From contig NZ_CP139304.1 in assembly GCF_034092415.1 (NCBI RefSeq), positions 1,410,001 through 1,474,000 of the forward strand: DNA of 64,000 nucleotides, written 5' to 3'. The translations under genes and the position numbers were made by a program. Shown piece after piece: positions 1 to 64,000 of the stretch (positions are counted from its first letter, which is position 1; the number at the start of each line of letters is the position of its first letter). This DNA is from Prochlorococcus sp. MIT 1341. Lineage in GTDB: Bacteria > Cyanobacteriota > Cyanobacteriia > PCC-6307 > Cyanobiaceae. Under the pieces are notes generated by a model. That model saw nothing but the letters and a program-made list of their open reading frames with translations. It did no database searches and was not told the origin of the DNA.

Positions 1-72
1 TTGTAGTGTTCTAGGGGAAAAACACGGTGCTAATTTTCATAGGTACCGGAATTACGGATTTAGAGGACAGCC

Positions 73-504
73 ATGGCTTCTGAGGCTTTGAAAGGTAATC
101 TCCCAAAGAGCATTGCCAGTACAGGTGGGCTTTTAAATTCTGCTGAAACTGAGGAAAAGTACGCCATCACTTGGTCAAGCGGGAAGGCTCAGGCTTTTGA
201 GTTGCCCACTGGTGGTGCTGCGGTGATGAATGAGGGTGAAAACATCATGTATTTCGCTCGCAAGGAACAGTGTCTTGCTTTGGGAACTCAATTAAGAACT
301 TCCTTTAAGCCAAGGATTGAAGATTACAAGATTTATCGCATCTTTCCTGGTGGCGATACTGAGTTTCTTCATCCAAAGGATGGTGTTTTCCCTGAAAAAG
401 TCAATGAGGGACGTCCAGTCGTCAATCACAATCCTCGTCGAATTGGTCAGAACCCCAATCCCTCAAGTCTTAAGTTCAGCGGTAGAAATACTTACGACGC
501 TTGA
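73..504 (+). CDS. psaD: Photosystem I subunit II (PsaD)
   Basis: PsaD is the stromal (cytoplasmic) subunit of photosystem I that docks ferredoxin and stabilises PsaC. The 143-residue product has the usual cyanobacterial length and the conserved core: YAITW near residue 30, the [18 protein letters not shown] stretch, [10 protein letters not shown] and a basic C-terminal part ending [16 protein letters not shown]-like ribosome site lies about 7 bases before the ATG. The upstream 72 bases hold only leader sequence. It stands alone, 65 bases before trpE on the same strand. Confidence 0.97.
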
Positions 505-569
505 GCCCTTTTACTCATAATCCTTTAAGGGATTACTAACTTCACGGCAATAGCTGCGAAGGTTCCTTA

Positions 570-2084
570 ATGGTTAGTTCTGATCGTTCCTCTTTTTATG
601 AGGCAGCTTCTAAAGGTTCAAATTTCATTCCTTTAGCCAGGAGTTGGCCAGCTGATTTGGAGACACCTCTCTCAACTTGGATGAAGGTTGGGCAAGGTAA
701 TCCTCCAGGTGTACTGCTTGAGTCAGTTGAAGGTGGTGAAATTGTTGGACGTTGGAGTGTTGTGGCTAGTAATCCTTTATGGACTGCTAAATGTAGAGGC
801 GATCGTATGCAAAGGATATGGCGTTGTGGAAAAGAAGAAGAATATGTAGGGAATCCTTTTGAAGGTCTAAGAACCTGGTTGTCTGGATATAAGACAGTTA
901 CCCTTCCAAATCTTCCTCCTTTAGGACAGCTTTATGGAATGTGGGGATTTGAATTGATTGGTTGGATGGAGCCAAAGGTCATTTCACATGAACGGGGTCC
1001 TAAGGATCCACCCGATGGTGCTTGGATGTTGATGGATAGCATTCTCATTGTCGATCAAGTGAAAAGACTAATAACTGCTGTCGTATATGGAGATCTAACT
1101 GATGGGCAAACTCCAGATGAAGCCTATACAAAAGCTTTTAAAAGGCTTGACGAGCTTGAAAGAAAAATGTCCGACCCCATTCCTTTTAGTCAACCTTTGA
1201 GATGGCAAGAAGCAGTTAAGGAGTATCCAGGGGTCACTAGCAATTGCACACAACAGGAGTTTGAAAGTGCTGTCAAATTGGCAAAGGAACATATTGCTGC
1301 AGGCGATGTCTTTCAATTAGTTCTTAGTCAGCGCTTAGAAGCAAGAGTTGAAAAGCAACCTCTTGATTTGTATCGCAGTTTGCGCATGGTTAACCCTTCT
1401 CCATATATGGCTTTTTTTGATTTTGGAGATTGGCAGTTAATTGGTTCCAGCCCTGAGGTTATGGTCAGGGCAGAGCCTAGCCAGGATGGAATTCTTGCAA
1501 GCCTTAGGCCTATTGCTGGTACTCGTCCTAGGGGTTTAACCCAGGATGAGGATGAGCAGTTAAAAAAAGAGTTATTGGCTGACCCTAAAGAAATAGCAGA
1601 GCATGTGATGCTTGTTGATCTTGGTCGCAACGACCTTGGTCGAGTTAGTAGGCCTGGAAGTGTTTCTGTAAAGCAATTAATGGTAATTGAGAAGTATTCA
1701 CATGTAATGCACATGGTTAGTGAAGTTGAAGGTCTTCTTTCTCCAGAGAATGATGTTTGGGATTTATTAATCTCTTCGTTTCCTGCAGGTACTGTTAGTG
1801 GAGCGCCAAAGATACGAGCTATGCAGTTAATTAACGAATTAGAATCTCAATCACGCGGGCCTTATTCGGGAGTCTATGGTTCTGTGGATTTGACAGGTGC
1901 ATTAAATACTGCAATTACTATTCGCACCATGATTGTTAGCCCTCATTCAAAAGGGGGCTTGCGAGTTCAGGTTCAAGCAGGGGCTGGTGTGGTAGCAGAT
2001 TCCAATCCAGAGTCTGAATATAAGGAGACCCTGAATAAGGCTCGAGGGATGCTCTCAGCTATTGCTTGTTTGGACGTAAGTTAG
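570..2084 (+). CDS. trpE: Anthranilate synthase component I
   Basis: Converts chorismate to anthranilate using ammonia from the TrpG glutaminase subunit, the first committed step of tryptophan synthesis. The 504-residue protein shows the chorismate-binding signatures IAGTRPRG (about residue 315), LVDLGRNDLGRV (about 348) and GTVSGAPKIRAM (about 407). The N-terminal LLESVE motif (about 48) is the usual tryptophan feedback site, so allosteric inhibition is expected. Its stop lies 2 bases before the gshA start, so trpE, gshA, ppc and the acetyltransferase gene probably share one transcript. Confidence 0.96.
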   Translation: MVSSDRSSFYEAASKGSNFIPLARSWPADLETPLSTWMKVGQGNPPGVLLESVEGGEIVGRWSVVASNPLWTAKCRGDRMQRIWRCGKEEEYVGNPFEGLRTWLSGYKTVTLPNLPPLGQLYGMWGFELIGWMEPKVISHERGPKDPPDGAWMLMDSILIVDQVKRLITAVVYGDLTDGQTPDEAYTKAFKRLDELERKMSDPIPFSQPLRWQEAVKEYPGVTSNCTQQEFESAVKLAKEHIAAGDVFQLVLSQRLEARVEKQPLDLYRSLRMVNPSPYMAFFDFGDWQLIGSSPEVMVRAEPSQDGILASLRPIAGTRPRGLTQDEDEQLKKELLADPKEIAEHVMLVDLGRNDLGRVSRPGSVSVKQLMVIEKYSHVMHMVSEVEGLLSPENDVWDLLISSFPAGTVSGAPKIRAMQLINELESQSRGPYSGVYGSVDLTGALNTAITIRTMIVSPHSKGGLRVQVQAGAGVVADSNPESEYKETLNKARGMLSAIACLDVS

Positions 2085-2086
2085 TT

Positions 2087-3226
2087 ATGGATATGAAATT
2101 ACTTCTGAAAGGTTTTGAGGTTGAGCTTTTTACTGGAAGGCCTAATGGAGAGCATGTAGGGGTTGCAGTTGAAGTTAGTCAGGAGTTACAAGAGTTTGTT
2201 AAGGAGCCTGATCAACGGAATCTTGAGTACATAACCAAACCTTCTTCTGATTATTCTTTACTTAGAGAATCTTTATTGGCACCTAGAAGAAAGTTGCGTT
2301 CTTGGTTGCGACCTAAGGGATTAACCTTATTACCTGGTAGTACTCTAAGCTTGGGAGACAGTAAAAGATTTGAACGGTCGGATCTGAGTAATCCTTATCA
2401 TGATTTAATTGAGACTTCATATGGTACAAAAGTAGTTACAGCAAGTATTCATATCAATTTAGGGTTGGAAGATTTGCATTTGCTTTTTGCAGCTTTGCGA
2501 TTAGTTAGATGTGAGGCTTCTTTATTACTTGCTCTGAGTGCTAGTTCTCCTTTCCTGGATAATGTTCCTACTGGGATGCACTCACAAAGATGGAGTCAAT
2601 TCCCTTTAAATCCTAATGACGTCCCATTGTTTTTGGACTATGAGCATTATGTGAGGTGGGTTGAAAATTCTCTTTTGAGTGGGGTGATGCGAAATGAGAG
2701 ACATTTGTGGACTTCAGTACGTCCAAATGGACCTCGTCGTCCCTACGAGCTTAATCGTCTTGAGCTTAGGATCTGTGATTTGATAACGGACCCTTCCGTT
2801 CTGCTTGCAGTGACTGCTTTATTAGAACTTAGAGTACTTAGCCTTATTAAAGAACCAGAGAAGTTAGATCCTTTAAAAAGTAGTGAGTTATCTGAAATAG
2901 AGTTAGCTGTATTAAGTGACAAGAATGATTTAGCAGCTTCAAAAGATAGCCTTGATGCAGCTTTGTCACACTGGAGAGATGGAAGTTTGATTATTTGTAG
3001 AGATTGGATTAAAGACCTTGTTGAAGAGGTAACACCTTTAGCAAAAGAGCTGTCTATGCTCGATCAGCTATCTCCATTGGCCTCTGTTTTGCGAACTGGA
3101 AATCAGTCCATGCAATGGCTTCAGGATTATTCTCAAGGTAAGAGTATTCAAAGTGTTCTTAAAGAAGGAATTTCAGCGATGGCTATAGAAGAGATGCAGG
3201 CTTCTCGTGCTGAGATGATGCTTTGA
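2087..3226 (+). CDS. gshA: Glutamate-cysteine ligase, cyanobacterial type
   Basis: Predicted to make gamma-glutamylcysteine, the first step of glutathione synthesis. The 379-residue protein resembles the cyanobacterial GshA family: an N-terminal KGFEVELF segment, ASIHINLG in the middle and the [16 protein letters not shown] region, which carries Arg/Glu residues typical of this ATP-dependent ligase family. The ATG at 2087 was chosen over a TTG at 2066 because it sits just after the trpE stop; a second ATG at 2093 is possible. The TGA overlaps the ppc ATG by one base, which suggests translational coupling. Confidence 0.82.
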
Positions 3227-6200
3227 TGATGCCTAAATCTGATTCTTCAAGCAATTCAATGCAGCGTTCCTCCCAGAACGGGTCTATCAAAGCAGATGAG
3301 CTGAGATCTGTTCCAGTACAGCAAGAAAATGCTGGCAGATTATTGGAACAACGTCTTGAGCTTGTCGAAGATCTTTGGCAGACGGTATTACGGAGTGAAT
3401 GCCCCCCAGAACAAGCTGAAAGACTTTTGCGATTGAAGAAATTAAGTGATCCGTTGACTGATGAGGGCACGGATAAATTTGGAACCGGCGCTGCAATTGT
3501 TTTACTGATTCGTGAAATGGATTTAGCTGAGGCAATAGCTGCAGCACGTGCATTTTCTTTGTATTTTCAGTTGGTTAATATTCTGGAGCAAAGAATTGAG
3601 GAAGATAGTTATCTTGCAAGTATAAAAAGTGTTAGGGAGGGTGGATCTGAGGAGTCTTTTGATCCTTTTGCTCCTCCACTTGCTAGTCAAACAGATCCAG
3701 CCACTTTTAGAGAGCTATTTGAGAGATTACGTCGATTAAATGTTCCTCCAGCTCAACTTGAGACTCTTTTGCAAGAATTAGATATTCGTCTTGTATTTAC
3801 TGCACATCCAACTGAAATTGTTAGGCATACTGTTAGACACAAACAAAGAAGAGTTGCTAGTCTTTTACAACAACTTCAGTCTAATTCGGTTGTCTCCGAA
3901 TCAGAAAAAGAAAGTTTGAGACTTCAGTTAGAGGAAGAGATAAGACTTTGGTGGCGTACTGATGAGTTGCATCAGTTTAAACCTTCTGTTCTTGATGAGG
4001 TTGATTATGCACTTCATTATTTTCAGCAAGTTTTATTTGATGCAATGCCTCAACTCAGAAGAAGAATTTCTACGGCTTTGACATCTAGTTATCCAGATGT
4101 TCATCTCCCACAAGCTGCGTTTTGTACGTTTGGTTCTTGGGTTGGTTCTGACCGTGATGGGAACCCCTCTGTCACTCCAGAGATCACATGGAGAACAGCT
4201 TGCTACCAACGTGAATTAATGTTGGAACGTTATTGCTCAGCAGTACAAAAATTAAGGGATCAATTGAGCATTTCTATGCAATGGAGTCAGGTTAGTGCTC
4301 CATTACTTGAGTCACTTGAAATGGATAGATTGCGTTTCCCAGAGGTCTACGAGGAGCGGGCAGCTCGTTATCGACTTGAGCCATATCGGTTGAAGTTAAG
4401 TTATACCTTAGAGCGTCTGAGATTGACGAAACAACGTAATAAACAATTAGCTGAAATGCGTTGGTGGGAGAGTTCACCTGAAGGCACAGATGTAAAAAGA
4501 AATTCAATTAATGTAGGTGAAGCACCTCACTATGCATCTGTCGAAGAGTTTCGAAGTGATTTGGAGTTGATTAGGAACAGTTTGGTAAGTACAGATTTGA
4601 GTTGCGAGCCTCTAGAAACTTTACTTACACAGGTTCGGATATTTGCTTTTTCATTAGCCAGTTTAGATATTCGCCAGGAAAGTACGAGGCATAGTGATGC
4701 TATTGATGAGTTGACGTGTTATTTAAATCTTCCAAAGTCCTATCAAGAGATGCAGGAGAATGAAAAAGTTGAATGGCTAAAGCAAGAACTTCAAACTCGT
4801 AGACCATTGATCCCTTCAGAAGTGTCATGGTCTCAAAGTACATCCGAGACTTTTTCAGTTTTCAGAATGCTAAATAGACTTCAGGAAGAATTTGGAAGCA
4901 GGATTTGTCGAACTTATGTGATTTCAATGAGCCATAGTGTTTCTGATTTGTTAGAGGTTTTATTGCTTGCAAAAGAGGCAGGATTGGTTGATCCAATTGG
5001 GAAACATTCTGAGCTTCTTGTGGTTCCTCTTTTTGAGACAGTTGAGGATCTTCAGCATGCGCCTTCGGTGATGGAAGAACTTTTCGACATGCCTATTTAT
5101 AGGAATTTGCTTCCCAGGATTGGTGAAAATTCGCAGCAGCTTCAAGAGTTGATGCTTGGTTATTCAGATAGTAATAAGGATTCAGGTTTTCTTTCGAGTA
5201 ATTGGGAGATTCATCAGGCACAAATTGCATTGCAAAATTTGGCCTTTAAAAAAGGCGTTGCTTTACGTTTATTTCATGGTCGTGGAGGATCGGTGGGTCG
5301 TGGGGGCGGGCCTGCATATCAAGCAATTCTTGCTCAACCAAGTGGAACACTTCAAGGTCGAATAAAGATTACTGAACAAGGAGAAGTACTTGCATCAAAA
5401 TATAGCCTACCTGAATTAGCTCTTTATAACTTAGAGACAGTAACTACTGCAGTATTACAGAACAGTCTCGTCAGAAATCAATTAGATGCTACCCCTGAGT
5501 GGAATCAGCTAATGACTCGTTTAGCTGCAAGATCCCGAGAGCATTATAGAGCTCTTGTTCACGACAATCCAGATTTAGTAGCTTTCTTTCAGCAAGTGAC
5601 TCCTATTGAAGAAATTAGTAAGTTACAGATTTCCAGTCGTCCAGCTCGTAGGAAAAGTGGAGCTAAGGACTTATCTAGTCTTAGAGCTATTCCATGGGTA
5701 TTTGGTTGGACGCAAAGTCGTTTCTTATTACCTAGTTGGTTTGGAGTTGGCACTGCTTTGGCAGCAGAGGTTGATGCTGACCCTGCTCAACTGGAGCTAT
5801 TACGTATGCTTCACCAGCGCTGGCCTTTCTTCAGGATGTTGATATCTAAGGTTGAAATGACTTTATCTAAAGTTGATTTAGATTTAGCTAATCATTATGT
5901 AAGTGTTCTTGGTGGGAGAGAGTATCGCGAAGCGTTTGGTCTGATTTTCGAGACGATCTCTAATGAATATACTTGTACACGTAAATTGATTTTAGATATT
6001 ACTGGTCATAAAAGATTGTTAGGCGCTGATCATGCACTCCAATTGTCTGTAGATCTTAGGAATCGTACTATTGTCCCTTTGGGTTTTCTTCAGGTTGCTT
6101 TATTAAGACGCTTGCGTGATCAAAATAGGCAGCCACCAATTAGTGAATTAGCTGGAGGCGATTCAGATGGACGTACTTATAGTCGAAGTGAATTATTAAG

Positions 6201-6255
6201 AGGTGCCTTGCTAACTATTAATGGTATTGCTGCAGGTATGAGAAATACGGGCTGA
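3226..6255 (+). CDS. ppc: Phosphoenolpyruvate carboxylase
   Basis: Fixes bicarbonate onto phosphoenolpyruvate to give oxaloacetate, supplying carbon skeletons for nitrogen assimilation. The 1009-residue product carries all hallmark blocks: [13 protein letters not shown] with the catalytic His (about residue 193), [15 protein letters not shown] (about 307) and [15 protein letters not shown] (about 685). The ATG at 3226 overlaps the gshA stop (TGATG); a second ATG follows at once at 3229. An N-terminal extension rich in Ser and Gln (about 40 residues) lacks the plant-type phosphorylation motif. The acetyltransferase gene begins 6 bases after the stop. Confidence 0.97.
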
Positions 6256-6261
6256 TTTTTT

Positions 6262-6714
6262 ATGCCTTTTAGAATCAAGTCTTCCTCTTTAAGTCTTCCA
6301 CCAGGACATTTTTTAGATGATGAGAATGTTCCTGAATCAGGCTCTCTGAATCGACTTTTCTGGAAATGTAGAGAGCAAATGTATCACCCTAAGAAACTTT
6401 CATTGGCTATAGAACGTAGTATTTATTATCTCAGCATTTATAAAGAATCTACTGGATCTTTAGTAGGGTTTGTGCGTGCAACGACTGACTATGGATTAAA
6501 TGCGAATTTATGGAACTTAGTCGCTCAACCTGGTGATGATCAGGGAAGCTTGTTGTCGGTATTAGTGAATAAAACACTGCGTGTTTTGCGAAGGGATATT
6601 CCTGGTTGCAGTATTTCAATTGCTGCTTCAAAAGCCTCGCAACAAGCATTGCAAGAAAATGGTTTTTTGCTTGACCCCGGTGGTATTCGGGCAATGGGGT
6701 TGAAGCTTTTTTAA
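6262..6714 (+). CDS. GNAT-family acetyltransferase
   Basis: A 150-residue protein resembling a compact GCN5-related N-acetyltransferase. Supporting segments are STGSLVGFVRATTDYGLNANLWNLVAQP, which reads like beta4-beta5 with the acetyl-CoA pyrophosphate region, and a C-terminal ASKASQQALQENGFLLDPGGI, matching the usual alpha4/beta6-7 end. The canonical Q/RxxGxG/A loop is not clear, so the substrate and even activity are uncertain. It directly follows ppc and is probably co-transcribed with it. It is a conserved neighbour rather than a recognised named gene. Confidence 0.7.
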   Translation: MPFRIKSSSLSLPPGHFLDDENVPESGSLNRLFWKCREQMYHPKKLSLAIERSIYYLSIYKESTGSLVGFVRATTDYGLNANLWNLVAQPGDDQGSLLSVLVNKTLRVLRRDIPGCSISIAASKASQQALQENGFLLDPGGIRAMGLKLF

Positions 6715-6743
6715 GTCATTCCTTTTTTCAAACCCTTTATTAA

Positions 6744-6817
6744 CGAGCATGGAGGGACTCGAACCCCCGACCCTCAGAACCGGAATCTGATGCTCTATCC
6801 AACTGAGCTACATGCCC
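6744..6817 (-). tRNA. tRNA-Arg(CCG)
   Basis: Read on the minus strand this folds as a complete 74-base cloverleaf. The acceptor GGGCATG pairs with CATGCTC (one G-U), the D arm is GCTC/GAGC, the anticodon stem TCAGA/TCTGA encloses loop TTCCGGT with anticodon CCG, and the T arm is GGGGG/CCCTC around TTCGAGT. CCA is not encoded. It is divergent from recF, which starts 23 bases away. Confidence 0.96.
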
Positions 6818-6840
6818 ATTTATAAGCATCTAGCTTATAA

Positions 6841-8019
6841 ATGACTCGACTATCACGTCCCTTCATCACGGTAGCTTATCTGCAAGTTGCTTTTCGACCG
6901 ATCCGGCTCCATAGGCTTGAACTAGAGGGATTCCGTAATTACATCCAGTTGGAACTGGATGTAATTGAAAAGCGGCTATTAATAATTGGATCAAATGGTG
7001 TAGGCAAATCAAACCTGCTAGAGGCGGTTGAATTGTTAGGTAGTTTGAGATCTCATCGATGTAGCCGTGATCAAGATCTTATTCATTGGAATAAAACCCA
7101 ATCGCTTCTTCGAGCTATCGCTAATGATGGTGATCAACTGCAACTCGAGCTTCGAAGAAGAGGTGGGCGGAAGGCATATCTCAATGAAAAACCTTTAGTT
7201 CGGCAGTTGGATCTTATAGGTCCATTGAGATGCGTATGCTTCAGTGCGTTGGATCTTGATTTAGTTCGGGGTGAACCTGTTTTAAGAAGGAATTGGCTGG
7301 ATAGGGTTGTTCAGCAGTTAGAACCTGTTTATTCAGAGTTGACAGGTCGTTATAACAAGCTTTTGCGACAAAGAAGTCATTTTTGGAGAAATCTGGCTAA
7401 TCATTCTTCTCAGGATCGTTTAGCGATGCTTGATGCTTTTGATACTCAGATGGCTTTAGTAAGTACTCGAATTCATCGACGAAGGAAAAGAGCATTGGGA
7501 CATTTGCAACCCTTGGCGGCTAAATGGCAAGAAACTCTTAGTAATGGGAAGGAGAAATTTACTATGACTTATGAGGCAGGTAGTGTTTTGGAGGGAGAGG
7601 AAGAGGAGAAGGCCTGGCGAATTTCGATAGAAGAACAGCTTCTTGGCCAGCGAGTGAATGAAGAACGACTTGGGCATTGTTCTGTGGGCCCTCATAGGGA
7701 TGAGATTGGCTTTTTGATAAATGGTGTGTTGGCACGTCGCTTTGCTTCTGCTGGTCAGCAAAGAACAATTGTGCTTGCTTTAAAGCTGGCAGAGTTGGAC
7801 CTTGTAAGCCAAATTTATGGAGAGCCAGCGCTTTTGTTGTTGGATGATGTATTAGCAGAATTAGATAAAACCAGACAGTTGTTATTGCTTGAGGCTGTTG
7901 GTGAGCAACATCAAAGTCTTATTACAGCAACCCATTTAGATGGATTCGCAAGGGATTGGCAAGCTGATTCACAAATTGTGGAGGCTCAGCTCTTTAGAGA
8001 TTTGGGTAACGTCAAGTAA
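6841..8019 (+). CDS. recF: DNA replication/repair ATPase RecF
   Basis: RecF is an SMC-like ATPase that helps load RecA at single-strand gaps with RecO and RecR. The 392-residue product has the LxLxGFRNY N-terminal signature (about residues 28-36), Walker A GSNGVGKS (about 50-57), the ABC signature SAGQQRT (about 302) and Walker [13 protein letters not shown] (about 331). The ATG at 6841 gives about 20 extra residues before the usual RecF start, but no other ATG/GTG/TTG in frame lies closer. speD follows after 26 bases and may be co-transcribed. Confidence 0.95.
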
Positions 8020-8045
8020 TGTGCTGATCAATTTTTCCCGAATAC

Positions 8046-8522
8046 ATGGATCCTATTCCTACTTGCTTGCACCCTAATCCTGGGTGGATCGATTCGGAAG
8101 CTAAAGACCTTAATAAGGTTCGGTCTTTCGCAAATACCAACATTGCTGGCAAGCATTGCATTCTTGAGTTGTATGACTGTGATCAAGGGAAGACTAATGA
8201 CGAGGCTTTTGTAAGGACCTTATTGACTGCGGCAGCCAAGCATGCAGGAGCCCAACTTCTCAACTTGATGACTCATCGTTTTGCTCCTCAGGGTGTTACT
8301 GGATTAGCTCTTTTGGCAGAGTCACATATATCTATTCATACATGGCCTGAGCATGGATATGCTGCTGTTGATGTTTTTACTTGTGGAGAGAACACCTTGC
8401 CTGAAAGGGCTTGTGAGTTTTTAGGCCATGAATTAGAGGCTAAAGGCTTTTCCTTGAAAAGCTTGCAAAGAAAAATTCCTGAAGATATTAGAACCGCAAT
8501 TAGAAAACCAGTTGATATTTAG
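8046..8522 (+). CDS. speD: S-adenosylmethionine decarboxylase proenzyme
   Basis: Makes decarboxylated S-adenosylmethionine for spermidine synthesis. It is a prokaryotic class 1B enzyme made as a proenzyme. Self-cleavage at the Glu-Ser bond in [12 protein letters not shown] makes Ser93 the pyruvoyl group. The same segment carries the processing His, and the downstream VDVFTCG holds the catalytic Cys. At 158 residues it has a longer N-terminus (about 25 residues) than typical 120-130 residue homologues, but the ATG at 8046 is the only clear start. It follows recF closely. Confidence 0.93.
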
Positions 8523-8593
8523 TTAATTTTTAAGGGTAAATTTTTAGAGAAATAAAGTAAGTCAATAAACCTCTTTGAGCTTATTGAGTAAGT

Positions 8594-9448
8594 TTAATGA
8601 TTCGAATTTATTTTTATATGCTTGTTTAATTTGCCACTAGAAAAGCCTTCTAGATCAATAGTTACAGAATCAAACCCAAGCTCAATGAATTTTTTGATGA
8701 TCCTTTCTCTCATTACATCTTCTGTGATTTCTTTTATTTGATGGGAAGGAACTTCGATTTTTCCATTTAATCCTTCATTCCTTACTCTCACATGAGTAAA
8801 TCCATTTTCTTTTAACCATGATTCCGCTTTTCCAACTAAAATTAGCCGATTTGAGGAAATTAATTCTCCATATGGGAACCTAGATGCAAGACAGGGCTCT
8901 GCTGGTTTATCCCACCATGGGAAACCAAGTGCCTTAGAAATTTTACGGATAGATAATTTACCAATTTTTAATTCTGCAAGTGGTGAAATGACTCCAGCTT
9001 CTTTGGCTGCAGAAATTCCAGGCCGATGGTCTTTTAGGTCGTCATAGTTGACTCCATCAATAACTTGGAAGTTGCCTGCTTTTTGGGAAATAAGTTTTAG
9101 ATGAGAATGCAATTCACTTTTACATGCGTAACATCTATTCGTGGGATTACTGTTGTATTTGGGATCTTTTAGTTCTTTGGTAGAGCATTCCTTGTGGTTT
9201 ATTCCTATCCAAGCTGCTTGTTGTCTTGCCTCGCTTAAAAGTGTAGGCGCTAATGCTGGCGAAACTCCAGTAACAGCAAAAGCGTTTTTATTCAATTGTT
9301 CTTTAGCTATGGCAGTAACCAAAGAACTGTCTACACCTCCAGAATAAGCAATGCATACACGCTGAAGCCCTCCAATGAAGTTGCGGAGCTCAGTGAGCTG
9401 GCTGAACTCTTCTTCAGAGAGTTCTTCAAGAAGTTCAAAATTTGACAC
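8594..9448 (-). CDS. larE: LarE-like ATP-dependent sacrificial sulfur transferase
   Basis: A PP-loop ATP pyrophosphatase of the LarE family. The SGGVDSS motif at residues 36-42 binds ATP. CYAC (106-109) and PCLASR (Cys186) match conserved LarE positions; Cys186 corresponds to the sulfur-donating cysteine of the single-cysteine type. LarE builds the nickel-pincer cofactor of lactate racemase, but no larA, larB or larC is present in this window, so the client enzyme is unknown. The 284-residue length is normal. It converges on speD across a 71-base gap holding an imperfect TCAATAA/TTATTGA inverted repeat. Confidence 0.8.
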   Translation of the reverse strand: MSNFELLEELSEEEFSQLTELRNFIGGLQRVCIAYSGGVDSSLVTAIAKEQLNKNAFAVTGVSPALAPTLLSEARQQAAWIGINHKECSTKELKDPKYNSNPTNRCYACKSELHSHLKLISQKAGNFQVIDGVNYDDLKDHRPGISAAKEAGVISPLAELKIGKLSIRKISKALGFPWWDKPAEPCLASRFPYGELISSNRLILVGKAESWLKENGFTHVRVRNEGLNGKIEVPSHQIKEITEDVMRERIIKKFIELGFDSVTIDLEGFSSGKLNKHIKINSNH

Positions 9449-9516
9449 TTGTTTTTCCCTTAAAAAACAAGACGCTTGCAGAACTAGTTAAGCTCCACTC
9501 ATAGTGAGTCTTGTAT

Positions 9517-10725
9517 ATGTCTTCACAGACGGAAGCAGCGAAGACATTGCGCGAGAGAAAACAAACTCGCAATGGCAAAGGGCAAGGTATTGGCATTGTT
9601 ACAGCTGCAGACCGCCAGGAACGTAGTCATGGTCAATTGCACATTTATGACGGGGAAGGTAAAGGAAAAAGTCAGGCTGCTTTAGGAGTGGTTCTTCGGA
9701 CTATTGGGTTAGGAATTTGTGAGAAGAGACGAACAAGGGTATTACTACTTCGATTTTTGAAAGGGCCTGGAAGGTCATATGACGAGGATTCGGCAATTGA
9801 AGCTCTTCAAAAAGGCTTCCCACATTTAATCGATCAAGTCAGGACCGGTCGTGCTGATTTTTTTAGTGCCGAGGGGGCTTCCCATTTTGATTATTTGGAA
9901 GCGCAAAGAGGTTGGGATATTGCAAAGGGAGCTATTGCTAGTGCTCTCTATTCAGTTGTAGTTTTAGATGAGCTAAACCCTGTTTTGGATTTGGGTTTAC
10001 TGGATGTTGAAGAGGTGGTGAATACACTTAATTCAAGGCCAGAGGGAATGGAGATAATTGTTACCGGGCGTGCAGCTCCTACTCCTTTGATTGATGTGGC
10101 TGATTTGCATTCTGAGATGCGTGCTCATCGTCGTCCACCTCAAGAGGAGGACAATTTGCTAAGTCTTAATTCAACTGGAGGAATAGAGATTTACACCGGC
10201 GAGGGTAAAGGTAAATCAACGAGTGCTCTCGGGAAAGCTCTTCAGGCAATCGGTCGAGGGATTAGTCAAGATAAGAGTCATAGAGTGTTAATTCTTCAAT
10301 GGTTAAAAGGTGGTAGTGGTTATACAGAAGATGCAGCAATAGCAGCGCTGAGAGAAAGTTATCCACATTTAGTTGATCATCTTCGCTCTGGTCGCGATGC
10401 GATTGTTTGGCGAGGTCAGCAACAACCTATTGATTATGTTGAAGCAGAACGCGCTTGGGAAATCGCAAGAGCAGCGATTTCTAGCGGACTTTATAAAACA
10501 GTTATCCTTGATGAGTTGAACCCATGTGTTGACCTTGAGCTCTTGCCAGTTGAGCCAATTGTACAAACTTTGCTAAGAAAACCTGCTGAGACTGAGGTTA
10601 TAATTACTGGCAGGTGTAAAAATCCACCAGCCTATTTTGACTTGGCAAGTATTCACTCCGAGATGGTTTGCCATAAGCATTATGCGGAGCAAGGAGTAGA
10701 TCTTAAGAGAGGAGTTGATTATTAA
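9517..10725 (+). CDS. cobO: Cobalamin adenosyltransferase, tandem-duplicated BtuR/CobO
   Basis: Predicted ATP:corrinoid adenosyltransferase, which adds the upper adenosyl ligand to the corrin. About 402 residues long, twice the usual family length, because two complete domains are joined. Domain 1 has P-loop GEGKGKSQ (about 47) and VVLDELN (about 146). Domain 2 has P-loop GEGKGKST (about 229) and VILDELN (about 328). Both repeat the same order, including the -YxEAxRxWxIAxxAI- helix, so this is an intragenic duplication with both ATP sites intact. ATG 9517 was preferred to TTG 9511. It converges with the MoeB-like gene. Confidence 0.85.
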   Translation: MSSQTEAAKTLRERKQTRNGKGQGIGIVTAADRQERSHGQLHIYDGEGKGKSQAALGVVLRTIGLGICEKRRTRVLLLRFLKGPGRSYDEDSAIEALQKGFPHLIDQVRTGRADFFSAEGASHFDYLEAQRGWDIAKGAIASALYSVVVLDELNPVLDLGLLDVEEVVNTLNSRPEGMEIIVTGRAAPTPLIDVADLHSEMRAHRRPPQEEDNLLSLNSTGGIEIYTGEGKGKSTSALGKALQAIGRGISQDKSHRVLILQWLKGGSGYTEDAAIAALRESYPHLVDHLRSGRDAIVWRGQQQPIDYVEAERAWEIARAAISSGLYKTVILDELNPCVDLELLPVEPIVQTLLRKPAETEVIITGRCKNPPAYFDLASIHSEMVCHKHYAEQGVDLKRGVDY

Positions 10726-10748
10726 ATTAGGCTTAGAAAATATTATGC

Positions 10749-11915
10749 TTAGGCATTTCTTTTCTTGATTATCTGGTATTCCCATGATTCTATACCACCT
10801 TTAACATTAATACTCTCTATGCCATAGCTTCTAAGAATTCTGATCGCTTTTGCAGAGTTGAAACCCTTCTTGCAGTGAATATATATCTTGCGATTTTCTG
10901 CAATTTTCTTTATTTCTTTAATGGATTCTCCACTTTCTATTTGCTTAAGTGGAATTAATTTTGCCCCAGGGATAGATGATAACTCTGCTTCACATGGATT
11001 CCTGACATCTAGAAGAGCAATAGCATCCTTTTTATGATCAAGAAGCATTTTTAATTCTCTTGTGGAAATAGTTTCTATTTCATATCTATTCTTCTTCTGC
11101 CTATTGTTTGGATTCTGCTGTGGATCTTTCTCATTAGGTAATTTACTGATCAAAGACCTACTTTTATCTTTAGATAGCCTTAGCTCACGAAATTTCATTG
11201 ATAGTGCATTAAATACAAGCAACCTGCCATCGAGTGGATCACCTATGCCTGTGATAATTTTGATTGCTTCAGTAGCTTGTATGACGCCTATTATTCCTGG
11301 CAATACGCCTAAAACTCCGCCTTCGGCACATGATGGAATTAGATCATTTGGAGGTGGTTCTGGCAATAAATCTCGATAATTAGGGCTGTTGGAAGATAAA
11401 TTGAATACACTTGCTTGCCCTTCAAATTGTGAAATGGAACCATAAATATTTGGCTTATGAAGAATTACGCAAGCATCATTTATTAAATATCTAGTTGCAA
11501 AATTATCTGATCCATCACATACGAGGTCATAGGGTTTGATGATTTCCAGGACATTTTCTTCAGTGATTTTTGTTTCAAAGACATCGACTTGGCAATTTGG
11601 ATTGATTTCAAGGAGCTGATCTTTTGCTGAAGAGGTTTTTTTCCCCCCAACCGAGTTGCTTCTATGGATTATTTGTCTTTGTAGATTTGATTCTTCAACT
11701 ACATCAAAGTCAACTATCCCTATGCGCCCCACACCAGCAGCGCTGAGGTAAATAAGTAATGGTGATCCCAGTCCTCCAATGCCTATACAAAGTACAGAAG
11801 CATTCTTAAGACGTTTTTGGCCCTCTAAACCGACTTCAGGAAGATTGATATGACGTGAAAAACGTTTGATCTCTTCTGGGCTTAGATCTTGGTGAGGTTT
11901 CCGTTTGGTGTTCAT
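10749..11915 (-). CDS. moeB: MoeB/MoeZ-like E1 adenylyltransferase with rhodanese domain
   Basis: A 388-residue two-domain protein. Residues about 15-245 form an E1/ThiF fold with nucleotide loop GIGGLGSP (45-52) and active-site Cys196 in PSCAEGGVLG. Residues about 285-385 form a rhodanese domain with Cys348 in HCKKGFNS. Such fusions adenylate a ubiquitin-like sulfur carrier C-terminus and convert it to a thiocarboxylate. The usual zinc CxxC pairs are absent: NYRDLLPEPP occupies the first and no CPxC follows the E1 core. The upstream gene (20-base gap, same strand) is a JAMM protease, so both probably act in one sulfur-carrier pathway. Confidence 0.9.
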   Translation of the reverse strand: MNTKRKPHQDLSPEEIKRFSRHINLPEVGLEGQKRLKNASVLCIGIGGLGSPLLIYLSAAGVGRIGIVDFDVVEESNLQRQIIHRSNSVGGKKTSSAKDQLLEINPNCQVDVFETKITEENVLEIIKPYDLVCDGSDNFATRYLINDACVILHKPNIYGSISQFEGQASVFNLSSNSPNYRDLLPEPPPNDLIPSCAEGGVLGVLPGIIGVIQATEAIKIITGIGDPLDGRLLVFNALSMKFRELRLSKDKSRSLISKLPNEKDPQQNPNNRQKKNRYEIETISTRELKMLLDHKKDAIALLDVRNPCEAELSSIPGAKLIPLKQIESGESIKEIKKIAENRKIYIHCKKGFNSAKAIRILRSYGIESINVKGGIESWEYQIIKKRNA

Positions 11916-11935
11916 GAAATTAGAAAATTTTTTAA

Positions 11936-12478
11936 TTATTCATCACTAACTAGAAGCACTTCATGATGTTGCTCGGGTCCCCGGCCGTATTGCCACCAAG
12001 CTTTTATGCCTTCTGTATTGGAAACGATTACCATTAACCCTGGAGACATTCCCCAGCAAAGGTCTGTTGCTGAAGGCTTTGCTCTCCCTTGCGGATGGGA
12101 ATGAGCAACTCCTAATACTTGAAGATGATTCTTCCTTGCCCATCGTTGAGCTTCAAGTTGATCTTTGGGGTCTAGAGCGAATCGATTTTTCTTTGATAGC
12201 TTTTTTGGGTGATTTACAACTTCATTTTCCTCTTCTCCAGAATTATTCATAAGGCCAGGATGCCAAGCATTGAGGCAAGGCCAAATTTTTTGAATATGCC
12301 AAGCAGGAGTTTTCTGGTCATTATTAGCTGGTTTTTGAGTTCCTAGTAACAATGCACAACCTTCTTCAGGTGCTACTGAGAGGAGGCTCCGACTAAGAAT
12401 TGTTAGGCAATCATGTTCGAATTTAAGCAAACCTGGCATTACATAGATACTTTCGATATTCTCATTACATAATTGCAT
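11936..12478 (-). CDS. JAMM/MPN metalloprotease (Mec+-like)
   Basis: A zinc-dependent isopeptidase-type protein. It has the complete JAMM motif: Glu near 38-39 (APEEGCALLLG) and H126-x-H128-x7-S136-x2-D139 in HSHPQGRAKPSATD. Bacterial members such as mycobacterial Mec+ cleave cysteine from a sulfur-carrier protein. The adjacent co-oriented MoeB-rhodanese gene supports that kind of role (inference). Length is 180 residues from ATG 12478; an internal start at Met14 (12439), giving MPGLLKF, is equally plausible. A roughly 40-residue charged insert (about 60-100) separates the motif halves. It is divergent from the CAAD gene, only 14 bases away. Confidence 0.85.
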   Translation of the reverse strand: MQLCNENIESIYVMPGLLKFEHDCLTILSRSLLSVAPEEGCALLLGTQKPANNDQKTPAWHIQKIWPCLNAWHPGLMNNSGEEENEVVNHPKKLSKKNRFALDPKDQLEAQRWARKNHLQVLGVAHSHPQGRAKPSATDLCWGMSPGLMVIVSNTEGIKAWWQYGRGPEQHHEVLLVSDE

Positions 12479-12492
12479 TCAGGGTTTTTTAC

Positions 12493-12909
12493 ATGAGTGA
12501 ACTAAACTCTGAGGCAAATAACGGCACCACTAACAACACTACTCAAACCACTAACAACACTCCCCAAAAAGCTGTGGCCAATTCTGGAAATCAAGACGAC
12601 ACAATCAACTACTCAGAGCAGTTCAGCCAATTGATGAGAACTGTTAACGAGACACTGAGTAAGGTCGATTGGACTCAAATGGGTAAATATGGCAAGGCGG
12701 CTGGGATTATCACACTTGTTATTGTTGCTCAGATCATTATCAAGGGTGTTATTGACACCGTTAATCTTCTGCCTGTCATTCCTGGTTTGCTTGAGTTGTT
12801 AGGGCTTGTGGTCGTAGGTCAATGGAGTTGGCAGAACCTTAAAACAAGCGATAAGAGGAATGCGGTTATTGAGAGGGTTCAGAATTTGCGTAAAGAATAT
12901 TTAGGTTGA
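12493..12909 (+). CDS. CAAD-domain (CURT1-like) thylakoid membrane protein
   Basis: A 138-residue protein with an Asn/Thr/Gln-rich N-terminal tail (about 1-40), an amphipathic helix (YSEQFSQLMRTVNETLSKV), two membrane segments (about 74-91 and 96-112) separated by a short VNLLPVIPG turn, and a C-terminal basic helix. This order is that of cyanobacterial CAAD/CURT1 proteins, which oligomerise and curve thylakoid membranes. The same domain also occurs fused to some tRNA synthetases, but no synthetase domain is present here. It stands alone between divergent and convergent neighbours. Confidence 0.87.
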   Translation: MSELNSEANNGTTNNTTQTTNNTPQKAVANSGNQDDTINYSEQFSQLMRTVNETLSKVDWTQMGKYGKAAGIITLVIVAQIIIKGVIDTVNLLPVIPGLLELLGLVVVGQWSWQNLKTSDKRNAVIERVQNLRKEYLG

Positions 12910-12933
12910 TTCATATTCAAGTTTGATAGTGTT

Positions 12934-13827
12934 CTAGTTGATTATTGACCCTTTTAGTGTTTTAAGAGTTCTTAGGCATTGTTCTTTATAGGAGCCTCCA
13001 AATAGGTTTGCGTGGTTGATTAGATGGTATAGGTTGTATATTTCTACTCTTTTTTGAGCTGAAGTGGGTAGTGGCCAAACCTTTTCATACCCAGCGTAGA
13101 ACTTTTTAGAAAACCCTCCAAAAAGTTTTGTCATAGCAATATCCACTTCTCTATCTGCCCACCAAGCTGCGGGGTCTATTAGAACCCCTCGACCATCTTG
13201 AAGAATGGCTGCGTTGCCACCCCATAGATCTCCATGAACAATGCTGGGGGATGGTTGATGTTCATTTAGAAATGAAGGCAATGCTATAAGTATTGCTTGA
13301 TAATCTTCAATTCTTAATCCCCATTGTGAAGCGATTTTTAGTTGGGGTATTAAACGCATATTTACAAAATATTCGCCCCAATTGGCTAGCCAGCCACCTG
13401 GTTGTATTCCTTTCCCAATATACCCATCTTCTTCCCAACCAAATTTCTCAGGATTATGCTTAGCAGATTTTTGGTGCATTAAGGCTAGACCCTGGCCAAG
13501 AGCTGTTTGATCATCCCCTGACAACTCTAGCCAAGGTAGAAGTAAGACTGCTCTGCCAGAGAGCTCTTCTACTAGTAAAGGCTCAGGGACTGTAATTAGA
13601 GAATTGTTTGTCCATTTTTTTAATGCTTTTAAGCCTTTTGCTTCTACTTCAAGAACATTAAGAAGATCTTTATGGTTTGTTTTGGCGAAAATTTTTTGTC
13701 CATCACTTAATTCAATTCTCCAAGCTTGATGAATACAACCACCAGAGACGGGTGAGATATTTTCTAATGTATTGCCTGCAAAAGGACCGTTTTGGATGAA
13801 CAGTGAATTAGTCCAATGATCGGGCAT
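12934..13827 (-). CDS. Fructosamine kinase-family protein
   Basis: A 297-residue aminoglycoside/choline kinase-like fold. SPVSGGCIHQAWRIEL forms the glycine-rich nucleotide loop, IFAKTN carries the ATP-binding Lys, IVHGDLWGGN (about 197) is the catalytic Brenner-type loop and VLIDPAAWWADREVD the metal-binding Asp. This set matches fructosamine/ketosamine-3-kinases, which phosphorylate sugar adducts on proteins so they fall off. The actual substrate in picocyanobacteria is not known to me. The gene is divergent from crtD (34 bases apart). Confidence 0.88.
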   Translation of the reverse strand: MPDHWTNSLFIQNGPFAGNTLENISPVSGGCIHQAWRIELSDGQKIFAKTNHKDLLNVLEVEAKGLKALKKWTNNSLITVPEPLLVEELSGRAVLLLPWLELSGDDQTALGQGLALMHQKSAKHNPEKFGWEEDGYIGKGIQPGGWLANWGEYFVNMRLIPQLKIASQWGLRIEDYQAILIALPSFLNEHQPSPSIVHGDLWGGNAAILQDGRGVLIDPAAWWADREVDIAMTKLFGGFSKKFYAGYEKVWPLPTSAQKRVEIYNLYHLINHANLFGGSYKEQCLRTLKTLKGSIIN

Positions 13828-13861
13828 TTTCTTTCTGGATGGGTTTTGTCAATATGTTGTC

Positions 13862-15376
13862 ATGAGTAATGAATCTGTCATTGTCATAGGAGGTGGAATT
13901 GCTGGCCTAACTTCTGCTGCTTTGTTGGCAAGAGAGGGCATAGCGGTAACTTTGCTTGAATCTCATTCCCAGACAGGTGGGTGTGCAGGTACTTTTTCTC
14001 GCGGTCGTTTTATTTTTGATGCTGGCGCTACTCAGGTTGCAGGTTTGGAAGTTGGAGGTAGTCACGAGAGAATCTTTAGACATTTAAACATTCCATTGCC
14101 AAAGGCCCATGTTCTAGATCCTGCTTGCGTGGTAGACCTGGATGATGGTTATGAGCCTATTAGGATTTGGCATGATCCAATTAAATGGGAAAAAGAACGA
14201 AAAAAACATTTTCCTGATTCTGATTCTTTTTGGAACTTAATTGCACATATTCATCGATCAAATTGGGACTTTTCGAAACGAGATCCTATCCTCCCTGTGA
14301 GAGACTCGTGGGATTTTATTCAACTAATAAAGGCAATTCGTCCAGCTAATTTGGGCTTTGGGATACTAAGTAGATTATCGATTGCTGATCTATTAATGTT
14401 ATGTGGATCTAAAAATGATCTTCGGTTGAAACGTTTTTTAGATTTACAGCTTAAGCTTTATTCTCAAGAGAATGCTGATAGAACAGCAGCCCTATATGGA
14501 GCAACTGTTTTAAATATAGCTCAAGCACCTTTAGGCCTTTGGCATCTTGATGGGTCGATGAAAAAGCTTAGTGATAAATTGGAAGATTCTGTGAAAAGAT
14601 CAGGGGGTCGAATTTACCTTCGACATCGTGTAATGCATATAGAAAGACAATTAAGGGGTCGCTCATGGAAAGTAGACATACTAAGATCACCCGGCAAAAA
14701 ACCAATTTATATGCATGCTTCAGATATTATCTGCACTCTTCCACCTCAATGCTTACCTGAACTTCTTGTGAAAGATATAAACCATAATAAGGCTTATATT
14801 GAATACATAAAAACCCTCGCAAAACCAAAAGGAGCATTAGTCTTTTATGGCGCAATAAGACGCTCATGTCTTCCAGATGAATGTTTTGGACATATTCAGT
14901 TCCCACTCCAAGACCCAGGCGATTTATTTATTTCAATTAGTGATGAAGGTGATGGTCGTGCACCAGAAGGATTCGCGACAGTTATTGCCAGTAGCTTTAC
15001 GGATGTATCTGCTTGGTCAAATTTAACTGATGAAATCTATCGGCAACGAAAACAGATTGTACTTGCGAGAATTTTGGGGGCTATGGAAGATAGATTGCAA
15101 ATATCTTCTGCTAACTGGGAGCATCAAGAACTTGCAACTCCACGAAGTTTTGCCAAATGGACTGGTCGTCCAGAAGGAATAGTTGGTGGCCTGGGCCAGA
15201 CTCCCAGTAAGTTTGGTCCCTTTGGACTGGCGAGTAGGACACCAATACCGGGTCTTTGGCTTTGTGGAGATTCAATTTATCCAGGGGAAGGAACTGCTGG
15301 GGTTACGCAATCAGCCGTAATGGCGAGCAGACAGCTGTTAGAAAACAGGGGAAAAGAGTTCACAATGTTCTTGTGA
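13862..15376 (+). CDS. crtD: Carotenoid desaturase CrtD-like (C-3',4' desaturase)
   Basis: A FAD-dependent amine-oxidase-fold carotenoid desaturase of 504 residues. The N-terminal dinucleotide loop GGGIAGLTSA (residues 10-19) and LLESHSQTGGCAGTF bind FAD. The C-terminal GLWLCGDSIYPGEGTAGVTQSA is the CrtI-family FAD-binding end. Overall it resembles cyanobacterial CrtD, which desaturates the 3',4' bond in myxol-type carotenoids, rather than CrtP/CrtQ. Substrate assignment is by family only; a CrtO/CrtH-like isomerase role is the main alternative. It converges with tyrA after 4 bases. Confidence 0.75.
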   Translation: MSNESVIVIGGGIAGLTSAALLAREGIAVTLLESHSQTGGCAGTFSRGRFIFDAGATQVAGLEVGGSHERIFRHLNIPLPKAHVLDPACVVDLDDGYEPIRIWHDPIKWEKERKKHFPDSDSFWNLIAHIHRSNWDFSKRDPILPVRDSWDFIQLIKAIRPANLGFGILSRLSIADLLMLCGSKNDLRLKRFLDLQLKLYSQENADRTAALYGATVLNIAQAPLGLWHLDGSMKKLSDKLEDSVKRSGGRIYLRHRVMHIERQLRGRSWKVDILRSPGKKPIYMHASDIICTLPPQCLPELLVKDINHNKAYIEYIKTLAKPKGALVFYGAIRRSCLPDECFGHIQFPLQDPGDLFISISDEGDGRAPEGFATVIASSFTDVSAWSNLTDEIYRQRKQIVLARILGAMEDRLQISSANWEHQELATPRSFAKWTGRPEGIVGGLGQTPSKFGPFGLASRTPIPGLWLCGDSIYPGEGTAGVTQSAVMASRQLLENRGKEFTMFL

Positions 15377-15380
15377 GTTT

Positions 15381-16247
15381 TTAAGAAGATAAAATTTTTG
15401 AACGTACTTTTTTAGTACGCCTTAGTTTTTCTTCTAGAGCAAACCAATCCTCCTTAATTAATGTCTTTTCAAATTTTTCGAGACATTGCTTATAGATGGA
15501 TAATCCCTGTAAAATTGCTTTGCTATTAGTGGATGCCATTGTGGCACCAAGTTTGGGATTGCCGCCGCCAATTCTGGTTGTATCAGCAAAACCGCTGGAA
15601 GTAATCTTGCTGGCGAGTTCATATACGTTATTGTTTTTCTCCTCCCCAACAGTTTCTATTAATGCAGCACTAATAAGAACTGGTAAATGCGATATTAGTG
15701 CAACTGCCTCATCATGATTTGTGGCATCTGCAGTTATCCATTTGCTACCAAGACTGAGAACTAATTTACGGACTAATTCCAAAGCCTCAAGATCAGTCTT
15801 TGAATCTGGTGTGCTTACCCAAGGACGACCTTTGAAAAGGTTTTTCTTACCAGCTTCTACCCCAGCTTGAGATGTACCAGCCATAGGATGGCATCCAATA
15901 AAACGAGGATGCAAATTGCTCCAAATTTTTAAGATGGGAGCTTTTACAGATCCCACATCTGTTATTACTGCTTTTTTTGGCAAGGCATTTAAGAGTTCTT
16001 TTTTTGGGTTCAGCAATTCATCCAAAGGTAGGGCGAGTATTACTAGATCACAGTTTTCTAGAATTATCTCGTTAGTACTTATTTTTGTTGCCAGGCCTAG
16101 TTCCCTTGCTCTTGAAGCTGTTTCTTGCCTATGAACCAGCCCGTAGACCTTATAGCCAAGTTCTTGTAGATCAAGTCCTAAGGATCCACCTATCAGCCCT
16201 AGTCCTACAACACCAATGTTTTGAAATGGTTGCTTTTTGTGATTCAT
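15381..16247 (-). CDS. tyrA: Prephenate/arogenate dehydrogenase
   Basis: Oxidative decarboxylation step of tyrosine synthesis. The 288-residue product begins with a Rossmann loop, IGVVGLGLIGGSLG (residues 11-24). It continues with VILALPLDELL, TDVGSVKAPIL, GCHPMAGTSQAGVEAG (His/substrate site) and NHDEAVALISHLPVLISAAL, all TyrA landmarks. No chorismate mutase or ACT domain is fused. Many cyanobacterial enzymes prefer arogenate and NADP, so the substrate is left open. It converges with crtD and is divergent from the helicase-like gene. Confidence 0.92.
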   Translation of the reverse strand: MNHKKQPFQNIGVVGLGLIGGSLGLDLQELGYKVYGLVHRQETASRARELGLATKISTNEIILENCDLVILALPLDELLNPKKELLNALPKKAVITDVGSVKAPILKIWSNLHPRFIGCHPMAGTSQAGVEAGKKNLFKGRPWVSTPDSKTDLEALELVRKLVLSLGSKWITADATNHDEAVALISHLPVLISAALIETVGEEKNNNVYELASKITSSGFADTTRIGGGNPKLGATMASTNSKAILQGLSIYKQCLEKFEKTLIKEDWFALEEKLRRTKKVRSKILSS

Positions 16248-16331
16248 ATTTTCTGAAAAAGGAGGTGATTTGCATATTGGTAAGGCATGGCTATCGATGT
16301 TCCATTGTTATTAATTAATTAGGCTTTTTTT

Positions 16332-17777
16332 ATGTTGGAAGCTTATGCACATAAAAAAATGAAGCAACTGCTTTTGCAGGATGCTTCTTCTTGGCCACAT
16401 CACCTTACTGTTAGTCGTCTTGTAGCACGTAGTTTGCGACGTAAGGATCACACTCTGATTCAACTTGAGCCTTCTAGTCAAGATGAATGGTTATTCGGCC
16501 TCATGGTTTCACTGGGGTTGGAGCAATGTGGAGCAGTCATAATTGTTTCTAATCGATTGCGATCCAAACTTGTCACACTAGAGCTTCCAAGAATTCGACG
16601 ACATGGCTTTTCGATTAGTTGTTGGGAAGAGTTGGACCCTCCGCCTCAAGAGCAACTATGGCTATTAGATTTTTCTGGGTTTGTAAATGCTTATAGAAAG
16701 GGTTACTTACAAGGCAGACAGCTAATAGTCCCTGAAGCAGAGTTTCTTAATGCGCGGCTTAGAGAAAGTATTTTGATTGAAATTAAACCAAATGATTGGG
16801 AAAGTTTATGTCGAGCTAATCCGTCCGGAGAAAAAGCATATTTAAATTTCTTTGAAGACATTAGCCTTAGGCTTTTTGCATCGAAAGCTCGGCTAAACCC
16901 TCATGTCACTATTGATTACAGTGATTTTTTAGCTTTTAAGGACTTATCTTTTGGGTTTGGGAAATTGCCTGAGCCATGGCAATCCGTTCTAGAGATTGAC
17001 TTGGATAAATGGGCTACTTGGGCTGAGTTAGACCACAAAATGTTGACTTGGGTTTGGAAATTTAAACCATTCGAACCTTTATTTTTACTTCAAGGTCTTT
17101 TAAGAGATCAGCCAACAATCCTTTTTAGTGGATCTGGCAAAAGTTCATTGCTTGTATCTGAATTGGTTCCTGAAATTTTCCCTTCGCCTGTTGTAGTAGC
17201 AATCAATGAGCTCAAGTGTCAGGAACCTATCCAGTTATTTTTACCTAAGCGTCAGCCTCGACCTAATACTGAAGTTTTTTCCGAGCATTTGTTAGCTCAG
17301 AGCCGTCGTTTGGTTTTGGGCAGGAGGGGATTGACTGTGATTCTGTTAGATGACTTTCACTTGAGACTTCAACTTACGGCAGCATTGGCAGCGGAATTTG
17401 GGAGCAGAGTTGTTCATGAAACTACAGCTGTTGAATCAAATGGTGCTCTTTGTTGTCGATGGTCTTGGTGGTTGCAGCACCACCATCGCGTTCCTTTACC
17501 CGAACAATTGATTATTGCTTTACTTCCTTTGGCGAGTTTGGAATCTCCCTATGTTTTTGCTCGTGTTCAATCTCTTAAAAGACAAGGCAGAGATTGGTTT
17601 CGAGATTTCTTGTTACCAGAGGCGTTGTCTCTATTGCCACTAGCAGTTGCCCCTCTAAGAAAAGGTTCTGGTCGTTTAGCAATACTTGATGGCCGACTGA
17701 CATCTAGAAGTTGGGGAGAAGACTTTTTGCGTATTCTTGAGCCTTGGACTCCTTTGCATCGTCTTTTACCCGATTAA
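16332..17777 (+). CDS. Degenerate DinG/XPD-like helicase homologue
   Basis: A 481-residue protein that looks like an eroded superfamily 2 helicase. The C-terminal part contains LPLASLESPYVFARVQSL, GRDWFRDFLLPEALSLLPLAV and GSGRLAILDGR, which follow the DinG-type motif order (PF...P, lPEA, Q/K-G-x-GR-L, a-LD-R). However the Arg-finger stretch between GRL and the ILD-R strand is lost. No Walker A (GxGKT) or DEAH box is present in the N-terminal half; HTLIQLEPSSQDEWL occupies the expected place. Catalytic helicase activity is therefore doubtful. It lies upstream of a DUF2839 gene on the same strand and converges on recA. Confidence 0.6.
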   Translation: MLEAYAHKKMKQLLLQDASSWPHHLTVSRLVARSLRRKDHTLIQLEPSSQDEWLFGLMVSLGLEQCGAVIIVSNRLRSKLVTLELPRIRRHGFSISCWEELDPPPQEQLWLLDFSGFVNAYRKGYLQGRQLIVPEAEFLNARLRESILIEIKPNDWESLCRANPSGEKAYLNFFEDISLRLFASKARLNPHVTIDYSDFLAFKDLSFGFGKLPEPWQSVLEIDLDKWATWAELDHKMLTWVWKFKPFEPLFLLQGLLRDQPTILFSGSGKSSLLVSELVPEIFPSPVVVAINELKCQEPIQLFLPKRQPRPNTEVFSEHLLAQSRRLVLGRRGLTVILLDDFHLRLQLTAALAAEFGSRVVHETTAVESNGALCCRWSWWLQHHHRVPLPEQLIIALLPLASLESPYVFARVQSLKRQGRDWFRDFLLPEALSLLPLAVAPLRKGSGRLAILDGRLTSRSWGEDFLRILEPWTPLHRLLPD

Positions 17778-17818
17778 ACGTTCTAATCTCTCTTAGTACA
17801 AAGTTTTTATTTAAGGCA

Positions 17819-18061
17819 ATGGGAGAAGCCCGTCGTCGAGCTATTCAGGGGTTACCCCCTCGCAATGACAAGCCTAGAAAGGACGATTCTCCAAAAATCG
17901 TTTCATGGCTGCCAATCACTGAAAAGCAGAAAAATCAGTTCTATTCAATTACTACCCGTGGAGCGTGGTTCGGTATTGGTGCTCTTGTTTTACTTTGGGT
18001 GGTTGTACGTTTTGTAGGACCAGCTGCTGGTTGGTGGGTACCGGCTGACGCAAGAGGTTGA
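17819..18061 (+). CDS. DUF2839 small membrane protein
   Basis: An 80-residue protein: a basic N-terminal half (MGEARRRAIQGLPPR), a SWLPITEKQKNQFY link and one membrane segment (about 52-70, GIGALVLLWVVVRFVG), ending WWVPADARG. This arrangement matches the cyanobacterial DUF2839 family of unknown function. The ATG at 17819 was chosen because the upstream in-frame TTG start would run into the preceding gene. It follows the helicase-like gene by 41 bases and converges on recA. Confidence 0.8.
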   Translation: MGEARRRAIQGLPPRNDKPRKDDSPKIVSWLPITEKQKNQFYSITTRGAWFGIGALVLLWVVVRFVGPAAGWWVPADARG

Positions 18062-18130
18062 ACAAGCCGAATGTCATAGGTGCCTCATTAACCTGCGAAC
18101 TTTCTTCGGAGGATATTTTGGTTGTTTTAA

Positions 18131-19270
18131 TTAAGCAGCTTGAGACACCTGGTTAGAAGCTTTTTTTGTAGCTGCTGTTCGTGCTGCTGCTGCTAAGGGT
18201 CTCATCGAATTAGCTGTTACTTCTGATCCTTCAGTTAACTTTTTCCGGACTAACATTTCAATCTGGTCACGAGATTTCGGGTTCTCTTCGAGCCATGTGA
18301 TTGTGTTATCACGTCCTTGGCCAATATTGTCATTTTCATAGCTGTACCACGCGCCTTTGCGTGTAACTACACCTGTTTCTTCTGCTAAATCTAGTAAACA
18401 GCCCAAGGTGCTGATCCCACGGCCAAAAAGGATATCGAATTCAGCAATACGGAAAGGAGGGGCAACTTTGTTCTTTGCGACTTTGACTTTGGCTCTAATT
18501 CCATATTCCTCTGTCCCGCGTTTTAAGGTTTGAATACGACGTATATCTAGTCTGACGGAGGCGTAAAACTTCAGCGCATTGCCACCTGTTGTTGTCTCTG
18601 GATTTCCATAAGTTACTCCGATTTTGAGACGTAATTGGTTGAGAAAAATGACGGTGCACCCTGATTTTCCTATGTTGCCAGTGATTTTTCTCATTGCCTG
18701 ACTCATGAGACGCGCTTGGCTGCCGACGGCGTGGTCGCCCATTTCCCCCTCGATTTCTGATCGTGGGGTGAGTGCTGCAACAGAGTCGACAACCACTAGA
18801 TCCACGGCGGCTGAGCGAACTAATTGGTCGACAATTTCCAGTGCCATTTCGCCTGTATCTGGTTGAGAGACCAGAAGGTTTTCGATGTCAACCCCTAAGG
18901 AAGCCGCGTAAACGGGGTCAAGAGCGTGTTCTGCATCGACAAATGCTGCTACGCCACCTCTTTTTTGTACTTCTGCAATTGCATGCAACGTGAGGGTTGT
19001 CTTGCCTGAGCTTTCAGGGCCATAAACTTCTACCACTCGTCCTTTGGGGTACCCTCCGCCTAATGCAAGGTCAAGTGTGAGAGCTCCGGTGGAGATTGTT
19101 TCCACACGCATCCTGGAAGCATCCCCCAATCGCATAATGGATCCTTTCCCAAAGTTTCGTTCGATTTGACTGAGCACAAGGCTTAGTGCTTTGTCCCTTT
19201 CCCCTGAGCCTGATTCGTTTTGACGTGAATTCGAATTGGAAGGTTGTGATGTTTTTACTTCGACTGGCAT
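18131..19270 (-). CDS. recA: Recombinase RecA
   Basis: The strand-exchange recombinase and SOS co-protease. The 379-residue product has Walker [10 protein letters not shown] (84-92), Walker [15 protein letters not shown], the L2-loop region and [16 protein letters not shown]. The C-terminal tail beyond residue 350 is Ala/Thr/Lys-rich rather than acidic, as in other picocyanobacteria. Upstream on the same strand, at 19397-19410, lies a sequence that fits the cyanobacterial LexA consensus, so damage-inducible transcription is likely. Confidence 0.98.
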
Positions 19271-19396
19271 GACAATTGGTAATTAAGAACGATTAGGAAC
19301 CCTTGACCGCTACTTGGCCGGCAAATTGCAGCCTTCTGCTGTGATTCGCGAAAACAGGAGATGATGCTTGCCACTCTTCGCGCAAAGTTGTTCGGT

Positions 19397-19410
19397 AGTA
19401 CAGGCGTACC
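19397..19410 (-). promoter_or_regulatory. Candidate LexA (SOS) box upstream of recA
   Basis: On the minus strand the sequence reads GGTACGCCTGTACT. It fits every fixed position of the cyanobacterial LexA consensus RGTACNNNDGTWCB as I recall it. It is nested in a wider imperfect inverted repeat with GTTCG and CGAAC arms (about 19390-19417). It lies 127 bases upstream of the recA start and in the 148-base gap after the HAD gene, a normal place for an operator. Confidence 0.7.
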
Positions 19411-19418
19411 CTAACGAA

Positions 19419-20195
19419 CTAAGGCCACATCGCCAAGGGGTTCGCAAGGTCTTTTAGGCTCAAGAGTTGAATCTCTTGTGGTAAATCCTTATGGTCATTA
19501 GGTTTTAGATATCCCCAATTAGCTAAATAGCAAGGTAGAGATTTCAGTTGAGGTACTGCAATTGTCTTTTCTAGTGTCGCTCTACGATCTTCGATGAATC
19601 CGCGCAGAGTGTATTTTCTAGATAGCTCAACAAGAATTTCGGTCTTACTGCCAGCTTCATGCCCATACAGTAGATAAGGCTTAAGTCGATACCTTTTCAG
19701 TAGCTCAGCTGTAAATAAAGCTCCTTTTGTAGTTAGTACGACGTAATTTATCCCTTCTGATAAAAGGCATTCCAGTCGCTTAAGAACTCCAGGAAATGGT
19801 TGATGCTGAGCTAACCAGACCTCAGGATTATGTTTTAGGGCTTTTTTCCTGACCTCTTCCAATGCTTGTTGCAGCTGTGATGGATTCCATCCGTGCTGGG
19901 CAAGAATTTGTTTGCAATACCGCGGGTACTGGTGAGAGAACTCCTGGATTCCTTTCTTGTAAATTTGGCTGTGTGTGTTTTTTAGTTCTGCTGCAATAAC
20001 AACCATTTCCCAGCCGTGATGAACCAAAGGCCTGAGCAATTTGAATTCGTTTGGAATTTCTTTTGGGAGGGTTATTGAGTCTGCTTGATCTTCCAGAAGC
20101 ATTAGGCATGCTTGACGCGCACTAGACCAGTATTCCTGCATTCCGTCGAGGATGACCCCGTCGAAATCAAAAACTAATAGCTGTGAAGAACTCAC
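19419..20195 (-). CDS. HAD-superfamily hydrolase
   Basis: A 258-residue haloacid-dehalogenase-fold protein. Motif I is VFDFDGVILDG (residues 8-18) with the nucleophile and acid Asp. Motif II is VVLTTKG, motif III Lys lies in GSKTE, and motif IV is GFIEDRRATLE with the metal-binding acid pair. A large helical cap (about 20-140) lies between motifs I and II. This predicts a phosphatase on a small metabolite; the substrate cannot be read from sequence. It lies upstream of recA on the same strand and just downstream of tRNA-Gln. Confidence 0.85.
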   Translation of the reverse strand: MSSSQLLVFDFDGVILDGMQEYWSSARQACLMLLEDQADSITLPKEIPNEFKLLRPLVHHGWEMVVIAAELKNTHSQIYKKGIQEFSHQYPRYCKQILAQHGWNPSQLQQALEEVRKKALKHNPEVWLAQHQPFPGVLKRLECLLSEGINYVVLTTKGALFTAELLKRYRLKPYLLYGHEAGSKTEILVELSRKYTLRGFIEDRRATLEKTIAVPQLKSLPCYLANWGYLKPNDHKDLPQEIQLLSLKDLANPLAMWP

Positions 20196-20211
20196 TAAAT
20201 ATTTGAAAAAA

Positions 20212-20283
20212 CTGGGGCGCTAGGATTCGAACCTAGGAATGGCGAGACCAAAACCCGCTGCCTTACCGCTTGGCGACGCCCCA
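20212..20283 (-). tRNA. tRNA-Gln(TTG)
   Basis: On the minus strand a 72-base cloverleaf forms: acceptor TGGGGCG/CGCCCCA, D arm GCC/GGC, anticodon stem GCGGG/CTCGC with loop TTTTGGT (anticodon TTG), T arm CCTAG/CTAGG-type with TTCGAAT. The discriminator base is G. CCA is not encoded. Confidence 0.96.
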
Positions 20284-20463
20284 ATGATCAGTGATGCAAC
20301 TTTTGAAAGTTACTTTTACTGTATTCAAATAGTTACACATATAGGAGTGACCTTCGTCAATCCACTCTTACTAAGACGTTATTCCTCTATTGAAGTCAGA
20401 AGTTTATTGGTTGACCTGAGTTGCCAGGGTGGTCTATGAGATCTTGACTAAGAGTTTCTGCTG

Positions 20464-21480
20464 TTATTGGTTATTTCGAGATAGCCAGGGGCCTATAAGG
20501 GTCCGAGCTTTCTCTATGGAGGCTTGCCAACCTGCATCCCATTCCCACAAGTTTTTTTGTTTTGCCTGAGCTTCCTGTAGCCAAGGCTTAAGAAGGGCTC
20601 GAGCAGTTCCTCCAAATGCAATGCCAGAGGGTCCTTTTGTAGGAGGAATTAATTGAATTGAATTTGCATTTGTCCCTCCTGCTAGTTGAAGTGGCCCTGG
20701 TGGGGCGAGATGATGAATCTTTTCCCAAAGTTTTACAGCCACTTTTGCTGTAAGAGGGTTTAGGTCTCCACTCATTGGTTGTCCATCGAGCTGCCAGATG
20801 GGACGTTGCCCATGGCTCCTTAGACAGGAATGCCGCTGCCAGAGTTCTTTAGCAAGTTGCTCGGGTGAGGTGAACTGTTTATTTAAGCCACAACTCACTG
20901 CAATGCGGTGAAGGGGAACCTTGCTAATCATTATTTCCGAGATTATTTGTTGAAAAGTCTCTATTCGACCAGGTGCAGTATGAATCTCTAATGCATCAGG
21001 TTTAAGTGCATTTACCAGAGATCCTATATGTTTAATTTTGAGCTCGTAATTATTTTCTTTGATTAATCCAAAAGGACAGTTTGGAATACACCGACCACAT
21101 CCATAACATAACGATGATTCAACACCTTTTTCTTGTCTTATAGCTTGAGTTGGACAGATTTTTTCGCAAGGACGATAGCAATCTAAAGGACAATATCTAG
21201 GATCAAAATATGCTTTTCGGAAGTGAATATCTTTCCCATCATTGATACTTACCATTAACCAAGGGTTTACACCATGATTTAACCTTGCCCACTTAAGTCC
21301 TTTTCGGGCTGCTAATACAACAGCTTCATTAGCAGCAACATCAATGCAGTGAACTCCAGCTACTGCATAAACAGCACAAAGATCAGTTATAGATGCAAGA
21401 TCTTCATTGCTTGCACCACATATCAATTTGACCCAAGAGCCCCTTTGTATAGCTTGTTCCACCCAAGCGACATTTGTCAT
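20464..21480 (-). CDS. ldpA: LdpA-like iron-sulfur protein (light-dependent period)
   Basis: A 338-residue protein with two 4Fe-4S clusters of ferredoxin type. Cysteines 97, 101, 105 and 109 lie in CPLDCYRPCEKICP, and 125, 128, 131 and 135 in CYGCGRCIPNCPFG. LdpA in Synechococcus elongatus senses cellular redox state and passes light information to the circadian clock. The ndhN neighbour upstream (21-base gap, same strand) is the conserved cyanobacterial arrangement and suggests co-transcription. Function in an organism with a reduced clock is uncertain. Confidence 0.88.
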   Translation of the reverse strand: MTNVAWVEQAIQRGSWVKLICGASNEDLASITDLCAVYAVAGVHCIDVAANEAVVLAARKGLKWARLNHGVNPWLMVSINDGKDIHFRKAYFDPRYCPLDCYRPCEKICPTQAIRQEKGVESSLCYGCGRCIPNCPFGLIKENNYELKIKHIGSLVNALKPDALEIHTAPGRIETFQQIISEIMISKVPLHRIAVSCGLNKQFTSPEQLAKELWQRHSCLRSHGQRPIWQLDGQPMSGDLNPLTAKVAVKLWEKIHHLAPPGPLQLAGGTNANSIQLIPPTKGPSGIAFGGTARALLKPWLQEAQAKQKNLWEWDAGWQASIEKARTLIGPWLSRNNQ

Positions 21481-21501
21481 GAAGCCTCTTGGGAAAAGTT
21501 T

Positions 21502-21963
21502 TTATGAATTAAGACGATTTAGCATGGGTTCCCACTGAAGGCTGCGAGCCCCTCCCATTTCTACTACCACTTTTAGACGGGCTTCACGATTACATAAATC
21601 ACAGAGTGCAAGTAGTTCAGAGGGTGATAAGACTTGCCCTTCAATAAGCCAAAGAACAACGGCGGAATCATTCACCAGGAATTCTGTTAGTTGTGGCATT
21701 ACTTCCTGTACTTCTCCTACGGCTGCTCCACGCCCAACACTTTGATGACCAAGATGCGGAGGCCTAACACCATGCAATTTAAAGAGAAATGCTTCTGGAT
21801 CCCCAAGTCCTCTAGCTGTGATTATTTGAGTTCGATAGCCTTTAGCACGCAGCCTTCTAAGCAGTCGTGTTTCCGAGCCTCCTTCTGGAGGAACATTGAT
21901 TGCAATGCAGCCAGCGGCCTCTAGGTCATTTATAAACCTTCGCCCAGAGAGCAAAAGCGGCAT
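21502..21963 (-). CDS. ndhN: NDH-1 subunit N
   Basis: NdhN is a peripheral, oxygenic-photosynthesis-specific subunit of the NAD(P)H dehydrogenase-like complex that takes electrons from ferredoxin for cyclic flow and CO2 uptake. The 153-residue protein has the family start [16 protein letters not shown], the [13 protein letters not shown] helix, [21 protein letters not shown] and the central [10 protein letters not shown] segment. No membrane helix is present, as expected. ldpA follows directly. Its promoter must lie in the 407-bp divergent gap shared with rplC. Confidence 0.93.
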
Positions 21964-22050
21964 TTTTATATATTTGCGATATGGACTTAATTCTGCCAGT
22001 TGGTGGGCAAAACTTCATCTTTTGCGGGTCAGTGGTGTAAGGTTTTTGTT

Positions 22051-22102
22051 TGTTCTGCTTTTCTATGCCCGACCGCTAGCCGGGCCTCCAGAGAGCAAAA
22101 CA
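22051..22102 (+). promoter_or_regulatory. Long hairpin in the rplC leader (hairpin 1)
   Basis: The arms TGTTCTGCTTTTCT and AGAGAGCAAAACA pair with one bulge and one mismatch. They enclose a GCCCG/CGGGC apical stem, about 17 pairs in all. Two of the pairs are G-U only when the plus strand is transcribed, so a plus-strand RNA is favoured. It belongs to the otherwise gene-free 21964-22370 gap between ndhN and rplC, in which I see no other feature apart from hairpins 2 and 3. Confidence 0.5.
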
Positions 22103-22184
22103 GGTTCGGCGATAGCGCTGGATCCTTAGGCCAGAGCAGTTTAGGGATTTTATTTTCTCTTATAAAACTGTCGAGAAACTCACT

Positions 22185-22209
22185 GACTTTTACAAGTGTC
22201 GGAAAAGTC
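22185..22209 (+). promoter_or_regulatory. Hairpin 2 in the rplC leader
   Basis: The arms GACTTTT (22185-22191) and AAAAGTC (22203-22209) are perfectly complementary with an 11-base loop. No T-run follows, so it is not a simple terminator. An alternative pairing CACT/AGTG overlaps its 5' arm and loop, so two structures could compete. Confidence 0.4.
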
Positions 22210-22322
22210 TCAGCCAGCTGATAACTTGCTAGCCAAACCCGATAGCTAACTAGATTCGTCAAATTAAGGCGTCATTTAGTTCAATACGGTCGAAGCATTT
22301 CAATTATCAGCCATTTCAATAA

Positions 22323-22345
22323 AGCCTCTTCTCTTAATTGAGGCT
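22323..22345 (+). promoter_or_regulatory. Hairpin 3 just before rplC
   Basis: AGCCTC (22323-22328) and GAGGCT (22340-22345) pair perfectly with an 11-base loop. The hairpin ends 25 bases before the rplC ATG and could affect ribosome access to the first gene of the ribosomal-protein operon. Confidence 0.4.
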
Positions 22346-22370
22346 GTTCTTGCTGGCGTTTTTATCTCCA

Positions 22371-23027
22371 ATGTCTATAGGCATCCTCGGGAAGAAATTG
22401 GGAATGTCCCAGTTCTTTGACGAAAAAGGCAGAGCTGTTCCGGTCACCTTGATCGAAGCAGGGCCTTGCAGAATTACTCAATTAAAGACCTCTGAAACTG
22501 ATGGATACTCTTCAGTTCAGATAGGTTTTGGTGATGTTCGTGAGAAATTACTTAATAAGCCTTCTAAGGGTCATTTAGCAAAATCGGGGCAGCCACTCCT
22601 TAGGCATTTAGCTGAATTCCGAGTTCATAATGTTGGAGATTTCCAACTTGGTTCACCCATCACTGTCGATGGTTTTGAAGCAGGACAGAAGGTAGACGTC
22701 AGTGGTGAAACAATGGGCAGAGGTTTTGCTGGATATCAAAAACGTCATGGCTTTAGTCGGGGCCCAATGACGCATGGTTCGAAGAACCATAGACAACCTG
22801 GTTCAACCGGTGCTGGAACTACACCAGGTCGCATTTATCCCGGCAAACGGATGGCTGGAAGATATGGGGGGAAGCAAATAACAACAAGAGGACTAACAAT
22901 TATTCAGGTTGATAATCAGCGAAATCTCCTAGTAGTTAAAGGTTCTGTCCCCGGAAAGCCTGGTTCTTTATTGAATATTCGGCCTGCTAAGCGGGTTGGG
23001 GCTTTGATCGCTCAGGGAGGTAAGTAA
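22371..23027 (+). CDS. rplC: 50S ribosomal protein L3
   Basis: First gene of the long ribosomal-protein operon. L3 binds 23S rRNA early in assembly near the peptidyl-transferase centre. 218 residues: [16 protein letters not shown] start, then [27 protein letters not shown], the L3 signature containing the Gln of the methylation-site region. The ATG at 22371 was chosen because L3 proteins begin at this MSIGILG; an upstream TTG at 22338 would add 11 unrelated residues. rpsJ is not upstream here; in cyanobacteria it usually sits beyond tufA. Confidence 0.97.
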
Positions 23028-23029
23028 TC

Positions 23030-23662
23030 ATGGAATGTACTGTTCTTGATTGGCAAGGTAAGGAAGCTGGGAAAGCAAGTATTCAATTAAAGGTTGCTAA
23101 GGAGACAACTGCTATTGATTTAATGCATAGAGCAGTTTTGCGACAAAGAGCTCATTTACGTCAAGGAACAGCTAGTACTCTTACAAGAGCTGAAGTAAGA
23201 GGTGGAGGTCGTAAGCCTTACAAGCAAAAAGGTACTGGACGCGCACGTCAAGGATCGATTCGAACGCCCTTGAGGCCTGGTGGGGGGATAATCTTTGGTC
23301 CCAAGCCCCGTAGTTATGGTTTGGCTATGAATAGAAAGGAACGTCGCTTAGCACTTCGTACAGCTCTTATGGCACGAATGTCGGATGCTGTAGTTGTTAA
23401 GGACTTTGGAAAGAGCATTAAGTCACCAAAAACAAGTGAAATAACAAAAGCCTTAACCAGACTTGGGATTACCCAAGATTCAAAAGTTCTAATAATTCTT
23501 TCAAACCCTTCGGATGTGATTTCACGATCAATCCGAAACCTCGCAAAGGTTAAGTTGATAGCGGCAGATCAATTAAATGTCTTCGACTTGCTTCATGCCA
23601 ATTCCTTGGTCCTAGGTGAGCAGGCACTCGCAACTATTAAGGAGGTGTATGGCAATGACTGA
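23030..23662 (+). CDS. rplD: 50S ribosomal protein L4
   Basis: L4 lines the peptide exit tunnel through a long basic loop. 210 residues; the loop [19 protein letters not shown] followed by [15 protein letters not shown] is diagnostic. It starts 2 bases after rplC. The last codons contain the ribosome site for rplW, and the two genes overlap by 8 bases, so translational coupling is expected. Confidence 0.98.
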
Positions 23663-23957
23663 ACGCTTTAAGAATCGTTTGGCAGACGTAATTCGTCGAC
23701 CTTTAATTACTGAAAAGGCAACTAATGCTTTGGAGCTGAATCAGTACACCTTTGAGGTTGATCATCGCGCTGCAAAGCCAGACATCAAAGCCGCAGTTGA
23801 GCAGCTTTTTGAGGTTCGTGTTGTTGGTATCAGCACTATGAACCCTCCACGCCGTAGTCGGCGAATGGGACGCTTTGCTGGGAAACGTTCTCAGGTAAAG
23901 AAAGCTGTAGTAAGGCTTGCTGAGGGCAACTCAATACAACTTTTCCCTGAGTCCTGA
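23655..23957 (+). CDS. rplW: 50S ribosomal protein L23
   Basis: L23 sits at the tunnel exit and docks trigger factor and SRP. The 100-residue product contains [14 protein letters not shown] and [19 protein letters not shown], then [19 protein letters not shown] 23655 was preferred to ATG 23649 because the GGAGG at 23640-23644 is ideally spaced (10 bases) from it; the earlier ATG would be only 4 bases away. It overlaps the end of rplD. Confidence 0.96.
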
Positions 23958-23967
23958 GGTAAAACAA

Positions 23968-24831
23968 ATGGCAATTCGTTCTTTTCGACCATATACACCA
24001 GGAACTCGTACCAGAGTTGTTACTGATTTTTCTGAGGTAACAGGGCGTAAACCTGAAAGATCCCTTGTTGTTTCAAAACACCGCCGAAAGGGTAGAAATA
24101 ACAGGGGAGTTATTACTTGTCGCCATCGAGGTGGAGGACACAAGAGGTTATATCGACTAGTAGATTTCCGAAGAAATAAGCATGGGGTCTCAGCAAAGGT
24201 AGCGGCCATTCACTATGACCCTCATAGGAATGCCAGACTAGCTTTGCTTTACTACGTAGATGGAGAAAAGCGCTACATACTTGCCCCTGCTGGCATCTCT
24301 ATAGGTCAAGTAGTTTCTTCCGGATCAGGTTCTCCGCTTGAAACAGGGAATGCTTTGCCACTCTCAGATATCCCTTTAGGCTCAAGCGTTCACAATGTTG
24401 AGCTTTATCCTGGGCGCGGCGGCCAGTTAGCACGGACTGCAGGAGCAAGTGCTCAGGTTATGGCTAAGGAAGGAGATTATGTAGCTCTTAAGCTTCCTTC
24501 AACTGAAGTCAGATTGGTTCGTAAAGAGTGTTATGCAACTCTTGGCGAAGTAGGTAATTCAGAAATTCGCAACACTAGTCTAGGTAAGGCTGGACGACGA
24601 AGGTGGCTAGGTAGGCGTCCTCAAGTACGAGGTAGTGTCATGAATCCTTGTGACCATCCACATGGAGGTGGCGAGGGTCGTGCACCAATTGGTCGTGCTG
24701 GCCCTGTTACTCCATGGGGCAAAGCGGCTTTAGGCTTAAAAACCAGGAAGAAGAATAAGCCTAGTAATCGGCTTGTTCTTAGGAAGCGACGTCGTATGTC
24801 AAAACGGAGTCGAGGTGGTCGAGACTCATGA
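23968..24831 (+). CDS. rplB: 50S ribosomal protein L2
   Basis: L2 is needed for subunit joining and peptidyl-transferase function. 287 residues with the [14 protein letters not shown] start, [12 protein letters not shown] and the conserved C-terminal [18 protein letters not shown] containing the functionally essential His. ATG 23968 follows rplW by 10 bases; a longer in-frame start inside rplW is not used by homologues. Confidence 0.98.
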
Positions 24832-24866
24832 TTCCATTTACTCCAACTTTTTTTATTTAATACCCC

Positions 24867-25142
24867 ATGGGACGTTCACTCAAAAAAGGCCCTTTTATTT
24901 CTGACAGCTTGCTTCGCAAGATTGAAAAGCAAAATGCAGATGATGACAAGTCGGTTATCAAAACTTGGTCTAGAGCCTCGACTATTCTCCCTATGATGAT
25001 TGGTCACACTATTGCAGTTCACAATGGCCGCACTCATATCCCAGTTTTTGTGACAGAGCAAATGGTTGGGCACAAGTTGGGTGAATTTGCACCTACCAGA
25101 ACCTTTAAAGGTCACATAAAAGATAAAAAGGGAGGCCGTTAA
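24867..25142 (+). CDS. rpsS: 30S ribosomal protein S19
   Basis: S19 forms a complex with S13 in the 30S head. 91 residues: [16 protein letters not shown] start, [22 protein letters not shown], and the [16 protein letters not shown] signature near the C-terminus. It lies in the operon between rplB and rplV, 35 bases after rplB. Confidence 0.98.
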
Positions 25143-25146
25143 TATC

Positions 25147-25512
25147 ATGACCAGCACAACTACAACCTCTTCAGTAGCCAAGGCTCATGGACGTTTCCTA
25201 AGAGGTTCCGTTTCAAAAGTTCGTCGTGTCCTCGATCAAATTCGCGGACGTACATACCGTGACGCCTTGATCATGCTTGAGTTCATGCCTTACCGCTCTA
25301 CCGGACCTATCACAAAGGTTTTGAGATCTGCAGTTGCAAATGCGGAGAATAATTTGGGCTTAGATCCAGCAAAGCTTGTCATAACTCAGGCTTCAGCTGA
25401 TATGGGCCCTCCCATGAAGCGTTACAGGCCCCGCGCTCAAGGGCGCGCATTTGCCATTAAAAAGCAGACTTGTCACATCAATATTGGTGTGGCGCTTCCT
25501 GCCGATTCCTGA
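25147..25512 (+). CDS. rplV: 50S ribosomal protein L22
   Basis: L22 lines the exit tunnel with L4. 121 residues; after a Thr/Ser-rich 12-residue N-terminal tail come [35 protein letters not shown] and the tunnel hairpin [21 protein letters not shown]. Starts 4 bases after rpsS and precedes rpsC by 20 bases. Confidence 0.97.
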
Positions 25513-25532
25513 AACCCTATTTCATTAAACTG

Positions 25533-26261
25533 ATGGGACACAAAATCCATCCAACTGGTTTGCGACTGGGAATTACCCAGGAACATCGTTCTCGTTGGTA
25601 TGCACCAGCTAAGACATATCCGATACTCCTTCAGGAGGATGATCGGATTCGCCTTTTTATCCATAAGAAGTATGGCGCTGCAGGTATAAGTGACGTTTTA
25701 ATTGCTCGTAAAGCAGATCAGTTAGAAGTTGAATTAAAGACTGCTCGGCCAGGTGTACTTGTTGGACGTCAAGGAAGTGGTATCGAAGAATTGAGAACAG
25801 GCATTCAAAAGACAATTGGTGATAGAAGTCGTCAGGTTCGAATCAACGTAGTAGAGGTTGAGAGAGTTGATGCTGACGCCTTTCTTTTGGCTGAATATAT
25901 TGCTCAGCAGTTGGAAAAAAGAGTGGCTTTCCGCAGAACCATTCGCATGGCTGTTCAGAGAGCACAGAGAGCAGGTGTTTTAGGTCTAAAGATCCAGGTT
26001 GGTGGCAGATTGAATGGTGCCGAAATAGCCCGTACTGAGTGGACTCGCGAAGGGCGCGTTCCGCTTCATACACTTCGTGCCGAGATTGACTATGCCACCA
26101 AAGTTGCCAGTACTACTTACGGGGTCCTGGGAATCAAGGTTTGGGTTTTTAAGGGAGAGGTTTTACCTAATGAAGAAAAACAGTTGCCAGTGGGGACGAC
26201 TCCGCGGCGTCGGGGTAACAGGAGGCCCCAACAGTTTGAAGACCGCTCTAACGAAGGGTGA
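25533..26261 (+). CDS. rpsC: 30S ribosomal protein S3
   Basis: S3 guards the mRNA entry channel. 242 residues with [14 protein letters not shown] start, the KH domain ([12 protein letters not shown], the GxxG loop) and [29 protein letters not shown] 25533 was chosen because S3 starts MGxKIHPxGLRLG; the longer reading frame from 25470 lies within rplV. The last residues are basic and variable. Confidence 0.97.
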
Positions 26262-26276
26262 TTCAGAGGTTTAATT

Positions 26277-26753
26277 ATGCTTAGCCCAAAACGCGTCAAA
26301 TTCAGAAAACAACAGAGAGGCCGCATGCGCGGTGTCGCCACCCGAGGCAACACTATTGCTTTCGGACAATTTGCTCTTCAAGCTCAAGAATGTGGTTGGG
26401 TAACTTCCCGCCAGATTGAGGCTAGTAGAAGAGCAATGACTCGTTATGTAAAACGAGGGGGAAAAATTTGGATTCGTATTTTTCCTGACAAGCCTGTAAC
26501 TATGCGTCCTGCTGAAACGAGAATGGGTTCTGGTAAAGGCAATCCTGAATTTTGGGTTGCTGTCGTTAAACCTGGACGAATTTTGTTCGAGATGGGTGGT
26601 GAAGAAATTACTGAAGACATTGCTAAGGAAGCTATGCGTCTTGCTCAGTACAAACTTCCAGTGAAAACAAAATTCCTCAGCTTGGAGAACCAAACTGAGT
26701 TTGCTGGAGGGGTTGTCCCATCCGGTGAAAAAGCCGTCAAAGTGGAGTCTTGA
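26277..26753 (+). CDS. rplP: 50S ribosomal protein L16
   Basis: L16 sits in the central protuberance and helps position A-site tRNA. 158 residues: [19 protein letters not shown] start, [34 protein letters not shown] core. A C-terminal extension of about 20 residues beyond the bacterial norm ([16 protein letters not shown]) is typical of picocyanobacteria as far as I recall. It follows rpsC by 15 bases. Confidence 0.97.
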
Positions 26754-26755
26754 TT

Positions 26756-26968
26756 ATGGCCCGACCTAATGCTGCAGATGTTCGCAATCTTTCTGATGCT
26801 GATATCACAGAAAAGATCGATACTATTCGTCGAGAATTGTTTGATTTGAGGTTTCAGCAAGCTACTAGGCAGTTGCCTAATGCGCATCGTTTTAAAGAAG
26901 CTCGAATTAAACTGGCTCAGCTTCTAACGGTTCAGAAGGAGCGGAATCGCTCCCAAGCTTCCTCTTGA
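26756..26968 (+). CDS. rpmC: 50S ribosomal protein L29
   Basis: L29 lies at the tunnel exit beside L23. 70 residues, all helical: [33 protein letters not shown] and [19 protein letters not shown] are the two family helices. ATG 26756 was preferred over a TTG at 26750 that overlaps the rplP stop. Confidence 0.95.
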
Positions 26969-26984
26969 TACTTATCTAAAAACC

Positions 26985-27251
26985 ATGGCACTTAAGGAAA
27001 GATTAGGAACTGTCGTCAGTGACAAGATGGACAAGACAGTCGTTGTGGCGGTTCAAAACCGCTTTCCTCATCCGATCTATAGAAAGATCGTGAGTCGCAC
27101 GACCCGTTACAAGGCACACGATGAAACGAATAAATGTCGTGTTGGTGATCGAGTCAGGATCACTGAGACTCGACCAATTAGTGCATCAAAACGTTGGGCT
27201 ATAGCAGAAGTCTTAAGCCATAGTCCGAAATCTCAGGAGGCATATCAATGA
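26985..27251 (+). CDS. rpsQ: 30S ribosomal protein S17
   Basis: An early-binding OB-fold protein of the 30S body. 88 residues: [28 protein letters not shown] and the signature [20 protein letters not shown]. Its stop codon overlaps the rplN start by 4 bases (ATGA), which indicates coupling. Confidence 0.97.
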
Positions 27252-27613
27252 TTCAACAAGAAAGCTTTCTTACTGTTGCTGACAATAGTGGAGCAAAGCG
27301 TATCCAGTGCATCCGCGTATTGGGATCAAATCGTCGATATGCCCATGTTGGGGATGTAATCGTTGCTGCGGTTAAAGACGCTATGCCAAATATGGGAGTA
27401 AAGAAGTCAGATGTCGTAAAGGCAGTAGTGGTACGTACAAAGGCAACGATGCGAAGGGAAACTGGTAACTCAATTCGATTTGATGACAATGCTGCAGTTC
27501 TAATTAATGAAGATAAGAACCCTAGAGGGACAAGGGTTTTTGGCCCTGTAGCTCGTGAGCTGCGCGAACGTAATTTCACCAAAATTGTCTCTTTAGCACC
27601 GGAGGTTATTTGA
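27248..27613 (+). CDS. rplN: 50S ribosomal protein L14
   Basis: L14 forms an intersubunit bridge. 121 residues beginning [18 protein letters not shown], with [23 protein letters not shown], the [18 protein letters not shown] loop and the [14 protein letters not shown]-terminus. It sits between rpsQ (4-base overlap) and rplX (1 base). Confidence 0.98.
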
Positions 27614-27614
27614 G

Positions 27615-27971
27615 ATGCCTACTGCAACCAAAAAAGCAAGACCCACTCAGCGCATAAAGATGCGTATAAGAAAAGGCGACACTGTCCAAGTGATTGCAGG
27701 GAAAGACAAAGGTAAGACTGGAGAAGTTATACGTACATTGCCTATAACTAATAGGGTAATTGTGCAAGGCGTAAACCTTCGTACAAGGCACATCAAGCCC
27801 ACTCAAGAAGGAGAAGGGGGGCGAATAGTCACTGAAGAAGCATCAGTGCATGCTTCAAATGTGATGCTTTATTCCACAGACAAAAAAGTCGCTAGTCGTG
27901 TGGAGTTGTTTTTAGAGAAAGACGGCTCTAAGAAACGCCGTCTTAAAAAGACAGGTGAAGTTATTGACTAA
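27615..27971 (+). CDS. rplX: 50S ribosomal protein L24
   Basis: An assembly initiator with a KOW motif. 118 residues; [23 protein letters not shown] is the KOW signature, followed by [14 protein letters not shown] lysine-rich tail ends the protein. It is the last gene before an unusually long 107-base gap in this tightly packed operon. Confidence 0.97.
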
Positions 27972-28042
27972 CCCCTAAAACTTCCTCTTTGGCCTCCAAT
28001 TTCATTTCTTACTAACTTTCAGCTTTACAACTTTTTATAGGT

Positions 28043-28077
28043 CTTCTGACCCCGACCAGAAGCAACCCTTTTTTAGT
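28043..28077 (+). terminator. Hairpin plus T-run between rplX and rplE
   Basis: CTTCTG (28043-28048) pairs with CAGAAG (28057-28062) around an 8-base loop; a TTTTTT tract begins about 6 bases later (28069-28074). The distance from stem to T-run is too long for a classical intrinsic terminator. It could be an attenuator or an RNA-processing site separating S10-like from spc-like genes. Confidence 0.35.
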
Positions 28078-28078
28078 T

Positions 28079-28618
28079 ATGTCACTCAAAAAACGCTATC
28101 GAGAGAAAATTCAGCCCAAACTGCTGAAAGACCTTAGTCTCTCCAATATTCATCAGGTTCCCAAGGTAGTTAAGGTCACTGTAAATAGGGGCCTAGGTGA
28201 AGCTGCGCAAAATTCGAAGTCCTTGGAGGCTTCCATTTCTGAGTTGGCAACTATTACTGGGCAGAAAGTAGTTGTGACAAGAGCTAAGAAAGCAATTGCA
28301 GGATTTAAGATCCGCCAGGGAATGCCCATTGGATGTGCGGTAACTCTTAGAGGTGAACGTATGTACGCATTCCTTGAAAGATTGATTAATCTTGCTCTCC
28401 CAAGAATTAGGGATTTCAGAGGTGTGAGTCCAAAGAGTTTTGATGGACGTGGTAACTACACCCTTGGAGTAAGGGAGCAAATTATCTTTCCAGAGATCTC
28501 TTTTGACAAAATTGACTCCATCAGGGGTATGGACATCACCATTGTCACCAGTGCCCGAACAGATGAGGAGGGCAGGGCCCTCCTTAGCGAGATGGGAATG
28601 CCTTTCCGCAGTAACTGA
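28079..28618 (+). CDS. rplE: 50S ribosomal protein L5
   Basis: L5 binds 5S rRNA in the central protuberance. 179 residues: [16 protein letters not shown]-type start, [17 protein letters not shown], the [27 protein letters not shown] signature, and [24 protein letters not shown]. rpsN is absent between rplE and rpsH, as usual in cyanobacteria. Confidence 0.98.
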
Positions 28619-28638
28619 GCCCTCCATCCACTACGACT

Positions 28639-29040
28639 ATGGCTAATCACGATCCAATCTCAGATATGCTCACTCGCATTCGAAATGCAAGTGAAAAGCG
28701 ACATCAGACAACACGTATCCCAGCTTCTCGAATGTCTCGGAGCATTGCCAAGGTGCTTTATCAGGAAGGTTTTATTGCTGAGATAAGCGAGGAGGGTGAG
28801 GGTATTCGTACCCAACTTGTACTTGAATTGAAGTACAGCGGCAAGCATCGCCAGCCAACTATTCGTTCAATGCAGCGGGTTAGTAAGCCAGGGTTGAGAA
28901 TTTATAAAAACACTAGAGGTTTGCCTAAGGTTCTTGGAGGACTTGGGGTTGCGATTATCTCAACTTCGAAAGGTGTCATGAGTGATCGTGATGCCCGAAA
29001 ACAAGGAGTTGGTGGAGAAGTTCTCTGCTACGTGTATTGA
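28639..29040 (+). CDS. rpsH: 30S ribosomal protein S8
   Basis: An early-binding 16S rRNA protein and, in E. coli, a translational repressor of this operon. 133 residues: [22 protein letters not shown] start, [36 protein letters not shown]-terminal half. It lies 20 bases after rplE and 16 bases before rplF. Confidence 0.98.
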
Positions 29041-29056
29041 ATAGGAGCTTTAAATC

Positions 29057-29596
29057 ATGTCTCGAATTGGTAAATCACCCATCCCACTCCCAGAAAAGGT
29101 CGCTGTTAGCCTGCAAGGCCTATCAGTAACTGTTAAGGGACCCAAGGGCGAATTGAGTCGCACTCTTCCAGAGGGAGTGAGTATCAGTCAGGTTGAAAAC
29201 ACTATTGTGGTCACGCCTGACAATCAAAAGCGTAAGTCTCGCGAGCGACATGGCTTATGCCGTTCATTAGTCGCAAATATGGTTGAGGGGGTAAGTAAGG
29301 GCTTTACTCGGAGATTGGAGATTGTCGGTGTTGGATCACGCGCACAAGTCAAAGGTAAAACTTTGGTAGTCAATGCTGGTTATAGTCACCCAGTTGAAGT
29401 TATTCCTCCTGAAGGGATAACTTTTAAGGTTGAGAACAACACAAATGTAATTGTCACTGGTCCTGATAAAGAATTAGTTGGCAATGAGGCGGCTAAGATC
29501 CGAGCTATTCGTCCACCTGAACCTTACAAGGGTAAGGGCATTAAGTATCAGGGAGAGCGCATTATGCGCAAAGCTGGTAAGTCAGGGAAGAAATAA
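29057..29596 (+). CDS. rplF: 50S ribosomal protein L6
   Basis: Part of the GTPase-associated region. 179 residues of two repeated alpha-beta domains: [15 protein letters not shown] start, [28 protein letters not shown] and the signature [16 protein letters not shown]. It sits in the operon between rpsH and rplR. Confidence 0.98.
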
Positions 29597-29629
29597 CTGT
29601 CTGCTTAACTATCCTTATACTTATTCATC

Positions 29630-29998
29630 ATGCCTACTCTCAATCGTAAAAAACAGACTCAGAAACGACATAAACGTCTGCGTCGTTATCTAACAGGAAA
29701 CCCTGATCGTCCTAGATTGGCTGTCTTCCGCTCAAATCAGCATATTTATGCTCAGATTATCGATGATGAAGCTCAAAGCACATTGTGTTCAGCTTCTACC
29801 TTAGAAAAGGATCTTCGCACCAGCCTCAAGGGCAATGGCAATAGTTGTGATGCATCAAATGCCGTTGGTTCTTTGGTGGCAAAGCGAGCATTGGAAAAAG
29901 GAATTAAACAGGTTGTTTTTGATCGTGGTGGCAATCTTTATCACGGCAGGGTAAAAGCCCTAGCTGAAGCTGCACGTCAAGCTGGCCTTGAATTCTGA
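29630..29998 (+). CDS. rplR: 50S ribosomal protein L18
   Basis: Binds 5S rRNA with L5. 122 residues: basic N-terminus ([17 protein letters not shown]), [58 protein letters not shown]. All family signatures are present. Starts 33 bases after rplF. Confidence 0.98.
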
Positions 29999-30012
29999 CC
30001 CTGCTTTTAAAA

Positions 30013-30660
30013 ATGACTGAATCAAACAAACAAAACAATCCAAAATCAGCTGCATCTGGTTCTGATGTACCCCCTGCAGCCCAAGGTCAATCAGACAACC
30101 GTAGGGGAGGCGGTGGTCGTGGTGGCGATCGCGAGCGTAAGGGGCGCAGGGGGGGAGATCGACGTGGTCAAGAGCGAGATTCTGAATGGCAAGAGAGAGT
30201 CGTTCAAATAAGACGTGTATCTAAAACAGTGAAAGGTGGAAAAAAGATGAGTTTTAGGGCAATTGTTGTTGTTGGGAATGAGCGAGGTCAGGTAGGTGTA
30301 GGTGTTGGAAAGGCAAGTGATGTAATTGGTGCAGTTCGCAAAGGTGTTGCGGATGGTAAGAAGCATCTTGTAAAGGTTCCTCTTACAAGACATAGTTCTA
30401 TCCCAACTCTTTCGAATGGGCGCAATGGTGCTGCAAGCGTATTAATTCGGCCTGCTGCACCAGGAACGGGTGTAATTGCAGGAGGGTCTATTCGTACTGT
30501 TCTTGAATTAGCTGGAATAAAGAACGTTTTAGCTAAGAGACTTGGCAGTAAAACTCCCCTTAATAACGCTCGGGCTGCGATGCTTGCTTTACAAGGCCTC
30601 CGCACGCACAAAGCAACAGCAAAGGAACGGGGCATTTCCCTTGAGCAGATTTACTCTTGA
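30013..30660 (+). CDS. rpsE: 30S ribosomal protein S5
   Basis: S5 contributes to decoding accuracy and mRNA unwinding. 215 residues. A roughly 60-residue N-terminal extension is rich in Gly/Arg/Asp ([20 protein letters not shown]), common in cyanobacterial S5. Then come [21 protein letters not shown], the [10 protein letters not shown] loop and [23 protein letters not shown]. rpmD (L30) is missing after it, as expected in cyanobacteria. Confidence 0.97.
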
Positions 30661-30665
30661 ATTCA

Positions 30666-31118
30666 ATGACATACTCACTCCAGTCACTCAAATCAAACAC
30701 AGGTGCTCGCCGTCGCAAGTTGCGTAAAGGTCGGGGTATTGCAGCTGGACAAGGCGCTAGTTGTGGTTTTGGCATGCGTGGGCAGAAGTCCCGTTCTGGC
30801 AGGCCTACCAGGCCTGGCTTTGAAGGTGGTCAAATGCCTTTATATAGAAGGGTTCCTAAGCTAAAACATTTCACATTAGTCAACCCCAAGCAATTTACTG
30901 TCTTGAATGTTTCAGCATTAAATGATCTGAAAGAGGGAAGTACAGTGAACCTTGATTCCTTAGTAAAGCAGGGGATTGTTACCAGCCCTAAGCATCCTCT
31001 TAAGGTTCTTGGTAATGGTGCTTTAAAGGTTAAGTTGACTGTTCAGGCAGCTGCTTTTACTTCTTCAGCTCGTAAAAAGATAGAATCGGCTGGAGGCACT
31101 TGCGAAATTCTCGATTGA
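30666..31118 (+). CDS. rplO: 50S ribosomal protein L15
   Basis: Late-assembly 50S protein. 150 residues: basic, glycine-rich N-terminus ([18 protein letters not shown]), [27 protein letters not shown] and the C-terminal [29 protein letters not shown] 30666 was taken rather than an upstream TTG overlapping rpsE. A 108-base gap to secY follows. Confidence 0.97.
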
Positions 31119-31178
31119 TTCGAGTTTTTCAGTTATTTGCTTTTAGCTGAATCAATAAGGCATTATTAGATCTTATTC

Positions 31179-31199
31179 TTTTGCAGCATTTCTGCAAAA
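31179..31199 (+). promoter_or_regulatory. Hairpin upstream of secY
   Basis: TTTTGCAG (31179-31186) and CTGCAAAA (31192-31199) are perfectly complementary around a 5-base loop. It ends 27 bases before the secY ATG. The position suggests a leader or processing element; no T-run follows on the plus strand. Confidence 0.35.
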
Positions 31200-31226
31200 A
31201 TCAACTGACCCAATGCTTATAAATCG

Positions 31227-32546
31227 ATGCTTGTAAGTCGAGGCCGCAACCCTAGTGCCGCGGAAGTGCTTACACAATTAGTTCAGAATCGTGAGCTCCG
31301 CGGAAGAGTCCTTACAACCCTAGGACTTCTTTTGCTTATTCGACTGGGAATTTACATCCCATTGCCTGGGATAGATAGACAAGAATTCCAGAGTTTTCTT
31401 CAGCAAGGAGGACAGTTAATTGGTTTCTTGGATATTTTTACTGGTGGAGGCATATCTACTCTAGGAATATTTGCCCTTGGGATATTGCCGTTTATTAATG
31501 CTTCAATTATTTTACAGCTTTTAACGGCTTCCCTGCCTCAATTAGAGGACCTTCAAAAGAATGAGGGAGAGGCTGGACGTAGAAAGATTGCACAGATCAC
31601 AAGGTATGTAGCATTAGGGTGGGGCTTAATTCAAAGTATTGTTTTTGCTTTAATTCTTAGACCATATGCTATTGAAGGAGTATCAGAAACGATTTTTGTA
31701 GCTCAATCTGCACTTGGTTTAGTAACTGGCTCAATGATTGTAATGTGGCTCAGCGAAATAATTACTGAAAAGGGTATAGGACAAGGTGCATCATTGGTTA
31801 TTTTTTTGAACATAGTTGCAACTTTGCCTAAGGCTCTTGGCTCTACAATTGAGAAAGCCCAAACTGGTGATCGAGGTGATGTAATAGGTATTGTTGTTTT
31901 ATTATTTGTTTTTCTTGTAACTATTGTTGGAATTATATTTGTTCAGGAAGGGTCAAGACGATTACCAATTGTTAGTGCAAAAAGACAGATTGGGGCTAGT
32001 GGAATGCTTCCTAATAGGCAGAGTTACTTGCCTTTAAAGCTTAATGCTGGAGGTGTGATGCCAATTATCTTTGCTTCTGCATTAATATTTTTACCAATTA
32101 CAATTGCAAATTTCACTAAAAATCCTTTTTTAATCCGTGCTGCTGGTTCATTGAACCCAGGAGCCTCTAATCCTTGGCCTTACGCAATTGTTTTCTTTGC
32201 ATTAATTCTTGGGTTTGCCTATTTCTATGCTTCATTAACTGTTAATCCCATTGATATAGCAACTAATCTGAAACGTGGAGGAGTTGCTATACCTGGAGTT
32301 AGGCCTGGCAGTGCAACTAGTAATTACCTTTCAGGAGTTCAAAATCGTTTAACTCTCCTGGGGGGGTTATTCCTTGGTTCGGTGGCGATTATTCCAGCAG
32401 CAGTCGAACGAGCGACAAATGTTCAGACTTTTCAAGGATTAGGAGCAACATCTTTATTGATTTTGGTCGGTGTTGCTATTGATACTGCTAAGCAAGTTCA
32501 GACTTATGTCATTTCTCAGAGGTATGAAGGTCTTGTTCGTCAGTAA
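31227..32546 (+). CDS. secY: Preprotein translocase subunit SecY
   Basis: Central channel of the Sec translocase, in plasma and thylakoid membranes. 439 residues with ten predicted membrane helices. Landmarks: IPLPGID after helix 1, the plug region IFTGGGISTLGIFALGILPFINASIILQLL, MWLSEIITEKGIGQGASLVIF and NLKRGGVAIPGVRPG. Located between rplO and adk as in most bacteria. Confidence 0.98.
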   Translation: MLVSRGRNPSAAEVLTQLVQNRELRGRVLTTLGLLLLIRLGIYIPLPGIDRQEFQSFLQQGGQLIGFLDIFTGGGISTLGIFALGILPFINASIILQLLTASLPQLEDLQKNEGEAGRRKIAQITRYVALGWGLIQSIVFALILRPYAIEGVSETIFVAQSALGLVTGSMIVMWLSEIITEKGIGQGASLVIFLNIVATLPKALGSTIEKAQTGDRGDVIGIVVLLFVFLVTIVGIIFVQEGSRRLPIVSAKRQIGASGMLPNRQSYLPLKLNAGGVMPIIFASALIFLPITIANFTKNPFLIRAAGSLNPGASNPWPYAIVFFALILGFAYFYASLTVNPIDIATNLKRGGVAIPGVRPGSATSNYLSGVQNRLTLLGGLFLGSVAIIPAAVERATNVQTFQGLGATSLLILVGVAIDTAKQVQTYVISQRYEGLVRQ

Positions 32547-32579
32547 TTTGTTTTTTTCATTTCAATTGCTTCTAGATTC

Positions 32580-33134
32580 ATGAAGAAACGTCTTTTATTT
32601 CTCGGTCCTCCTGGTGCAGGTAAAGGAACCCAAGCAAAAAGGATTTGCGAAAAATATTCTTTAAGCCATTTATCAACCGGAGATCTTCTTCGAGCGGAGG
32701 TAGTAGCAAAGACAGATCTTGGGAACAAAGCTGCTGTATTAATGGCAAATGGGGAGTTAGTTACTGATGATTTAGTACTGTCAATAGTAGAAACTAAATT
32801 AAAGGCTATTTCTTCAGGGTGGTTATTAGACGGTTTTCCTAGAACCGTAGGCCAAGCTGAAGCACTTGAACGCATCCTTGTTGAAATCGATCAGCTAATT
32901 GAGGCAGTTGTACTTCTAGAGCTAAATGATGATTTGCTAATAGAAAGGCTGCTCTTGCGGGGGCGTGATGATGATAATCAAGAAGTTATAACTAATAGAC
33001 TTGATGTCTATCGAGTTAAGACCGAACCTTTGATTGACTACTTCAGGTCCAAGGGTTTGATTCATTCCATTCAAGCTGATGGCAGCGTTGAAGAGATCAC
33101 TCAGTTGATTGAGAGTGTTTTGAAATGTGTATGA
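32580..33134 (+). CDS. adk: Adenylate kinase (short form)
   Basis: Interconverts 2 ADP with ATP and AMP. 184 residues. P-loop GPPGAGKGTQ (8-17), LSTGDLLRAE (AMP site), GWLLDGFPRT and a short LID: RGRDDDNQEVITNRLDVY. The short LID without a zinc motif is typical of cyanobacterial enzymes. It follows secY by 33 bases and precedes rpmJ. Confidence 0.97.
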   Translation: MKKRLLFLGPPGAGKGTQAKRICEKYSLSHLSTGDLLRAEVVAKTDLGNKAAVLMANGELVTDDLVLSIVETKLKAISSGWLLDGFPRTVGQAEALERILVEIDQLIEAVVLLELNDDLLIERLLLRGRDDDNQEVITNRLDVYRVKTEPLIDYFRSKGLIHSIQADGSVEEITQLIESVLKCV

Positions 33135-33180
33135 GTAATGTAGTAGGATTTTTATTTGGTGAATTGGAGAGCCACACCCA

Positions 33181-33294
33181 ATGAAGGTGCGAGCCTCGGT
33201 TAAAAAAATGTGCGAGAAGTGCCGGGTGATTCGTCGCCACGGCCGGGTAATGGTCATTTGTACCAACCCAAAGCACAAGCAGAGACAGGGGTAA
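33181..33294 (+). CDS. rpmJ: 50S ribosomal protein L36
   Basis: 37 residues, [19 protein letters not shown] at the start, with Cys11, Cys14, Cys27 and a His near 32 forming the zinc ribbon of the C+ type. It is too short for routine ORF calling but exactly matches the family. Lies between adk and rpsM; infA is absent, as usual in cyanobacteria. Confidence 0.97.
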
Positions 33295-33393
33295 CCCTCT
33301 GGCTTGTTTGATTGTGCTCCTTAGTAACCCTAAAGAGCACGATTGATTCCCTGGTCATGTTCATGGCCTTTGTTCCTCTCGATGGATTCTTAA

Positions 33394-33759
33394 GTGGCAA
33401 GGATTGCCGGCGTTGACATACCCCGCGAAAAGCGGGTTGAAGTAGCCCTGACCTACATCTACGGAATTGGGTTAACTCGCGCCAAGACTATTTTGGCGAA
33501 AACAGGAGTGAATCCCGACGTTCGGGTTAAAGATCTTGAGGATGGTGATGTTCAGAAGTTACGAACAGCTACTGAGGCATTCACCATTGAAGGGGATCTT
33601 CGCCGTCAGGAGGGGATGGCCCTAAAGCGTTTACAGGATATTGGCTGTGTGCGGGGGCGTCGCCACCGTATGAGTCTTCCTGTTCGTGGCCAGCGAACTA
33701 GAACTAATGCACGTACTAGACGCGGCTCCCGCAAAACTGTTGCTGGCAAGAAGAAATAA
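33394..33759 (+). CDS. rpsM: 30S ribosomal protein S13
   Basis: Head protein contacting P-site tRNA and L5. 121 residues, GTG start; [25 protein letters not shown], then [23 protein letters not shown] and [13 protein letters not shown]. The GTG is supported by the conserved M-A-R-I-A start of the family. Next to rpsK. Confidence 0.98.
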
Positions 33760-33822
33760 CGCTTTTGCTTTTTCTTTGCCTAGACATCCATTTACTTCAC
33801 TGTATTTAACAGGCCCCAGAAT

Positions 33823-34215
33823 ATGGCCACACCAACTAAGAAATCTGGCTCCAAAAAGTCCAAGCGCAACGTTCCAAATGGAGTGGTGCACATTCAAAGC
33901 ACCTTTAATAACACCATTGTTTCCATAACAGATACCTCCGGCGAAGTCATTTCATGGTCTTCTGCAGGAGCAAGTGGATTTAAAGGTGCTCGTAAAGGAA
34001 CTCCATTTGCAGCACAAACTGCTGCTGAAGCTGCTGCTAGGCGCGCTTTGGACCAAGGTATGCGACAGATAGAGGTTCTCGTAAGAGGGCCAGGTTCTGG
34101 TCGTGAAACGGCCATTAGAGCATTGCAAGTGGCCGGACTTGAGATCACTTTGATTAGAGATGTGACACCATTGCCTCACAATGGGTGTCGCCGTCCTAAA
34201 CGACGTCGCGTTTGA
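33823..34215 (+). CDS. rpsK: 30S ribosomal protein S11
   Basis: Platform protein near the mRNA exit. 130 residues: [42 protein letters not shown], and [20 protein letters not shown] ... [18 protein letters not shown] at the C-terminus. It follows rpsM by 63 bases. Confidence 0.98.
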
Positions 34216-34266
34216 TAAGCGCAACGTTGTTTTCCCTCCCAACTATTCACCTGCTTTAGATAGATC

Positions 34267-35205
34267 GTGCTCCAATACCAGATTGATCGACTTGATCATC
34301 AAGTTTCTGATGACCGTTCTCAGACAGGAATCTTTCTTATTGGGCCCTTAGAACGTGGTCAGGCAACCACCCTTGGCAATTCCTTAAGACGAGTTTTGAT
34401 GGGTGGCCTAGAAGGTAGTGCGGTTACCGCAGTTCGCATTTCAGGAGTTAATCATGAATATGCCACTGTCCCTGGAGTGAGGGAGGATGTTTTGGACATT
34501 CTTTTAAATTGCAAACAACTGGCGGTTCATAGTAGAAGCCCAGAATTAGAGATAGGTCGTTTAGTCGTTTCTGGACCTGCTGAAGTCAAAGCAAAGGATT
34601 TGCAGTTTTCATCTCAAGTACAGGTTGTAGATGCAGAAAGACCAATCGCAACTGTTCATGATGGACATAGCCTTGAGCTAGAGCTTCATGTTGAGAGGGG
34701 TGTTGGCTATAGACCAGTGGATCGTCATAACGAAGAAATCAGTGCGATTGATCTTTTGCAGATCGACGCCGTGTTTATGCCAGTTAGACGGGTTAACTTC
34801 ACTATTGATGAAACTGCAGTAGCTGAAGGTGGCTCCACTCGAGAGAGATTACGGATGGAGGTTGTTACTGATGGTTCTACTAGCCCAGATGATGCAATAG
34901 CTGAGGCTGCAAACCAGTTGATAGAGCTATTTCAGCCTTTAGCAACCGTTACCATGATTGAGGAAGAACCAGTTGAACCTGAACCTTCAGCCGAGGCTCA
35001 GATTCCTCTAGAAGAACTGAATCTGTCTGTTCGTGCATATAACTGTCTCAAACGTGCTCAGGTGAATTCAGTCTCTGATCTTATGGGATTCAGCTATGAA
35101 GACCTTCTTGAGATTAAAAACTTTGGTTCCAAGTCAGCAGATGAGGTAATCGAAGCGCTTGAGAGAATTGGTATTTCAATTCCTCAGAGCAGGACTTCTG
35201 CTTGA
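34267..35205 (+). CDS. rpoA: RNA polymerase alpha subunit
   Basis: 312 residues, GTG start. The N-terminal domain ([29 protein letters not shown]) dimerises and nucleates the core enzyme. A Glu/Pro-rich linker ([16 protein letters not shown], about 236-250) leads to the C-terminal domain ([22 protein letters not shown] ... [19 protein letters not shown]) that binds UP elements and activators. rplQ follows. Confidence 0.98.
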
Positions 35206-35244
35206 ATAATGTCCATGAATTTTTTCTAGAAACTAACAAGGATC

Positions 35245-35595
35245 ATGCGCCATCAATGTCGATTACCTCAATTGGGTCGCCCTGCTGACCAACGCAAAGC
35301 AATGTTGAGGGGACTTACTACTCAGTTAATACGTGAGGGACGCGTAACTACAACTAGAGCTAGAGCTAAAGCATTGAGGGATAAGGCTGAGAAAATGATT
35401 TCTTTAGCGAAAGAGGGAAGTCTTGCTTCAAGACGCAGAGCAATTGGTTATATCTATGACAAACAATTAGTACATGCCTTATTTGATAAGGCTAAGGAGC
35501 GTTATGGTGATCGAAAGGGTGGCTACACGCGGATTGTTCGTACTGTTTCTCGTCGAGGTGACAATGCTCAGATGTCTATTATTGAACTGGTATGA
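35245..35595 (+). CDS. rplQ: 50S ribosomal protein L17
   Basis: 116 residues: [29 protein letters not shown] start and C-terminal [28 protein letters not shown]. RHxxxxxxLGRxxxxRKA is the family signature. Lies between rpoA and truA. Confidence 0.98.
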
Positions 35596-35684
35596 ATTTA
35601 TTGAAAGTAATTGATTGAGCTTCTTGCTATCTAAGTGAAAAAACCTCTATTGAAAAACAATTTTTAAAGATAGATAATTCAAAA

Positions 35685-36509
35685 TTGCCACGCAGGATAG
35701 CACTAAACATCCAGTATGAAGGCACTCACTTTTGCGGATGGCAACGGCAATCAGATGCTTTCAGCGTTCAGCAAGCTTTGGAGGAAGCGATTGCTTCATT
35801 GGACCCTTTCAGACCAATCAAGACTGTTGCTTCTGGGAGGACTGATGCAGGAGTACACGCTTCTGGTCAGGTTGTACATTTTGATTGTTCTAGGCAGATC
35901 CCTTCGTATAGATGGGCCTCTGCATTAAATGGAAGATTGCCACAAACGGTTCGTGTAATTGAAGCAGTAGAACCTCCGAAGGATTGGCATGCTTGCTATT
36001 CAGCAAAATTTCGTCGATATAGATACACCATTTACAATGGGCGAAGACCTAACCTTTTTCTAACAAACTGGTCTTGGCATAGATATCGGATTCATCTTGA
36101 TGAATCTCTTATGAGAAAGGCTTTAGAAGGCATTGTGGGAACTCATGATTTTGGTGCTTTTGAACGCGCAGGTAGCCAGAGGGCTCATTCATTTACAACA
36201 ATTCAGGAAGTTCAATTAGAAAGGAATGGTGATCTTCTAATACTGGAAATACAGGCGTCAGGTTTCTTATACGGAATGGTTAGGTTGTTGGTAGGGCAAT
36301 TGGTTTCGGTAGGAGAACATAAATTGTCTCTTAAGATTTTTGAAAAGCGTTGGAAAGAGAAAAGGAGATCTGAAGTTAAGGAATCCGCACCAGCAAAAGG
36401 CTTATGTCTGATCAGGGTTGGATATTCAGAAAAGATTTTTTCTGAACCCATGTGCTTTGATTCCGCTCCAAAGTTCTTGTTAAATACTTCAAACCCTCCA
36501 TCTCCTTAA
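35685..36509 (+). CDS. truA: tRNA pseudouridine synthase A
   Basis: Modifies U38-40 of the tRNA anticodon stem-loop. 274 residues with a TTG start giving [22 protein letters not shown], as in homologues. The catalytic Asp lies in [19 protein letters not shown], and C-terminal [17 protein letters not shown] is conserved. It follows rplQ by 89 bases. A roughly 25-residue tail after the family core is variable. Confidence 0.95.
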
Positions 36510-36691
36510 GAATATTCCTAGAGTTGAAGTAAATAGATGAGCAATGAATACACTCTTTTTCCAGTTCAAATAATCAATAATCTTTTGCTAGCCAAAATTC
36601 TTTGATTGAGTTGGATCACTCGAAAGTGTAAGCTTTATATTCGAGATTCTAAAAAGCCTAGAAATTGGCTTGGAGTCTTAACTGTCCAGCC

Positions 36692-36730
36692 CCATCGCTT
36701 GCGATGGTTTATATCTAACCGGCATGCCGG
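36692..36730 (+). promoter_or_regulatory. Paired inverted repeats in the rplM leader
   Basis: CCATCGC-TT-GCGATGG (36692-36707) and the perfect 12-base palindrome CCGGCATGCCGG (36719-36730) lie side by side. The second ends 4 bases before the rplM ATG (36735), where the ribosome site should be. Their GC-richness stands out. Folding would hide the initiation region, as in autoregulated ribosomal-protein leaders. Confidence 0.45.
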
Positions 36731-36734
36731 CGTG

Positions 36735-37187
36735 ATGAACAAGACCTCAGTTCCTTCAATCGATTCCTTAGACCGCAAGTGGTACTTGGTAGATGCCGAG
36801 AATCAGACTCTTGGCAGGTTGGCTACAGAAGTAGCCTCAGTGTTGCGAGGCAAGAAAAATCCGAATTTCACCCCGCATCTAGATACCGGTGATTTTGTTG
36901 TTGTGGTCAATGCTGAAAAGGTTAGGGTTACTGGTAATAAACCTCAGCAAAAACTCTACCGTCGCCACTCTGGGCGTCCTGGAGGCATGAAGGTTGAGAC
37001 TTTTCAAGCTTTGCAAGAGCGCCTACCAGAAAGAATTGTTGAGAAAGCTATTAAGGGTATGCTTCCTCATAACGCTTTAGGCCGACAATTGTTCCGAAAA
37101 CTAAAGGTTTATCGTGGCTCTGAGCATCCACATGCGGCTCAGAAGCCACAGCCAATATCAATAGATACAGCCACCACCTCACAATGA
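36735..37187 (+). CDS. rplM: 50S ribosomal protein L13
   Basis: Early-assembly 50S protein. 150 residues from ATG 36735: [21 protein letters not shown] start, [41 protein letters not shown] and [19 protein letters not shown]. An in-frame extension to 36606 was rejected because cyanobacterial L13 is 150 residues and starts MNKT. The stop overlaps the rpsI ATG by 4 bases. Confidence 0.97.
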
Positions 37188-37597
37188 CTTCAAGCTCTTC
37201 TAGTAATAATGCCGTTTATTGGGGCACTGGGCGTAGGAAAACATCCGTAGCTCGAGTTCGACTTGTTCCTGGAAAAGGATCCATAGTTATTAATGGACGG
37301 CCAGGTGATCATTATTTGAATTTCAATCCAGCATATTTAGCTGCTGTAAATGCTCCTCTGCAAACTCTTGGGTTGAATGGACAATATGACATTCTCGTCA
37401 ATGTTTATGGAGGTGGTTTAACAGGTCAAGCGGATGCAATTAAGCAAGGAGCTGCTAGAGCACTCTGTGAACTTTCTGCTGATAACAGAAAACCTTTAAA
37501 GACTGAAGGTCATTTGAGTAGAGACCCAAGAGCTAAAGAAAGGCGAAAATATGGATTGAAGAAAGCTCGGAAAGCCCCTCAATACTCAAAACGCTGA
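37184..37597 (+). CDS. rpsI: 30S ribosomal protein S9
   Basis: Its C-terminal tail touches P-site tRNA. 137 residues: [74 protein letters not shown], the universal end. Overlap with rplM (ATGA) indicates coupled translation. Confidence 0.98.
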
Positions 37598-37634
37598 TCC
37601 CTTCTAGTAAAACTTTTCCACAATCTTTTTTTCA

Positions 37635-37955
37635 ATGCCAAAACCAGACATTCATCCCACTTGGTACCCAGAAGCAAAGGTTATTTGCAACGGTGAGGTT
37701 GTAATGACAACAGGGTCAACACAACCGGAGATACATGTTGATGTTTGGAGTGGTAATCATCCTTTCTTTACTGGAACTCAGAAAATTCTTGATACAGAAG
37801 GACGTGTTGATCGCTTTATGAGGAAATATGGTATGGCAAGTCCTGATAATCCTTCAGAGAAGAAAAAAACGCCTTCTAAGCCAGCGTCAAATCAATCTAA
37901 GGTTGATTCAACTGTAGAAGGAGATTCTAAGGTTGATTCTGTTGAGTCTGCCTAA
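37635..37955 (+). CDS. rpmE: 50S ribosomal protein L31 (zinc-free type, extended)
   Basis: Bridges the 50S central protuberance and 30S head. 106 residues. Residues 1-70 are the L31 core (MPKPDIHPTWYPEAKVICNGEVVMTTGST... HPFFTGTQKI). Only one Cys is present, so the zinc-binding CxxC is absent. A low-complexity tail of about 35 residues (SEKKKTPSKPASNQSKVDS, then SKVDS repeated) extends it, as in other cyanobacterial L31s. Precedes prfA. Confidence 0.95.
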   Translation: MPKPDIHPTWYPEAKVICNGEVVMTTGSTQPEIHVDVWSGNHPFFTGTQKILDTEGRVDRFMRKYGMASPDNPSEKKKTPSKPASNQSKVDSTVEGDSKVDSVESA

Positions 37956-38003
37956 CTTTTAGAAATAACTGCTGCTTAATAGCACCAGAAGTATTTTCTC
38001 GGA

Positions 38004-39101
38004 ATGGACCTTTCTACCTTGAAAACAAGGCTTGAAACGGCCACAGCAAGCTTCAATAGTCTTGAACGTCAGCTTGCGGACCCTGATGTAGCTTCAAATC
38101 CTTCTAGGCTTCAGAGCATAGCTAGAGAACGTGCAAGATTAGAGCCTTTAGTTTTGGATTATGGGTTGCTTAAGCAACTAGAAGTCGAATGGCAGCAGGT
38201 GAGAGATTTATTACGGGAGAGTAGAGGTGAAGAGGAAATGGCGTTACTCGCACAAGATGAGTTAAATCAATTGGAAGAAAAAAAGAGATCTGTTTTGCAA
38301 CGGATCACTGTAGCTTTACTCCCTAAAGATCCTAGAGATGATCGAAGTGTAATGTTGGAGATTAGAGCAGGTGCAGGAGGGGATGAGGCTTGTATTTGGG
38401 CTGGAGATTTAGCTCGAATGTATGAGAGATATGGACAGCGAACAGGATGGATTGTTAAGCCTGTTAGTTCTACTGAGGCTGACCTGGGTGGCTTTAGAGA
38501 ATTGATAATTTCTGTAAAGGGAGATTCTGTGTTTAGTCAGTTGAAATTTGAGGCAGGAGTCCATCGGGTGCAACGTGTCCCTGCGACTGAGTCTCAAGGA
38601 AGAGTCCATACTTCAACAGCCACTGTTGCTGTAATGCCAGAAGCTGATCCTGTTGAAGTTCAGATTGATCCAAAAGATATTGAACTGAGTACTGCTCGTT
38701 CTGGGGGTGCAGGTGGTCAGAATGTCAACAAAGTAGAAACCGCGGTAGACCTCCTTCATAAACCTACTGGAATAAGAGTTTTCTGTACTCAGGAACGTTC
38801 TCAATTGCAGAATCGTGAACGTGCGATGGAAATTTTGCGAGCTAAGTTGTTAGAGAGACAAATCGTTGAAGCTAATGCCCGTGAGAGATCTCAACGACTC
38901 GCTCAAGTAGGTACTGGTGATCGTAGTGAGAAAATTAGAACTTATAATTACAAGGATAATCGCACTACTGATCACAGATTAGGTAAAAACTTTGCCTTAG
39001 AACCTGTACTTGAAGGTCAATTAGAGGAAGTTATAGGCTCATGTATTGCAGAAGAACAACGTCGGCAGATGGAAGAGATAAGCCATTCAGACGACAGTTA
39101 A
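38004..39101 (+). CDS. prfA: Peptide chain release factor 1
   Basis: Terminates translation at UAA and UAG. 365 residues. The GGQ catalytic loop is in [25 protein letters not shown] (GGQ about 237-239). The tripeptide anticodon region follows the [14 protein letters not shown] segment (PAT about 194). Last gene of the ribosomal-protein block. Converges on the HNH gene with 9 bases between. Confidence 0.97.
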
Positions 39102-39110
39102 AAGCATTGG

Positions 39111-39617
39111 TCAATTATTCCATCCGATCACGTATTTTCTCCATTCGGTGTATCTGCCTGCGTGGATTTGTCGATTGGCCTCAAAAGTCAGACTGCTATG
39201 AGGTCTTCTCGGCTGTGTATTGAGTTTCATCCTGGCTTCGTTGGGTGTTCTGCTTCCTTTTGAGACGTTGCAGCCAAGACAGGCAGTGGTCACGTTCTCC
39301 CAAGTGTCTTCGCCCCCGCGACTTCGTGGGATTACATGATCAATAGAAAGTTTTGGCCCTCTATATCCACAATATTGGCAACAATGATTATCCCTTTGCA
39401 ATATGTTTCGCCTGGTTAAGGGCAGCTCTCTAAAAGGTACTCTTACAAATTGTCTAAGACGAATAACTGTTGGGAGCATTATGTCATGTCGAATCTTGCG
39501 ACTTGAATCTTGCTCAAGACTCTCGGCTTTCCCTTTAATCATCATCACCATGGCACGCCGCCAAGTGGTGATATTCAAAGGTTCATATGAAGCATTTAGA
39601 ACTAGAACCTGGCCCAT
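39111..39617 (-). CDS. HNH endonuclease-family protein
   Basis: A 168-residue protein with a full HNH/zinc centre: CQYCGYRGPKLSIDHVIPRSRGGEDTWENVTTACLGCNVSKG, containing two CxxC pairs, the catalytic H of DHVIPRSRGG and the N of WEN. The N-terminal MGQVLVLNASYEPLNITTWRRA block is typical of a widespread cyanobacterial family whose role is unknown; phage-type or CRISPR use is not indicated by context. It lies between prfA (convergent) and alr (divergent). Confidence 0.9.
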   Translation of the reverse strand: MGQVLVLNASYEPLNITTWRRAMVMMIKGKAESLEQDSSRKIRHDIMLPTVIRLRQFVRVPFRELPLTRRNILQRDNHCCQYCGYRGPKLSIDHVIPRSRGGEDTWENVTTACLGCNVSKGSRTPNEARMKLNTQPRRPHSSLTFEANRQIHAGRYTEWRKYVIGWNN

Positions 39618-39754
39618 GCCAGCCCCTGTTTTAAGAGGATTGGTAATTGCATCGTAATTGACAATTAGTTCAGCTTAGGCTTTCAAAATTATGATTAATC
39701 TGATCGCTCTTAAGGTGATCTTCTTTAAAAGAGCTGATTCAAAAACACATTTCA

Positions 39755-40888
39755 ATGCATGATCCGCGTCAGCGAGCCTGGTTAGAGGTAAATCCATCTG
39801 CTGTCGAAGCCAATACAAAGGCTATCAAGCAAGTGCTTTCGAAAGGTTGTGAGTTGATGGCAGTTGTTAAGGCAGATGGGTATGGACATGGTGCAGAAAC
39901 AGTTGCTAGGGCAGCTCTACGAGGAGGAGCTAGTGATCTAGGAGTAGCAACTTTGGATGAGGGGATTCAATTGCGTCAGGCTTCTATAGATGCTCCGATA
40001 CTTTTACTTGGAAATCTTTCAAGCCCTGAAGAATTAAGTGCTTGCCTTGATTGGCGATTAATGCCCACACTAAGCACTTTGAAACAGGCAATGCTTTGCC
40101 AAGATTTGGCTGAAGGGACAGGAAGCAAGTTCAAAGTTCACCTAAAGGTTGATACAGGTATGACCAGGTTGGGATGTGATATGAAAGAGGTTTTCTCTAT
40201 TGTTAATACTATTCAGAGATTCAGCAATTTGAATCTTAAAGGTGTTTACAGCCATCTTTCCATGGCTGATGGTGAGAGATATGGGAAGTCAGAAAGAATT
40301 ACTTCTGAGCAAAAGAGACGTTTTGAAAGTGTTTTGGAAATGCTTCCTCCTATGAAAAAAGAATTTTGTGTTCATATTGCTAATTCTGCGGGAACTTTAA
40401 GAGATCCTTCTTTGCATTACGACATGGTCCGTGTAGGCCTTGCATTGTATGGACATAGCCCAATAAAGGATTTAGAGCTTGACTTGAGCCTCAAGCCTGC
40501 GCTCGGAGTGAAGGCTCGTGTGGCCTTTATTAGAGATGTCCCTTCAGGAGTAGGGGTTAGCTATGGACATACATTTGTTACTCAACGTTCTAGTCGCTTG
40601 GCTGTAGTGGGAATAGGCTACGCGGATGGTGTTAGTAGAGCCCTTTCCGGTCAGATTTCAGCTTTGGTGAATGGAAAGTTCTTGCCCCAGGTGGGCTCTA
40701 TCACTATGGATCAATTAATGCTCGACATTACTGATTATCCAGATTTAAAGGTTGGAACCATTGTCACTATGCTTGGTCAAGATGGAGATCAGTTGATTAG
40801 TCCTAAGCAATGGAGTGACGTAAGTGGATCCATTCCTTGGGAGGTGCTTTGTGGGTTCAAAAACAGGTTGCCTCGGATTGTGATCTGA
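39755..40888 (+). CDS. alr: Alanine racemase
   Basis: Makes D-alanine for peptidoglycan. 377 residues. PLP lysine Lys39 lies in AVVKADGYGHG. The second catalytic base, Tyr, is in GVGVSYGHTF (about 268). The substrate/dimer segment GSITMDQLMLDIT is also present. A monocistronic gene, followed by tRNA-Ser. Confidence 0.96.
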   Translation: MHDPRQRAWLEVNPSAVEANTKAIKQVLSKGCELMAVVKADGYGHGAETVARAALRGGASDLGVATLDEGIQLRQASIDAPILLLGNLSSPEELSACLDWRLMPTLSTLKQAMLCQDLAEGTGSKFKVHLKVDTGMTRLGCDMKEVFSIVNTIQRFSNLNLKGVYSHLSMADGERYGKSERITSEQKRRFESVLEMLPPMKKEFCVHIANSAGTLRDPSLHYDMVRVGLALYGHSPIKDLELDLSLKPALGVKARVAFIRDVPSGVGVSYGHTFVTQRSSRLAVVGIGYADGVSRALSGQISALVNGKFLPQVGSITMDQLMLDITDYPDLKVGTIVTMLGQDGDQLISPKQWSDVSGSIPWEVLCGFKNRLPRIVI

Positions 40889-40947
40889 AGCATTTTCTTT
40901 TATTTTCTTCCCGGTAAGCCTGCAGTTGATAAGGTGGGCAGACCTCT

Positions 40948-41036
40948 GGAGAGGTGGCTGAGTGGTTGAAAGCGGCTCCCTGCTAAGGAGTTACAGGAGG
41001 CAACTCCTGTCGAGGGTTCGAATCCCTCCCTCTCCG
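40948..41036 (+). tRNA. tRNA-Ser(GCT)
   Basis: An 89-base class II tRNA. Acceptor GGAGAGG pairs perfectly with CCTCTCC. The anticodon loop CTGCTAA has anticodon GCT. A long variable arm (TACAGGAGGCAACTCCTGT region) forms a stem, and the T loop is GGTTCGAAT. Discriminator G; CCA not encoded. It borders the accessory stretch 41.1-44.4 kb; I saw no copy of its 3' end downstream that would mark an attachment-site pair. Confidence 0.97.
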
Positions 41037-41131
41037 TTCAAACAAATCCTTTATTTGTGGCTATTCAATAAAATTGAAGGTATCAACTCCTGATGTTTAA
41101 GTCACTCACTGGAATTAGCTGTTAACGAAGA

Positions 41132-41269
41132 TTATTTGGTGTATCCATAAATTGCTTGTTCTTCTGCTTCGACGATGTCCTCTTCATTTAGTGCATTAAC
41201 TTCTATATTTTTTGCTTCATAAGCTTGGCCACTGATAAGGTCTAATGCAAAAGTTGATAAAAAACTCAT
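41132..41269 (-). CDS. Small acidic hypothetical protein (45 residues)
   Basis: ORF of 45 codons from ATG 41269: a hydrophobic N-terminus (MSFLSTFALDLISG) and a strongly acidic C-terminal half (VNALNEEDIVEAEEQAIYGY). No obvious ribosome site. It occupies a gene-free gap and its composition looks protein-like (acidic helix ending in GYTK). I do not recognise a family. Next to tRNA-Ser and antisense to nothing. Confidence 0.5.
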   Translation of the reverse strand: MSFLSTFALDLISGQAYEAKNIEVNALNEEDIVEAEEQAIYGYTK

Positions 41270-41466
41270 GAGTCAAATCTAAGTAGAGACTATACATTCG
41301 CGTAAATTTTTTTTAAATCAATAGGAGATTATTCTCTATATTGGTTGCTTTTTGTTTTGAAACTTCAATGTTTTGGACCTAGAGAATGAATTTTCTTATC
41401 ACTCATAGAGATCAATACCTGGAATTGATTTCAAGGATGAGAGTTTAGGGATTTTTGTTCCTAGGG

Positions 41467-41478
41467 GGTGCTTGAATA
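41467..41478 (+). promoter_or_regulatory. Shared element GGTGCTTGAATA, copy 1
   Basis: Identical 12-base sequence found upstream of all three consecutive family genes. Here it is 26 bases before the GTG of the repeat-protein gene, within the longer match GGGTGCTTGAATAC shared with copy 2. TGC-TTGAAT could be an extended -10 promoter, or the element could act in a short 5' leader. Confidence 0.55.
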
Positions 41479-41504
41479 CATGGATATTTTTCGATCAAAT
41501 CTTA

Positions 41505-42782
41505 GTGGCGGAAATGACAGCAGCAGATCGCAAGGCTTTAGAAGCTAAGAAGTCATCAGAACGCAAAGCAGCGGAAGCCAAAAAGGCAGCTGAACGTAAA
41601 GCAGCTGAGGACCGTAAGGCAGCACAACGCAAAGCAGCCGAAGCCAAGAAGGTTGCAGAACGCAAAGCAGCTGAGGACCGTAAGGCAGCACAACGCAAAG
41701 CAGCTGAGGACCGTAAGGCAGCACAACGCAAAGCAGCTGAGGACCGTAAGGCAGCACAACGCAAAGCAGCCGAAGCCAAGAAGGTTGCAGAACGCAAAGC
41801 AGCTGAGGACCGTAAGGCTGTAGAAGCCAAAAAGGCAGCAGATCGTAAGGTTTTAGAAGCCAAGAAGGCAGCTGAGCGCAAAGCAGCTGAGGACCGTAAG
41901 GCTGTAGAAGCCAAAAAGGCAGCAGATCGCAAAGCAGCTGAGGACCGTAAGGCAGCAGATCGCAAAGCAGCTGAGGACCGTAAGGCAGCAGATCGCAAAG
42001 CAGCTGAGGACCGTAAGGCAGCAGATCGCAAAGCGGCTGAGGACCGTAAGGCTGTAGAAGCCAAAAAGGCAGCAGATCGTAAGGCTTTAGAAGCCAAGAA
42101 GGCAGCTGAGCGCAAAGCAGCTGAGGACCGTAAGGCAGCAGATCGCAAAGCGGCTGAGGACCGTAAGGCTGTAGAAGCCAAAAAGGCAGCAGATCGTAAG
42201 GCTTTAGAAGCTAAGAAGTCATCAGAACGCAAAGCAGCGGAAGCCAAAAAGGCAGCTGAACGTAAAGCAGCTGAGGACCGTAAGGCAGCACAACGCAAAG
42301 CAGCCGAAGCCAAGAAGGTTGCAGAACGCAAAGCAGCTGAGGACCGTAAGGCAGCACAACGCAAAGCAGCTGAGGACCGTAAGGCAGCAGATCGCAAAGC
42401 GGCTGAGGACCGTAAGGCTGTAGAAGCCAAGAAGGCAGCAGAACGCAAAGCAGCCGAAGCCAAGAAGGCAGCTGAGCGCAAAGCAGCTGAGGACCGTAAG
42501 GCTGTAGAAGCCAAGAAGGCAGCAGAACGCAAAGCAGCCGAAGCCAAGAAGGCAGCCGCTCAGAAGCAGAAGACTTCTGATGCCTTAAAGAAATCAGGAC
42601 GGTCCAATCAGCCTTCTAAAGCAAAGGAAAATAGGACGGTTTCTGAGAAGAAACGAGAAGGAAGGAATGAATTCTTGAGTGTTTCGGTCTATCTAAATAC
42701 AGGCAAAATCGCTGGTATTGTTTCAATCGGGGTTGTTGCTTCAGCTGTACTGATTACTGCGCTGACTTTCATTGCACGTTAA
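41505..42782 (+). CDS. Membrane-anchored Ala/Lys/Glu/Arg hendecad-repeat protein
   Basis: 425 residues, unknown function. Residues 1-9 (VAEMTAADR) precede a repeat array, about 10-353, built from six-residue (KAAEDR, KAAEAK) and five-residue (KAAQR, KAAER, KAADR) blocks, mostly alternating as 11-residue units. Then come a basic Ser/Lys linker and a C-terminal module, GRNEFLSVSVYLNT followed by one membrane helix ending FIAR. The array should be one long charged alpha helix or coiled coil. The module matches the other two family genes downstream. GTG 41505 was chosen because it mirrors the GTG starts of those genes; TTG 41472 and ATG 41514 are alternatives. Confidence 0.8.
   Translation: MAEMTAADRKALEAKKSSERKAAEAKKAAERKAAEDRKAAQRKAAEAKKVAERKAAEDRKAAQRKAAEDRKAAQRKAAEDRKAAQRKAAEAKKVAERKAAEDRKAVEAKKAADRKVLEAKKAAERKAAEDRKAVEAKKAADRKAAEDRKAADRKAAEDRKAADRKAAEDRKAADRKAAEDRKAVEAKKAADRKALEAKKAAERKAAEDRKAADRKAAEDRKAVEAKKAADRKALEAKKSSERKAAEAKKAAERKAAEDRKAAQRKAAEAKKVAERKAAEDRKAAQRKAAEDRKAADRKAAEDRKAVEAKKAAERKAAEAKKAAERKAAEDRKAVEAKKAAERKAAEAKKAAAQKQKTSDALKKSGRSNQPSKAKENRTVSEKKREGRNEFLSVSVYLNTGKIAGIVSIGVVASAVLITALTFIAR
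41532..42563 (+). repeat. In-frame 33-bp (18+15) coding repeat array
   Basis: About 1.03 kb of near-identical 18-bp and 15-bp blocks that encode KAAEDR/KAAEAK-type and KAAQR/KAAER-type units. They mostly alternate as 33-bp units, with several 51-bp (18+18+15) units. A 204-bp segment (41520-41723) recurs at 42186-42389 with a single mismatch (41531 C versus 42197 T), including the only two copies of the KSSER block. The high identity implies recent unequal recombination or slippage. Confidence 0.9.
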
Positions 42783-42856
42783 TGCAACTCTTGTGGGCGT
42801 TCTTTCTTGGACGTTTAAAGAAGAAGTTTTTTAATTCCAGCACTAAGTTCGCCCTG

Positions 42857-42868
42857 GGTGCTTGAATA
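42857..42868 (+). promoter_or_regulatory. Shared element GGTGCTTGAATA, copy 2
   Basis: Same 12-base element, 24 bases before the GTG of the second family gene. With flanks it shares GGGTGCTTGAATAC with copy 1. A good ribosome site (AGGAG) lies between it and the start. Confidence 0.55.
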
Positions 42869-42892
42869 CGCTCCTATTTCCAGGAGAAAATA

Positions 42893-43501
42893 GTGGTACG
42901 CGTTAGAGAGAGGGTTAAAGAAATTCTCGATTTTGCTAGAGCTGAGTCTCCATATCGATCTGCAAATAAAGGATGGATTACTGATGATGTCTTCTTGGAG
43001 TGGGGTTCACCTTCTAAAGCAGAATTAAAACAAGGAGATGAGGTTTTAGACATATCGGTTTATTGGAACCCGATAAACCAAATTATTTTGATTCTTTTTT
43101 CGGTGATTTTGTTAGCCACAATTTTGGTTTTTTTGGCAGTTTCTTTTACTCATGGAAGGCTTGACTTCTCTTCATGGTCAAAAGGGGAAATAGCTTTAAA
43201 TGACGTAGCCCAGGTTGAGGTTATTTCCTTAAAAGAGAAAGAACAAACTCCTGATTTCTCGCCACAAGACACACTCAATGAGGCTTCCTTACTGGCCAAT
43301 GCCGGTTCTATCGAAATCAAGGCCTCGGCTCCTGTTGAGATTGTTAACGCTGATTTAAAACCACTTCAAGAGGAGAGCTTGACTGTTTTAAAACCCACAG
43401 GGATTTCAGTTGCAAAACCTACCATGAAAACTCCTGCGAGAGATTTGTCGCAGGTAACGAGAGTTACAGCTGTGGACCTTTTTCAGACTAAAAAGCGATA
43501 G
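42893..43501 (+). CDS. Family gene 2: single-pass membrane protein with ISVYWN motif
   Basis: 202 residues, unknown function. Residues 1-46 form a charged, soluble N-terminal part. QGDEVLDISVYWN (47-59) directly precedes one membrane helix (about 62-84, LILFSVILLATILVFLAV). Residues 88-202 are an acidic to neutral soluble tail with Pro/Lys-rich VLKPTGISVAKPTMKTPAR. The QG-D/N-E-x3-ISVY-x-N motif before the helix is shared with the neighbours on each side. GTG 42893 has an AGGAG at a 6-base spacing. A TTTCTA/TAGAAA stem follows the stop. Confidence 0.75.
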   Translation: MVRVRERVKEILDFARAESPYRSANKGWITDDVFLEWGSPSKAELKQGDEVLDISVYWNPINQIILILFSVILLATILVFLAVSFTHGRLDFSSWSKGEIALNDVAQVEVISLKEKEQTPDFSPQDTLNEASLLANAGSIEIKASAPVEIVNADLKPLQEESLTVLKPTGISVAKPTMKTPARDLSQVTRVTAVDLFQTKKR

Positions 43502-43616
43502 GAATTTCTAGACATAGAAATGTTTCCTTTTCCAATCATGGGTTTTGTCAGGGATTGCCGAATTTTTTGTAGGAATTGTTTTACGAATACTCAATTTGTA
43601 CCTTCTGCCAAGGTGT

Positions 43617-43628
43617 GGTGCTTGAATA
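43617..43628 (+). promoter_or_regulatory. Shared element GGTGCTTGAATA, copy 3
   Basis: Third identical copy, 24 bases before the GTG of the 44-residue family gene. Sequence on both sides differs from copies 1 and 2, so the 12 bases are specifically conserved rather than part of a long duplication. Confidence 0.55.
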
Positions 43629-43652
43629 GTGGTGATTATTTAGGGTGATCAA

Positions 43653-43787
43653 GTGGCAGAAAAACAAGGCAATGAGTTGGCGACCATATCCGTTTATCTG
43701 AATACGCCAATAGCGGCGGTGCTTTTGGGGGTAGGGTTCATCGTTGGCTCAGTTTTGTTTGCTGGCGTAATGCTGATTGCTAGGTAA
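43653..43787 (+). CDS. Family gene 3: 44-residue ISVYLNT membrane protein
   Basis: 44 residues: VAEKQGNELATISVYLNT followed by one membrane helix and the end MLIAR. Its start (VAE) and its end (SVYLNT-helix-IAR) align with the first and last parts of the 425-residue repeat protein, which looks like this small protein with a long repeat inserted. GTG start; the ribosome site is weak. A weak intrinsic terminator follows at 43790. No known family was recognised. Confidence 0.7.
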   Translation: MAEKQGNELATISVYLNTPIAAVLLGVGFIVGSVLFAGVMLIAR

Positions 43788-43789
43788 CG

Positions 43790-43815
43790 CCAAAATCATT
43801 AGTTTGGGTTTTTTT
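43790..43815 (+). terminator. Intrinsic terminator after family gene 3
   Basis: CCAAA (43790-43794) pairs with TTTGG (43803-43807) around an 8-base loop; one G and then seven Ts (43809-43815) follow. A short but properly arranged rho-independent terminator 2 bases after the stop codon. Confidence 0.5.
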
Positions 43816-44436
43816 AGGCATAGCCTTGCTCTGTCTAGAAGATTGCAATGAAATGATTGGTTTATAAAGCAAACTTTCTTGGAGGCTTTGCACTGGTTTT
43901 AGGAAATCAAGGCAGGAAAGACAGTGTTTCTCTGCTTCAAATCTGTATTAGATAGATCCTCTGTATTGGCCCTTCTAAATGAAGAAGGGGGAGCATTGCT
44001 CCCCCTCACCCCTTGAGATCTGATTTGATTTCTACGTTCGATCTCGTTGGGTCCTAATCTTGTTCTAATCAAATTGGGCGAAGTAACCAATAGGCAAAAC
44101 TGCTTGTTTTTGCAAAAGTAGATAAAAGATATTTTGTTGCATCAGGAGCCTTTGCAGTTGTTTGCGATGGATTGTTGGCTTTCTAAGTTAGAACTATTTT
44201 TTCATTGAAATGAGACCTTTCCTATAAAAAACGATGCTTTCAGTCCCCTTTCGGAGAATGATGCTGGCAACTAAACTTCCTAATCTCACTGGTCAAAAGC
44301 GGTAGGTTCCACACTCTGCAGAATCCCCCTGTTTGACTGCAACCAGAAAAGTTCATGCAGTTACTGCATCTTGGGATTTTGAATGGCATATCGAATTAGT
44401 TCAAAACTCATATATATGGTCTATCACATTGGAAGG
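43816..44436. other. Gene-free stretch with one strong hairpin
   Basis: About 620 bases with no convincing coding ORF on either strand. The only clear structure is a 9-bp perfect hairpin at 43986-44006, AGGGGGAGC-ATT-GCTCCCCCT. Read on the minus strand it is followed by CTTCTTCATTT, so it could terminate transcripts coming from the beta-lactamase-like gene or an unannotated minus-strand RNA. Confidence 0.5.
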
Positions 44437-45327
44437 CTATTGGTCCTTAATTAGTTCGCTTGCGATTTCAGGAAGTAGAGATGTGTCTTTTGAACGCTCC
44501 CTGCCCACGCTGAATATCACCAATAGCGTTGGATCGCCTCCGGGTATTGAGAACCAAGCAGCATCATGCCTTGCAGTACTCATTAAGCCTGCTTTACTCC
44601 AAAGTTGAGACCCTTGAGGTAATCCCGCCCCGATAAATCCATCAATTTGATTATTTAGGTCATCTTGTCTTTGGAGGGGATCAATCGATCTTGATAGAAG
44701 TTCTCTTGTCCTTTTACAGGCATTGGGTGATAGAAATCCATTGGTCATAATGGCTTCTAGGAAGCGAGCTGTTCCAGATGTTGTGAGAGTATTTCGGTTG
44801 CTGTTGTTTTCTTGATAGAAATCACTATCCCGGCCATATGGACTATCTTCCCAAGTTTTTTGGCAACAATTACTTTCTTTTAGCTCTGGCCAACCAAGAC
44901 TAGACACCCATTGGTTAATAAGTTGACGTTGAAGTCTCCAGTTATTCCATCCCTCTCCAGCAAGTGATGGGCCACTTGTGGTTCCTGTAAGTAGATCAAC
45001 GATGAATCCTGTTGCATCATTGCTTGAATTTTTGATCATTGAAGCAAGAGCTCTTCTCATTTCAATGCTTTCTGGGATTAGGTCTTTTTGAATCCATGCT
45101 TCAGTAGCGACGGCATAAATCATTTTCACGACACTTGCTGGATAGAGAGGTTTTTTGCTAGCCCAGGAAGCGCCATAACCACTATTTGGTGCAGGGGTAG
45201 TGGATTTATACCTAACCCAAGTAATGGAGATGGTTTCATGGAGGCCAGGCCTCCCTCTGTTTTCAAGTCGGTCTAAAAGGTTGCCCAGTTGGGCATGCAT
45301 TGTCTCGTCGGGAAAGTAGAACGCCAT
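44437..45327 (-). CDS. Class A beta-lactamase-fold protein
   Basis: 296 residues from ATG 45327. Serine hydrolase motifs: PASVVKMIY gives the SxxK (Ser65-Lys68), NSSNDAT matches SxN, and LWSKAGLMS replaces KTG with KAG. All three are in order and spacing like class A beta-lactamases and related penicillin-interacting enzymes. No signal peptide is visible, and the Glu166 loop is not obvious, so a peptidoglycan-related or regulatory role is as likely as resistance. An upstream ATG (45354) would overlap the divergent NlpC/P60 gene. Confidence 0.8.
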   Translation of the reverse strand: MAFYFPDETMHAQLGNLLDRLENRGRPGLHETISITWVRYKSTTPAPNSGYGASWASKKPLYPASVVKMIYAVATEAWIQKDLIPESIEMRRALASMIKNSSNDATGFIVDLLTGTTSGPSLAGEGWNNWRLQRQLINQWVSSLGWPELKESNCCQKTWEDSPYGRDSDFYQENNSNRNTLTTSGTARFLEAIMTNGFLSPNACKRTRELLSRSIDPLQRQDDLNNQIDGFIGAGLPQGSQLWSKAGLMSTARHDAAWFSIPGGDPTLLVIFSVGRERSKDTSLLPEIASELIKDQ

Positions 45328-45344
45328 AGCGCTCGCTAAAGATA

Positions 45345-46097
45345 ATGTCGACACTACTCAAGCAATCTTCAAAAGACTTGTTCCCCTTAGGGAGTTATTG
45401 GGAATTAAAAAAAAGTGTTAACGGTTTTTCAAGTGTGTATGGGGATGTTCTGGCCACCCAGGCTTTAGAAGGTAGGAGTTTTGAGGTTTTGGAATACAGG
45501 GAAAATTTTAATAATCAGTTTTTATGTGATTACCTGAAAGTTCGTTTATTAGAAGATGGCTACATTTGTTGGTTTAGAATTACAGACCTTTTGGGACAAG
45601 TTTCTCAAAGCGTAAAGTTTGAACCAACTTTGCTTTCTTTTAAGCAAATACGTTCAAGAAATTTTCTTATTCTTGATTGGATTCAAGAATGTTCCAATCA
45701 ACCAAATAAATATTTGTGGGGTGGAACAACTGGTCCTGACTTTGATTGTTCAGGCCTTGTTCAGGCTTCATTTTCCAGTCAAGGTATTTGGGTCCCACGC
45801 GATGCTTATCAGCAGGAAGAATTCTCTATTTCATTGGAAGCTTCTCTGTATAACTTAGATTTGCTATGCCCTGGAGACCTTGTGTTTTTTGGAACTTCTT
45901 TAAGGTGTAATCATGTTGGTATCTACAAAGGAAATGGCTTCTATTGGCATAGTTCTGGTGTGGAGCATGGACACAATGGGATTGCATTAGACAGTTTGAC
46001 TTCTGTGGAAGCTGATAGTGTTGCCAGCTACTATCGTGAACATTTTCGTGGTGCAGGAAGAGTTGAGTGTTGTCACGATGGCACCACTCTTCCGTAA
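45345..46097 (+). CDS. NlpC/P60 peptidoglycan endopeptidase
   Basis: 250 residues: N-terminal SH3-like region (about 15-85), then an NlpC/P60 catalytic domain with Cys135 in DFDCSGLVQ, His190 in CNHVGIY and a third polar residue near His202. Predicted gamma-D-glutamyl-diamino acid endopeptidase acting on peptidoglycan stem peptides. No signal peptide is visible. It is divergent from the beta-lactamase-fold gene (17-base gap) and upstream of the glycosyltransferase gene, a small envelope group. Confidence 0.88.
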   Translation: MSTLLKQSSKDLFPLGSYWELKKSVNGFSSVYGDVLATQALEGRSFEVLEYRENFNNQFLCDYLKVRLLEDGYICWFRITDLLGQVSQSVKFEPTLLSFKQIRSRNFLILDWIQECSNQPNKYLWGGTTGPDFDCSGLVQASFSSQGIWVPRDAYQQEEFSISLEASLYNLDLLCPGDLVFFGTSLRCNHVGIYKGNGFYWHSSGVEHGHNGIALDSLTSVEADSVASYYREHFRGAGRVECCHDGTTLP

Positions 46098-46136
46098 TGC
46101 TTCCATCTATCTTGCAAAATACTGGGAATTATCGGG

Positions 46137-47099
46137 ATGACTTCGCCCAAAGAGCTTTCAGTAGTGGTGCCTATCTACAACGAGGAAGAGAGTTTGCCAG
46201 AGTTGGTGGATCAGCTTTTAGCTGCTTTGAGACCTGCTTTTGCAACTTTTGAAATAGTTCTGGTAAATGATGGTTCGACAGATCGCACGGCAGAAGTTTT
46301 GGCCGAGTTAAGTAATCAAGTTAAGGAAATAGTGGGAGTGCTTTTAAGAAAAAATTATGGGCAGACTGCTGCTATGGCAGCTGGTTTTGATATTGCCATT
46401 GGAGAGATAGTAGTGAGTTTAGATGGTGATCTTCAAAATGACCCTGCTGATATTCCACTTCTCGTTGACAAATTACGTGAGGGATATGATTTGGTTAGCG
46501 GTTGGCGTTACAAGCGTAAAGATTCTGCTTTGCAAAGAAAGTTGCCTTCAAAGATTGCGAATCGACTTATTGGTCGAGTTACAGGGGTAAGACTGCATGA
46601 TTATGGTTGCTCTTTAAAAGCATATCGAAAAGAAGTTCTTGCTGATATGAGGCTTTATGGGGAGCTTCATCGCTTTCTTCCTGTATTGGCAAACATCGAA
46701 GGGGCTCGTATAACCGAAGTTAAAGTGAATCATCGTGGCAGACGATATGGAACTAGCAAATATGGAATTGATAGGACTTTTAGGGTTTTGATGGATTTGC
46801 TTACGGTTTGGTTTTTGAAGAGTTTTTTGACTAGACCAATGTATGTCTTTGGGTTTGGAGGGTTGCTTGCAATAGCAGGAAGTCTTTTGGCAAGTTTTTA
46901 TTTGTTTGTAATCAAACTGATGGGAACTGATATTGGGAATCGTCCTCTTCTCACATTGGCCTTAGTGTTAGGCCTTGCTGGCGTTCAGCTGTTTTGCTTT
47001 GGCCTTTTAGGGGAGCTTCAGATGCGTACATATCATGAAAGCCAAGCAAGACCGATTTATCGCATTAGAGAGACATTACGGGGCAATACTTTCTCTTGA
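46137..47099 (+). CDS. Family 2 glycosyltransferase (polyprenyl-phosphate type)
   Basis: 320 residues. GT2 domain: VVVPIYNEEESLPEL, NDGSTDRT (44-51) and SLDGDLQNDP with the DxD at 96-98. Two C-terminal membrane helices (about 230-255 and 268-292) anchor it. The HDYGCSLKAYR and RYGTSKYG segments are typical of enzymes that transfer a sugar to undecaprenyl phosphate (DPM1/GtrB/ArnC group). Probable role in envelope glycan synthesis. Its 3' end overlaps the convergent HEAT-repeat gene by 43 bases. Confidence 0.92.
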   Translation: MTSPKELSVVVPIYNEEESLPELVDQLLAALRPAFATFEIVLVNDGSTDRTAEVLAELSNQVKEIVGVLLRKNYGQTAAMAAGFDIAIGEIVVSLDGDLQNDPADIPLLVDKLREGYDLVSGWRYKRKDSALQRKLPSKIANRLIGRVTGVRLHDYGCSLKAYRKEVLADMRLYGELHRFLPVLANIEGARITEVKVNHRGRRYGTSKYGIDRTFRVLMDLLTVWFLKSFLTRPMYVFGFGGLLAIAGSLLASFYLFVIKLMGTDIGNRPLLTLALVLGLAGVQLFCFGLLGELQMRTYHESQARPIYRIRETLRGNTFS

Positions 47100-47530
47100 A
47101 TTAATGGGATGTTGTTTTTTTGCTCTTTAATTGCATTCGCAGCAGCAAAAACGACATGTGGATCAGAGTCTTTTAAACCTCTACGTAAAAAAGGTAAAAC
47201 GGATTTATGTCCCCATTTGGTACAAATCTGAATTGCCTTTAGTCGCTCTTCAGGCCCTTTATTCATTAATTGTTGAAGTTGCCTTTGGAGTTGGGCTCTC
47301 TCTCGAGCTGTTTGCGGTGCTTCAAAAACATCTTCCGAAGCTTTTTGGGATAGAAAATCAATTGATTTTTTCCCCTTCGGAGAATTCATTAAGGAGATTT
47401 GTGTGCGATTCATGTCCACTATTTGGCTAGCGACAGTATTGCCAAAGATTTTCTGGTTTGGACGTCTCCCTAGGCTCCACATCACTAGCACAACTAGAAA
47501 AGCAGCTGATCCTGCAAAAATCTGATTCAT
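47057..47530 (-). CDS. Small membrane-anchored HEAT-repeat-like protein
   Basis: 157 residues: one N-terminal membrane helix (about 4-20), a charged linker, a coiled region (ARERAQLQRQLQQLMN, about 73-90) and a C-terminal HEAT-like pair (PEERLKAIQICTKWGHKSVLPFLRRGLKDSDPHVVFAAANAIKE). Such repeats bind proteins, including phycobilin lyases in cyanobacteria, but no lyase signature is visible. Function unknown. Confidence 0.7.
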   Translation of the reverse strand: MNQIFAGSAAFLVVLVMWSLGRRPNQKIFGNTVASQIVDMNRTQISLMNSPKGKKSIDFLSQKASEDVFEAPQTARERAQLQRQLQQLMNKGPEERLKAIQICTKWGHKSVLPFLRRGLKDSDPHVVFAAANAIKEQKNNIPLIQEKVLPRNVSLMR

Positions 47531-47655
47531 GGATTTGATCGTTTTGGAAGATTTTTGAAGTGGTAATGGATTGAACTTTTATTTCGCCCATGGGGTCAAA
47601 GTGAGACCACAACATCGGCTATCTATACAGTATGTATTGATTACTCGTATATGCC

Positions 47656-47772
47656 ATGGAAAGTGAATTTGCAGCCAACTGGTTGCCTGGAGTTTTTGTC
47701 CCTTTAATTGGGCTTATAACACCCGCGATCTTTATTGTGCTGGTTGGACGCCACATCACAGCAACTGACTGA
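47656..47772 (+). CDS. psaI: Photosystem I subunit VIII (PsaI)
   Basis: 38 residues: MESEFAANWLPGVFVPLIGLIT followed by the rest of one membrane helix and GRHITATD. It matches PsaI, a single-helix subunit that supports PsaL binding in photosystem I trimers. The ATG overlaps no other gene. Located 48 bases before psaL and probably co-transcribed with it; it is too short for routine ORF calling. Confidence 0.95.
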   Translation: MESEFAANWLPGVFVPLIGLITPAIFIVLVGRHITATD

Positions 47773-47820
47773 GGGATCTGCCCAATTTCTCCTCAGCTAA
47801 CACAGTTCTATTAAACAAAA

Positions 47821-48420
47821 ATGACTGAATTCCAAGATCCGTTTCTTCGCTCCAATGCTCCTGTCAGGTTCCCCGAGAAATATCTCGACCAGTCAGCTCG
47901 ACCAACTGATATTGGGATAGCTGAGCAGTGGGCAGTTAATCCAGCCAAAGACCCTTGTGTTGGAGATTTGGCTACTCCTGTAAACAGTGGCTATTTCACG
48001 AAGGCATGGCTGAATAACCTTCCTTTTTATCGTGAAGGCTTGTCCCCTAATTTCCGTGGCCTAGAAGTAGGCGCGATGTTTGGGTATTTCCTTTTTGGTC
48101 CATTCGCTATTACGGGCCCATTCCGTAATACTGATTTTGCTTTGACAGCAGGTCTTTTGAGTGCAGTTGGTGCAATGCATATTCTTACTGCCCTTCTTGT
48201 GCTTTATAACGCTCCTGGAAAGGCTCCAAATGTTCAGCCACCTGATTGCACAATTGTAAATCCTCCTGCTGATTTATTTACCAGGCAGGGATGGGCAGAT
48301 TTTACTAGCGGTTTTTGGCTAGGTGGATGCGGTGGAGCAGTTTTTGCATGGCTTTTATGCGGAACTCTTCATGTTGATACCTTGATGCAACAAGGTGCAT
48401 TTTTCCCTTGGGTAGGTTGA
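47821..48420 (+). CDS. psaL: Photosystem I subunit XI (PsaL)
   Basis: PsaL holds photosystem I trimers together. 199 residues: N-terminal stromal part ([14 protein letters not shown]), [20 protein letters not shown]-like helix start at about 72-90, and three membrane helices including [17 protein letters not shown]. Followed by a very strong terminator. The psaI-psaL pair is the conserved cyanobacterial arrangement. Confidence 0.97.
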
Positions 48421-48451
48421 TTTTAGGTAGTTTTAGGTAGCTTATTTGTTA

Positions 48452-48496
48452 AAAAAAATTGTCCAAGCCTAAAATTTAGGCTTGGACAATTTTTTT
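48452..48496 (+). terminator. Strong intrinsic terminator of psaI-psaL
   Basis: Two perfectly complementary 22-base arms (48452-48473 and 48475-48496) centred on GTCCAAGCC/GGCTTGGAC, with an A-run on the left and seven Ts on the right. It can act in both directions. A direct repeat of TTTTAGGTAG (48421-48440) lies between the psaL stop and the hairpin. Confidence 0.9.
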
Positions 48497-48607
48497 ATGT
48501 AAGAACAGCAATTGCAAAGTTTTTTCGGTTTTGGAATAATCAATTCTCACAGCTTTACATAATTGCACTAACCTTTCTTTATTCAAGAAGAATTTTACTT
48601 TTACTTG

Positions 48608-48745
48608 ATGCCACCTATTTCGAACATTAAGCATCCTTTAGAAGGGATTCTTTACCTGGTGATTTTGGCTATAGTTTTTCGCTGGAGATGGCCAAAGTCA
48701 TGGAATGGTTTTCTTGATCGCATTTCAGCAAAAGAAAGTAAATGA
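48608..48745 (+). CDS. Small hypothetical membrane protein (45 residues)
   Basis: 45-codon ORF from ATG 48608: MPPISNIKHPLEGILYLVILAI and RWRWPKSWNGF, one membrane helix (about 13-25) followed by an Arg/Trp-rich amphipathic part. It sits in the otherwise gene-free gap between psaL and the psaAB terminator. No clear ribosome site. It is not PsaM, PsaJ or PsaX by sequence. Plausible but unproven; the rest of 48497-49006 shows nothing. Confidence 0.4.
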   Translation: MPPISNIKHPLEGILYLVILAIVFRWRWPKSWNGFLDRISAKESK

Positions 48746-49006
48746 ATTGTGTTTAGCAAATTAAAGAAATTTATTTTCAAGACTTTCATTAGGACAATGA
48801 GCTTATATGTATTTATGAGATCATTTATTTCCCTTAAAAGCTATTCCTTCAGTCCTTTTACCTAATTTTGTTGAGTCGTTTTTATTAGAAGAGTTCATAA
48901 AAAGATTTTTCTTTTTTTAATAAGTATTTTGGTTGTAGAAAATTTTGTTTCTTGAGTGAAGCAGATTATTTGAACTAACCTTTGATCTTCAGGCTTATTC
49001 CTTTTC

Positions 49007-49050
49007 AATAAAAAGGCCCCATCAGATTAATCTGATGGGGCCTTTTTATT
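49007..49050 (-). terminator. Perfect 44-base palindromic terminator of psaA-psaB
   Basis: A complete palindrome, AATAAAAAGGCCCC ... GGGGCCTTTTTATT with a central ATCAGATTAATCTGAT, ending 37 bases after the psaB stop. GC-rich core, T-run on both strands. It ends psaAB transcription and would also stop reading from the plus strand. Confidence 0.92.
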
Positions 49051-49087
49051 GGATTAATTTCCTCCCTAAAAGAGAAGGGAGAAGTTG

Positions 49088-51316
49088 TTATCCAAATTTG
49101 CCTGCAGTGGAACCTATGACGAATGCCGCATAGGTGACCGCGGTGCCAACTACAAAGTGAGTTACACCAACAAGGCGGGCTTGAACGATCGATAGAGCAA
49201 CAGGCTTGTCTCTCCACCCAACAAGATTGGCAATTGGAGTGCGCTGATGTGCCCATACCAGAGTTTCAATCAGCTCTTGCCAGTAACCACGCCAGGAGAT
49301 GAGGAACATAAATCCTACTGCCCAGACAAGGTGGCCCCAAAGGAACATAAATGCCCATGGACTTAGCGAGTTAACGCCAAAGGGGTTGTAGCCATTAATT
49401 AGCTGAGAGCTATTTAGCCACAAGTAATCCCTAAACCATCCCATCAGATAGGTTCCAGATTCATTGAACTGCGCAATGTTGCCCTGCCAGATAGCTAGAT
49501 GCTTCCAATGCCAGTAGAACTGCACCCATGCAATTGTGTTAACAGCCCAGAACAGTGCCATATAGGTGGCGTCCCAAGCAGAAACATCACAGGTACCACC
49601 TCTTCCAGGTCCATCACAAGGGAAGGAATATCCAAAGTCCTTTTTGTCTGGGATCAATTTGGATCCTCTGGCATCAAGTGCACCTTTGATCAAGATCAAA
49701 GCAGTGGTATGAATCCCAAGAGCAATGCCATGGTGAACTAAGAAGTCTGCTGGTCCTATAGGAAGGAAGTTGGTCGATGCATCAGGTGCATTGATCATGT
49801 CCATCCAGTAGTGATTTCCTGGCATATTGGCGGCAGCAAGACTGGCTGCACTGTTTGCGTTGGAAAGCAAAGCATCGAAGCCATAGATTGTCTTGCCAGA
49901 AACACCCATTAGGAATTGAGCAAAGATTGGCTCAATTAGTATTTGTTTTTCTGGAGTTCCAAAAGCCACACAAACGTCATTATGGACGTATAGACCAAGT
50001 GTATGGAAGCCAAGAAGCATACATACCCAGCTTAGGTGGCTAATAAGAGCTTCTTTTGTGCCTAGAACTCTTGCCAGAACATTGTCCTTGTTGAGCTCAG
50101 GGTCATAGTCTCTTATGAAGAAGATTGCTCCATGAGAGAACGCACCACACATAAGCAAGATGGCTATGTATTGGTGATGGGTATACAAGGCTGCTTGAGT
50201 CGTGTAGTCCTGCGCTATGTATGCATAGGAAGGCAGGGCACCCATATGATGAGCAACCAAACTGCAAGCCACACCTAGGCAAGCTAAAGCTAGGCCAAGT
50301 TGGAAGTGCAGAGAGTTATTAACGGTCTCATAGATACCGTCATGGTTAATGCCGAAATGACCTTTATGAGGATCATTTGGGTGGTCTGTTTTGTGACCTT
50401 CGGTGATCTCTTTTAGTGTGTGACCAATGCCAAATGTATTTCTATACATATGTCCGCCAATGATCATCACTACCCCTAAGGCGAGATGATGATGAGCAAT
50501 GTCAGTTAGCCAAAGAGAACCGCTATCTGGATGTAATCCACCCATGAAGGTATAGATAGCTGTACCTGCACCTTGAGAGGTTCCAAAAACGTGATCCAAA
50601 GAATCTGGATTTTGGGCATATGCACCCCAGTTACCTGTGAAGAACGGCATTAAACCGGCCGGATGAGGTAAAACTGTGAGCCAATTGTCCCAGCCAACAT
50701 GTTGGCCACGAGATTCAGGGATAGCTACGTGTATAAGGTGGGCATTCCAGGCGATGTTTGTAAAGCCAAACAAGACTGCAATGTGATGGTTCAACATTGC
50801 TTCAGCGTTTTTGAACCAGGCCAATGAAGGACGGAACTTTGGCTGAAGATGTAACCAGCCTCCAAAAAGGAGCCAGCAAACCATGATATTTATGAAAATC
50901 GCACCCTGGTAAAGCTCAGTATTGGTCCTCATTCCAATGGTGTACCACCAATGGTAAAGACCTGAATAAGCAATATTTACGGGTCCACTAGCACCTGCTT
51001 GGGTCAAAGCATCTGTAATGCCTTGTCCAAAGTGAGGGTCCCAGATACCGTGCGCGATTGGGCGAACATGAGTTGGGTCGGCGACCCAAGCCTCGAAGTT
51101 GCCCTGCCAGGCGATGTGGAACAGGTTGCCTGCAACCCAAAGGCCGATTATCGCCAGATGGCCGAAGTGTGTTGAGAAGATCTTTTGGTAAAGAGCTTCT
51201 TCAGTCATTCCGTCATGGCTCTCGAAGTCGTGAGCCGTGGCGATGCCGTACCAAATACGACGGGTTGTAGGGTCCTGTGCCAGACCCTGGTTAAACGAGG
51301 GAAATTTCGTTGCCAT
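49088..51316 (-). CDS. psaB: Photosystem I P700 apoprotein A2 (PsaB)
   Basis: Core subunit binding half of P700, the electron-transfer chain and antenna chlorophylls. 742 residues, eleven membrane helices. [24 protein letters not shown] start; [16 protein letters not shown] carries the F-X cluster cysteines (DGPGRGGTC); conserved His ligands are abundant. Follows psaA by 21 bases on the same strand, forming the psaAB operon. Confidence 0.98.
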
Positions 51317-51337
51317 TTAGGGAAAGGTCAGGAAAGG

Positions 51338-53614
51338 TCAGCCGAGCCCAAGAAGGCGGGCGTGGAAGAAGGCCCAGGTGGTAACAATACCGCCTAGGAG
51401 GAAGTGGGTTACACCCACGGCACGGCCTTGGGTGATTGATAGAGCCCTGGGCTGGATGGCGGGAGCCAACTTCAGCTTGTTATGAGCCCAAAGAATTGAC
51501 TCAAAGAGCTCCTGCCAATAACCGCGACCGGTGAACAGGAACATCAAGCTGAATGCCCAAATAAAGTGTGCTCCAAGGAATAGAAGGCTATAGCCACTTA
51601 TGGCATTGCCGTAGCCAGTGAGAACCTGAGAGGACTGAGCCCATAGGAAATCACGTAACCATCCATTGATGGTTATACCGCTTTGAGCAAAGTTTCCACC
51701 TGTAAGACCCCATACATCGCTTTGCATCTTCCATGAGAAGTAGAAGATAATTACTGAGATGGAGTTGTACATCCAGAACAAGCCAAGGAATACATGGTCC
51801 CAAGAAGAAACTTGGCATGTACCACCACGGCCTGGTCCATCGCAAGAGAAACGGAATCCAAGCTGAGCCTTGTCAGGAATCAAACGAGAGCTTCTTGCGT
51901 AAAGAACACCTTTAAGAAGGATTAGGAGAGTTACGTGGATGGTGAAAGCGTGGACATGATGAATCATCAGATCCGCAGTCCCAAGAGGCATTGAGAACGC
52001 CTCACTAACTCCACCAGGTAAGTTTCCTGCTCCAACCATAGAAGCTGTTCCAATTGAGTTCTGCCACAACTGCTGAGTCCACTGAGCGAAGACAGGTTGG
52101 ATTTGAATAGCTGTATCGCTAAACATGTCACCAGGACGTCCAAGAGCGCGCATTACATCGTTATGGATGTAAAGACCAAAGCTATGGAAGCCGATGAACA
52201 TACAGACCCAATTAAGTTGACTGATTATGGCGTCACGAGCCTTGAGAATCCTGTCAAGGACATTGTCTACGTGAATTGCAGGGTCATAATCCCTAATCAT
52301 TGCAATGCCACCATGAGCAGCGGCTCCACAGATCATTAGGCCACCAATCCACATATGGTGAGTGAATAGTCCTAATACTGTTGCGTGATCTAGGGAAATG
52401 TATGGATACGCGGGAAGAGCATACTGATGATGCGCAACCACAATGGATCCAGAACCAACCATGGCAAGGTTGATGCTTAGCTGTCCATGCCAGCTATTGC
52501 TCAAAAACTCAAAGATGCCTTCGTGACCTTTTGGTGCTGGGAAAAGGATTGGATCGCCTTTTGCGTTATCCAAAATTGTCTTCATGTTGTGACCAACACC
52601 ATGAACGGAGTTGCCCCACATGTGACCACCAAATACAGCAAATACACCCCAGGCCAAATGATGGTGGGATATATCAGTCATCCAAAGGCTTCCTGTTACA
52701 GGATTTAAGCCACCTTTGTTGGTGAGAATATCACTGAAAGCCCACCAGTTAAGAGTGAAAAAGTTTTCCACTGTTCTGCCGGCAAGGCTTGGGAAAATTT
52801 GACTTGCTACTGATGGGCTGCAAAGCGTAGTAGTAGGAATGTCTGCTGCACTAGCAATGGTTACTCCATCAATAACAAGAGGCTTGCCTGCATCAATTGC
52901 ATCAAGCATTGCAGCTACTGGGGCACCTATATGTATTAGGTGTCCAGCCCAGGCAATTGAGCCAAGACCAAACAAAATAATTTGATGGTGCTGCATCATT
53001 GGCTGAACCTTCTGGAACCAAGCCAGTTTTGGTGCAGCCTTGTGATAGTGGTAGATACCTCCGTGAAGTACTAGAGCTGCCATCACCAGAGCTCCAATAG
53101 CTAAAGCCAAGAGCTGTGTCTCGTTGGTGATGCCCCAGGACCTCCACATTTGGAAAATACCTGATGTGATCTGCATGCCGCTATATCCGGCACCTAGATC
53201 AGCATTCATAATTTCTTGGCCGACAATTGGCCAGACCACTTGTGCACCTGGTTTTACGTGCGTTGGATCTGCCAGCCAACCGGTGTAGTTAGAGAAGCGG
53301 GCGCCATGGAAAAAGGCACCACTCATCCAAACAAAAACTACCGCTAGATGTCCGAAGTGGGCCGAAAAAATCTTTCGGCTTGTTTCCTCTAGATCACCTA
53401 TGTGGGTGTCAAAGTCGTGTGCGTCTGCGTGGAGGTTCCAAATCCAGGTAGTGGTTTTGGGACCTTTAGCGAGGCTTCGTGACCAAAAGCCAGGTTGTCC
53501 GGCTTTTTCTATATCGGCAGGGACATGATCCCTGTCAACTGGTTGGTCATAAGGAGTAGGAACTCCTCCTGAAGGCTTCACTTTTCCCCCACGTTCTGGT
53601 GGGCTAATAGTCAT
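51338..53614 (-). CDS. psaA: Photosystem I P700 apoprotein A1 (PsaA)
   Basis: Partner of PsaB in the photosystem I core. 758 residues from ATG 53614, [33 protein letters not shown] holds the F-X cysteines. The upstream in-frame ATG at 53656 would add 14 residues not found in the family. A proline-rich stretch at about 15-35 and an insert around 260-280 ([19 protein letters not shown]) resemble picocyanobacterial PsaA. First gene of the psaAB transcript. Confidence 0.97.
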
Positions 53615-54239
53615 CGAGAGCTTCCTCGAGGTATGGGTATCGAGGTGGAGGGCCACCCCTTGTGCAAGCTCTAAAGCTTGGCAGGACCAGCGAAATCAGA
53701 GGTTTAGACCTTTGTTTGCACTGGAGAGAGTGGGCCCCCACAAGGGGACCGCTTCAGGAAGCATAGATCCGAGAGCCATTCACTACCTATGCAAGTAACA
53801 TAATGTTCTATACAGTTCATAACTAGTCTGGGCTTTAACTCTCTTGAAGGCTCTTTATCAGGACTGATTCACCAAATAAATCCTCTTTAGAGCTACAAAG
53901 TGAAGCTATCTAAGTAGCTTAAGTTTCATAAAATTAACAATAATTACCTTCAGGCTGCTTCGGCATTTAAAGATTGCTTCTTTCTGCTAAGGGCGGCTTG
54001 AAAAATCTTTTCTTGGGTGTTTCTCCTGAAAATTATTTAGCAAAGACCAGTTAGGTTTGATTAGTCTTTAAATTTAGATAGCTAGATAGGTGTGAGGAGA
54101 CTCCAGAGATTCACGTGCTTCATCCTTCGATATCACGACAATGAATCCATAAGTAAAAATTGGCATTAATTTATTCTCAAGCTAATTTTCTTCGGAATTT
54201 CCAATTCAGAGACTTGCCCTAGGCCTCTCTCCTAGTTCA
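53615..54239. other. Intergenic region between psaA and cobJ
   Basis: 625 bases with no convincing gene. It must hold the psaAB promoter (minus strand) and the cobJ promoter (plus strand). On the minus strand TATAGAACATTATGTTA (about 53800-53816) is the most AT-rich -10-like stretch. A 27-codon minus ORF (53696-53779) overlaps the psaA leader but has no support. Confidence 0.5.
53733..53750 (-). promoter_or_regulatory. Strand-specific hairpin in the psaA leader
   Basis: On the minus strand GGTCCCC-TTGT-GGGGGCC forms a 7-bp stem in which one pair is G-U. On the plus strand that pair would be a C-A mismatch. It lies about 119 bases upstream of the psaA start, in an AT-rich surrounding, so the RNA fold is the likely function. 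Confidence 0.4.
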
Positions 54240-56009
54240 TTGCCATTGCTTCAGAGGCTTAGAACTAGGAAGCATTTTGAGCATATAGCTCTTACTCCTG
54301 GCGCGGCTTCTGCCTTGAAGTCGCAGCCAGCAGATTTGTTGGTTGCTCCAGCTGCTGACCTTTTTCGGCAATATTGGTCTAAAGAAACAATCATTTGCAT
54401 CGTTGGTGCGTTGGGTGCTTCTACACGACTAATTGCTCCTTTCTTAACTGGCAAGGATCTTGATCCTGCAGTTTTAGTTCTTGATGCAAAGGCCAAACAT
54501 GTAGTGCCCTTGATTGGTGGACATGCTTCTGGAGGAGAGGCGTTAGCGTTTGAAATAGCGGCTGATATAGGGGCTGATCCTGTAATTACTAATGATTCAA
54601 ACTCTCAAGAACGATTAGCGATTGATAGTTTTGGGGAGGCCTGGGGATGGAGACGTGGCGGCAAAACTATTGCCTGGAATAAGTTGATGCATCTACTTTC
54701 GCAAGGAAGACAACTTGATTTTGAGCAGCATTCAGGCACAACTGAGTGGCAACTTGCAAAAGCTGCTTCCAATGGCTGTTTTCTATCATCCAGAAGTTCT
54801 TCTTCTGCTTGTGATTTTTATATAGGTCCATTTAGAGGGGTTGAATGTTGTTGGCATCCTCCCAATATTTGGATTGGGATTGGATGTGAAAGAAATACAA
54901 GCCTGAGCATAGTGAAAAGAGCTTTAGGCATTTCACTAGATACTGTTGGCATTGCCATCGAAGCTATTGCAGGCTTGGCCAGTGTTGAAATTAAGGCTGA
55001 TGAGGCTTGTATTTTGTCCATGGCAGCCTCACTTGGATGTCCGATAAGGCTTTTTACTAATCAAGAACTCTCAAAAGTGAATGTGCCAAACCCTTCAGTT
55101 CAAGTGGCGAATGCCATAGGAATTTCATCTGTTGCCGAAAGCGCTGCATTACTCGCTGCTGGACATTTAGGAAAGTTGCTTTTCGAAAAAAGAGTTTTTT
55201 CTGCGCAGGATGATGAAGTTGGAGCTGTAACTATTGCCATTGCAGAATCAGCGGAAGCTTTTGCGCCTAATCGCGGTGAATTGCATTTGGTAGGAAGTGG
55301 ACCTGGAGACTTATCGTTTCTTACGTATGATTCAAGGCGGGCTCTTTCTAGAAGTGTTGTTTGGATTGGATATGGTCTTTATTTGGATTTGTTAGAGCCT
55401 TTACGCAGACCAGATCAGGTGCGAATAGAAAGTCAAATTACACAGGAGCGTGATAGATGCATTTATGCATTGAAGTTAGCTAGACAGGGGATTAGAGTTG
55501 CACTTATCTCCTCAGGAGATTCTGGGATATATGGAATGGCAGGCTTAGCTTTAGAGCTTTGGTTAGAACAAAAAGTTTCTCAGAGGCCTGTTTTTCAAGT
55601 TCATCCTGGTATATCAGCTTTGCAATTGGCTGCAGCAAGAGTTGGAGCCCCATTAATGCATGATTTTTGTACAGTTAGCCTTAGTGATCGCCTTACACCT
55701 TGGGAAAAGATCGAAGCTAGGGTTAGGTCTGCTGCAGAAGGAGATTTTGTGATTGCAATTTATAACCCTCGCTCTAAAGATCGTTTATGGCAGTTAAACA
55801 GAGTATTTGATCTTTTATTGGAATTTCGTAGCCCAAATACTCCAGCATTACTAGCTAGAAATCTAGGGAGAGAAGGTGAAAAGGTTCATTTATATACTCT
55901 TGATAGTCTCCCAGTAGAGGAGGTCGATATGCTTTCTCTTGTAATTATTGGCAATAGTGAAAGCAGGCAAGAAAATGGACAAATGATTACTCCAAGGGGC
56001 TATAAATAA
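54240..56009 (+). CDS. cobJ: CbiG-CobJ fusion: cobalamin ring-contraction protein
   Basis: 589 residues joining two corrin enzymes. About 1-340 is CbiG-like (IVGALGASTRLIAPFL, PLIGGHASGGEALAF, GIGCERNTSLSIVKRAL), which opens the delta-lactone of cobalt-precorrin-5A. About 348-585 is a SAM-dependent methyltransferase of CobJ/CbiH type (LVGSGPGDLSFLTYDSRRAL, SSGDSGIYGMAGLALEL, NPRSKDR) acting in ring contraction. TTG start at 54240; no better start nearby. Supports complete pseudocobalamin synthesis. Confidence 0.9.
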   Translation: MPLLQRLRTRKHFEHIALTPGAASALKSQPADLLVAPAADLFRQYWSKETIICIVGALGASTRLIAPFLTGKDLDPAVLVLDAKAKHVVPLIGGHASGGEALAFEIAADIGADPVITNDSNSQERLAIDSFGEAWGWRRGGKTIAWNKLMHLLSQGRQLDFEQHSGTTEWQLAKAASNGCFLSSRSSSSACDFYIGPFRGVECCWHPPNIWIGIGCERNTSLSIVKRALGISLDTVGIAIEAIAGLASVEIKADEACILSMAASLGCPIRLFTNQELSKVNVPNPSVQVANAIGISSVAESAALLAAGHLGKLLFEKRVFSAQDDEVGAVTIAIAESAEAFAPNRGELHLVGSGPGDLSFLTYDSRRALSRSVVWIGYGLYLDLLEPLRRPDQVRIESQITQERDRCIYALKLARQGIRVALISSGDSGIYGMAGLALELWLEQKVSQRPVFQVHPGISALQLAAARVGAPLMHDFCTVSLSDRLTPWEKIEARVRSAAEGDFVIAIYNPRSKDRLWQLNRVFDLLLEFRSPNTPALLARNLGREGEKVHLYTLDSLPVEEVDMLSLVIIGNSESRQENGQMITPRGYK

Positions 56010-56041
56010 CATTTCTAATGTATTGTTTTTTTTATGACATA

Positions 56042-56115
56042 TCGGGATGACAGGATTCGAACCTGCGGCCCCTTCGTCCCGAACGAAGTGCGCTGCCAAG
56101 CTGCGCTACATCCCG
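56042..56115 (-). tRNA. tRNA-Pro(CGG)
   Basis: 74-base cloverleaf on the minus strand: acceptor CGGGATG/CATCCCG, D arm GCGC/GCGC, anticodon stem CTTCG/CGAAG with loop TTCGGGA (anticodon CGG), T arm GCAGG/CCTGT with TTCGAAT. Discriminator A; CCA not encoded. Confidence 0.95.
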
Positions 56116-56184
56116 TTCTGCTAATTCTAGAAGATTTTGATAAGGGCTGGAAAACTGTAGGCAAGTTGGATTAAGGTTTAATTT

Positions 56185-57069
56185 ATGAGATCTAATGCAT
56201 TTAAAAAACCTAGCTGGTTGAGGGTTAAAGCTCCTCAAAAGCAACGGATTGGCGAGGTTTCAGACTTACTTTTAGATCTTCATTTAAATACTGTTTGCCA
56301 AGAAGCTAGTTGCCCTAATATTGGTGAATGCTTTGCAGGTGGCACTGCAACTTTCTTAATAATGGGCCCAGGTTGTACCCGAGCATGTCCTTATTGTGAT
56401 ATAGATTTTGATAAAAGCACTCGCCCTATTGATTTTTCTGAACCTGAGCGAGTTGGAGAAGCTGTCGTTCGGTTGAATCTTAGTCATGTAGTTATTACTT
56501 CCGTAAATCGGGATGACCTTTCCGATGGTGGTGCTAGTCAGTTTGTTAGGTGTGTTGAAATAATTCGGGAAAGATCACCAATTACCACAATCGAACTTCT
56601 AATACCTGATTTATGCGGTAACTGGGAGGCGTTAACGAAAATTATGAACATCTCACCCGATGTACTGAACCATAATATTGAAACAATACCAAGACTTTAT
56701 AGTCGTGTCAGGCCACAAGGTGTTTATAGTCGATCATTGGAATTGTTAGAGAAAGTAAGGAAATCTTCTGATAAGATTTATACTAAATCTGGGCTAATGG
56801 TTGGTTTAGGTGAAAAGGATAATGAAGTTTTCAAGGTTTTGATAGATTTAAAAAGAAGAGGGGTAGATATTGTGACTCTTGGGCAATATCTTTCACCAAG
56901 CTCTAAGCATCTCCCGGTTCAAAGATATGTTCCTCCAAAGATTTTTCAGCTTTACAAGGACTATGGTGAGAAGGAATTAGGTTTCTTGCAGGTAGTTAGC
57001 TCACCCTTGACTCGTAGTAGTTACCATGCGGGTCAGATTAAAAGACTAATGAGAGAGAACCCTAGGTAG
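56185..57069 (+). CDS. lipA: Lipoyl synthase (radical SAM)
   Basis: Inserts two sulfurs into octanoyl groups to make lipoate for 2-oxoacid dehydrogenases and glycine cleavage. 294 residues. The auxiliary cluster Cys are 38, 43, 49 ([12 protein letters not shown]) and the radical SAM Cys are 64, 68, 71 (CTRACPYC). C-terminal [12 protein letters not shown] has the third conserved motif with the RSSYHA cluster Ser. Converges on the YciI-like gene (6-base gap). Confidence 0.97.
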
Positions 57070-57075
57070 GTTAAG

Positions 57076-57381
57076 TTACAGATTATCTCCAGCAATTAGA
57101 TTCCATTCGTGTAACTTCCATGTGACTAATTTTGCGCTTATCATAGGATCTTTTTCTATTATTTTTTTCGCTTCACTAAAAGATTTTGCCTTAAATATTA
57201 GCAATCCTCCTCCTCCAGGTGTCTGCTTATGATCAGTTAGGTAACCACTATATATTTGGATTCCTTTTGATTGCATTCTTTTAATCCATATAATATGCAT
57301 ATCTATATGTTTTCTTCGAGACTGACTGGAAAGCTCCCTTGTAGATCTGGTAAATGTTTCAGTTTTTGCGAACCAAGGCAT
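57076..57381 (-). CDS. YciI-like domain protein
   Basis: 101 residues; IWIKRMQSKGIQIYSGYLTDHKQTPGGGGLLIFKAKSFSEAKKIIEKDPMISAKL resembles the YciI/dimeric alpha-beta barrel fold (two beta-alpha-beta halves, D/H at the usual DP-M positions), often near enzymes as an accessory. The first 20 residues (MPWFAKTETFTRST) look family-like, so ATG 57381 is kept. It lies 17 bases downstream of gltB on the same strand. Function unknown. Confidence 0.7.
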   Translation of the reverse strand: MPWFAKTETFTRSTRELSSQSRRKHIDMHIIWIKRMQSKGIQIYSGYLTDHKQTPGGGGLLIFKAKSFSEAKKIIEKDPMISAKLVTWKLHEWNLIAGDNL

Positions 57382-57398
57382 CTTTTACTTACTAAATG

Positions 57399-60300
57399 TC
57401 ACTTGTCATTTAAGCATAAGTTTTCCTTTTCACTTGGGGGCACCAGAACCTTAAATTTATTTTTCCAGTGATGCCAATTCTTAATGATTAGACTTGTTTT
57501 TTGACTATTAGTATTTTGTAGATGTTTTTCAAGCAGTTCTTTAAGTATGAATTCTTGTTTGTTGGTAATTAGATTGTAAACCTCAACGATTTCTGTATTT
57601 ACATTTTTATTAGTTTTCCCATCTTCGTCTAGTAGGAATGCAACTCCTCCTGTCATGCCTGCGGCAATGTTGCGACCTGTAGACCCTAATACAACAACAA
57701 CTCCGCCAGTCATGTACTCACAGCAATGATCACCTGAGCCTTCAATAACAGCAACTGCTCCGCTATTTCTAACTGCAAAGCGTTCTCCAGCCCTGCCAAG
57801 AGCAAATAACTCTCCACCAGTTGCACCGTATAGGCAGGTATTGCCCAGGATTACTTGATCAGCATTATTTGCTCTTTCAAATGAAGGTGTAAGACTAATT
57901 CGACCGCCATTCATACCTTTCCCTACATAGTCATTGGCTTCTCCTATAAGAGAAATATTCATTCCTTTAAGGAGGAAAGCACCAAAGCTTTGGCCTGCAG
58001 ATCCAGTGAAATTTAGATTTAATTCACCTTTAAAACCATTGTTCCCATATTTAGAGGCAATTTCACCTGCAATTCTTGCACAGACACTTCGATCAGTATT
58101 TAGGATTGGGATGGTTAATGTAATCCTTTTTTGTTGTTCAATAGCCTGATTTAATTGCACATTTCTAAGTAATTCTTCCTCAAGTGTTTCTCCATTATTA
58201 TGGGCTTTTTCGCTATGTATTAGCCAAGATCTATTGGCATATTTTTCAACTTTCTTTATTGGTCCAAGAAGGCAGCTAAGGTCTAACGATTTTGTTTTCA
58301 ATAAGTCAACCGTTCGTTGTTCAAGGAAATCTGTGCGTCCAATTAAGTCTTCTATTTTTGAAACGCCCAATACACTCATTATTTGCCTTACTTCTTCAGC
58401 TATAAAAAAGAAAAAATTTACAACATATTCTGGAATTCCTGTGAAACGCTTTCGCAACTTCTCCTGTTGGGTAGCAACACCCACAGGGCAGTTATTTGTA
58501 TGACAAACTCGTGCCATGATGCATCCTTCGGCAATCATTGCTATCGAGCCAAACCCATATTCTTCTGCTCCAAGTAGAGCAGCAATTACAACGTCCCAGC
58601 CAGTTTTTAGTCCACCATCAGCTCGAAGTAAAACACGATCACGAAGACCATTCTCAAGTAAAGCTCTGTGCACTTCTGTTAGGCCGAGTTCCCATGGCCC
58701 CCCAGCATGTTTTATTGAGCTTAACGGTGATGCACCTGTGCCTCCATCATGACCAGAGATTTGTATGACGTCTGCATTGGCTTTAGCTACTCCTGCAGCG
58801 ATAGTCCCAATACCTATTTCAGCGACTAGTTTGACACTTACTTTTGCTTCGGGATGAACCTGATGAAGGTCGTGGATTAGTTGTGCAAGGTCTTCAATTG
58901 AGTAAATGTCGTGATGTGGAGGAGGAGAGATAAGAGCTACGCCTGGTTTGCTGTTGCGTAGCTTGGCGATATAAGGATCTACTTTTGGACCAGGCAATTG
59001 GCCTCCCTCGCCGGGTTTAGCCCCCTGAGCTACCTTGATTTCTAATTGTCTTCCGCTTCGCAGGTATTCAGGAGTAACACCGAAACGTCCAGAGGCAATT
59101 TGTTTAATCGCAGAGCAAGCCGTATCTCCATTACGTAAGCCATGGATATTTGGGAGTGTGGAAGAATGTTTTTCTTTATCTACATCATTGAGTGGTTTGA
59201 ATCTTTGAGGATCTTCGCCTCCTTCCCCACTATTACTTTTGCCACCAATCCGATTCATTGCTACAGCAAGTACCTCGTGAGCTTCTCTTGATAATGCACC
59301 AAGGCTCATGCCACCAGTACAAAAGCGCGTGCAAATTGATTCGACACTTTCAATTTGATCTAGTGGTAGTGGCTCAGAGACAGGTTTTAATGTAAGAAGG
59401 TCTCGTAAAACAGTTGCTGGACGGCCTTCTAGTAAAGTTTTATATGTTGAAAAGTGATCGTATTTTGGTCCTAGTTTTACTGCTGCATGGAGAGCTTTTG
59501 AAATTTCGGGTGAATTTAGGTGAAACTCTCCACCAGTTCTATGTTGCACAAACCCCATGAATTCAAGCTTGTTTTGTTCTAATTCTGGGAATGCTTTTTT
59601 ATGAAATGTCAGGGTTTCATTGGCTAGGTCATTAAGACTGATTCCTGCAATTCGACTTGTTGTGCCTTTGAAAGCTAGACCTATTAGGTCGGCTCCTACT
59701 CCTATTGCTTCGAAAATTTGCGCTCCGTGGTAACTCGAGAGCATTGATATACCAATTTTAGAAAGGATTTTGCGCAGTCCATCTTCTAAGGCTTTTCGCA
59801 AATTCGATTGAGCCTCGGTAATGGTTATGGACTTTATTTTGCCACTTTCCATGAGCTTTTGGGTTCGAGGCTTGCTCCACCAGTGCCGGGTCGTTTCCCA
59901 TGTAAGCCATGGACATACTGCACTTGCTCCATATCCAATAAGACAAGCAAGGTGATGGGTGTTCCAACACTGTGCAGTTTCAACAACTATTGAAGTTTTT
60001 AGACGTAGTCCTTTGCGAAGTAAATGATGGTGGACTGCACCAACTGCAAGAAGGGGCGGGATATAAGTATTTTTTTTATCAGCACCTTTGTCTGAAAGAA
60101 TTAATACTTGCGTGTCATTTAATACATATTCTTCAGCCTTATTACATAGCGTTTCTATTTCTTTTTGAAAATAATTATTACTTCTTTCCACACTGATGAG
60201 TGTGGAAATAGTATTAGTTGATATCCCTTTTCGGGATATCTCTTCAAGTTCACCTTCATTAAGAATTGGTGTTTTTAGATGTAAAACTTTTGTGGCATCT

Positions 60301-61982
60301 TCCTTTGGTTTGAGTGGTGAGTGTCTTTTCCCAAGATGCATCTCAAGACTCATCACTAGTTTTTCTCTTAGTGGATCAATTGGTGGATTCGTGACTTGAG
60401 CAAAGCGTTGCTTGAAGTAGTCATAAAGAATATGTGGTTTGTTAGATAGGACGGCTAGTGGGATGTCATCTCCCATACAAAAAGTAGGTTCTTTTGCCGA
60501 GCCAGCCATTGATTCGATGACCAGGTCAAAATCTTCAGAGGTGAATCCGAAAGCGGTTTGCTGGTGGAGGACATCTATTTCGCTGAGATTTTTTTTGTCT
60601 TCCCAGGCTTGTTTTTGTAGGGTTTTCCGATGTTTAGTCAGCCAATCTCTATAAGGGTTCCTAGTCGCAACTTCATGCTTTACGTCCCAGTTCCTAAGAA
60701 GTCGAGCGTTTTCCAGATCAACTGCGAGCATTTGGCCAGGACCAAGTCGACCTTTTTCGATGATTTGGTCTTCTTGAAGTTCTACCACTCCTGCTTCTGA
60801 TCCCATTACTACAAAGCCATCATTCGTGATGCAATAACGAGCAGGACGAAGTCCATTCCTATCGAGCGTGGCTCCAACATATCGCCCATCAGAAAACACA
60901 AGTAATGCAGGCCCATCCCAGGGTTCCTGGGTGCAAGCAGAATATTCGTAGAAAGCTTGAATTTCAGGCTTGTCGGTTAGTTCTGGTTGATCTCTGAAGG
61001 CTTCTGGAACAAGAGTTAGAAGGCTGTCAGTGATTGGCCTTCCACTCCGAACGAGTAGTTCTAGAGTTGCATCGAGATTTGCTGAATCACTGAAGGAGTC
61101 ATTTACTACTGGTTGCAGGTCTTTTGCGTCCATTCCCCAAACCTCTTCCAGATTTACTTCAGTAGCTCTTGCCCAGTTCAAGTTCCCAAGCAAAGTGTTT
61201 ATTTCTCCGTTGTGACCTAGCAGCCTCATTGGCTGAGCGAGTGGCCATTTTGGAAGTGTGTTGGTGCTGAAGCGACGGTGATAGACAGCAAAAGGTACTT
61301 CAAACCTTTCATCTCGAAGGTCCTCATAGAACAGTGCTAGTACTGAAGAACGCACCATTCCCTTGTAAACCACGGTTCGGCAACTCAAAGAGGCTATATA
61401 GAGTTCGGTGTCTAAATGATTCCAGATTTTTCTAGCTCGTTTTCCAATACGCCTTCTCAATCTAAAAAGAGTTGCCTCTAAGGAATCTTGGGATACTGAT
61501 GATTGTCCTTCCAAGAGCCATTGTTCGATAGCTGGAACATTTGCTTTTGCAAGGGTGCCAAGCTTTGATTCGTCTACGGGGACTTTTCTCCACCCTTTTG
61601 GTATTAGTCCTAGTGATCTTGCCTCTTCTTCGCAGAATTTGTGAGCTTCCTCTCTTGTAGAAGGATCTTTTGGCATGAAAAGCATGCCTAGTCCATAAGA
61701 TTTACGGTTTTTTTCTATTGCAGGCCATACCTCACTTAGAAAATTCCATGGGATTGCACAAAGTAAACCGGCTCCATCTCCGGAATCGCTATCACCACCG
61801 CACCCTCCTCTGTGTTCCATGCATTCCAGACCTCGCAGTGCTTGCTCTAGTAACCAATGACTTGCTTCGCCATTGATTTTGGCTAAAAACCCCACTCCAC
61901 AGGAATCCTTCTCGCCAGCCACTGCTTTTGGAGCGCTGGTGTCGCAGTGAGGCCAACTAGGGCGAATGGGAACTTGAGACAT
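57399..61982 (-). CDS. gltB: Ferredoxin-dependent glutamate synthase
   Basis: Makes two glutamates from glutamine and 2-oxoglutarate, completing ammonium assimilation. 1527 residues from ATG 61982. The propeptide MSQVPIRPSW... leads to the catalytic Cys28 of SCGVGF. The FMN/3Fe-4S domain carries CIMARVCHTNNCPVGVATQ. The C-terminal GXGXG beta-helix domain is GGVVVVLGSTGRNIAAGMTGG. An in-frame extension to 62105 was rejected because the homologous start precedes SCGVGF by 20-35 residues. The Fd-type insert is present. Confidence 0.97.
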   Translation of the reverse strand: MSQVPIRPSWPHCDTSAPKAVAGEKDSCGVGFLAKINGEASHWLLEQALRGLECMEHRGGCGGDSDSGDGAGLLCAIPWNFLSEVWPAIEKNRKSYGLGMLFMPKDPSTREEAHKFCEEEARSLGLIPKGWRKVPVDESKLGTLAKANVPAIEQWLLEGQSSVSQDSLEATLFRLRRRIGKRARKIWNHLDTELYIASLSCRTVVYKGMVRSSVLALFYEDLRDERFEVPFAVYHRRFSTNTLPKWPLAQPMRLLGHNGEINTLLGNLNWARATEVNLEEVWGMDAKDLQPVVNDSFSDSANLDATLELLVRSGRPITDSLLTLVPEAFRDQPELTDKPEIQAFYEYSACTQEPWDGPALLVFSDGRYVGATLDRNGLRPARYCITNDGFVVMGSEAGVVELQEDQIIEKGRLGPGQMLAVDLENARLLRNWDVKHEVATRNPYRDWLTKHRKTLQKQAWEDKKNLSEIDVLHQQTAFGFTSEDFDLVIESMAGSAKEPTFCMGDDIPLAVLSNKPHILYDYFKQRFAQVTNPPIDPLREKLVMSLEMHLGKRHSPLKPKEDATKVLHLKTPILNEGELEEISRKGISTNTISTLISVERSNNYFQKEIETLCNKAEEYVLNDTQVLILSDKGADKKNTYIPPLLAVGAVHHHLLRKGLRLKTSIVVETAQCWNTHHLACLIGYGASAVCPWLTWETTRHWWSKPRTQKLMESGKIKSITITEAQSNLRKALEDGLRKILSKIGISMLSSYHGAQIFEAIGVGADLIGLAFKGTTSRIAGISLNDLANETLTFHKKAFPELEQNKLEFMGFVQHRTGGEFHLNSPEISKALHAAVKLGPKYDHFSTYKTLLEGRPATVLRDLLTLKPVSEPLPLDQIESVESICTRFCTGGMSLGALSREAHEVLAVAMNRIGGKSNSGEGGEDPQRFKPLNDVDKEKHSSTLPNIHGLRNGDTACSAIKQIASGRFGVTPEYLRSGRQLEIKVAQGAKPGEGGQLPGPKVDPYIAKLRNSKPGVALISPPPHHDIYSIEDLAQLIHDLHQVHPEAKVSVKLVAEIGIGTIAAGVAKANADVIQISGHDGGTGASPLSSIKHAGGPWELGLTEVHRALLENGLRDRVLLRADGGLKTGWDVVIAALLGAEEYGFGSIAMIAEGCIMARVCHTNNCPVGVATQQEKLRKRFTGIPEYVVNFFFFIAEEVRQIMSVLGVSKIEDLIGRTDFLEQRTVDLLKTKSLDLSCLLGPIKKVEKYANRSWLIHSEKAHNNGETLEEELLRNVQLNQAIEQQKRITLTIPILNTDRSVCARIAGEIASKYGNNGFKGELNLNFTGSAGQSFGAFLLKGMNISLIGEANDYVGKGMNGGRISLTPSFERANNADQVILGNTCLYGATGGELFALGRAGERFAVRNSGAVAVIEGSGDHCCEYMTGGVVVVLGSTGRNIAAGMTGGVAFLLDEDGKTNKNVNTEIVEVYNLITNKQEFILKELLEKHLQNTNSQKTSLIIKNWHHWKNKFKVLVPPSEKENLCLNDK

Positions 61983-62538
61983 AACCTTCAACCGAGCTTT
62001 TTCCTTGCGCCAAAAAGGCTTGCGGACTTCTTCATGAATGAACCAAAGGAAGATCCTAAGTAGTGAACCTCCATAAGTTTGATCGAGATGGTTTGCTCCA
62101 TTCACTTTCTATCGTGGAGCATTTTCTAGGATTATTTGAAACTACCAATCTCTATCAGTAACACTTTAAAGATGGCTTGAATCTTGGAAGTGACATTTCG
62201 AAGATTTTTCATCATTAAGAGTCGGTTCACCTCCTTAAGCAACTGTAAAAATCTTTACATCGGGTTATTTTTATTGAATGAGTCATCGAAGTAGTTTGGG
62301 AATGCAAAAGAGCTTGAAATCAAATAATTTTTATCTTCAAAGCAACCTGCCCATGCTGTTTTATCAGGCACAATGCGCGCTGTTTTGAAGCGTGATGCTC
62401 AAAAACAACGAAATCAGTTTGATTTTTGCTTAGAAGGTCACAAGATAAAGCAGCTGATTTATTTGGTTTGGCCAGGTGAACAGCTAATCTGGTTGATTGT
62501 GATATGAGGTCGGAGTTCCGACCCTATGACTATCGTAA
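61983..62538. other. Intergenic region between gltB and rpsL
   Basis: 556 bases. Open in-frame codons upstream of gltB fade out at 62105. Two short overlapping plus ORFs (62278-62388 and 62373-62507) have no support. I see no NtcA box (GTA-N8-TAC) here. The only clear structure is the inverted repeat at 62508. Confidence 0.45.
62508..62523 (+). promoter_or_regulatory. Inverted repeat just before rpsL
   Basis: GGTCGGA (62508-62514) and TCCGACC (62517-62523) are perfectly complementary and end 15 bases before the rpsL ATG. Like the rplM palindrome it stands out in GC content and covers the ribosome-loading zone. Confidence 0.4.
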
Positions 62539-62913
62539 ATGCCAACAATCCAACAGCTAATTCGAACTGAGAGACAGCGTCTGACCAGAAAGACAAAATC
62601 TCCAGCATTGAGAGCATGCCCTGAGAGACGGGGTGTATGTACCCGTGTCTATACCTCTACTCCAAAAAAGCCTAATTCGGCCTTAAGAAAGGTTGCAAGA
62701 GTTAGGCTTACTTCTGGTTTTGAGGTTACGGCATACATCCCAGGAATAGGTCATAACCTCCAAGAACACTCAGTAGTGTTGATCAGAGGTGGCAGAGTTA
62801 AAGATCTTCCAGGTGTGAGATATCACATTATTCGAGGCACTCTAGATACCGCAGGGGTTAAAGATCGCCGTCAGGCTCGCTCAAAGTACGGTGCCAAATC
62901 ACCTAAAAGTTAG
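62539..62913 (+). CDS. rpsL: 30S ribosomal protein S12
   Basis: Decoding-centre protein. 124 residues: [15 protein letters not shown] start, [21 protein letters not shown] (the KKPNSALRK signature with wild-type Lys), [25 protein letters not shown]. First gene of the str operon (rpsL-rpsG-fusA), here 23 kb beyond the S10-alpha block, a common separation in cyanobacteria. Confidence 0.98.
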
Positions 62914-62979
62914 CTTGATCTTATCTATTAGGGATTTTTCTTTTTTATTAGTTTCTTCACTCAAATTTTTTGGCCAACT

Positions 62980-63450
62980 ATGTCACGCAGAAACGCAGCA
63001 GAAAAAAAACCAGTTCTTCCTGACCCACAGTTCAACAACAGGCTTGCGACAATGATGATTGCAAGGTTGATGAAGCATGGAAAGAAATCCACAGCTCAAA
63101 GAATTCTTTCAGAAGCTTTTGGCTTGATTAACGAACGTACTGGAAGTGATCCAATAGAACTATTTGAAACTGCTGTTAAAAATGCCACCCCTTTAGTTGA
63201 GGTAAGGGCTCGTCGAGTTGGAGGTGCTACATATCAGGTTCCTATGGAGGTCAGACAAGAACGGGGCACAGCTATGGCTTTGCGTTGGTTAGTGAATTTC
63301 TCAAGATCTAGAAATGGGCGGAGTATGGCTCAAAAACTTGCTAATGAGCTGATTGATGCCGCTAATGAAGCTGGTAGTGCAGTGCGGAAGCGTGAAGAGA
63401 CCCACAAGATGGCTGAGGCTAATAAAGCTTTTGCCCATTACAGGTACTAA
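62980..63450 (+). CDS. rpsG: 30S ribosomal protein S7
   Basis: Head protein binding 16S rRNA early. 156 residues: [27 protein letters not shown] start, [27 protein letters not shown] signature, and [21 protein letters not shown] end. Follows rpsL by 66 bases. Confidence 0.98.
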
Positions 63451-63544
63451 ATCATTAGTAATAATGCCGAGAAACTTTCATTTATGTAGGGCTGACATGT
63501 AGAGTCTCACCCGCCTTTTCATGCCTCAACCCGGAGAGTTTCTT

Positions 63545-64000
63545 GTGGATCGCGCCTTTCCCCTGGAACGTGTAAGAAATATAGGTATTGCCGCCCATAT
63601 TGATGCTGGCAAAACTACTTGCACTGAACGAATTCTTTTTTATTCGGGCGTAGTCCATAAAATGGGCGAAGTCCATGATGGCGCAGCAGTAACAGACTGG
63701 ATGGCTCAAGAGCGTGAGCGTGGAATCACGATTACTGCTGCTGCCATCTCTACAACCTGGAATGACCATCGTATAAACATTATTGATACTCCAGGTCACG
63801 TTGATTTCACTATTGAAGTCGAGCGTTCGATGCGAGTGCTTGATGGAGTAATTGCTGTTTTTTGTGCGGTTGGGGGAGTTCAGCCACAGTCAGAAACCGT
63901 TTGGCGTCAAGCCGACCGGTATTCGGTTCCAAGGATGGTCTTCGTAAATAAAATGGATCGAACAGGAGCAGATTTTCTGAAGGTTCATGCACAGATCAAG
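63545..64000 (+). CDS. fusA: Translation elongation factor G (partial, 3' end outside window)
   Basis: First 152 codons of EF-G. GTG 63545 gives [32 protein letters not shown]1 loop AHIDAGKT, G2 in [18 protein letters not shown]3 DTPGHVDF, G4 NKMD. A GGAG ribosome site lies 8-10 bases upstream of the GTG; ATG 63521 would add 8 residues. The reading frame runs off the window end. Confidence 0.97.

Follow-up and report, generated by a model that had tools for sequence, protein, structure and literature searches.

A shared membrane-anchor module and upstream box in three adjacent Prochlorococcus genes that probably form a genus-specific family

Three consecutive plus-strand genes of Prochlorococcus sp. 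MIT 1341 were found within the window, the stretch of 64,000 nucleotides analysed here, and are best read as paralogues within a family of small tail-anchored membrane proteins that is restricted to Prochlorococcus. Each gene starts with GTG, and the order and lengths were those reported in the earlier note. The rod gene (41505..42782, 425 aa) was defined by its open reading frame, its composition and repeat period and a profile match of its tail. The medium gene (42893..43501, 202 aa) was defined by its alignment with other mediums, an AF2 model and strong matches in 30 of 271 genomes, and the small gene (43653..43787, 44 aa) by its open reading frame, profile and single-sequence matches, an AF2 model and purifying selection. 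The anatomy of the family was well supported, and the function proposed below was drawn from co-occurrence.

At the level of sequence, the anchors of the rod, medium and small proteins were confirmed as homologous, with a similarity far above chance. In all three proteins, a membrane helix began with ISVYxN or a close variant. In the window, this module formed the last 33 residues of the rod and small proteins; that of the rod, VSVYLNTGKIAG...TFIAR (42681..42779, plus strand, 33 residues), was placed by its profile match and its distance to the stop codon, at which it ends. The rod tail read VSVYLN...FIAR and the small protein ended in LIAR, in agreement with the earlier claim that the helix closes two of the three proteins at IAR. 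Across the clades, the 33-residue distance to the stop was kept in all complete rods, most small proteins and the short LLIV mediums, and a few small proteins had three or four residues more. A profile of 54 small proteins, with no rods or mediums in it, matched 57 of 57 rods, with a median E of 9e-7 and 55 of them at E<1e-3. The 88-aa LLIV mediums were matched at about 1e-12, and the best unrelated segment among 16,245 translated segments from all loci reached E 0.33. Moreover, the 44-aa protein as the sole query returned the rod tail of the window (E 6.7e-4) as well as other rods, with E values as low as 2e-5. The typical medium module was too diverged for the small-only profile; the medium of the window was tied by its conserved N-terminal domain to the LLIV mediums, in which the module is plain and ends at +33.

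The recovery of all 57 rods bore out the proposal of a shared membrane anchor on otherwise differing proteins. The possibilities that no other genome has the motif beside a helix, or that the similarity is no better than that of random hydrophobic segments, disagreed with the occurrence of the module in many genomes and with the E values of unrelated segments (0.33 or more). The motif given at that time, QG-[DN]-E-x3-ISVY-[LW]-N, agreed with the quoted sequences except in the rod, which reads GRNEFLSVSVYLN and does not fit the QG-[DN]-E half. Similarly, the idea of a modular anchor attached to different cargo held for the sharing of the anchor but not for arbitrary cargo, as there were three defined paralogue groups (small, rod and medium), each conserved across clades. 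No known family had been recognised, and no Pfam, NCBIfam, PHROGs or PDB relative was obtained: the anchor and the medium N-domain gave no significant family match in Pfam, NCBIfam or PHROGs, apart from sporadic single-member matches, and the best PDB sequence in an hmmsearch of the family alignment had E 8.3. In addition, no description of the family was found in the literature searched, which mostly did not extend to subscription journals. Therefore, the trio family was rated as a new kind of lineage-specific system, with a proposed function only.

The rod of the window consisted of K/R-A-E/D repeats with an 11-aa period, and most relatives had a period of 6 aa. Alanine made up 30–50% of the rods, Lys/Arg about a third and Asp/Glu a sixth, giving a net charge of +13 to +20 per 100 residues and no hydrophobic stripe; the 6-aa charge period spreads the charges round a helix. 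Rod lengths ranged from about 98 to 439 aa, with about threefold variation within one clade, although repeats may be collapsed in the lengths taken from SAG assemblies. In the LLI group, 11 of 13 rod lengths were congruent modulo 6, indicating that whole repeat units were gained or lost. The rods start with MAEKK.., similar to the small proteins, so the rod may have arisen from a copy of the small gene by repeat growth. A C-terminal helix without a signal peptide was seen in the family, and an N-in topology is suggested by the flanking charges; in the rod, KKR/R and TGK lie on the N side of the helix, which is consistent with N-in tail anchoring. A second rod was observed in MIT1307xe (L059; genome G052, contig C1, 834922 to about 837700, minus strand). 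Its open frame extends to at most 908 aa, and it has near-neutral charge, a repeat of 11 aa, N-terminal acidic EEASA repeats and the same anchor module. It was unlinked to the trio and had no box, the element described below, nearby.

The medium protein had a strongly conserved N-domain, VRERVKEILDFARAESPYRSANKGW in the window, with the pattern [RK]ERxxExxDFxxxESPYRxANKGW. This was followed by ISVYWN and the membrane helix (AF2 helix 47-86) and then by a disordered tail ending in TAVDLFQTKKR; the AF2 model was poor (pTM 0.31). The disordered tails carried clade-specific conserved end motifs (TAVDLFQxK, NMLQPK, KSKSNF[IFL] and GLVLRF), which suggests a possible binding partner on that side of the membrane. 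The small protein consisted of MAEKQGNELATISVYLN and a membrane helix ending in LIAR, and was modelled by AF2 as a single helix, 2-43, with a mean pLDDT of 87. The small gene was under purifying selection, with pN/pS of 0.06–0.34 by divergence bin; at 44 aa, such a gene may be overlooked in annotation. A homologue of the small gene (ISVFLN, ending in TKISF) occurred alone in a sugar/glycosyltransferase cluster of AG-363-P08 (L122 / L058), away from rod and medium.

An upstream element that is absent from the earlier note was also shared by the three genes. The 12-mer GGTGCTTGAATA had three copies in the genome (1,937,096 bases, one contig), one before each gene of the trio. The box RTGCTTGAATA was located by exact pattern scans and by leader column identity at 41468..41478 for the rod gene, whose start codon lies 37 nt after the first base of the box, at 42858..42868 for the medium gene and at 43618..43628 for the small gene, all on the plus strand. 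The longest stretch shared by random triples of 60-mers from the window was 8 nt in 20,000 trials. The relaxed form RTGCTTGAAT had five more sites in the genome, in or beside coding DNA and none before a family-like gene. Across the relatives, RTGCTTGAAT(A) preceded 31 rod, 24 medium and 25 small distinct leaders; the first base of the box was 31–37 nt from the start in nearly all leaders, and 74 of the 80 leaders had GTG starts. The box columns of the diverged leader sets were 92–96% identical, compared with 30–45% for the flanks. For the rod, the pairwise identity was 96% over 14 diverged leaders against 31–43% in the flanks, and for the medium, 92% over 23 diverged leaders against 30–38%. 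The LLI small genes carried TGCTTTAAT, with TTTAAT instead of TTGAAT. Thirty other copies of TGCTTGAATA in nine genomes lay in coding DNA or before no plausible gene at such spacing. The box was missing from the small gene where it is separate (LLII/III) and in HL and LLIV, as well as from the 908-aa rod, which indicates that the box goes with the rod-bearing set.

The box would be the core of a dedicated promoter, or another leader element, that co-expresses the set. The promoter reading was adopted because of the position of the box, the lack of RNA structure (leader RNA did not exceed its shuffles in stability, with a mean z of −0.1) and an A that the rod leaders conserve at the place where +1 would fall. 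Read as TGC-TTGAAT, the box misses the sigma-70 extended −10 pattern of TGn followed by TAnnnT, and the scanner found no sigma-70 site there. There is no A at −11 of a normal sigma-70 −10 element, no conserved −35 was seen, and TTGAAT is a poor sigma-70 hexamer. Many rod leaders had an imperfect inverted repeat, GTTGATTTCAAC, about 35–45 nt upstream of the box, and the small-gene leaders had a AATTGTTTT element at a similar place; both are possible operator sites. The box as the start of a short upstream ORF (RTG CTT GAA) was rejected as the principal reading, since the wobble bases are invariant and the LLI small genes have TTTAAT.

Alternatively, the box might work in the mRNA, where UGCUUG would pair with the start region (CAAGUG) and a regulator or temperature would open the GTG start. 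This agreed with the slid-register test, in which 5.15 of 6 pairs formed in register compared with at most 3.6 at other offsets, with the prevalence of GTG starts and with an offset to the start that is constant within about 6 nt. However, the medium genes did not keep the pairs at −2 and −3, the stem requires two G-U pairs, the leaders were as stable as their shuffles, and both segments were nearly invariant, leaving no covariation. Action in the mRNA was considered unlikely and was kept as a rival to the promoter reading.

MIT1341xe, the strain of the window, belongs to the LLVII grade (PMC11559063, Table 3), and the same source assigns MIT1223 (G003) to LLVIII, MIT1300xe (G058) and MIT1307xe (G052) to LLVII and MIT1314 (G272) to HLII (PMC11559063). 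In 271 Cyanobiaceae genomes with a completeness of 90% or more, the module was found in 67 genomes and 13 of 34 genera, all of the Prochlorococcus type. The clade names used for genera g11, g39, g56, g30 and g18 rest partly on presumed strain identities, and genomes G010, G078, G110, G071 and G117 are presumably SS120, MIT9211, NATL2A, MIT9313 and MIT9312, respectively. The rod occurred in 28 genomes, and all 28 also had the medium. Two LLIV genomes had the small gene and an 88-aa medium without a rod, one LLI assembly had the small gene only, and 36 HL genomes had the small gene only, two of them with internal stops. Accordingly, LLIV/AMZ-I-like genomes had a small gene and a short medium, the rod and the box were present from LLVII onwards, and rod, medium and box were lost in HL. 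The two small genes with internal stop codons were those of G285 and G299, in the HL-type genus g18, and the gene may be undergoing decay in some of the HL strains.

A broader survey of the class, covering 291 genomes, gave nothing convincing outside Prochlorococcus; three class-wide matches at E 0.003–0.01 were set aside as expected by chance in 291 genomes. Matches in Synechococcus genera at E 0.01–0.1 were also rejected: the two examined, one of them from such a genus, were cytochrome c oxidase subunit II, and the rest had the same frame length. The named loci came from Prochlorococcus SAGs, MAGs and isolates and from one SAG labelled Synechococcaceae. As far as the sequences surveyed go, the family is confined to Prochlorococcus. 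The labelled exception, AG-439-B13 (L125), carried five Pcb-type antenna genes above the family cut-off in addition to the small gene; because of these five genes it is most likely a mislabelled Prochlorococcus, and it fits the antenna pattern described below.

The trio was flanked by tRNA-Ser (40947-41037) and a beta-lactamase-like gene (44437-45354, minus strand). The order alr, tRNA-Ser, trio, beta-lactamase-like gene and NlpC gene was the same in MIT1223 (LLVIII) and MIT1307xe, and the downstream part was also kept in LLI genomes. The trio was relocated in LLII/III, where the rod-medium pair is surrounded by other genes. Where the pair was relocated (LLII/III and MIT1300xe), rod and medium were still adjacent, and the small gene could be separate. 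The earlier description of an accessory stretch beside tRNA-Ser did not hold, as the locus is syntenic in several clades, and for the same reason the tRNA neighbour was given no weight as a sign of mobility. A viral or mobile origin was rejected, the small protein being encoded by no viral contig or phage, and a search for known RNA elements at the locus gave weak matches on the tRNA itself only. The genes psaL (47821-48420) and psaB/psaA (49088-51991) lie 4–8 kb downstream of the trio in the window, in an order kept in several clades.

A previous study indicated that pcbA appeared in the LLIV/AMZ-I ancestor as phycobilisomes were lost, that pcb genes expanded in LLVII and persisted in later LL clades, and that HL cells retain only pcbA (PMC11559063). 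In our survey, antenna-family matches, which probably include CP43/CP47-type relatives, numbered from 6 to at least 7 in rod-bearing genomes, with one exception of 4, compared with 3 in LLIV, 2–5 in HL and mostly 1–3 in Synechococcus genera. The gain and loss steps of the ISVY family match those of the Pcb antenna genes. The match is suggestive and not proof, because it comprises about two coincident events, one gain and one loss. Other traits, namely planktonic lifestyle and genome reduction, changed on the same branches. Three expanded-antenna assemblies (G031, G324 and G326, 90–96% complete) had no member of the family; contigs often break in this locus.

Tentatively, and short of probable, the trio may encode a co-regulated set of tail-anchored proteins, with cationic helical rods that organise thylakoid membranes rich in antennae. 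The proteins would lie in the thylakoid membrane, their N-terminal part on the cytoplasmic side, and the anchors would co-assemble through conserved helix faces. The lysine/alanine-rich rods, at about 0.15 nm per residue and tens of nm long, might span the cytoplasmic gap to anionic membrane or photosystem surfaces, serving as an electrostatic tether or spacer for the closely packed, antenna-rich thylakoids of low-light cells after phycobilisome loss. In this scheme, the small protein would serve as the basic anchor subunit, and the medium, with a domain in the cytoplasm and a tail in the lumen, would act as an adaptor. A wider version seems unlikely: that this is Prochlorococcus' own membrane-organising system, evolved at the swap from phycobilisome to Pcb, in which tail-anchored cationic rods zip thylakoids and are expressed from a private class of promoter or leader element that serves no other gene of the genome. 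For Prochlorococcus, the most abundant phototroph, a genus-restricted family supplies named genes, in strains that are in culture, through which the organisation of thylakoids after phycobilisome loss can be tested. Furthermore, a cis element that marks just its own genes offers a route to a dedicated regulator, in an organism whose genome has few of them.

The composition of the rod might also point to a nucleoid-membrane tether, in which a histone H1-like cationic rod binds DNA and the tail anchor holds it in the membrane. The rod is Lys/Ala-rich, the frame in the window has a net charge of +58, and weak compositional matches to HC2 (E 0.0023) and to the Burkholderia histone H1-like family (E 3e-10) were obtained. 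However, the scores were under the family cut-offs (18.5 vs 40 bits for HC2 and 40.6 vs 80 bits for NF038053), H1-like proteins have no membrane anchor, about half of the charged residues are offset by E/D in a regular pattern, and HL-only loss is given no reason, which makes the tether quite improbable. Equally improbable is a lineage-specific stress or protective filler, with LEA-like helical repeats on an anchor that drift, are dispensable and were lost in streamlined HL genomes. The 11-aa period of the window rod and the threefold length variation in 6-aa steps within one clade would suit such a filler, but the rod had no LEA_4 match, and the conserved ends, the box, the pairing with the medium and the purifying selection on the small gene argue against it. 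Very doubtful is a periplasmic, TolA-like rod bridging envelope layers: the neighbours alanine racemase (alr), beta-lactamase-like hydrolase and NlpC/P60 are cell-wall genes and the composition resembles TolA domain II, but with a C-terminal anchor and no signal peptide a 390-residue cationic N-terminus must cross the membrane, TolA domain III is lacking, and the rod-medium pair lies among other genes in LLII/III.

Compared with known systems, the trio has partial parallels. The box resembles extended −10 promoters (TGnTATAAT) in having TGC and then TTGAAT at a spacing that would give a 5'UTR of 15–20 nt, but it has T instead of A at −11 and no −35. It differs from housekeeping promoters in being far more strictly conserved and found before only three genes in each genome. 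Histone H1-like bacterial proteins (PF07382 HC2 and NF038053), with their Lys/Ala-rich repeats, were the only families at all similar to the rod, which falls under both curated cut-offs, is membrane-anchored and has regularly placed acidic residues. Rods of the TolA domain II type share the long Ala/Lys/Glu helical repeat of variable length on a single membrane helix. However, TolA has an N-terminal anchor and domain III, whereas the rod anchor is formed by its last 33 residues, with no periplasmic domain III, no Tol-Pal neighbours, no Pfam TolA match and a strongly positive net charge. Like the C-terminal sorting tails (LPXTG and PEP-CTERM), the anchor combines a short motif, a membrane helix and one basic C-terminal residue and is common to unrelated cargo. 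Unlike them, the family has no signal peptide, its motif stands at the start of a continuous helix, and in the 44-aa member there is no cargo for sorting. The proteins started with MAEK.. or MVRVRERV.., with no hydrophobic N-terminus, and in the rod and small sequences inspected no LPXTG or PEP motif preceded the helix.
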